IMG/VR virus record: IMGVR_UViG_3300042893_000929
Span: 1 to 30,682 of that record
Origin: a virus
Strand: one strand, 5' to 3'
DNA: 30,682 nt
Each line of letters opens with the position of its first letter. Positions within the stretch are counted from its first letter, which is position 1. Position numbers and translations under genes: made by a program. Positions 1-30,682 of the stretch are shown here, in pieces. Below the pieces are notes generated by a model that searched no databases, was not told the origin of the DNA, and worked only from the letters and a program-made list of their open reading frames with translations.

Positions 1-521
1 CCTCAACGGTAACAAGAGCCGCTGATGTTTATATTTCTTCGGCATCTTCAAGAGCAAACGAGACATTAGCAATTCCAAGAACATCCGTTAACCTCAAACC
101 ATATGAAGGAACGGTATTGTTAGAAGGTAAGATTGAGGGTAATATTACTCTTAATCAATATTTGTATGGTCTAGGTGACGGAACAGTTTGGGCATTGATA
201 TCGACGCGTATCCAATCTAATTTTTTATCGGCACTCGTATTTAATGCAACCATTGCGCAGGGATCCGTAGCACTGAAAGATTACACTGGCCAAACACCAG
301 TGTTTAAAACGGCAATGTCATTTTCTAATACAAGTGTTGTTGGTGCTTTGGATGGCGCTGTAATTGGATCATTTAATCTTAATCTTGGTTTACCGCAATA
401 TGGAACAATTACAATTGGCGGTGGATTTGGTTCAGGTGTAAGGAGAGCTTACATAAAGAACTTTGCATACTATCCAGCTAAGCTTTCTAATAACGAACTT
501 ATTTCGATGACTGCATCATGA
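1..521 (+). CDS. LamG-type adhesin or fibre protein, C-terminal part (5' end outside window)
   Basis: The reading frame is open from base 3, so this is the 3' end of a longer gene; the first in-frame start-like codon (TTG at 117) is not a credible start. The first visible residues, STVTRAADVY, match the linker that follows the CBM-like module in its neighbours (STVTKAADIY in the 518 gene), so the missing part very probably carries that module. The rest is a LamG-like beta sandwich of about 160 residues ending in KNFAYYPAKLSNNELISMT, the C-terminal motif shared with the genes at 518, 2522, 7847, 9249 and 10744. Role inferred: a surface-binding protein of the virion, with a fold typical of glycan or protein binding. 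Its stop overlaps the next start as ATGA, suggesting translational coupling. Confidence 0.8.
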   Translation, partial: STVTRAADVYISSASSRANETLAIPRTSVNLKPYEGTVLLEGKIEGNITLNQYLYGLGDGTVWALISTRIQSNFLSALVFNATIAQGSVALKDYTGQTPVFKTAMSFSNTSVVGALDGAVIGSFNLNLGLPQYGTITIGGGFGSGVRRAYIKNFAYYPAKLSNNELISMTAS

Positions 522-2476
522 CATTTAAAGTAAAATCAGGTATTAACGTTGGTAACATCAACGTCATTGATTCAAATTCAAAGTATCAGCAGACAGATTT
601 ATCACCTGTTAATAAGCCAACACTTATATTGGACTTCATCAACACACAAGCTATTGATACCCGATTGACATTTGCTCGCTCATCTAACGGGACGTTTGTA
701 TCGCAAAGAGGTTTAGTTGAAACAGCAACAGCTGATGTTCCTAGATTCGATTATGCTAACAACGTTTGTCAGGGTATCCTAATTGAAGATCAGAGAACAA
801 ACTACGTAACGTTCAGCGGTGACTTTACGTATAGCGATTGGGCTAGAAACGCAAGTGCTATAGTTAATCGTGCAGCAACAACGGCGCCTGATGGATCAAC
901 ATCTGCGGATATTATTATATCAGCTGGTATTAATTCGGGTGTTTATAGGTTTGTCGGCGGATTGGCTAATAACACCATATACACAATGAGTGTGTATGTT
1001 AAAAATATATTAGGTATATCAACAGTCACAGTTGGGTGTGATGTTAATCCTTTAGGAGCTTCTGTTGTCTTTAACTTTTCAACAGGTACAATCACCTTTG
1101 TAGGTGGATCAGTTACATGGTCCAGGGCTGACAATATAGGTAACGGATGGTTTAGAGTTGGGTGTTCGTTTACTTCCACAGCTGCTAATCCTAGTTTTAT
1201 TATCTACCCAAATGCGGCCGGTCAGTTTGCTGTGTGGGGTCCTCAAGTAGAAGTTAACTACGGAGATACATCCTACATCCCTTCAACGGAGACATTTACT
1301 TCGAGATCGACAACAGCAACGTACCAAGATAGTACAGATGGCTTTATTAAAATAGCAGCAATTAATACGGTCAGACCCCTATACAATCCAGGCACACGAA
1401 TTAATAGTGGTAGGCTGTTAGAACCAGCAGCAACCAATCTATTTACGTATAGTGATGATATGAGTAATGCAGTGTGGCTCAAATTTGCTGGTACTCTTTC
1501 ATCTAATACTGGTAACGCTCCTGATGGTAACTTAACAGCCGACAAATGGGTAGAAGATGCCACGTCCAATGAACATTTGATATATCAAGCCGTCAACGCT
1601 AATAATATAACTCAGACTTTTTCGGTTTTTGTTAAGCCGGCAGAGCGTACCAAGATATATTTGGGATTCTCAAACTTTGTTAACACAGCTACGATTGTAA
1701 TGTTTGATTTAGCAAACAATAATATTATTGCAACTACTGCAAATAATGCTGATTATACAAACACAAGGGGTCAGATAACATATGTGGCCAATGGGTGGTT
1801 TAGATGTGCTATAACATCAACAAAAGGTACTCTCAATAACGTAAACAATCCAAACATTACTCTAGTTAATGCTGCCAATAACTCATTATATCTTGGTGAT
1901 GGAACATCTGGAGTTTTTCTTTGGGGAGCTCAACTAGAGACAGGACCGTATGCCACGTCGTATATCCCAACCGTAGCATCTACTGTTACAAAAGCCGCTG
2001 ACATATACACATCTGCAACAACTACTCGTCAGTATGACTCTTTGTCTACTACAAAAACAAGTTGGTTTGACGCAACACAGGGAACGTTTGCTGTCGAATT
2101 TGAGTCAATGACTACAACCAACTCTCCTGTTATATTATGGTCAAATATATCTGAGTATGTAACGGGCCGCGGTGGATTTAATTCCGTCGGTACGTATGAT
2201 GGTGCTAATGCTGTTGACGTAACAAACAGTTTAGCAAATACTGCTGTTTATGCGAGCTTTGGTGTTTCATGGAGTTCAACAGGAAAGACACTATCCCTAA
2301 ACGGCTCCGTTCCTGCAGTTAATACAAACTCGACATTTTCTTCAGCAACTCCAACATCGTTTACCTTTGGCAGTACGACGGGCGGCGGCCGAAGTATGTT
2401 GGGACACATGAAGCGTGTGGTATACTATCCTCAGCGAGTCTCTAATAACGAATTGCAGGCGTTAACAAAGATATAA
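518..2476 (+). CDS. Adhesin-like protein with two CBM-like modules and a C-terminal LamG-like domain (652 aa)
   Basis: The N-terminus (MTFKVKSGINVG, then DSNSKYQQT) is nearly the same as in the 2522 gene and may be a docking tag. Residues 36-98 hold the family signature: LDF, TRLTFARSS, PRFDY, then a GILIEDQRTN block. A first CBM-like module spans about 100-256 (VKN, GNGWFR, VWGPQVE, TSYIP). A shortened signature (SGRLLEPAATN, 297-307) introduces a second module at about 308-498 (APDG, FVKP, ANGWFR, YLGDGTSGVFLWGAQLE, SYIPT). A LamG-like domain (519-652) ends KRVVYYPQRVSNNELQALT. It is longer than its relatives because the module is doubled. The start is fixed by the ATGA overlap with the previous stop. 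A binding role on the virion is inferred; the substrate is unknown. The stop codon lies inside a late-promoter-like octamer. Confidence 0.85.
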   Translation: MTFKVKSGINVGNINVIDSNSKYQQTDLSPVNKPTLILDFINTQAIDTRLTFARSSNGTFVSQRGLVETATADVPRFDYANNVCQGILIEDQRTNYVTFSGDFTYSDWARNASAIVNRAATTAPDGSTSADIIISAGINSGVYRFVGGLANNTIYTMSVYVKNILGISTVTVGCDVNPLGASVVFNFSTGTITFVGGSVTWSRADNIGNGWFRVGCSFTSTAANPSFIIYPNAAGQFAVWGPQVEVNYGDTSYIPSTETFTSRSTTATYQDSTDGFIKIAAINTVRPLYNPGTRINSGRLLEPAATNLFTYSDDMSNAVWLKFAGTLSSNTGNAPDGNLTADKWVEDATSNEHLIYQAVNANNITQTFSVFVKPAERTKIYLGFSNFVNTATIVMFDLANNNIIATTANNADYTNTRGQITYVANGWFRCAITSTKGTLNNVNNPNITLVNAANNSLYLGDGTSGVFLWGAQLETGPYATSYIPTVASTVTKAADIYTSATTTRQYDSLSTTKTSWFDATQGTFAVEFESMTTTNSPVILWSNISEYVTGRGGFNSVGTYDGANAVDVTNSLANTAVYASFGVSWSSTGKTLSLNGSVPAVNTNSTFSSATPTSFTFGSTTGGGRSMLGHMKRVVYYPQRVSNNELQALTKI

Positions 2477-2479
2477 ATA
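2472..2479 (+). promoter_or_regulatory. Candidate T4-type late promoter (TATAAATA)
   Basis: An exact TATAAATA, the -10-like element read by the T4-type late sigma factor gp55. It overlaps the TAA stop of the 518 gene and sits 42 bases before the start of the 2522 gene, in one of the few real intergenic gaps. No -35 element is needed by this class. Confidence 0.55.
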
Positions 2480-2521
2480 GAGTAACGGTTAACCTCTGAT
2501 TTAATTTTTAAAGGGACGAGG

Positions 2522-3802
2522 ATGACATTCAAGCTAAAGAGCGGCTTCGCAGTCGGCTCTATCACTGTCGTCGATTCAAATTCATACTTCCAACAGACGG
2601 AAAGCTCTGCTTCCATTCTGCCGTCCCTTGTTCTTGATTTCACAACAAAGACTCTTGATTCCAGAATAACGTTTTCGCGTTCTTCCAATGGAACGTTCAT
2701 TGCCGCCAATGGTTTAATCCAGAATGCTGTTTCTGGTGCTGCTCGATTTGAGTATGACCCTGATACAAAAGCACCTAAGGGTCTTTTGATGGAAGAGCAG
2801 AGAACTAACCTAATCACATATAGCGCTAATATTGCTGCCTGGTTCGGCCCTGGTGTATCCACACTCGATGCTGCTATTGTAGATCCAACGGGTGCTAACA
2901 ACTCGGTATATTATAACACTACCAGTGAAAGAGTGTTAGATTTCAATGGCGGTGGTGCCAATACCATTGCTTTGAGTTTCTTTGCAAAGAATAGGACTGG
3001 TAGCGGGAGCACTATGACGAGAGTCGAGGTATTCCAGCAAACAGTGGGTACTGTGGTATCGTTGGGATCATATGACTTCAATACAGCGGGTGCTAATCCA
3101 GATGGAACATATGTTAAAAATGTTACAATGGCAACACATCCAAACGGCTGGTATAGGTTTGGATGCTACTTAACTGCAAACAGTAGTCTCGGAAGCGGAA
3201 ACTTTACATCATCCTCTAGATTTGACTTTGAGGGTAGTGCATACTCTAATTATGTTTGGGGTGCTCAAGTAGAGGTTGGATATTTCCCAACAAGCTATAT
3301 CGCAACTAATGGTTCCACGGTCACAAGAGCTCAGGACGATGCAAAGATTAACTACCCCTTACTGATGTCAATTATCAACCCTGAAGAGGGAACAATTGTA
3401 ACCGAGTTTGAATCAAAGAGTCCAATGACGGGAGCGCAGGCTATTGCTTTTAATAGATATCCTATTCCGTTTACTATAAATGGATTTACTTCAACAAACG
3501 TATTGTGGTATGGTTCTGTTGCTGAACTGTATGTTGACAGTACTTACAACAATATTGGAGTTGTTCCATCGGGTGTAAATAAACTAGCAGTTGCAGTGGC
3601 AAATGGCCAATGTGGAACAAGCCTCAACGGTAATGCTGTTGTTTCAAGATCGGGTAGCAGGTTAGTTAAAGATTTATCTTATTTGGGTATCGGTTCAGCT
3701 AATGGATCGGGCATTCTAGTGTTCGGTGGCACGATAAAGAATCTGACCTACTATCCCAAAAGATTATCAAATACCACAATTATAAATTTAACAAGTAGCT
3801 AG
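2522..3802 (+). CDS. Adhesin-like protein: signature block, CBM-like module, LamG-like domain (426 aa)
   Basis: Same family as the 518 gene with only one CBM-like module. The N-terminus MTFKLKSGFAVGSITVVDSN copies that of the 518 protein. The signature covers about residues 36-98 (LVLDF, LDSRITFSRSSNGTF, ARFEYDPDT, GLLMEEQRTNLITYS). The CBM-like module runs to about 270, with PNGWYRFGCYLT, YVWGAQVEVG and TSYIATNGSTVTRAQDD. The LamG-like domain follows (EEGTIVTEFES) and ends in KNLTYYPKRLSNTTIINLT. No signal peptide or membrane segment is seen, as expected for a virion protein. The purine-rich AAGGGACGAGG just before the ATG supports the start. It is probably the first gene of a late transcript from the TATAAATA at 2472. 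The signature resembles modules annotated in databases as phage head-spike or tail-fibre domains; the virion location is not shown by the sequence. Confidence 0.85.
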   Translation: MTFKLKSGFAVGSITVVDSNSYFQQTESSASILPSLVLDFTTKTLDSRITFSRSSNGTFIAANGLIQNAVSGAARFEYDPDTKAPKGLLMEEQRTNLITYSANIAAWFGPGVSTLDAAIVDPTGANNSVYYNTTSERVLDFNGGGANTIALSFFAKNRTGSGSTMTRVEVFQQTVGTVVSLGSYDFNTAGANPDGTYVKNVTMATHPNGWYRFGCYLTANSSLGSGNFTSSSRFDFEGSAYSNYVWGAQVEVGYFPTSYIATNGSTVTRAQDDAKINYPLLMSIINPEEGTIVTEFESKSPMTGAQAIAFNRYPIPFTINGFTSTNVLWYGSVAELYVDSTYNNIGVVPSGVNKLAVAVANGQCGTSLNGNAVVSRSGSRLVKDLSYLGIGSANGSGILVFGGTIKNLTYYPKRLSNTTIINLTSS

Positions 3803-3812
3803 GAGAAACTAA

Positions 3813-4109
3813 ATGAATGATTATATGTTGAAATTCACAGACCAGCAAGAAGCTGAGTCAGTATTGATTGCAGCTGGTGTAATGCAGATGTTCGAAGAAA
3901 AGGCTGTTCCTGTAATGGGACATGCTGTTGACGTCATCGGTAAGATCTACAAGCCAGATGGCACGTACAGAACAGAAGAGAATGGGTTTAAGATTCCCAA
4001 CTTTGAAGAGTTGGAAGGTTATCATGTAAACGTTCGCTCAAACGGACAATTTGAAACATTTCAACCATACATTGTAACACCAACAACTCCATACAGAGTT
4101 TGGGCTTAA
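3813..4109 (+). CDS. Small conserved phage protein of unknown function next to tail fibre (98 aa)
   Basis: A compact soluble protein starting MNDYMLKFTDQQEAESVL. It has a central VIGKIYKPDGTY stretch, GYHVNVRSNG, and a C-terminus of PYIVTPTTPYRVWA. I recognise the general pattern (short N-terminal helix, DVIGxIYxPTG, GYHVNxR, PYxVxPxTPxRVxA) from small proteins encoded beside tail-fibre genes in many phages and prophages, but know of no demonstrated function. The start is supported by AGGAGA upstream; it lies 10 bases after the previous gene and 11 before the 1229-aa fibre. This position would suit a minor virion protein or a fibre assembly helper, which is inference from context only. Confidence 0.75.
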   Translation: MNDYMLKFTDQQEAESVLIAAGVMQMFEEKAVPVMGHAVDVIGKIYKPDGTYRTEENGFKIPNFEELEGYHVNVRSNGQFETFQPYIVTPTTPYRVWA

Positions 4110-4120
4110 GGAAGAAGTAG

Positions 4121-7100
4121 ATGCCAAAATTACTAGGTAAAGCACCAAATCAGGTGCCAACAAATGCCGATCTTGGTTCGATGGCGTTCCAAGATAGGGA
4201 AGGTATTAACGTCAATACAGCCCTTGTTGCCAACCTAGTAGTTACTGGTGCGACATCTGTTAACACTACGTTCGCTGTCACCAATGCAACTTCTAACGTT
4301 GCGTTCTTTGCATCAAATGGTAACATTGGTATTCAAACAAGCGCTCCTATATGGCCACTCCAGGTAAATGCCAACGTTGCATACTTTGGTGCATTCAATA
4401 CAACTGGTGGTACTAGTGTATTTGTTGATAGTCCGAGTGCGCAAACAGCAGCCATCATATTTAGACAGGCTGGTGGTAATGCTGTCGATATCGGTACAAG
4501 AAAATCAAATACAAGTGTACTTACAATACGTGAATCAGCCTCTGGTGCAGAAAGAGTTACCTTTGTTGCTAACTCGACGCTGGGTGCAATTGGTATTAAT
4601 AACACAGCACCTGATGCATCTCTTACTATTACAGGTACGGCAAATATTTCCGGTAACGTTGCTACTGGTGGTACGTACTTGGCGTTTTCTAATAACCCAA
4701 ACACTGTCTTTACATCCAACGCTACACACGGTGTTGCAATTGCTCGTGGTAGTCTCAATTCCAGTCAGCAATTAAAAATAGTACAATCTTCAAGCGGCCA
4801 TTTAATCACAAGTTATTCTGAGCTTAACAATCAGAAAACAATTGTAATTAACGCAACAGCTACCGGTAACACTGCTGCTGATTATGGTGTCACGGTTCAG
4901 GTTGAGTCTGCCAATAGACTGAAAGTCAACAATACAATCACTACGATTTCTAGTGATGCTAATATTACAGGTAACACAACGTTACTGAATGCGACGATCT
5001 CTGGTAACCTAACAGTATCCGGTACGACGACATACATTAACACAACACAATTAAACATTGGTGATAATATTATATCTCTCAATGCTGATCTTTCAGGTGC
5101 AACGGCACCGACGGAGAATGCTGGTATTGAGGTCAATCGTGGATCATCTGCTAACGTCAGCATGTTCTGGGATGAATCCAATAAGCGCTGGACATATACA
5201 GGTGAAGGTGCTAATAACTGGGTATATGTAACAACTAACAGTCTTACCCGTTCATCGCTTATTAATAGCTCGGGTATGTGGGAGTATTGGGGTAATACCT
5301 CAACCGCTGCCGCCTTTGCTGAATTCTCTGTGTTTAATGGCGTTAATAGATTTGACAGCAGGACTCGCGATTACTTAATTGCCAATACAACTGCTAATAG
5401 TTTTAACTTTGCAGCCAATGGTAACTTTGGTGTTGGTAACACAACTCCGGCAGAGAAGTTAACAGTTACAGGTACAATGAGTGTTGCAAATGCAACAAAC
5501 ACGGGTCTATTGTTTGTTGCAGCTAATGGTAACGTTGGTATTAACACCACAGCTCCTAATGGTAAGTTCATCGTTAATAGTGATGCTGGTGTCAATCGTT
5601 CTATTAGATATGATGGTGGTAGTTTTCCAACGTTTAGGATACGGCTTGGTGACAATGGTATACCCTCTCCGTTACAGTTAGAAAACTGGGCAATGACTGC
5701 TGTTGGTCAAGGTACTTCGCTAACAGCAACGTTGAGTACTGATAATACTACAGCTTATAATGCTGGTCAAATTATATTTGTAGGTGAGGGTGATTACCTA
5801 TCGGGAGCAAATGCCAGTGCGGCAATGCAATTCCGGACTTCATCGGGAAACAATCTTGGCGTTAAAATGCATATTGGAGCCAACGGTAATGTTGGTATTG
5901 GTACCGTAACTCCTGGAGAGAAGTTATCTATAAGCGGTACCGTAGCCGCCAGAGTTGCGTCTAATACTGCGGTTGTTGTAAACTATCTTGAGAACTCTAA
6001 TACAGGTACAGGCGTACAGACTATTCAGCGACTTACCTCGGGAGCTGATAAGAGTCTTAGTTTTGTAGTAAGTGGTGGTGGCTTTTCTGGGATGTATGGT
6101 AGTGCAACAGCTCCTTCATTCTTCTATGATTTTAATACACACACTTTTAGAAAGCTAGATGGAACAGGTTTAGCGACCTTTGCTGCTAACGGTAATATTG
6201 GTTTTGGTAACGGTACACCAACTGGCGCAAAGATGGTGATTGAGTCTTCTGTCAACACAAACGATCCAACGCTGTTACTCAGAAACGTCAATGCTAGCTC
6301 AGCCGCAATATCATCGCTATCGATTAGAGGGGATACCGCTGGTAGCCAACTCGATATGGGTGTCGTGTCTAGCACATATGGTGGTTATGGATTAGCAACT
6401 GCTAATGGCGCATACATCCTATCAAAGTCTGTTAACGGTTTAGGTATCTTTGCTGATAACGCAAGTAGTTACTTGAGATTTGGTGCTGGCGGTACATCGG
6501 AGCACGCGCGACTTAACGCTAACGGTGGCTTCTATGTCGGAACAACAGGCGATCTATATGGCCGTCAATGGCAAGGTATCTACAATAAGAACCATAACGC
6601 CACTACTCAGCTTGGTGTAATTAACTCCAATACCGGAGCGTCCGCAGAAGCCCGTTTCACTTTAATTACGGGTACTGGCAATAGTTTCATGGATTGGGGA
6701 TTGAATGACAGCGCCGGTTCACCCACGTCAACAATGGCATACGGTTCGGCCGTCGGCGTAGCGCAAATTACTCTATCAAGCGGTACAGGTGTGTTCCGTG
6801 TAGGAAATACCGGAACGGTAGCTTTGCACGTTTCTACTGCCAATGGTAACGTTGGTATTGGTAATACAACACCAACAGATAAGTTAGTTGTAAATGGTAA
6901 TATTTTTGCAAACAACTTACGCCGATATCCGGTACAACGCACATTAACCACAACAGCTAATGATACCGTAGAGATTGGTACATTATATGCTGAATCTGGG
7001 GCTCATAGCTTAGATATTACAATACAGGTAACGGATGGTGCATTTAGTGTAACAAAACGGTATTTAATTAATAGTCCGTGGAATGCTACTGGTTCAGCAA

Positions 7101-7810
7101 CATACAGAAAAGTACTTCCAGCTTTTGACAGCGGGCCCTTTAGTTCTAACGATTACGATTTAGAAGCATATCATACTAATCAGACGCTAGGTTTGCGTGT
7201 ACGCCGTACTGCAGGTGCAGTAACGGGTACGTTGGAGATAATGATTGAAGATAAAGTTCTTCAATCGGAGACTACTCTCGATTACTTTACTCCTTCTTCT
7301 ACTGCAGCATCAGGAGTTGCAGCAGTCACGGATATATTCCCAGGTTCTCGTTTATTACAAACCGGATTCGGTGCAGCAGTATCTAATTCGTTTATTGTTG
7401 TTGCCAATACTACCGTTAACGCAATCACCTCAAATAATACAATCACCGCATTCAACTTACCGGTGTCGTTTGGTAGCTACACGGCGTTGGGGTCAAGTGC
7501 TTTTGTTAATATAGGTCTTACGACATCAGCTACCACAGCTAATCAGGTACTCTCTACATATAGTGCGACCGGTTTCCGTACAGCCAAATTCATTGTTCAG
7601 ATTACATCTGGATCAGTTTATCAAGCAACAGAAATCACGCTGATCCACGATGGTACCACGGTATATAAGTCTGAGTATGGCCAAGTGTTTTCTGGTGCCG
7701 TGCTTGCTACGTTTGATGCTGATATAAATAGCGGTAATGTAAGATTACTTACAACCCCAACCAATGCGGTGACGGTGTACAAGGGCCTTGCAACCCAGAT
7801 ATTGATCTAA
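4121..7810 (+). CDS. Large tail-fibre protein with NGNVGIG-type repeats (1229 aa)
   Basis: The N-terminus carries QVPTNADLGSMAFQD (residues 11-25), a motif shared with the 179-aa protein at 12197 and typical of marine T4-like structural proteins, probably a virion-attachment peptide. The body is a chain of short beta repeats of the form NGNVGIGNTTPxxKLxVxG, recognisable near residues 65, 152, 432, 468, 587, 688 and 907. Around 305-365 is a segment (TTQLNIGDNIISLNADL, then GIEVNRG and MFWDESNKRW) I associate with cyanophage fibre proteins. The C-terminal 120 residues (from about 1110: NQVLSTYSATGFRTAKFIV, EITLIHDGTTVYKSEYGQV) form another domain common in marine phage structural proteins. No S74 intramolecular chaperone follows, although NGNVGIG repeats often precede one. 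A strong AAGGAAG site supports the start. Probably a trimeric fibre; host range role inferred. Confidence 0.85.
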   Translation: MPKLLGKAPNQVPTNADLGSMAFQDREGINVNTALVANLVVTGATSVNTTFAVTNATSNVAFFASNGNIGIQTSAPIWPLQVNANVAYFGAFNTTGGTSVFVDSPSAQTAAIIFRQAGGNAVDIGTRKSNTSVLTIRESASGAERVTFVANSTLGAIGINNTAPDASLTITGTANISGNVATGGTYLAFSNNPNTVFTSNATHGVAIARGSLNSSQQLKIVQSSSGHLITSYSELNNQKTIVINATATGNTAADYGVTVQVESANRLKVNNTITTISSDANITGNTTLLNATISGNLTVSGTTTYINTTQLNIGDNIISLNADLSGATAPTENAGIEVNRGSSANVSMFWDESNKRWTYTGEGANNWVYVTTNSLTRSSLINSSGMWEYWGNTSTAAAFAEFSVFNGVNRFDSRTRDYLIANTTANSFNFAANGNFGVGNTTPAEKLTVTGTMSVANATNTGLLFVAANGNVGINTTAPNGKFIVNSDAGVNRSIRYDGGSFPTFRIRLGDNGIPSPLQLENWAMTAVGQGTSLTATLSTDNTTAYNAGQIIFVGEGDYLSGANASAAMQFRTSSGNNLGVKMHIGANGNVGIGTVTPGEKLSISGTVAARVASNTAVVVNYLENSNTGTGVQTIQRLTSGADKSLSFVVSGGGFSGMYGSATAPSFFYDFNTHTFRKLDGTGLATFAANGNIGFGNGTPTGAKMVIESSVNTNDPTLLLRNVNASSAAISSLSIRGDTAGSQLDMGVVSSTYGGYGLATANGAYILSKSVNGLGIFADNASSYLRFGAGGTSEHARLNANGGFYVGTTGDLYGRQWQGIYNKNHNATTQLGVINSNTGASAEARFTLITGTGNSFMDWGLNDSAGSPTSTMAYGSAVGVAQITLSSGTGVFRVGNTGTVALHVSTANGNVGIGNTTPTDKLVVNGNIFANNLRRYPVQRTLTTTANDTVEIGTLYAESGAHSLDITIQVTDGAFSVTKRYLINSPWNATGSATYRKVLPAFDSGPFSSNDYDLEAYHTNQTLGLRVRRTAGAVTGTLEIMIEDKVLQSETTLDYFTPSSTAASGVAAVTDIFPGSRLLQTGFGAAVSNSFIVVANTTVNAITSNNTITAFNLPVSFGSYTALGSSAFVNIGLTTSATTANQVLSTYSATGFRTAKFIVQITSGSVYQATEITLIHDGTTVYKSEYGQVFSGAVLATFDADINSGNVRLLTTPTNAVTVYKGLATQILI
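7723..7730 (+). promoter_or_regulatory. Possible late promoter inside the 3' end of the 4121 fibre gene (TATAAATA)
   Basis: An exact TATAAATA, 116 bases before the start of the 7847 gene. It encodes part of DINSG in the fibre, so it may be coincidence: roughly one exact octamer per strand is expected by chance in a window this size. It would suit a separate transcript for the 7847-12736 group. Confidence 0.3.
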
Positions 7811-7846
7811 AAATTCAACCCGCCTTTTGATGGAAAGTGAAGTTAA

Positions 7847-9247
7847 ATGGCAATAGTAAAACCGTTCCAGGTTAATAATGGCCTGGAGGTTTCTCTCAAT
7901 GCGAACGTAGGAACTACGGTAACCGCGGCAGACTTTATCGGTAATGCTACTGCGCCTGTAAACCCTCCGTCGCTTGTATTTGACTTTGCAAAGAGCGAGC
8001 AGCTGGATCCTAAAATCTCTTTTGTGAGAAGCTCTAGTGCAACATATACTGCTGCCAACGGTAGAATAGTAACAGCCAACTCCAACGTTCCCAGATTTGA
8101 ATATGCCAACGGTATAAGTCGCGGATTGTTAATTGAAGATCAGCGTACTAACATCTATTGGGATTCGTATGCAACTAACATTAGTGCTGCTTTTAATAAC
8201 CTAGCTGTAGTTGGTAACACAACGGCACCAACAGGAACAAATACAGCTCCTATTGTTAGTAGCCCATCCCCGTTCTTTTCTCTCATATCACCTAACCGAC
8301 CTGCCTATGCTAAGAACACTGTATACACTAGGTCCGTATATGTTAAACCAATATCTGGTAGTAATGCTATATTTTGGCAAGCAATTGTAAACTCATCAGT
8401 TTATTCCGTATCTTCTTTTAATCTTAATAATGGTGTTGCGTCCGTTGATGCAAATGCCAGAGTAAGTATGATAAATGTTGGTGACGGGTGGTGGAGGTGT
8501 ATCCATACACTCAAAACAGATCCATCAGCTGATCTGGCTGGTGATAGTATTTTTATTGGCGGGTATGGTAGTACAGATATCCCAACAACCATGGCTGTGT
8601 GGGGATGGCAAAGTGAGGTGGGAACCGAAGCAACTTCGTTGATTGAGACTCCTCCGCTAAGTTCTGCTACACGTGCAAGTGATGTAGTGACGGTTGGTAT
8701 CAATGCTACATCAACGTGGTATAGCGCGACAACAGGAACGTGCTACGGTGAGTATACTTTGAGAACTCAAGGAGCTGCCGCGTTTCCTGGGGTTGGGTAT
8801 GCTCCGGGATATCCGCAGATGTTTGGCTTTTTTAATATTAGCGATCCTAATAATATGGTTATGGCGCACTACCAAGGTTGGCCTGGTCAGGCAAACAGTC
8901 TCGGTGGATCAACGTCCGGAGCTCTATCTTTTTTAAATTATAATAATCCCACATCAGCAGCTACCGGCAACTATACAAACGTAGACAGCGTTCTAACACC
9001 ACCTATTTTTGTTACGATAGGTAGCACAACAAAAGCGGCATTTAGTTACAGCAGTAACAATATGAACTTTAGCGCTAATGGTACATCTAACACGTTTTCA
9101 TATACAGGTAACAACATTATTGCTACCAACCTATTCTTAATGCAGAGTGCACGTTTTCAGGGCCAACCGGCCGGATACTTTAAGAAGTTTATATACTACC
9201 CATCTAAACTAACAGAAGCTCAGCTTCGATATTTGACGACAACATAA
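7847..9247 (+). CDS. Adhesin-like protein: signature block, CBM-like module, LamG-like domain (466 aa)
   Basis: The N-terminus MAIVKPFQVNNGLEVSLNAN is of the second type in this family (MAxxxxFxVxxGxxxxxxAN), shared with the genes at 9249 and 10744 rather than the MTFK type. The signature spans about 42-103 (SLVFDF, LDPKISFVRSSSATYTAANG, VPRFEYANG, GLLIEDQRTN). The CBM-like module is at about 105-290 (YTRSVYVKP, VGDGWWRC, AVWGWQSEVG, TRASDVVTV). The LamG-like domain ends KKFIYYPSKLTEAQLRYLTTT. The CBM-like part keeps the aromatic GDGWWR motif and WxxQ strand of its homologues. The gene opens a run of three similar proteins joined by an identical stop/start junction. A purine-rich GGAAAGTGAAG upstream supports the start. 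The ligand is unknown. Confidence 0.84.
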   Translation: MAIVKPFQVNNGLEVSLNANVGTTVTAADFIGNATAPVNPPSLVFDFAKSEQLDPKISFVRSSSATYTAANGRIVTANSNVPRFEYANGISRGLLIEDQRTNIYWDSYATNISAAFNNLAVVGNTTAPTGTNTAPIVSSPSPFFSLISPNRPAYAKNTVYTRSVYVKPISGSNAIFWQAIVNSSVYSVSSFNLNNGVASVDANARVSMINVGDGWWRCIHTLKTDPSADLAGDSIFIGGYGSTDIPTTMAVWGWQSEVGTEATSLIETPPLSSATRASDVVTVGINATSTWYSATTGTCYGEYTLRTQGAAAFPGVGYAPGYPQMFGFFNISDPNNMVMAHYQGWPGQANSLGGSTSGALSFLNYNNPTSAATGNYTNVDSVLTPPIFVTIGSTTKAAFSYSSNNMNFSANGTSNTFSYTGNNIIATNLFLMQSARFQGQPAGYFKKFIYYPSKLTEAQLRYLTTT

Positions 9248-9254
9248 TATGGCA
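9242..9254 (+). repeat. Conserved stop/start junction, copy 1 (ACATAATATGGCA)
   Basis: The identical 13 bases occur at the next gene boundary (10737-10749), and ACATAATATGSC again at 12190-12200. It joins the last Thr codon, the TAA stop and the ATG of the following gene. The upstream genes all end in codons for T-x-T. Confidence 0.7.
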
Positions 9255-10742
9255 CTAGAACGCGACTTTATAACACCAGCAGGTGCAGTAATCCAGACGA
9301 CCGCAAACGTTGTCGGTAATACAACGTCTGTTGATATGTTTGGTAATACTCAGAAGTCTTTGTCGTTTCCAATCTTCACACAAAATTTTGGAATAAGTGA
9401 TAGACTTGATTCGCGTTTTGTTTATGTGAGGAATTCAAACGCTACGTACATTGCTGCCAACGGATTAATTGTATACGCCAACAATAACCAGCCCCGATTC
9501 GAATATGATCCTGTTACTTTACAGGGTAAAGGATTATTAATGGAAGAAGGTAGAACCAACATGGTATACGGTTCTTCAAATATGGGTGGACTGAATTGGA
9601 GTTCTTATGATGGTTTGATTGGTCAGACATACGACATCATTACCAACGCTGGCACAGCACCCGACGGATCGAATACAGCAACATTCTTTAGACATACAAC
9701 TGATATTAGTACTTACTATGTGATGTACCCCACGACAGTCACTCCGTTCTTTAATAATGTAACATACACATATTCAGTGTTTGCAAAGGCCAACACAAAC
9801 CCCCAAGAGCCTGTTTTGGTGCTAGCACAGTATGATGCCACAGATAACAACAACTCTGTTTACCTTCAGTTCAATACAGCAGCTAATGGAGCTATCACAA
9901 GTTGGGTCAATTTTGGCACCAGTGCTAATATACACATATCTAGTATCGGTGTTCAACCGTATCCCAATGGATGGAACCGGATATACTATTCGTTTAGGTA
10001 TACGTCGGGTACCCGTTCCTACGTTCAATTCAAACATGAGATCAATGGTTCAGCGCTTTCAGCTAGCACTAATAGAGTAAGAGGGGTATATTGGTGGGGT
10101 GCTCAGTGTGAGCAAGGACCATTTGTTACTTCGTATATACCAACTACGTCTACAAGTACAGCGACGCGTACCGTTGATCTTGCATACATTTCTGGTGCCA
10201 ATACAAACTCAATCAAAAACCCCACTTCTATGACTATTGTCGATACCGTGGCCATTTTGGGTTATCATGGAAATACGGTTATGACGGGTAGCAGTGAGCA
10301 GCGATTTACAGCGGTGTGGGAACTTCGCAATCTCCCTGCCCCGGCATCGTTTGCATATACACTTGGATTCAATTACGGTGCTTTCTTTACTGCGCAAAGT
10401 ACCATACGTAGTTATTTTAATAGTACTACTACGCCGCACGCCGTTGCAAACTACATGGCAATGTTTAATAACAATGAAAATTATTTGGGGTTTCCTCAAA
10501 GTAGTATATCTGTTAACAACTACATCACTGATGCTGCCTATATTACATGCGCAACAACAATGAGGGATTTTAGCTTCTCGTTTGCTGCTAATGGTGTATT
10601 ACATTCGACGGGCAGTTCAAGATTTGCTGGAGACAATAATAACTACTTCCAAATTGGTCCGCTGAATGGATACTTTAAGTCCCTTACAATATATGGAACA
10701 AAACTATCGAATAGCGAAGTCGTTAATATAACGCAGACATAA
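9249..10742 (+). CDS. Adhesin-like protein: signature block, CBM-like module, LamG-like domain (497 aa)
   Basis: N-terminus MALERDFITPAGAVIQTTAN, the second-type leader. The signature at about 51-105 reads LDSRFVYVRNSNATYIAANG, PRFEYDPVT and GLLMEEGRTN. The CBM-like module (about 108-310) includes APDGSNTATFF, YTYSVFAKA, YPNGWNRIYYSF, YWWGAQCEQG and TSYIPTTSTSTATRTVD. The LamG-like domain ends KSLTIYGTKLSNSEVVNITQT. Several motif positions diverge from the consensus (GRTN for QRTN, YGT for YYP) while the framework is intact, as expected for a paralogue under receptor-driven divergence. The start lies one base after the previous stop (ACATAATATGG) with no clear Shine-Dalgarno sequence, so translation probably depends on re-initiation by ribosomes finishing the 7847 gene. 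Confidence 0.83.
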   Translation: MALERDFITPAGAVIQTTANVVGNTTSVDMFGNTQKSLSFPIFTQNFGISDRLDSRFVYVRNSNATYIAANGLIVYANNNQPRFEYDPVTLQGKGLLMEEGRTNMVYGSSNMGGLNWSSYDGLIGQTYDIITNAGTAPDGSNTATFFRHTTDISTYYVMYPTTVTPFFNNVTYTYSVFAKANTNPQEPVLVLAQYDATDNNNSVYLQFNTAANGAITSWVNFGTSANIHISSIGVQPYPNGWNRIYYSFRYTSGTRSYVQFKHEINGSALSASTNRVRGVYWWGAQCEQGPFVTSYIPTTSTSTATRTVDLAYISGANTNSIKNPTSMTIVDTVAILGYHGNTVMTGSSEQRFTAVWELRNLPAPASFAYTLGFNYGAFFTAQSTIRSYFNSTTTPHAVANYMAMFNNNENYLGFPQSSISVNNYITDAAYITCATTMRDFSFSFAANGVLHSTGSSRFAGDNNNYFQIGPLNGYFKSLTIYGTKLSNSEVVNITQT

Positions 10743-10749
10743 TATGGCA
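10737..10749 (+). repeat. Conserved stop/start junction, copy 2 (ACATAATATGGCA)
   Basis: Identical to the junction at 9242-9254. It joins the 9249 and 10744 genes with a single base between TAA and ATG. No clear Shine-Dalgarno sequence precedes it. Confidence 0.7.
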
Positions 10750-12195
10750 ATCAATCGTAACTTTTTAGTCAAGCAGGGTATTCAGATTGGGTTAACAGCC
10801 AATGCTGGTAGTACGTGGACGTCTAATAACTTTATATCAAATAAGAATGATATACTTGCTGTTCCTTCTCTAACGCTGGACTTTACCAAGGGGTACATTG
10901 ATTCGCGTTTACAGACAATCCGCGCAAGTTCAGGAACATATGTTGATATGAATGGCCTTATCCAGGTAGCTGGCAACAACACGCCAAGAATAGAGTATGA
11001 TCCTACTACGGGAGCGTGTAAGGGACTTGTATCTGAAGAAGACAGAACAAACCTAATAGCGTATTCTGATATGGAGGGTGCTGTAAATGGTACACCTCTT
11101 GCAATGGGTTGGCCAGGATTTGCAGATCAACGTCCAGTAATCAGTACAGACTTTTGGATTGGTCCAAACAAACAATCATGTAAGCATACTCGTGGATCAA
11201 ACTCCAACACTGATGATAACTGTGGGTATGCTTCGAATCAAAATATTACTGCAACCAATACGTGGTATACATGGTCGGTGTACATTTATCTTCCTTCCAA
11301 TGTTAACTATTCGTATGTTAACGTATCGATGGAGGGTAATGGTGTATTGAATCCCAATCCCACCGTGTCGGCCGACCTAACAATAAGAGATAGATGGCAA
11401 CGTTTGGTGGGAACATTTGCAGTCACTACTACCGGTGCTTATACCCTACCCGTTATTCGTATGGGACCCGCTGGTGTATTTTGCTATAGCGATTGCTGGC
11501 AATGTGAGGCTGGTGAATATGCTAGCACATGGGTCCCAACAACACAAGTGGCATCGGCAACACGTGCAGCGGAGTTCAATTATGTTTATCCTTTTACACC
11601 CTACCACACACCTGATAACTTTTCGTTGTTCGTAGAAGCAACGCCAAAGTGGACTTCTAATAGTACGTTACAAACACGCACTAATCAATATGGAGCCATT
11701 GGCAGTAATAGACACCTTGTTGGACTTGATTATTTCTTTGGGCCAACAAACATATTTGGAGGATCGCCATATAATGGTTATGCGATTCAATATCCATCTG
11801 CGGCTCTCAACTCAGGTGCGTTATCGTGGGGATCTCGTCAGTATGGTAACACAACGCCCGGTTTTGCAAGCTCGGGACCGGCTCGTGGTATCGGTATAGC
11901 AAACACGGGGTACGACTATGGTACGATGATTGCAAACACATCAATAAAAGTGGCTGCCACTACGAATAGTAGCGCAGGTGCAATAATGAGCAGCGGTAAT
12001 ATATCTACATATGCTAATAGCACCATGACAGGTAGTAATCCTTACTCTAATAATATCTTTACGGATAGGTTGCTTGTGGGTTGGGCACAACAAGGTGGTG
12101 TTCCTTCAACGATATTTGGTGGCAACATTAAGAAGGTTTCATATTTTCCTCGTTCATTAAGTTTGGATGAGTTAACGGCAATAACGGAGACATAA
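10744..12195 (+). CDS. Adhesin-like protein: signature block, CBM-like module, LamG-like domain (483 aa)
   Basis: N-terminus MAINRNFLVKQGIQIGLTAN, second-type leader. The signature at about 43-107 reads SLTLDF, IDSRLQTIRASSGTYVDMNG, PRIEYDPTTGACKGLVSEED and RTNLIAYS. The middle module shows TWYTWSVYIYLP, RWQRLVGTF, CYSDCWQCEAGEYASTW and ATRAAEF; the usual WGAQ strand is here CWQCEAG, with cysteines that are rare elsewhere in the family. The C-terminal LamG-like region is long and rich in N, S and G, ending KKVSYFPRSLSLDELTAITET. It is the last of three tandem paralogues joined by ACATAATATG junctions and is followed directly by the 179-aa structural protein. Binding function is inferred from the architecture. 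Confidence 0.82.
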   Translation: MAINRNFLVKQGIQIGLTANAGSTWTSNNFISNKNDILAVPSLTLDFTKGYIDSRLQTIRASSGTYVDMNGLIQVAGNNTPRIEYDPTTGACKGLVSEEDRTNLIAYSDMEGAVNGTPLAMGWPGFADQRPVISTDFWIGPNKQSCKHTRGSNSNTDDNCGYASNQNITATNTWYTWSVYIYLPSNVNYSYVNVSMEGNGVLNPNPTVSADLTIRDRWQRLVGTFAVTTTGAYTLPVIRMGPAGVFCYSDCWQCEAGEYASTWVPTTQVASATRAAEFNYVYPFTPYHTPDNFSLFVEATPKWTSNSTLQTRTNQYGAIGSNRHLVGLDYFFGPTNIFGGSPYNGYAIQYPSAALNSGALSWGSRQYGNTTPGFASSGPARGIGIANTGYDYGTMIANTSIKVAATTNSSAGAIMSSGNISTYANSTMTGSNPYSNNIFTDRLLVGWAQQGGVPSTIFGGNIKKVSYFPRSLSLDELTAITET

Positions 12196-12201
12196 TATGC
12201 C
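12190..12201 (+). repeat. Conserved stop/start junction, copy 3 (ACATAATATGCC)
   Basis: Same junction as at 9242 and 10737 through ACATAATATG. The downstream gene belongs to a different family, so the junction is not simply carried along by duplication of the downstream gene. Here a GGAG (12186-12189) gives a plausible ribosome binding site. Confidence 0.6.
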
Positions 12202-12736
12202 TTTTAGACTAACGGGTACGGAACCGTATCAGGTACCGACGAACTCTGACCTAGGATCGATGGCGTTTCAGGACGCTCGAGGAGTCAGCATTGGTCAAGC
12301 AAATATAGCGTATCTGTACGTTAATGGTGGAGACATGACTAACGTCCAGGTACTGGATGACATCTCTCAACTGTTTAACGGGATAGATGTTACGTTTAGA
12401 CTCTCTGTAGATAACTTTCCTGTAACGGTAGTGGCGCCAGAACAGCTGATGATTATTCTGGGTGGCCTGCCTTTGGCACCATTTATAAATACAATAGATT
12501 ATGTATTCTTAGCTCCTACATCGGTAGTATCGATTACTGCAAATACACCGAGCCTGGGAATATCAAGCGAGTTTAGAAAAGGTTATATTATCAACAGTAA
12601 CAATACAATTACGTTTGCGGCGCCACCTCAGCCCTTCATGGACTTTGATGGTCGGATGTTAAACACATCACAAACGAGAGCAGCAAATAGAACCTACCCC
12701 TTTAAACCCCTTGCAATAGCATACGAAGATTATTAA
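12197..12736 (+). CDS. Virion structural protein with PTNxDLGSMAFQD N-terminus (179 aa)
   Basis: The N-terminus MPFRLTGTEPYQVPTNSDLG and the following SMAFQDARGVSIG match the start of the 1229-aa fibre (QVPTNADLGSMAFQDREGINV), which suggests both proteins attach to the same virion partner. The body has a pattern I associate with marine T4-like structural proteins: DDISQLFNGIDVTFRLSV, then MIILGGLPLAPFINTIDYVF, then a strand reading NSNNTITFAAPPQP. This resembles a small beta domain of the type FNGxxxxFxLxxxGxxxxP...Y...xIxFxxxPP. It ends PLAIAYEDY. It sits between the adhesin run and the 1180-aa structural protein, 12 bases from the latter. It might be a short adaptor between a fibre and its base, which is inference. 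Confidence 0.78.
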   Translation: MPFRLTGTEPYQVPTNSDLGSMAFQDARGVSIGQANIAYLYVNGGDMTNVQVLDDISQLFNGIDVTFRLSVDNFPVTVVAPEQLMIILGGLPLAPFINTIDYVFLAPTSVVSITANTPSLGISSEFRKGYIINSNNTITFAAPPQPFMDFDGRMLNTSQTRAANRTYPFKPLAIAYEDY

Positions 12737-12748
12737 CGGAGAAATTAT

Positions 12749-15700
12749 ATGGCACGTCGCGTCCTTTACGAAACAAACTACACATTCACACCTTCTACGA
12801 GAACGATTGTAATCCAACGTTACATTCCTCGTGAACGTTTGATTCTTATTACGAACGTCACGACCGGCGTTCCAATCTTTAACTTCTCAGACTCTCGTCT
12901 AACCGCAACGAGTTATTCAGCGACAGCTGGTTATGCGGGTGCATCTGGTGGCCAAGGTACTACTACGATTGTTCTTGCCTTCAACACCACAGCAATGAGT
13001 GGCGCTGATAGATTACAGATCATGATTGATGAAGTAGCAGAGTTCATGGCTCCTTCAGAGACACTGATGGACCCTGTTGGTAAGCTTCGTGTGTCGATGC
13101 CACAATCATTAATCGATACCGACTTTGAATATGGTTTACAACCTACAAAGTGGGAAAACATGAACCTTATTTCGAATAAGGCTACACTGTTTTATCTACC
13201 AAACCAAACAATAGCTAGTTTAACCAATATTGCTGCAACATCTGGTTCACGTGCCGTCACTGTGTCAACTACTGCAGCTGGTACCGCTGGTCTTGTGGTT
13301 GGAGCATATGTGTTTATCCAGGGTACGACATATGGTCCGGCTGATGGATATTATTTAATTGATACGGTAACACCTGGTAGTAGTTTTACCTACCTGATGA
13401 AAAATATTGCGGTAGCTACGGGTACTATTTGGATTAACGGTATTACCAATTTGTATTTGGCGTTCCAATATACCGGATGTACTGATGCAGTATCATCCAT
13501 CACCAACTCTGGAACAACAGTCACAGTAAATACCACGCATCCACACGGCTTGCACATTGGTAACTATGTAATGATACGGAACTATATTGCAAATACAAAC
13601 GCTCCAAACGGAACATGGTGTGTAACAAGTGTTCCGTCTCCGACAGTATTTTCGTTCCAAACAATTAATGCCCCAACAGGTACGATTGCTACAACCAGAA
13701 ACTTAACCACCGTTACTATTACAGGTACTGCTGGCCAGTTCCAATGCGACACAACCACCCTGTGGGTAGGTATGCGTATCGTTATTAGTGGAACGTTTGG
13801 TGGTACGGGGTCGATTACTGGTTATGCAAACCCAACGACTTATTTTATTACTGCAACAAACGGTTCGACAACATTTACATTATCGACTTCTCTTGGTGGT
13901 GCTGGTGTCGTTACGACGGCCGGTACACCAACTGGCCTGACATATGCAACTGTTGGTTCACAGGGTGCAGTAGGAGAACTAAGTCCAAGACCAGAAGGTG
14001 TGTTCTATCACCGCGCATTTGACGGCGGCGTACAATACAACTCAAGCTCTGCGTTCCACGGTTTGCAAACAATGCGTCAGTCGCGTCGTTATTTCCGTTA
14101 TCAATCTGGTAAAGGTATTCAGTTTTCCACAAACGTGATTATGAAGCCAGGTATGAACGTTGATGTCATATCTTCTGTTGGTAGCGTCGTTACTGTGCAA
14201 ACAAAGATTCCTCATAATCTAAGTGTTGGTCTGTCTGTTACAGTGTCCGGATGTACTCCAGCTGCGTACAACGGTACGTTCCTAATTACAGCCGTTCTTG
14301 ATCATAATAGATTTACTTACACAGCCGGTTCTGCACCAGGAGCACTTACGCTTGGTATACCATTTGTGGTCGTTAACAACTGGTTTAACTCGATGGTTCG
14401 TGTTGGTATGTTTGACTCGCAGAATGGATTCTTCTTTGAATTTGACGGCCAAACACTATACGCTGTTAGACGTAATACATCGACACAGTTGTCTGGTATA
14501 ACAGCTGTTACTAACAACAACTCTACAATAACCGGAACCAACACGTTGTTTACTAAACAACTGATTCCAGGTGACTTTGTTAGTATTCGTGGTATGTCGT
14601 ATCGTGTAGCCACAATTGCTTCAGATACATCAATGACAATTATGCCTGAATATAGGGGTAATACGGTAGCAGCTGGTGTAGTAATTAGCAAGACTATCGA
14701 TACAAAAGTAGCTCAAAGTGCATGGAACATTGATCCAATGAACGGAGCGGGTCCTTCTGGATACAACATCGACCTGACAAGAATCCAGATGATTTACATG
14801 GATTATTCTTGGTATGGTGCTGGTGCTATTCGTTATGGATTCAAAGATATCAAAGGCGAGATCCAGTACTGCCACCGCTTAGTGCATAACAACTCCCTCA
14901 CGGAAGCGTTCATGCGTTCTGGTAACTTGCCTGCTCGTTATGAAACAAATACGCTGGGTGCTTATACTAACATGACAGCTACATTGGCTGTTAGTGGTAC
15001 AACACTGACAGTTACAGATACATCACTGTTCCCTTCTAGCGGTTCGTTAGTAATTCAAAATCCACTTGCGACAACATCGCTGACCAGCGTAACGATCGCT
15101 GATACGGCCGGTGGTTTTACGTGCGCATCAACAACGTTAGCTGTTGGTATGAATGTAACGATCGTTGGAGCGTTTGGTGGCACTGGTAGTATTACAGGCT
15201 ACGCAACTGGTAACGTTTATAGAATCAGTGCGACGAACGGTTCAACGACATTTACATTACAAACGTTAGCGAATGCTGCTATTGTAACAACGGCCGGTAC
15301 ACCTACAGGGTTGACATACAATCCTTCGGCATATGAGTATGTAAGCTACACCGGCAAGAGTGCAACAACATTTACTGGTCTAACTCGTGGTATTCTAGGA
15401 AGCTCGCCTGCATCTGTCGTTACCACGTCTGGTAGCGCCACAATTACTGGTGCTTCTTTAACAACAGCAGCAGTACAAGTAGGTATGTTTATAACAGGTG
15501 CTGGTATTCCAGATGGTACGCATATTGTATCGATTGTTGCTGGTAGTGCTGTAATGTCGCAAGCGGCTACAGCATCAGCCACAATTACAGCAACCGTCTA
15601 TCCAATGGGAGCAGTAAACGCAGTTCATAACTACAGTGTAAATACTCCAATTAGCGTATTTGGTCACTCTCCGCAGTTCTCTCCGTTGATCAGTCACTGG

Positions 15701-16291
15701 GGTTCATCTGTTATTATGGACGGTAGATTCGATGATGATAAATCGTTTGTGTTTACGACTGGTATGACAACAGGCATATCGATTGCTGCTGGTGCAACAA
15801 ACTGCCTGTTGAGTCTTCGCGTATCTCCGGCTGCGTCGGACGGTATTACATCAACACTTGGTTTGCGAGAAATTATCAACCGCATGCAGTTGGTTATGCG
15901 TACGATTGGTTTGCAGACTGATGGTCGTATGTTGGGTCAGTTGATCCTGAATGGTGTTCCAGCAAGTGGTACATTTGCTACTCCAACAGCTAACCCGTCT
16001 TCTCTTGCACAGGTTGCCGTTCACAGCGCCGGTACAACCATATCTGGCGGTGAAGCAATTTATGCGTTCTATACTGAAGGTGCAGGTGGTGGTGTATTTG
16101 CAACGACTGCTCGTGACGTTCAATTGATTCGTGACTTGGGTAACTCGATTCTCGGTGGTGCTATTACTAATAACGTTAACCAGAACGCATATCCTGACGG
16201 TCCTGATATTTTGACTCTCGTTCTTACTAACCTTGAAGGTGCTAGCAGAAACGCTATTGCTCGTATCGGTTGGACAGAAGCTCAGGCTTAA
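12749..16291 (+). CDS. Large virion structural protein conserved in marine T4-like phages (1180 aa)
   Basis: The N-terminus (MARRVLYETNYTFTPSTRTI, then IPRERLILITNVTTGVPIFN) and the block DPVGKLRVSMPQSLIDTDFE plus YGLQPTKWE (about residues 110-138) are hallmarks of a large structural protein I know from cyanophages and related myoviruses. The middle is a series of beta modules with the pattern HGLxxGxxVxIxG...NGTxxVTxV...FxY, at about 155-230, 245-310, 322-399, 472-545, 575-640, 781-857 and 870-930. Two of them (322-399 and 781-857) are close copies. The C-terminus (LISHWGSSVIMDGRFDDDKS, IGWTEAQA at the very end) is also conserved in the family. Role inferred: a baseplate- or fibre-associated virion component; I cannot assign a T4 counterpart. 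CGGAG upstream supports the start. A strong hairpin follows the stop. Confidence 0.85.
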   Translation: MARRVLYETNYTFTPSTRTIVIQRYIPRERLILITNVTTGVPIFNFSDSRLTATSYSATAGYAGASGGQGTTTIVLAFNTTAMSGADRLQIMIDEVAEFMAPSETLMDPVGKLRVSMPQSLIDTDFEYGLQPTKWENMNLISNKATLFYLPNQTIASLTNIAATSGSRAVTVSTTAAGTAGLVVGAYVFIQGTTYGPADGYYLIDTVTPGSSFTYLMKNIAVATGTIWINGITNLYLAFQYTGCTDAVSSITNSGTTVTVNTTHPHGLHIGNYVMIRNYIANTNAPNGTWCVTSVPSPTVFSFQTINAPTGTIATTRNLTTVTITGTAGQFQCDTTTLWVGMRIVISGTFGGTGSITGYANPTTYFITATNGSTTFTLSTSLGGAGVVTTAGTPTGLTYATVGSQGAVGELSPRPEGVFYHRAFDGGVQYNSSSAFHGLQTMRQSRRYFRYQSGKGIQFSTNVIMKPGMNVDVISSVGSVVTVQTKIPHNLSVGLSVTVSGCTPAAYNGTFLITAVLDHNRFTYTAGSAPGALTLGIPFVVVNNWFNSMVRVGMFDSQNGFFFEFDGQTLYAVRRNTSTQLSGITAVTNNNSTITGTNTLFTKQLIPGDFVSIRGMSYRVATIASDTSMTIMPEYRGNTVAAGVVISKTIDTKVAQSAWNIDPMNGAGPSGYNIDLTRIQMIYMDYSWYGAGAIRYGFKDIKGEIQYCHRLVHNNSLTEAFMRSGNLPARYETNTLGAYTNMTATLAVSGTTLTVTDTSLFPSSGSLVIQNPLATTSLTSVTIADTAGGFTCASTTLAVGMNVTIVGAFGGTGSITGYATGNVYRISATNGSTTFTLQTLANAAIVTTAGTPTGLTYNPSAYEYVSYTGKSATTFTGLTRGILGSSPASVVTTSGSATITGASLTTAAVQVGMFITGAGIPDGTHIVSIVAGSAVMSQAATASATITATVYPMGAVNAVHNYSVNTPISVFGHSPQFSPLISHWGSSVIMDGRFDDDKSFVFTTGMTTGISIAAGATNCLLSLRVSPAASDGITSTLGLREIINRMQLVMRTIGLQTDGRMLGQLILNGVPASGTFATPTANPSSLAQVAVHSAGTTISGGEAIYAFYTEGAGGGVFATTARDVQLIRDLGNSILGGAITNNVNQNAYPDGPDILTLVLTNLEGASRNAIARIGWTEAQA
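13712..13945 (+). repeat. Internal duplicated module, copy A (78 codons) in the 1180-aa structural gene
   Basis: Encodes residues 322-399. It shares FGGTGSITGYA, ATNGSTTFTL and VTTAGTPTGLTY with copy B at 15089-15319, while the rest differs. Similarity is stronger at the protein than the DNA level, which suggests an old duplication. Confidence 0.8.
15089..15319 (+). repeat. Internal duplicated module, copy B (77 codons) in the 1180-aa structural gene
   Basis: Encodes residues 781-857 and aligns to copy A (13712-13945) with one residue deleted. Shared blocks are FGGTGSITGYA, ATNGSTTFTL and VTTAGTPTGLTY. Confidence 0.8.
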
Positions 16292-16296
16292 TCGAC

Positions 16297-16319
16297 GGGG
16301 GCTTCGGCCCCCTGTTTGT
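16297..16319 (+). terminator. Rho-independent-type terminator with UUCG loop
   Basis: A perfect six-base-pair stem GGGGGC / GCCCCC closes a TTCG tetraloop at 16303-16306 and is followed by TGTTTGT. It starts five bases after the stop of the 1180-aa gene. GC richness contrasts sharply with the AT-rich surroundings. The T tract is interrupted, so termination could be partial or the hairpin could protect the transcript 3' end. Confidence 0.8.
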
Positions 16320-16339
16320 AACGATAACAATAATAACGT

Positions 16340-17317
16340 ATGCCATTACAGAACATATACATTGACGATAACGGACTTAAAGTAGGTAACAACCAACTTA
16401 CTGTAAGTGGTAATACTGTCTATATCAGCAACACTCTTGTGTTTGGTATTGGACCGTCTGGTCCGTATAATACTAATAGTGGTTATAACCCTGGTGGTTC
16501 GGCCAATTTTGGTCCTAACCAATTTGGTAATAATAACATTATTACGTTATCAGCAAACAGTCCGCCTCCGTTCTGGGGTTCAGGTGCCATTGATTTAAGA
16601 GTGGGAGCTTCTGGCGGTCGTGTTGGTATTACGTTTGACTCCAACGTTAATGGACCGAGCGACTTTGGTTATATTTACTTTTACGATGACCTTCCCAACT
16701 ACAGTGCAGGTACTTCAGAACGTGGTACATTGCTCATTGGTGTTCAGAATGATGGTTTGGGTGGTGCTGATGATCAAATAGCTATTGAGAGTTCTGGTAA
16801 TATAATGTTGAATCCGGGGCTTGTGGGTGGTGGTCAGGGAGGATTATCATCATGGAGTCAATCCTTGGGTAACCTTTTCGTCGGTAACAACTCTGTTAAA
16901 TATCTTGTAGCCCATGAAGGTTACACCGGAGCAATGACTCTTAGGACGTCGACGTTGACAGTTAACGGTGCTATCAATGCTATTACAAAGTCATTCGAGA
17001 TTGATCACCCAACAAAGCCAGGTAAAAGACTTCGCTATGGATCTTTAGAGGGTCCAGAAAATGGTGTGTATGTTCGTGGTAGATTAACAGGAACAAATGT
17101 TATCGAGATGCCAGACTACTGGACAGGGTTAGTAGATGATACAACATATACAGTTAACCTGACACCTATTGGATCTTTCCAAGCATTGTATGTTGTAGCA
17201 ACAGAGAACAATCAAGTGACTATTGGAATTAACGGTAGTGCATATAGCGCTATTGATTGTTTCTATACCGTGTTTGCAGAACGTAAGGACGTTGCTAAGC
17301 TAGTTGTGGAGGAGTAA
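16340..17317 (+). CDS. Fibre protein with marine-phage C-terminal fibre domain (325 aa)
   Basis: The N-terminal part (MPLQNIYIDDNGLKVGNNQL, VSGNTVYISNTLVFG) looks like fibre shaft beta strands. The centre is rich in G, N and S (YNPGGSANFGPNQFGNN). From residue 217 to the end is a domain with KSFEIDHPTKPGKRLRYGS, LEGPENGVYVRGRL, IEMPDYWTGLVDD and TVNLTPIG. I recognise it as a C-terminal domain of many marine phage fibre and fibre-like proteins; it often lies next to, or takes the place of, a chaperone tip. It is the first gene after the hairpin at 16297. No exact late-promoter octamer is visible in the 48-base gap and no strong Shine-Dalgarno sequence, so how it is expressed is unclear. It ends two bases before the next gene, with GGAGG in the last codons serving that start. 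Confidence 0.82.
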   Translation: MPLQNIYIDDNGLKVGNNQLTVSGNTVYISNTLVFGIGPSGPYNTNSGYNPGGSANFGPNQFGNNNIITLSANSPPPFWGSGAIDLRVGASGGRVGITFDSNVNGPSDFGYIYFYDDLPNYSAGTSERGTLLIGVQNDGLGGADDQIAIESSGNIMLNPGLVGGGQGGLSSWSQSLGNLFVGNNSVKYLVAHEGYTGAMTLRTSTLTVNGAINAITKSFEIDHPTKPGKRLRYGSLEGPENGVYVRGRLTGTNVIEMPDYWTGLVDDTTYTVNLTPIGSFQALYVVATENNQVTIGINGSAYSAIDCFYTVFAERKDVAKLVVEE

Positions 17318-17319
17318 CG

Positions 17320-18576
17320 ATGGCAGCATCGTATGGTTTAAGTACTCTTATCAACGATAGTAGCTTAAAGTGTTTTCTTGATGCATCTAATCCTAACAGT
17401 TATGATGCAAGAGAAAACTACTTTAAGTATTCACAAGACTTTTCACAAACAGTACAGTGGACTCCTACCAACGGAACAATTACAGCAAATGCTGCGATAG
17501 CTCCCGACGGTACGTTGACCGCTGCGTCGTTTCTTGAGACTGTTACTGTCGGTGGCCATTATATCGATATCAACGGTGTATCTTCACCAATCACGGGTGT
17601 AGTTGGCCAGACATATACGCGAAGCGTTTATCTAAAGTACAACGGCCGGCAATATGTTGCGTTAAACTTTTACGATAATGCTACGTTGCTTACGGTTGTT
17701 AATTTAATTAACGGTACGATTACAGCTACCGCTGGTGGCGTGACCCCTTCCATCTTTGATGCTGGTAATGGGTGGTACCGGGTATCACTAACAAAGACAG
17801 TGGTATCGACTGCGTTATTTTTTGGTGTTGAGTCATATCAAGTATTTCCGTGGGCGGGTTTATATGCTGGTGATATTACAAAAGGTTATTTTATCTGGGG
17901 ATCTCAGGTTGAGCGTGGATCCATAGCTTCAACATATACCTTGACTGGAGCTACTAATAAAGTAAGAGGTGCGGTGTGGACGGATCTAAGCGGTAATGGT
18001 AAAAATATTACATGGAGCAATACCGTTAATCAATTTGCTGTTTCTAATAATGCCACAAGAGGTATTCCTCATTTTAGAACATTACTTAATCCAGGTGTTG
18101 GGGCAAATTCAAATTCATATGGTATAACAAACACTACCGGATATACCATCTTTATGGGATTTATGGAAGCAGCTATTACAGGTTCATTTGGTTTTATGTT
18201 TGAGGATGTATCAGCAGCTCGTGGAATATACACCCACCTTGTGTATAGTGACGGTAATGTATATTTTGACCAAGGTGGATGCTGTGGGAGTGATACGAGG
18301 GTATCTGCACCATTTTCTGAAACTTATACTAAATTTGGTGTTGCCACGTTTAGGCGTTCTGCTGTCGAACGTAGTATTTTTAAAAACGGCACACAGCTTG
18401 CTCAAACCGTTGTTACGCCAGCCAGTATTAATCTCAGCTCTGCTACCATGAGTATCGGTTTCTATAGTGATTGGCAGGGTATGGTCAATATGTTTATGGT
18501 ATACAATAGAGCACTATCTAACGCAGAGATTGCAAGAGTGGCTGCTGGATTCAAATCTAGGTATGGGGTAACATAA
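17320..18576 (+). CDS. LamG-like adhesin with nested CBM-like module (418 aa)
   Basis: Second-type LamG protein. The fold opens at SLKCFLDASNPNSY (residues 15-28), is interrupted by a CBM-like module (residues 29-219: RENYFKYSQ, APDGTLTAASF, YTRSVYLKY, GNGWYRVSLT, YFIWGSQVERG), and resumes at WTDLSGNGKNITW (220 onward). It ends MVYNRALSNAEIARVAAGFK plus SRYGVT. In the uninterrupted relatives (25613 and 26335) the same two edges are joined by six residues. LamG-like folds commonly bind glycans; the ligand here is unknown. The start follows the previous stop by two bases with GGAGG placed inside the end of the previous gene. The stop overlaps the next start as TAATG. Confidence 0.85.
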   Translation: MAASYGLSTLINDSSLKCFLDASNPNSYDARENYFKYSQDFSQTVQWTPTNGTITANAAIAPDGTLTAASFLETVTVGGHYIDINGVSSPITGVVGQTYTRSVYLKYNGRQYVALNFYDNATLLTVVNLINGTITATAGGVTPSIFDAGNGWYRVSLTKTVVSTALFFGVESYQVFPWAGLYAGDITKGYFIWGSQVERGSIASTYTLTGATNKVRGAVWTDLSGNGKNITWSNTVNQFAVSNNATRGIPHFRTLLNPGVGANSNSYGITNTTGYTIFMGFMEAAITGSFGFMFEDVSAARGIYTHLVYSDGNVYFDQGGCCGSDTRVSAPFSETYTKFGVATFRRSAVERSIFKNGTQLAQTVVTPASINLSSATMSIGFYSDWQGMVNMFMVYNRALSNAEIARVAAGFKSRYGVT

Positions 18577-19760
18577 TGGCAACGACATATGGACCACAAC
18601 CAATTGTAACCAACGGGCTAACGGTGTATGTTGATGCCAGTAATCCAAGAAGTTATAATCCAGTTGAGAACCTCTGGGCAACAAGCGAGACGGCACTTCT
18701 AGGAATTGTTGGAGGAACATCGGCTCTCAATGCTGGTGCTGGTCCGTTCGGTGGCGCGGCATGGACAATTACCGTAACAAACAGCGCCGATCACTATTTG
18801 TTTGATTCTGGTCCTTCATTAAGTCTCTATGATATTGTTACACATAGTGTGTATGTAAAATCTACTACACCTCAGTTTCGACAGATTGGTTTAAGATTCT
18901 GGACTGGAGCTGGTCGAGCATGGACAACTACTAGACAGGCCTTTTTCAATCTGGCCACGGAGACGGTGTTTTCTACTTCCGGAACTTTGCTCGACTCCCG
19001 TATCACAAACATAGGAAACGACTGGTACAGACTATCAATAACAGCAAGAGTAGATCAAGCTGGATTTGCTGCTATATCTGTATATGGTACTGGAGTAGTT
19101 ACCAATGGTCACACATATCAGGTAGCTGGATTTCAAGTAGAAAGAAACTGGGGACCAACAGCCTACACGGCCACATCCGGTACTGCTGTTAGTAAACCAA
19201 CAACATGGACAGATCTTTCTGGAAACGGAAACAATATCACACTTGTTAATTCACCAGCTTTTTATGCTATTGGTAATTCAGGTGCCATGCGGTTCAACGG
19301 AGTAAACCAAGAAGGAAACCTCACATCCCTCAATTACGTTACGGGCCGGTCAACAATTATGGCTGTTTGTAAGTATGAAGGTGGTATACTATCTGCATCG
19401 AATGGAAGGATAATCCAAGGGTATAATAATAACTGGCTGTTAGGTGCGTGGAGTGGAAACGTCGCTAATTACTATGCTGAGGGGTGGGTATCCCCGGTAG
19501 GTAATGGTGGCTTTAATACCAACTGGAACAGTCTTGCAGGAACGGGTGATACTGTAGCCGATTGGTGGGAGTTGTATCGTGATGGTAAGCTGTCAGTTTC
19601 TAATAACGGCGGAACACAAGGAATTAATGGATTGAGACTCAGCAGTGGTGGTGAGCCAGCAACCTGTCTTATAGGAGCCGTACTTGCATACAACAGAGTA
19701 TTATCTGCAGATGAGATCTATCGTAATCATAATGTGCTTAGAGGGAGGTATGGAATATGA
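18576..19760 (+). CDS. LamG-like adhesin with nested CBM-like module (394 aa)
   Basis: Paralogue of the 17320 gene. The first LamG edge is GLTVYVDASNPRSY (14-27). The CBM-like insertion spans 28-210 (VENLWATSE, HSVYVKS, IGNDWYRLSIT, YQVAGFQVERNWGPTAYT). LamG resumes at WTDLSGNGNNITLVNSPAF (211 onward) and ends AVLAYNRVLSADEIYRNHN then LRGRYGI. The strand that reads IWGAQ in relatives is VAGFQ here. Start and stop are both overlaps with neighbours (TAATG and ATGA), so the three genes 17320, 18576 and 19757 form one translationally coupled set. The last codons carry GGGAGGT, an excellent ribosome binding site for the next gene. Ligand unknown. Confidence 0.85.
   Translation: MATTYGPQPIVTNGLTVYVDASNPRSYNPVENLWATSETALLGIVGGTSALNAGAGPFGGAAWTITVTNSADHYLFDSGPSLSLYDIVTHSVYVKSTTPQFRQIGLRFWTGAGRAWTTTRQAFFNLATETVFSTSGTLLDSRITNIGNDWYRLSITARVDQAGFAAISVYGTGVVTNGHTYQVAGFQVERNWGPTAYTATSGTAVSKPTTWTDLSGNGNNITLVNSPAFYAIGNSGAMRFNGVNQEGNLTSLNYVTGRSTIMAVCKYEGGILSASNGRIIQGYNNNWLLGAWSGNVANYYAEGWVSPVGNGGFNTNWNSLAGTGDTVADWWELYRDGKLSVSNNGGTQGINGLRLSSGGEPATCLIGAVLAYNRVLSADEIYRNHNVLRGRYGI
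19743..19749 (+). promoter_or_regulatory. Ribosome binding site embedded in the C-terminal RGRYG codons
   Basis: GGGAGGT lies 7-8 bases before the ATG at 19757 and simultaneously encodes part of the conserved RGRYG end of the 18576 protein. It decides the start of the 19757 gene, which overlaps the stop as ATGA. Confidence 0.75.
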
Positions 19761-20989
19761 GTGTTATTATCAATCACAACCATATTGGTACAGCTAATCT
19801 TGTTGTCAGTTATGATATGCTTAATAGCAATAGTTATAGTCAAGCAGAGAACGGATACACATACAGTCAGGCGTTTACTAATTGGGGTGCTGCTGAGACA
19901 ACAGTAACAGATAATAGTGGTATTGTTACGGCTCCTGATGGTACATCTACTGCATCGCTGCTTATTCCTTCGGTAAATAGCGCTATTCATAGAATAAGTC
20001 AAACTGTAACATGTACGGCTGGTATTACATACACGGTTAGTGTATATGCAAAAGCGTATGGATATAATTTCTTATATGTTAACGTTGGACAATCGTTGTC
20101 TGTTAATTCACCAACGTTTAATTTACAGAATGGTACAATATCAAACCCAGGTAATGCAGTTGTTGGTATTACATCTGCTGGTAATGGATGGTGGAGATGC
20201 ACAGTCACAGCAACATGCATATCTACACAAACGTTCCAACATTTTTATCAAGTTAATACTGTCGGTAACGTGGGTGATCAGGTATACACGGGAAATGGCA
20301 CATCTGGTATTCTTTTATGGGGAGCTCAGCTTGAAAGAGGATCCTCGGTTATGCCATACACAGTTACTACAGCTTCAGTAATAACAAGATCAGCCACAAT
20401 TCCTAATATTGTTACTCCGGGAACATATAACGGTACTGCTAACGTAACTTATTGGGATGCTGGCGGTGGTACAGGAGCAAGGGCTCCAGCGTTCTTTTTT
20501 AACAACCAGACTTCCAATGTAATATCCGCAAATACAATACCGGCTAGTTTCTGGCAAGGATCGTGGACGGCCATAGTGGCAGTCAAAATGAATCAGGTTA
20601 ATAAGGGTTACGATAATGCCATGATTAGTCACGGAGGGCTAGTAGGTAATGGTGGGTTACATCTAGGTGAGAGATATAGTAGATTGTATATGGGGTTCTA
20701 CGGTAATGATGTGGGGGGAGCTACTAATCTTGTTGCAAACCGTTGGTATGTATTTACGTGGTCCTACAATGCATCAACGCTATACAGAACAACTTATATA
20801 GACGGTCTAATTGAAAGCTTTCAATCCACGGCAGCATATATCGGGACAGGAACCAACACAGAAATTGGTAGATATACGTGGGCTACTGAATACGGTATGT
20901 TCGGCCACATAGGAGCCGTAAAATTATTCAGTAAAGCGCTTGGTGCATCAGAGATATACCAAGAAAGCAAGGCTATGCAGAAGCAATAA
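19757..20989 (+). CDS. LamG-like adhesin with CBM-like module, diverged LamG edges (410 aa)
   Basis: Member of the second-type LamG set. After ANLVVSYDMLNSNSY (13-27) comes AENGYTYSQAF and a well-kept CBM-like module: APDGTSTASLLIPS, YTVSVYAKA, FNLQNGTIS, GNGWWRCTVTAT, YTGNGTSGILLWGAQLERG. The usual WTDLSGNGN re-entry of the LamG fold is replaced by a longer YNGTANVTYWDAGGGTGARA segment, so the inner boundary is less clear than in its two upstream neighbours. It ends AVKLFSKALGASEIYQESKA plus MQKQ, lacking the GRYG ending. No embedded ribosome binding site is present there; instead the stop overlaps a late-promoter-like octamer. This suggests it is the last gene of its transcript. Confidence 0.83.
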   Translation: MSVIINHNHIGTANLVVSYDMLNSNSYSQAENGYTYSQAFTNWGAAETTVTDNSGIVTAPDGTSTASLLIPSVNSAIHRISQTVTCTAGITYTVSVYAKAYGYNFLYVNVGQSLSVNSPTFNLQNGTISNPGNAVVGITSAGNGWWRCTVTATCISTQTFQHFYQVNTVGNVGDQVYTGNGTSGILLWGAQLERGSSVMPYTVTTASVITRSATIPNIVTPGTYNGTANVTYWDAGGGTGARAPAFFFNNQTSNVISANTIPASFWQGSWTAIVAVKMNQVNKGYDNAMISHGGLVGNGGLHLGERYSRLYMGFYGNDVGGATNLVANRWYVFTWSYNASTLYRTTYIDGLIESFQSTAAYIGTGTNTEIGRYTWATEYGMFGHIGAVKLFSKALGASEIYQESKAMQKQ

Positions 20990-20992
20990 ATA
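20985..20992 (+). promoter_or_regulatory. Candidate late promoter (AATAAATA) overlapping a stop codon
   Basis: One mismatch from TATAAATA. It overlaps the TAA stop of the 19757 gene and lies 25 bases before the start of the 21018 fibre gene, the same arrangement as the exact octamer at 2472. Confidence 0.45.
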
Positions 20993-21017
20993 GAACAGTG
21001 TTTTAGGAAACAACAAA

Positions 21018-22682
21018 ATGGCAAACATAGATAAGAATATTGTTATTACCCCAAACATCAGCAACACGTCTGAACCAAAGATTGTGTTTACTGGTGGTAA
21101 CAATAATCCAACTACATTACGTGTACTAGATGACGGCACCCTCTCTTTTGAGGGTGGCGCGGGTCAGTTGTTTTCTATTTCTAATACAGCAACTGGTCAG
21201 ATCTTTGCTGTTAATGATATTTCAGGTTATCCACTTTCAGAAGTATATTCAAACGGTTTTGTTTCATTAGCTCGTTCGTATGGTAGAGTTGTTATAGGAA
21301 ATAATACAGCGGCTACGGCCGCCATGACTATTCTTGCAAACAACTCCGTATCCGCTTTGGATATCCAGCATACGTCATCGCCGACATCTGCTGGTTATTT
21401 AAAAACTCCTTCAGGTACTAGATTAGCATACAATAGCACTAATGAGTTGATACTGCTTAATTTAAGTCAGTTGCGTCTTTCAGACGGTGTAGGATTCAAC
21501 TACGATTCGTGGGGCGGTATAAGATACGTTACAGCCAACAATACAATGATTATTGGCGGTCCTGGTGCTCCTGGAATAATTAACAACAATGTCGTATCAG
21601 CCAACCTGATTATGCACAATGCAACGACTGGTAACTTTATGGTTGCCAACTCAAGTGCAACTAATTTGTTTGTTGGTGCAAATGGTAACGTCGGTATTGG
21701 TAACTCAACTCCGGGTTCAGTATTAGTTACTCAGTTTAGCGATAATAATTTTGCCGCCGCTGTAACCGTAAGGAACCCCAATACCGGCGGCCAGGCTCAA
21801 GCCATTCTTGATCTTACATCTGATGGTGGTACATTTAGGTTATTCAGAGCATCGGTAGCCTCAGGGACAGGAGCAGGTCTATATGTAGCAACTGCTGATC
21901 CTTTGGTGTTATATACTAATACGGTTGCTCGTGTATACGTAGCAGCTAATGGCAACGTTGGTATTGGCAATAGTGCACCAAGCTATAAACTTGTTGTGGC
22001 AGGAACAACAAGACTTGATGACGCTGTGTCTTTTGGTGGTACCGGTAACTTTACAATTGATTCGAGCGGTATTGGCGCTGGTCGTTTTATGATAACCGTA
22101 GATCCAACAGCCAACGGTACAAACGGATCTCCTAATTCAAACGTTGGTATTGGTGTAGTTGCTCCCATATACAAACTCCAGGTTAATGGTGCTGTGGGAT
22201 TTGTTAATTCTTCTGCTACACAGGTGTTGTTCGCGGCCAACGGCAATGTTGGTATTGGTAACACAACGCCCGCTAGTAAATTAGTGGTACAAGGAGATGC
22301 GGCGGTCACTGGGTTCTTCACATTAAACGAAGCAACAGAGGTTTTAAACACCAAGACGGGAGCAACGGGCACCGTCGCGCATGATTTAACAACCGGTTCA
22401 ATATTTTATCACTCTTCTATTGCAGCTAACTTTACGTGTAACCTGACAAACGTTCCTACAACTGATTCGCGTACTATTACCGTTACACTGATTCTTATTC
22501 AAGGCGCTACACCGTTTATTCCGAATGCATTCCAGATCGATGGGTCAGCTCAAACTATCAAGTGGTCGGGGGGTGCTGCACCTACAGGTAACGCAAGTAA
22601 GACCGACGTCGTTACCTTTTCATTAATTAGAACTGGGGCCGCGTGGGCTGCCGTTCTGGGACAATTGGGGATGTTTAACTAA
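21018..22682 (+). CDS. Tail-fibre protein with NGNVGIG repeats (554 aa)
   Basis: The N-terminus (MANIDKNIVITPNISNTSEP, then IVFTGGNNNPTTLRVLDDGT) is fibre-like. NGNVGIG-type repeats occur near residues 221, 310, 373 and 406, each followed by a short KLxVxG strand as in the 4121 fibre. The C-terminal domain (about 440-554) includes TGTVAHDLTTGSIFYHSS, TVTLILIQGATPFIPNAFQI and QTIKWSGGAAPTGNASKTDV, a domain I recognise from the ends of marine phage structural proteins. No S74 chaperone follows. Compared with the 1229-aa fibre it is short and lacks the PTNxDLGSMAFQD attachment peptide, so it may attach differently or be a second fibre type. The stop overlaps the next start as TAATG. Probably trimeric, by analogy. 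Confidence 0.85.
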   Translation: MANIDKNIVITPNISNTSEPKIVFTGGNNNPTTLRVLDDGTLSFEGGAGQLFSISNTATGQIFAVNDISGYPLSEVYSNGFVSLARSYGRVVIGNNTAATAAMTILANNSVSALDIQHTSSPTSAGYLKTPSGTRLAYNSTNELILLNLSQLRLSDGVGFNYDSWGGIRYVTANNTMIIGGPGAPGIINNNVVSANLIMHNATTGNFMVANSSATNLFVGANGNVGIGNSTPGSVLVTQFSDNNFAAAVTVRNPNTGGQAQAILDLTSDGGTFRLFRASVASGTGAGLYVATADPLVLYTNTVARVYVAANGNVGIGNSAPSYKLVVAGTTRLDDAVSFGGTGNFTIDSSGIGAGRFMITVDPTANGTNGSPNSNVGIGVVAPIYKLQVNGAVGFVNSSATQVLFAANGNVGIGNTTPASKLVVQGDAAVTGFFTLNEATEVLNTKTGATGTVAHDLTTGSIFYHSSIAANFTCNLTNVPTTDSRTITVTLILIQGATPFIPNAFQIDGSAQTIKWSGGAAPTGNASKTDVVTFSLIRTGAAWAAVLGQLGMFN

Positions 22683-23647
22683 TGCCAATATTCGGAGCTC
22701 TTTCTACATTAAACGTATCCGCTCTGGGGCGCCGCATTATAGCAGTCATCGTGAGTGGTACTCAAAAAGCTATATTTGGATATGGAGGTGTTACTTTTTC
22801 TTCTAGTACATCAGTAACTAATATAGTATCCAACACAGGTGTTGTTGCCAATGATGTTACAGGTGTTGGTACTGTTAGACAGTACCTAGGGGCTGCTGGT
22901 TACGGTGGTGATAAAGCTATATTTGGATATGGTGGTGACCACGCTACAGCAGCATATTCAATGACTAATTTGGTATCAAATGCTGGAGTAGTGGCTACAG
23001 ACACGACAGGTGTTGGTACTCAGAGGTCTTTTGTATCAGCTGCTGGTTACGGTACCGATAAAGCAATATTTGCACACGGCGCCTATGGAGCCACTCGCAC
23101 TGTAATAACTAACCTGGTATCAAATGTGGGAGTAGTGGCTACTGATACAACAGCTTCCGGTTCAACGAGGAGTTTAGGTGCAGCTGCAACATATGGTGGC
23201 GATAAAGCTATAATTGGATATGGTTTCGTTGATAACGTTAGATCAGCGATAACTAACCTGGTATCGAATGTAGGAGTAGTTGCTACGGATACAGCGGGTG
23301 TTGGTACTGCTAGACAAGAATGTGCGGCTGCCGGTTACGGCGGCGACAAAGCTATGTTTGGATATGGATATAATGGATCATCAGATATGTCAATAACTAG
23401 CTTAGTATCAAATACGGGGGTAGTTGCTACAGATACAGCGGGTGTTGGTACTACTAGGTCAACTCTGGCGGCCGCCAGTTACGGTGGCGATAAAGCTATA
23501 TTTGGATATGGTGGTAAGAGTGGTGCATCTCCATTTTGGCAATCGATAACAAACAAAGTATCAAATACAGGGGTAGTTGCTACAGATACAGCGGGTGTTG
23601 GTACTGCTCGATATGGCCCAGCCGCTGCTGGATTTTCTTTGTCGTGA
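22682..23647 (+). CDS. Six-repeat, probably beta-propeller protein (321 aa)
   Basis: After about 26 residues the protein is six tandem repeats of 48-49 residues. Each opens with GDKAIFGYGG, continues TNLVSNTGVVATDTTGVGTA and closes with an RxxxAAAGYG strand. The first repeat begins TQKAIFGYGG and the last ends AAAGFSLS. Regular four-strand units of this length and a repeat count of six fit a kelch-like beta propeller; the fold is inferred. I know similar repeats from uncultured marine phage proteins, with no demonstrated function. It directly follows a tail fibre with a one-base overlap, and propellers are common glycan-binding folds, so it may be a fibre tip or partner. The repeats also show DNA-level similarity, which would allow repeat number to change by recombination. 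Confidence 0.8.
   Translation: MPIFGALSTLNVSALGRRIIAVIVSGTQKAIFGYGGVTFSSSTSVTNIVSNTGVVANDVTGVGTVRQYLGAAGYGGDKAIFGYGGDHATAAYSMTNLVSNAGVVATDTTGVGTQRSFVSAAGYGTDKAIFAHGAYGATRTVITNLVSNVGVVATDTTASGSTRSLGAAATYGGDKAIIGYGFVDNVRSAITNLVSNVGVVATDTAGVGTARQECAAAGYGGDKAMFGYGYNGSSDMSITSLVSNTGVVATDTAGVGTTRSTLAAASYGGDKAIFGYGGKSGASPFWQSITNKVSNTGVVATDTAGVGTARYGPAAAGFSLS
22760..23644 (+). repeat. Six tandem 144-147 bp repeats within the propeller-like gene
   Basis: Unit starts are at about 22760, 22907, 23054, 23198, 23342 and 23486, giving spacings of 147, 147, 144, 144 and 144 bases. The shared core resembles GATAAAGCTATATTTGGATA. Spacing is always a multiple of three, so gain or loss of a unit would keep the frame. 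Confidence 0.85.
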
Positions 23648-23661
23648 AATTTTTGACTTTT

Positions 23662-23669
23662 TATAAACA
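23662..23669 (+). promoter_or_regulatory. Candidate late promoter (TATAAACA)
   Basis: One mismatch from TATAAATA, in the 45-base gap between the propeller-like gene and the 23693 gene, 23 bases before that start. A clear AAGAAGGA ribosome binding site follows. Confidence 0.4.
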
Positions 23670-23692
23670 GTACAAACTAAGAAGGATATATT

Positions 23693-24346
23693 ATGGCATC
23701 AAATTTAAACTCAGAATTTAATTATCGATATCAAGTTATTGGTAGCACTCCGTGGGAAAAGTTAAAAACACTCCAAGGGTTTCTTGTTGGTAGAAAACGC
23801 GCAGCCGTCTTAGAAGAAGTAGCAGCATTGAAATATCAAGCCAAGTTAGAAGAACTTAAACATTTAAAAACCGTACCAGCTCTACCTCATATTATTCTTA
23901 ATTTACAGGCAGATATTATTGAACATGAGTCTCATCTAGAAGATCAGAAGCACGCTTTCAACCTTAACCGTAAAGAGATTGAAATCTTAGAAAAGCTAAT
24001 TAACGAAATTTACTTAGAAGTAGAACCTACAAGACTTAAACATGAAGACGGTACACCATACACTGATGATGAGATGTTTGAGGCTAATGCTAATTATGAA
24101 TTTACTGTAACAGTGGGCCGTGAGCTACAATCTGAAATTATTGCTAACGGAAGACCAAGCCCTGCCAAGCTACTCAATGCGATGAGTAATCCACAGACAT
24201 TGGAATCGCTAATGCAGATTGGTTTAGTACCGCAGGGTACAGTTCTTTTAACACAGAAGGATGTTGTTCCTTTACTTGCCAATCAACAAACGGTTACAGC
24301 AATTGAAGCACCAAAGAAGTCGAAGTCGTGGTTTTCAAAAACATAA
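23693..24346 (+). CDS. Conserved helical protein of marine T4-like phages, function unknown (217 aa)
   Basis: The N-terminus MASNLNSEFNYRYQVIGSTP then WEKLKTLQGFLVGRKRAA is a pattern I recognise from a conserved, uncharacterised protein of cyanophages and relatives. Residues about 45-120 are charged and helix-rich with heptad-like spacing (LKYQAKLEELKHLKTVPAL, ILNLQADIIEHESHLEDQKH, EIEILEKLINEIYLEVEPTR), so a coiled coil is likely. The C-terminal part is less structured and ends in a basic tail, APKKSKSWFSKT. It is the only mostly helical protein inside the adhesin region. Its position between the propeller-like gene and three LamG genes fits an assembly factor or scaffold for fibres, which is inference. 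AAGAAGGA eight bases upstream fixes the start. Confidence 0.8.
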   Translation: MASNLNSEFNYRYQVIGSTPWEKLKTLQGFLVGRKRAAVLEEVAALKYQAKLEELKHLKTVPALPHIILNLQADIIEHESHLEDQKHAFNLNRKEIEILEKLINEIYLEVEPTRLKHEDGTPYTDDEMFEANANYEFTVTVGRELQSEIIANGRPSPAKLLNAMSNPQTLESLMQIGLVPQGTVLLTQKDVVPLLANQQTVTAIEAPKKSKSWFSKT

Positions 24347-24353
24347 GTAAAAC

Positions 24354-25613
24354 ATGAGCGTAGCATATAACACATCTATTGTATTGGATAGCACACTGGC
24401 GTTGTGTTTGGATGCGGCTAACCCTAAGAGTTATGACTCTCGAGAAAACCTATTACTGTTTAGCGAGCAAGCTAACAACGCTAACTGGGGCAAGGGTGAT
24501 ATAACAGTATCTGCGGATGTATTAGCATCACCCCTAGGAACCGGAACAGCAGATAAGTTGGTTGAATCAACAGCAGCTGGTGCCTTTCATTATCGTAATC
24601 AAGGCGTCACAAAACCAGCAGCCGCGACGACGTACACCTATTCATTATATGTTAAAAATGCCGGTCGCGGTGCAGTTGGACTTAGAATTGATAGTAGTGG
24701 TAACGGAGCTGTTGTGACGTATAACCTAACAACAGGTGCTCAAATATTAGTACCTGGAACATATGGTACATTTACAAATGCTAGCAGCACGATAACAAAC
24801 GTAGGTGATGGGTGGTGGCGTATATCGTTAACAGTAACATCAGATACAGCAACATCAATTTCTGTACAGGAGTATTTGTACAGCTTAGTAGCCGGTAGTA
24901 CTGTGTATACAGGCGATGGAACATCTGGAGTATATGTTTGGGGAGGGCAGTTTGAACGAGGCTCTTCTGCCACTGCTTACGCTATCACCACTGCAACAAA
25001 CATAACAAGGTCGACATCGTGGATTGATATGATTGGTGGCGGATCTTCTGTCGCTACCAACGGTCCTCAATTCAGTAGTAATAATGGTGGCTATTTTAAT
25101 ATGGCTGCCGCGTCCTCGCAGTATTTTCAGCATCCTGTTTATAGTGCACTTAATATTACAAACAACCTTACATTAGAAGCATGGGTATATCCAACTACGT
25201 GGAATAGCATTGGTGGTATACTGACATATGGTACTGATGCTGCTGAACAATATGCATTATGGACATCGAGTGGTAGCCAGTTTGTATTCAGCAGTAACTG
25301 GCCAGGAACGTGGTATCAACTTTACAATGGATCTACTCTTAGTGCGGGAAGCTGGTATCATGTGGCTGTTACATTTGCTAGCGGTGCAGCAATAATGTAT
25401 ATCAACGGTGTGTTTGCAAGCAGTACGGCTACATTTGGAATAACTACATTGCCGGCCGTTGCTAGTGCCTATCTAACAATTGGTAACAACCACCCTGGCG
25501 GTGATGAAATGTTAAATGGTAGAGTCGGACTTGCTAGAGTATACAGTAGGGTACTAACACTAGCTGAGATTAAGCAAAACTTTAACGCATATCGCGGAAG
25601 GTATGGAGTCTAA
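24354..25613 (+). CDS. LamG-like adhesin with nested CBM-like module (419 aa)
   Basis: The clearest case of nesting. The LamG edge LALCLDAANPKSY (15-27) is followed by a CBM-like insertion at 28-222 (RENLLLFSEQ, YTYSLYVKN, VGDGWWRISLTVTS, YTGDGTSGVYVWGGQFERG). LamG resumes at WIDMIGGGSSVATNGPQFSS (223 onward), continues LTLEAWVYPTTW, WYHVAVTFASGAAIMYINGV, and ends YSRVLTLAEIKQNFNAYRG then RYGV. The next gene has the same outer sequence but no insertion. The motifs LEAWVYP, WYHVAVTF and YINGV are classic LamG strands, so the fold assignment is strong; ligand unknown. The stop overlaps the next start (TAATG), and GGAAGG and GGAG in the last codons can serve the next gene. Confidence 0.88.
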   Translation: MSVAYNTSIVLDSTLALCLDAANPKSYDSRENLLLFSEQANNANWGKGDITVSADVLASPLGTGTADKLVESTAAGAFHYRNQGVTKPAAATTYTYSLYVKNAGRGAVGLRIDSSGNGAVVTYNLTTGAQILVPGTYGTFTNASSTITNVGDGWWRISLTVTSDTATSISVQEYLYSLVAGSTVYTGDGTSGVYVWGGQFERGSSATAYAITTATNITRSTSWIDMIGGGSSVATNGPQFSSNNGGYFNMAAASSQYFQHPVYSALNITNNLTLEAWVYPTTWNSIGGILTYGTDAAEQYALWTSSGSQFVFSSNWPGTWYQLYNGSTLSAGSWYHVAVTFASGAAIMYINGVFASSTATFGITTLPAVASAYLTIGNNHPGGDEMLNGRVGLARVYSRVLTLAEIKQNFNAYRGRYGV

Positions 25614-26338
25614 TGTCACTCGCTCACTCTCCCTCGATCGTAACTAGTGGATTAGTATTATATTTGGATGCGGCCAACTCTAAAAGTTATCCCGGTTCCG
25701 GTACATCGTGGTTAGACCTCAGCGGAACAGGCAATCATGGTACTCTAACAAATGGACCAACATTTAGTAGTAATAATAATGGGTCTATTGTTTTTGATGG
25801 CACCAATGATTCGGTCAATGGAACTATTAGTGGTTCTATTTTTTCTGGAAACTTTACGCAATCGGCTTGGATTTACAAACTTAATGCTAATACGGCTTGG
25901 CAGGGTGTCTTTACCAACTCATCTCCAGCAACCAACTTTACATACTTAATGACTTTTGGTAATGGCTCCGGAGTTGCGCCTTTTAATTCTGTTGGAGTAA
26001 ATCAAGTCGGTATATCGGAGTCTGGTGTGTTTGTGGATATTGGAACCCATATCAATAGATGGTTGTATATAACAATTACTAAATCTGGAAGTACTTTAAA
26101 CATATACTGTTTTAAAGACGGTTCGCTATTGCAAAATTCTGGAACCATATCTTGGAATAGTGGAAACTTTGCAACTACTAATAACTATCAAGTAGGAAGA
26201 CATTGGGCAGCAGATTTTAGTACTGGCCATTTGCCTCTTCAAGGAAACATATCACAGGTATCGGTTTACAGTAGGGTATTATCTGCGGCAGAAATCCTAC
26301 AGAACTTCAATGCAATGAGGGGAAGGTTTAACGTATGA
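25613..26338 (+). CDS. LamG-like protein, uninterrupted domain (241 aa)
   Basis: A single LamG-like domain without a CBM-like module. GLVLYLDAANSKSY (13-26) is joined by PGSGTS to WLDLSGTGNHGTLTNGPTF (33 onward). Then come VFDGTNDSVNG, FTQSAWIY, YITITKSGSTLNIYCFKDGS and the C-terminal SVYSRVLSAAEILQNFNAMR plus GRFNV. Strand order matches bacterial and phage LamG (concanavalin A-like) domains. Its N-terminal turn shares a 16-base identical stretch with the next gene. It overlaps both neighbours (TAATG upstream, ATGA downstream). The last codons hold GAGGGGAAGG, a strong ribosome binding site for the 26335 gene. Probably a small surface-decorating lectin-like protein; ligand unknown. Confidence 0.87.
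   Translation: MSLAHSPSIVTSGLVLYLDAANSKSYPGSGTSWLDLSGTGNHGTLTNGPTFSSNNNGSIVFDGTNDSVNGTISGSIFSGNFTQSAWIYKLNANTAWQGVFTNSSPATNFTYLMTFGNGSGVAPFNSVGVNQVGISESGVFVDIGTHINRWLYITITKSGSTLNIYCFKDGSLLQNSGTISWNSGNFATTNNYQVGRHWAADFSTGHLPLQGNISQVSVYSRVLSAAEILQNFNAMRGRFNV
25689..25704 (+). repeat. 16-base identical repeat at the LamG insertion point, copy 1
   Basis: ATCCCGGTTCCGGTAC is identical at 26411-26426 in the neighbouring gene, inside a near-identical 30-base stretch. It encodes the SYPGSGT turn that replaces the CBM-like insertion seen in the 24354 gene. Confidence 0.8.
26317..26326 (+). promoter_or_regulatory. Ribosome binding site embedded in C-terminal codons
   Basis: GAGGGGAAGG ends eight bases before the ATG at 26335 and encodes the RGR of the MRGRFNV end of the 25613 protein. 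It supports the 26335 start, which overlaps the upstream stop. Confidence 0.75.
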
Positions 26339-27000
26339 GTGTAAATGCAGGACCAGATACAATTGAAAGTGGGTTGGTATTTACTTTAGATGCGGCTAAT
26401 TTAAAAAGCTATCCCGGTTCCGGTACAACGTGGACGAGTTTAATTGGTAGTAGCACAGCAACATTAACAAATAGTCCGGTATACTCTGCTAATCAACAAG
26501 GTTACTTTGCGTTTACAAGATCTTCAGCACAATCAGCGACTATATCTTCTACGGCGGGATTTGTGTATGGAGCCAACCCACGAACAATATCGTGTTGGAT
26601 GTATGTCAACTCGATTACTAATTCGCAATATCATTGGGGATGGTCCTATGGGACTCCTGGTGTTGGATTAGCTATGTTCCTCGGTACTATTAACAGTACG
26701 TTTTACTTTGGAGGATATGCAAATGATATTACGGCATCTGGTGTTCCTCTGGCTACGTGGTTTAATATAACCGGAACGTATGATGGCACCACCGCAATAC
26801 TATACGTTAATGGTGTTGAATTGAACAGAGGAACAAAGACGTGGAATACAACTCAAAGTGGGGGATTTGTAGGCTGCCAAGTAAGCGGCGCCGAGTTTCA
26901 TGATGGTAGAGTGTCGAATGCTAGTCTGTACAATAGAGTTCTATCTATTAATGAAATTAAGCAAAACTTTAATGCTTTGCGTGGTCGATTTGGTGTCTAA
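26335..27000 (+). CDS. LamG-like protein, uninterrupted domain (221 aa)
   Basis: Smallest LamG protein in the window. GLVFTLDAANLKSY (14-27), the PGSGTT turn, then WTSLIGSSTATLTNSPVYSA. Further LamG strands are RTISCWMYVNS, WFNITGTYDGTTAILYVNGV and a C-terminal SLYNRVLSINEIKQNFNALR plus GRFGV. The motif WFNITGTYDGTTAILYVNG is a textbook LamG hairpin. It is paralogous to the 25613 gene and to the outer part of the 24354 protein. It begins with an ATGA overlap and a strong embedded ribosome binding site. It is the last adhesin gene before the small proteins and the neck cluster. Probably a lectin-like virion protein. Confidence 0.87.
   Translation: MSVNAGPDTIESGLVFTLDAANLKSYPGSGTTWTSLIGSSTATLTNSPVYSANQQGYFAFTRSSAQSATISSTAGFVYGANPRTISCWMYVNSITNSQYHWGWSYGTPGVGLAMFLGTINSTFYFGGYANDITASGVPLATWFNITGTYDGTTAILYVNGVELNRGTKTWNTTQSGGFVGCQVSGAEFHDGRVSNASLYNRVLSINEIKQNFNALRGRFGV
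26411..26426 (+). repeat. 16-base identical repeat at the LamG insertion point, copy 2
   Basis: Second copy of ATCCCGGTTCCGGTAC (first at 25689-25704). The two genes are less similar on either side of it. Confidence 0.8.
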
Positions 27001-27001
27001 A

Positions 27002-27166
27002 ATGCAGATCCTGGTTTCTGAAGAGATAAGTAAAGCACGGATGGATATATGTAAGCAGTGTGATCAGTATTTGTCTGGTCCGTTGATTTGTAACAAGTGT
27101 GTTTGTTTTTTACCAGCAAAGACCAAACTTGCAAATACAGAATGCCCGTTGCAAAAATGGAAATAA
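27002..27166 (+). CDS. Small cysteine-rich, probably zinc-binding protein (54 aa)
   Basis: Starts MQILVSEEISKARMDICKQC, one base after the LamG stop; the longer open frame upstream lies inside the LamG gene in another frame and is not credible. Cysteine pattern: CKQC, then CNKCVC about 15 residues later, then a single C in ECPLQKW. This CxxC...CxxCxC...CP layout is that of a small zinc ribbon or treble clef. I recognise similar short proteins ending in CPxxKW from cyanophages and bacteria (possibly the DUF6171-like group, not certain). Function unknown; the place between fibre and neck genes does not point to a role. No good ribosome binding site is seen, so translational coupling with the 26335 gene is likely. 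Confidence 0.75.
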   Translation: MQILVSEEISKARMDICKQCDQYLSGPLICNKCVCFLPAKTKLANTECPLQKWK

Positions 27167-27198
27167 TGTAGTAAACTTTAAAATTTTAGGAGTAAATT

Positions 27199-27369
27199 AT
27201 GGAACCGAAGATTAAACTTGAATTGACAGTACAAGAAGTTAACTCTGTATTGAATGCATTGGCTCAAATGCCCTATGCTCAGGTAGCTAGCTTGTTTGCT
27301 AATGTCCAGCAGCAAGCACAAGCTCAGGTGCAACAAGCGCCTGCAGAGCCCGAATCAGCTGCCGAATAA
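27199..27369 (+). CDS. Small conserved phage protein (56 aa)
   Basis: Encodes MEPKIKLELTVQEVNSVLNA followed by LAQMPYAQVASLFANVQQQA and a Gln/Ala/Glu-rich tail. The first 40 residues follow the pattern LxLTVxEVNxxLxxLxxxPxxxVxxLxxxI, which I know from short proteins of marine T4-like phages; no function is established to my knowledge. Predicted as a strand followed by two short helices. The start has a fine TTAGGAGTAA ribosome binding site. It stands alone between gaps of 32 bases on each side, directly before the neck genes. Confidence 0.75.
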   Translation: MEPKIKLELTVQEVNSVLNALAQMPYAQVASLFANVQQQAQAQVQQAPAEPESAAE

Positions 27370-27375
27370 CGGTTT

Positions 27376-27383
27376 GATAAATA
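27376..27383 (+). promoter_or_regulatory. Candidate late promoter (GATAAATA) upstream of gp13
   Basis: One mismatch from TATAAATA in the 32-base gap before gp13, 18 bases before its ATG and ahead of an AAAGGAGAG ribosome binding site. It would serve the gp13-gp17 neck and packaging genes. Confidence 0.45.
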
Positions 27384-27401
27384 GGCCATAAAGGAGAGAT
27401 T

Positions 27402-28145
27402 ATGGCCGTCCCAACAACAAGAGCAGAATTCAAAGAATATTGTCTACGCAAATTAGGCAAGCCTGTTATTGAAATTAATGTCGATGATGATCAAGTAGAA
27501 GATCGTATCGATGAGGCTATCCGTTACTATTGGGATTATCATTTCGATGGTACGGAAAAGGTCTATTATAAGCATGCAATAACAAGTACGGATAAAGCTA
27601 ACAAATACATCACGCTTCCTGAGAATATCATTGGAGCTGTTCGTGTATTTCCAATTGGCGATCCGTCTATTCGTTCCGACGATATGTTTAACATTCGTTA
27701 TCAGATTGCTTTGAATGATCTGTATACGTTGACAGCATATTCAATGATCCCATATTTTATGGCAATGCAACACCTTGCTTTGATATCGGAAATGCTGGTT
27801 GGCCAACAACCTATTAGATACAGTCGTCACCGTGATCGTTTGTTTGTTGATACAAAGTGGGACAACTATAACGTAGGTGACTTCTTGCTTGTAGAGGCGT
27901 ATGAAGTATTAGATCCAGACACATTCCCAGATATGTGGTCTGACCGATGGCTAACCAACTATACAACCGCAAAGATTAAATATCAATGGGGATCTAACCT
28001 CACTAAGTTTACTGGTATGCAACTTCCTGGTGGCGTTCAGTTTAATGGTGAGAAGATCTTCAATGATGCGCAGGTAGAAATTGAAAAGATGGAAGAAGAT
28101 ATGATTCTTCGGTATTCGCTGCCAGTTTCTGACATGATAGGCTGA
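27402..28145 (+). CDS. gp13: Neck protein gp13 (head completion)
   Basis: 247 aa. The N-terminus (MAVPTTRAEFKEYCLRKLGK, PVIEINVDDDQVEDRIDEAI, RYYWDYHFDG) is the conserved start of T4-superfamily gp13, and the gene order 13-14-15-16-17 confirms it. Known role: gp13 joins the portal after DNA packaging and, with gp14, forms the neck that closes the head and receives the tail. It is shorter than T4 gp13 (about 309 aa), as usual in marine relatives. The middle has the IALNDLYTLTAYSMIPYFMA segment and the end is helical (DAQVEIEKMEEDMILRYSLP). It starts after an AAAGGAGAG site; gp14 begins four bases after its stop. Confidence 0.93.
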   Translation: MAVPTTRAEFKEYCLRKLGKPVIEINVDDDQVEDRIDEAIRYYWDYHFDGTEKVYYKHAITSTDKANKYITLPENIIGAVRVFPIGDPSIRSDDMFNIRYQIALNDLYTLTAYSMIPYFMAMQHLALISEMLVGQQPIRYSRHRDRLFVDTKWDNYNVGDFLLVEAYEVLDPDTFPDMWSDRWLTNYTTAKIKYQWGSNLTKFTGMQLPGGVQFNGEKIFNDAQVEIEKMEEDMILRYSLPVSDMIG

Positions 28146-28149
28146 TAAA

Positions 28150-28872
28150 TTGGCTACGAACTTCTTTTTCAATAACTTTCAGAACAGTCAGGAACAAATC
28201 CTGATTGAGGATTTGATTATTGAGTCTATAAAGATTTATGGACATGATATTATTTTCATTCCCCGTAACCCAATTCAAATTGATAAAATACTGGGAGAGG
28301 ATCCGTTGCGCGAGTATGTGCATGCTGTTCCTGTTGAAATGTATATTAAAAACATTGAAGGGTTTGCTGGCGAGGGTGACTTCCTGTCTAAGTTCAATAT
28401 TCAGATTCGCGACCAGATTACTTTCTCGGTAGCCCGTCGTTCATTTGCAAATGAAGTAGGGGTGTTGGAGGATCTTGATAGACCACGAGAGGGTGACTTG
28501 ATATACTTCCCCCTCAATAGAAAGATATTTGAGATCAAGTTTGTTGAGCACGAATCAATCTTTTATCAGCTCGGTGCTTTGCAGATGTGGGATCTCAAGT
28601 GCGAACTGTTTGAATATAATAACGAATACTTTAATACTGGTGTTGCTGATGTTGACCGTTTAATGGCTGACTACTCCAACGGGTTGAATATGTTTGGTAT
28701 TCAGTTGGAGAATGGCTTCAACTTAACTGATGAGGAAGAGTACACATTGATTCAGGAAAGTTACGATATCAATGAGAACGATCCAATGGCAACTAACGAT
28801 GAGTTCCAGATAGAAGGTGCTTCTTTTATAGACTTCACGGAACGTGATCCTTTTAGTGAAGGAACATACTAA
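28150..28872 (+). CDS. gp14: Neck protein gp14 (head completion), TTG start
   Basis: 240 aa, near the T4 length (256). The start MATNFFFNNFQNSQEQILIE, then DLIIESIKIYGHDIIFIPRN, is the conserved gp14 opening. The start codon is TTG: an in-frame TAG 12 bases upstream excludes any earlier ATG, and the next internal Met would delete the conserved N-terminus. Known role: gp14 assembles on gp13 to form the neck gate that retains DNA and docks the tail. The middle shows DQITFSVARRSF and the block LDRPREGDLIYFPLNRKIFE; the acidic C-terminus ends DPFSEGTY. The TTG start and weak ribosome binding site suggest expression lowered or coupled to gp13. Confidence 0.93.
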   Translation: MATNFFFNNFQNSQEQILIEDLIIESIKIYGHDIIFIPRNPIQIDKILGEDPLREYVHAVPVEMYIKNIEGFAGEGDFLSKFNIQIRDQITFSVARRSFANEVGVLEDLDRPREGDLIYFPLNRKIFEIKFVEHESIFYQLGALQMWDLKCELFEYNNEYFNTGVADVDRLMADYSNGLNMFGIQLENGFNLTDEEEYTLIQESYDINENDPMATNDEFQIEGASFIDFTERDPFSEGTY

Positions 28873-29678
28873 TGTTCGGCCACAATTATTACCACGGAAC
28901 TATAAGACGTTATGTCGTTCTTTTTGGAACGCTGTTTAATGACATCTACATTAACCGTCCCGATTCTGTTCATAACGAAACCAAATCCGTAAAGGTTCCT
29001 ATCGCATATGGGCCAAGGGAAAAGGTACTTGCTCGTCTAACAGCTGATCCTTTGATCAACCGAATGCCGGCAATTACTCTTCCACGTATTGCATTTGAAA
29101 TGACAGATATTCAGTATGATGGAAGTCGTAAACTAAACACAATTGGTAAGCGTTATATGCCAGACGGTGATAACGCAAGTAACATTAAGTATCAGTTTAA
29201 TCCAGTTCCATACAACATTAACTTTACGATGTCCATCATGGTTAAGAATGCAGATGATGGTACACGAATTGTTGAACAGATCCTTCCTTTCTTTACACCA
29301 GAGTGGACAACTACCGTTGAGTTGATTCCTGAAATGGATATCACAATGGACATTCCTTTGATCCTCAATGATATTAGAGTCAGCGATCAGTATGAAGGTA
29401 ACTTTGAAGAGCGTAGATCTCTTATATGGGATCTGACGTTTACAATGAAGGGATATATATTTGGGCCTGTTCGTAAGGCTGGGATTATTAAGTTTGCTAA
29501 CAGCAACATATTCTCTACGCTGACTTCGAACACGCAACTTTCGAATATCAATATTGAGCCGGGACTAACGGCAAATGGATTACCCACATCCAATGCCTCA
29601 CTTAGTATCGATCTCTCACAGATATATCCTGATGATGATTTTGGTTATATTATTACAAAGACGAATTTAAATGAATGA
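28872..29678 (+). CDS. gp15: Tail terminator / sheath stabilizer gp15
   Basis: 268 aa, essentially the T4 length (272). Starts MFGHNYYHGTIRRYVVLFGT, then LFNDIYINRPD, the conserved gp15 opening. Other family blocks are PIAYGPREKVLARLTADP, LPRIAFEMTDIQYDGSRKLN and PVPYNINFTMSIMVKNADDG. Known role: a hexamer at the head-proximal end of tube and sheath that stops tail growth and joins the tail to the neck. The start overlaps the gp14 stop by one base (TAATG), and the stop overlaps gp16 by eight bases. No anomalies seen. Confidence 0.94.
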   Translation: MFGHNYYHGTIRRYVVLFGTLFNDIYINRPDSVHNETKSVKVPIAYGPREKVLARLTADPLINRMPAITLPRIAFEMTDIQYDGSRKLNTIGKRYMPDGDNASNIKYQFNPVPYNINFTMSIMVKNADDGTRIVEQILPFFTPEWTTTVELIPEMDITMDIPLILNDIRVSDQYEGNFEERRSLIWDLTFTMKGYIFGPVRKAGIIKFANSNIFSTLTSNTQLSNINIEPGLTANGLPTSNASLSIDLSQIYPDDDFGYIITKTNLNE

Positions 29679-30060
29679 TGATCCTATTGCTAAGACTCTC
29701 GACCTCACACCTCTTACTGAGCTAGTCCCTAACAGGCGAGAGGTTGCAGAGACGCAAGTTCACGATGACTTTGAATATGCTCGTGGTAACTTAATTGCCG
29801 TAATCGAAAAAGGTCAAGAAGCTCTATCTGGTATTCTTGACGTTGCTGGAATGTCACAGCATCCTCGTTCGTATGAAGTTGTTGCTACTTTGGTTAAAGC
29901 TGTATCGGATGCCAACAAAGATTTGCTTGAGCTGCAAAAGCGTAAAAAAGACTTAACAGGAATCGATCCCGTACCAACAACCGTTAACAACAATCTGTTT
30001 GTTGGGAGCACTGCTGAGTTACAGCAACTAATAAAGAAGCAGAATGACCAAAGTAAATGA
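29671..30060 (+). CDS. gp16: Small terminase subunit gp16
   Basis: 129 aa, shorter than T4 gp16 (164). Starts MNDDPIAKTLDLTPLTELVP. It is largely helical: AETQVHDDFEYARGNLIAVI, then EKGQEALSGILDVAGMSQHP, then YEVVATLVKAVSDANKDLLE, LQKRKKD. This two-helix coiled-coil core is the oligomerisation region of T4-type small terminases. The C-terminal tail includes NNNLFVGSTAELQQLIKKQ, also typical. Known role: a ring that recognises or stimulates DNA packaging with gp17. It overlaps gp15 upstream and gp17 downstream by 17 bases, as in other T4-like phages. Identification rests on gene order plus this pattern. Confidence 0.9.
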   Translation: MNDDPIAKTLDLTPLTELVPNRREVAETQVHDDFEYARGNLIAVIEKGQEALSGILDVAGMSQHPRSYEVVATLVKAVSDANKDLLELQKRKKDLTGIDPVPTTVNNNLFVGSTAELQQLIKKQNDQSK

Positions 30061-30682
30061 AGCGTACCTCGGTAATCAGAACTTAAAACGTTCTAATGTT
30101 AAGCACGCTTGGACGCAAGAGCAGGTCCAGGAGTGGATGAAATGTGCCAAGGATCCAGTATACTTTATCGAAGAATACATTAAGATTGTAAACGTTGATA
30201 GAGGTTTAGTCAACTTCGATTTGTATGATTATCAAAAAGATATTGTAGAATTATCTATTGACGAGCGTTTTGTTATTTGTAAAATGCCCCGTCAGTGTGG
30301 AAAGACCACAACGTTGGTCGGTATCATGTTATGGTATATTCTGTTTCATGATCGTTACAACATTGCTATTCTGGCTCACAAGATGCAACAAGCGCGCGAG
30401 ATTCTTTCTCGTATCCAGCTTGCATATGAACACTTACCGAAATGGATTCAGCAAGGTATTGTTGAATGGAATAAGGGTAATATTGAATTAGAGAACGGAT
30501 CAAAGATCCTTGCTTCTGCAACATCTTCAAGTGCAATCCGAGGTGGATCATTTAACATGGTTTACTTGGACGAGTTTGCGTTCGTTGAAAACAATATGCA
30601 AGAAGACTTCTTTGCTTCTGTCTATCCTACAATTTCATCTGGTAAGACTACAAAGGTTCTGATAACTTCTACTCCCAACGGT
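30044..30682 (+). CDS. gp17: Large terminase subunit gp17, N-terminal part (cut by window end)
   Basis: The frame is open from ATG 30044 to the window edge, 213 codons. Starts MTKVNEAYLGNQNLKRSNVK. Packaging ATPase motifs are clear: Walker A MPRQCGKTT (residues 81-89, Lys 87), Walker B MVYLDE (172-177) followed by FAF, and the coupling motif region TSTPNG at the edge. Known role: the motor that pumps DNA into the prohead; its C-terminal nuclease lies outside the window. The Walker A Lys is near residue 87, whereas T4 has it near 166, so the N-terminal arm is shorter, as in marine T4-like phages. It overlaps gp16 by 17 bases. The sequence before Walker A (WMKCAKDPVYFIEEYIKI) is typical of the family. 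Confidence 0.95.
   Translation, partial: MTKVNEAYLGNQNLKRSNVKHAWTQEQVQEWMKCAKDPVYFIEEYIKIVNVDRGLVNFDLYDYQKDIVELSIDERFVICKMPRQCGKTTTLVGIMLWYILFHDRYNIAILAHKMQQAREILSRIQLAYEHLPKWIQQGIVEWNKGNIELENGSKILASATSSSAIRGGSFNMVYLDEFAFVENNMQEDFFASVYPTISSGKTTKVLITSTPNG

Follow-up and report, generated by a model that had tools for sequence, protein, structure and literature searches.

Virion proteins with a whole CBM built into one of their loops or arms are known from the lactococcal 936 phages and their relatives, where evolved Dit, major tail (MTP) and neck proteins carry such an insertion in some relatives only; binding has been demonstrated for some of the modules (PMC6669499, PMC8540738). These evolved Dit systems belong to siphophages of Gram-positive hosts. 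A further described adhesion protein is Rcc01080 (GhsB), the head spike fibre of RcGTA, whose fibres enable attachment of RcGTA to the R. capsulatus capsule (PMC7296036). Here we analysed a locus of a bacterial virus in which tandem LamG proteins either carry or lack a whole module at one point of the fold. The window, that is, the whole stretch of DNA that was analysed, is a 30,682-base IMG/VR fragment. The explanation favoured as a whole, with a probability of roughly 0.8, is a port nested in the LamG fold that accepts several modules, is subject to recombinational swapping and belongs to putative glycan-binding virion adhesins.

Layout of the window proteins and identity of the module

On the best explanation, each protein comprises one LamG (concanavalin-A-like) domain, with the loop past the first beta strand acting as a docking port. 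The port holds a GhsB-type module in the proteins at 24354, 17320, 18576 and 19757 and the short linker PGSGT[ST] in those at 25613 and 26335. The relevant features are as follows.

518-2476, 2522-3802, 7847-9247, 9249-10742, 10744-12195: five window proteins with a common N-terminal motif
17320..17403, + strand: N-terminal edge of nested LamG protein 17320
17404..17976, + strand: inserted module of 17320, residues 29-219
17977..18573, + strand: LamG core of 17320, Laminin_G_3 above cut-off
18576..18656, + strand: N-terminal edge of nested LamG protein 18576
18657..19205, + strand: inserted module of 18576, residues 28-210
19206..19757, + strand: LamG core of 18576 (88 bits with the core HMM, below the Pfam cut-off)
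19757..19834, + strand: N-terminal edge of nested protein 19757 (boundary approximate)
19835..20395, + strand: inserted module of 19757, residues 27-213 (boundary approximate)
20396..20986, + strand: diverged LamG core of 19757, sharing 42.5% identity with that of L102:1322-2587
24354..24434, + strand: N-terminal edge of nested LamG protein 24354, residues 1-27, LamG strand 1 at 15-20
24435..25019, + strand: inserted module of 24354, residues 28-222, related to Rcc01080 and to the E217 gp45 / Pa193 gp46 module
25020..25610, + strand: LamG core of 24354, resuming at WIDMIGGG (residue 223 on)
25613..26338, + strand: intact LamG protein, empty port PGSGTS
26335..27000, + strand: intact LamG protein, empty port PGSGTT

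The layout given by the first-pass annotation was recovered exactly from the sequence. In the open reading frame at 24354-25613, LDAANPKSY and WIDMIGGG are separated by 195 codons (24435-25019), the same edges are linked by PGSGTS and PGSGTT in 25613 and 26335, and the insertions of 17320 (residues 29-219) and 18576 (28-210) occupy the same place. A fourth nested protein of the same layout, 19757-20989, was missing from its list. Laminin_G_3 (PF13385) matched 24354 with 90.7 bits against a cut-off of 27.6, the matched part being residues 254-407 only, and was also above cut-off for 25613, 26335 and 17320. In the genome search 18576 stayed below it at 19.6 bits, and 19757 had no Pfam match.

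The closest sequence relative of the 24354 insert was Rcc01080 (phmmer E 2e-21, residues 3-193 aligned to chain residues 85-271), followed by the tail fibre protein gp17 of 9occ (E 2e-7) and the baseplate proteins of Pa193 and E217 (E 1e-4 and 4e-4). In RcapMu, Azospirillum Cd, phAPEC8 and other phages, the tblastn match spanned little beyond the module. None of the window inserts matched a Pfam CBM up to E=10, and Pfam gave no name for them. The label CBM-like used by the first-pass annotation is a guess at the level of the fold, and the best relatives are phage spike, fibre and baseplate modules. The inserts of 24354, 17320, 18576 and 19757 are best explained as a whole beta-sandwich of the RcGTA head-spike (Rcc01080/GhsB) type.

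Downstream genes in the window are T4-like and belong to the neck and tail, encoding a head-tail adaptor, a head closure protein and a tail sheath stabiliser; the neck protein was closest to that of Stenotrophomonas phage DLP_6 (66% identity), followed by Sinorhizobium and Caulobacter T4-like phages. Family matches of the window LamG proteins in Pfam and PHROG were restricted to LamG and tail or virion-structural families, the PHROG families being named tail or virion structural proteins. Going by this annotation, a virion role is likely. The tandem LamG genes (25613-27000 and related ones) abut or overlap by a few bases, and their near-identical 3' ends (QNFNAxRGRFGx) are possible recombination anchors. 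The window also encodes a 321-aa protein (22682-23647) with about six repeats of AAxYGGDKAIFGYGG...TNLVSNxGVVATDTxGVGT, for which neither Pfam nor PHROG gave a significant match (E below 0.01).

Like the RcGTA head-spike fibres, the nested module of such a virion adhesin would add a second glycan-binding surface beside LamG, and by this analogy the LamG face and the module most likely both contact surface glycans. The main alternative, conceivable if rather unlikely, is that the module binds no glycan and serves instead as a spacer or folding element in the structure, altering how far the adhesin reaches or the geometry of its oligomer. Such a role would agree with the related modules of E217 and Pa193, which form part of baseplate triplex proteins described as structural (PMC10329688, PMC11042391), and unrelated modules at the port would fit a site that tolerates anything. 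However, the closest relative by sequence is a fibre that contacts the receptor and is required for attachment to the capsule, and a structurally required spacer is not expected to switch on and off on near-identical cores.

Position of the module in the LamG fold

Structure models were used to locate the module relative to the LamG domain. The AlphaFold2 model of 24354, built from an alignment with 21 proteins of the same layout, reached a mean pLDDT of 81.1 and a pTM of 0.66, which leaves uncertain how the two bodies are placed with respect to each other; the strand at residues 15-20 lay in a block of pLDDT ~86. An intact relative with an 86% identical core (L001:831-1517) served as the control (pLDDT 88.5, pTM 0.89). 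Among solved structures, the best single-domain match of the 24354 model outside the insert was AbnA domain 4 (5hon_A), with 193 of 206 residues aligned over the range 10..411 (Z 22.3). The intact model matched the same domain over 10..221 (195 residues, Z 22.9). The C-terminal ends of the two matches differ by 190 residues (411-190=221), which is the exact offset between the nested and intact cores, and strand 1 was located at 15-20 in the nested model and at 14-19 in the intact relative. Since residues 222-411 number only 190 and the match sets in at model residue 10, level with the beginning of the solved domain, strand 1 precedes the insert. The structural alignment to 5hon_A showed a complete jelly roll in the LamG part of 24354, first strand included, with strand pairing read from alignments and secondary structure rather than from contacts. 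The insert on its own (model residues 29..220) matched residues 200-395 of Pa193 gp46 with a Z of 23.1 and E217 gp45 with a Z of 19.7.

The claim of the first-pass annotation that the module interrupts the LamG fold was borne out in these models, where the alternative of a free-standing CBM ahead of a complete LamG domain of its own was looked for and not found. The models support a module nested inside LamG rather than one placed ahead of a complete LamG. We regard it as improbable that the proteins are strung together from a 27-residue assembly or signal peptide, a free module and an independent LamG domain that lacks or replaces strand 1. The strong conservation of the N-terminal edge in all members would suit an assembly peptide, and the Pfam Laminin_G_3 model begins only past this edge, but in the nested and the intact model alike the first strand of AbnA domain 4 is matched only with the edge stretch included, and in hundreds of intact relatives the LDAAN strand runs straight into the core.

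Another group of window proteins may have a comparable build. The proteins at 518, 2522, 7847, 9249 and 10744 share a strand-like N-terminal motif (PSLxLDF...LDSRITFxRSS...RFEYDP...GLLIEEQRTN). The region in the place of the module is GhsB-like by sequence in 518, 7847 and 9249 and matches the PHROG 5939 tail profile in all five. Their C-terminal half weakly matched the LamG core (hhalign probability 81%), and the LamG core HMM gave E values of ~1e-6 to 1e-5 in four of the five in a search of these five sequences. They may represent a second, diverged nested class.

One port takes several unrelated modules

To survey the spacing between the two parts of the domain, one HMM for the N-terminal edge and another for the core were run on fetched public loci. 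In the enlarged set, 383 non-redundant LamG domains had an edge-core spacing of <=25 aa and 59 had one of >=100 aa, with only seven in between; the spacing is bimodal, far beyond chance. Tandem two-LamG proteins that mimic nesting by spacing (L153, L084, L020:5513, L132:30 and others) were set aside. After removal of gaps possibly holding another LamG, 50 nested proteins on 39 contigs remained with 13 insert clusters, a count of 50 that is approximate because the tandem filter may have dropped true cases (L107:1060, L114:3657, L009:3233). The ~13 clusters at this one port were unlinked to each other, and the largest, with 28 members, holds the window modules. No gap of >60 aa was found elsewhere in the core, although a core interrupted at another point could fall below the HMM threshold.

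Named modules other than the GhsB-like one were present in the port. A Gly_rich_2 (PF21722) insert occupied residues 27-263 of L107:2142-3605, and CBM_4_9 was above cut-off in the nested insert of L114:3657-5351 (residues 38-156), a protein dropped by the tandem filter. Several further port inserts had no name. The port thus takes several unrelated modules and is not specific to one CBM. The order edge, module, core also made up the final domain in virion structural proteins from the cultured cyanophages Syn1 (YP_004324583.1) and S-RIM32 (YP_009301713.1). A single-protein scan of genome contigs returned mostly intact LamG proteins, in bacteria and archaea, and none with a GhsB-like insert. An assembly artefact was ruled out by the four window genes, the cultured cyanophages, the dozens of contigs and the presence of an intact 24354 homologue in six contigs.

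Recent switching of the module state was observed on near-identical cores. The core of 24354, which carries the module, was 86.4% identical to that of the intact L001, and the corresponding value was 91.7% for L237 (module) and L241 (intact) and 85.2% for L255 (Gly-rich-cluster insert) and L030 (intact). Two further pairs differing in module state, L102 with L094 and L112 with L083, had cores 85.6% and 80.9% identical. Different modules were present in L103 (GhsB-like) and L107 (Gly_rich_2), whose cores were 80.0% identical. At the DNA level, positions 25018-25602 shared 89.4% identity with an intact LamG gene (L001-L006), against 67-75% in the other matched stretches of the two loci. On a FastTree phylogeny of 260 cores, 42 of them nested, the nested state needed 34 changes (shuffled mean 39.2), at least 15 of which were forced by strongly supported branches. 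These natural pairs with and without a module, together with 34 state changes for 42 nested rows, uphold the earlier description of a repeatedly used insertion point. That nested and intact LamG proteins are instead two ancient lineages without repeated exchange is highly improbable, despite the slight clustering of nested rows on the tree, given the several 80-92% identical core pairs that differ in state, the strongly supported changes, and six separate contigs with the intact 24354 homologue, which make chimeric pairs unlikely.

Similarity of the inserts was unrelated to that of the cores (Mantel r=0.08, p=0.24). Identity between modules reached 64% where the cores shared only 35% (L158, L159), and it was 60% where they shared only 20% (L107:1060, L113:1939). 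The N-terminal edge was correlated with the core (Mantel r=0.57, p=0.0002; 0.75 without one subgroup), a correlation that could come partly from differing rates.

A LamG protein encoded in an uncultured bacterial bin (L190:2737-3429) has a Bacteroidota-like N-terminus (MKHKIIILLFVLTCSLLSMAQVGIGTATPN...) and a core 81-85% identical to the phage cores of L103 and L107. Either the gene moved recently between phage and bacterium, or the contig is chimeric.

The gene ends suggest a route for the exchange. In the four closest pairs the N-terminal edge was only 35-67% identical, like random pairs (mean 46%), though the cores were 80-86% identical. Because the edge is as different as in random pairs, replacement of a 5' block comprising edge and module is favoured over clean insertion. 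Paralogous genes within one genome resembled each other most towards both ends and varied in between. For residues in common, third-position identity was 0.563 within genomes and 0.476 between genomes at the gene ends, compared with 0.480 and 0.482 in the gene middle, giving an ends-minus-middle difference of 0.09 (95% CI 0.064-0.116, bootstrap over 83 contigs). Codon usage alone would raise the identity at the ends and in the middle alike. The ends could also have been homogenised by selection for assembly with a common partner, but selection on protein sequence should not lift third-position identity at shared residues. Junction-exact DNA breakpoints were rejected as proof of recombination since the insert itself starts at the junction, which makes the argument partly circular; the third-position test was used instead.

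The simplest reading of these sequence patterns would be that tandem paralogues recombine, or undergo gene conversion, by way of their conserved ends, the port region being one of the two. The N-terminal edge with the TW.DLSG..GTL junction would provide the anchor on the 5' side and the RGRFGV end that on the 3' side. Recombination between tandem paralogues, helped by the homogenised ends, would swap 5' blocks and cores independently, and exchange at the port probably allows the virus to change its binding targets. A more tentative extension, which we consider somewhat doubtful, is that LamG arrays form a general cassette system for varying phage adhesins, with gene ends that recombination inside each genome keeps similar, a hypervariable lectin core between them, and a port where whole modules of unrelated families can be loaded, exchanged or taken out while the fold stays unbroken.

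Comparison with known systems

Insertion of modules into phage adhesion proteins is already known, and nested LamG proteins exist in public records without description. No description of the LamG port arrangement was found in the literature searched, which covered few subscription journals. The host domain of the evolved Dit systems is the Dit belt or arm or the major tail protein, whereas here it is LamG, and the likeness is one of principle only. An evolved Dit is defined by a belt domain that builds a hexameric ring and by a CBM located in its arm or galectin part. In the accessible parts of the Dit reports, no tandem paralogue array sharing one port for unrelated modules is described. Rcc01080 (PDB 6tb9) is a homologue of the inserted module over 190 residues at E 2e-21; unlike in the window proteins, its module is preceded by an N-terminal part of ~84 residues and is not matched to a LamG, and in its cryo-EM structure only residues 2-10 are at high resolution, the rest being modelled. 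In E217 gp45 and Pa193 gp46 (8env_K, 9b45), residues 200-395 share the fold of the insert (Z 19.7-23.1, ~21-22% identity), but these are baseplate wedge proteins with a structural role and no LamG (PMC10329688, PMC11042391). AbnA domain 4 (5hon) has the fold of the 24354 LamG, strand 1 included, but is continuous, without a nested module; it is an appendage of a bacterial arabinanase and was solved with an arabino-oligosaccharide. The virion structural proteins of Syn1 and S-RIM32 and PHROG 8510 have the same nested order of edge, module and core as the window proteins, although in the two cyanophages the nested unit ends a protein of ~1,360 residues whose annotation is virion structural protein only.

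Compared with these systems, what is new is a residue-exact, multi-family docking port in the LamG fold with natural matched pairs. It represents a precise graft site, already tried out in nature, in a lectin fold that is very common. Near-identical cores that are empty or carry a GhsB-like or a Gly-rich insert make module function testable in matched pairs, and the arrangement points to a concrete way in which recombination could diversify the adhesins of large phages.
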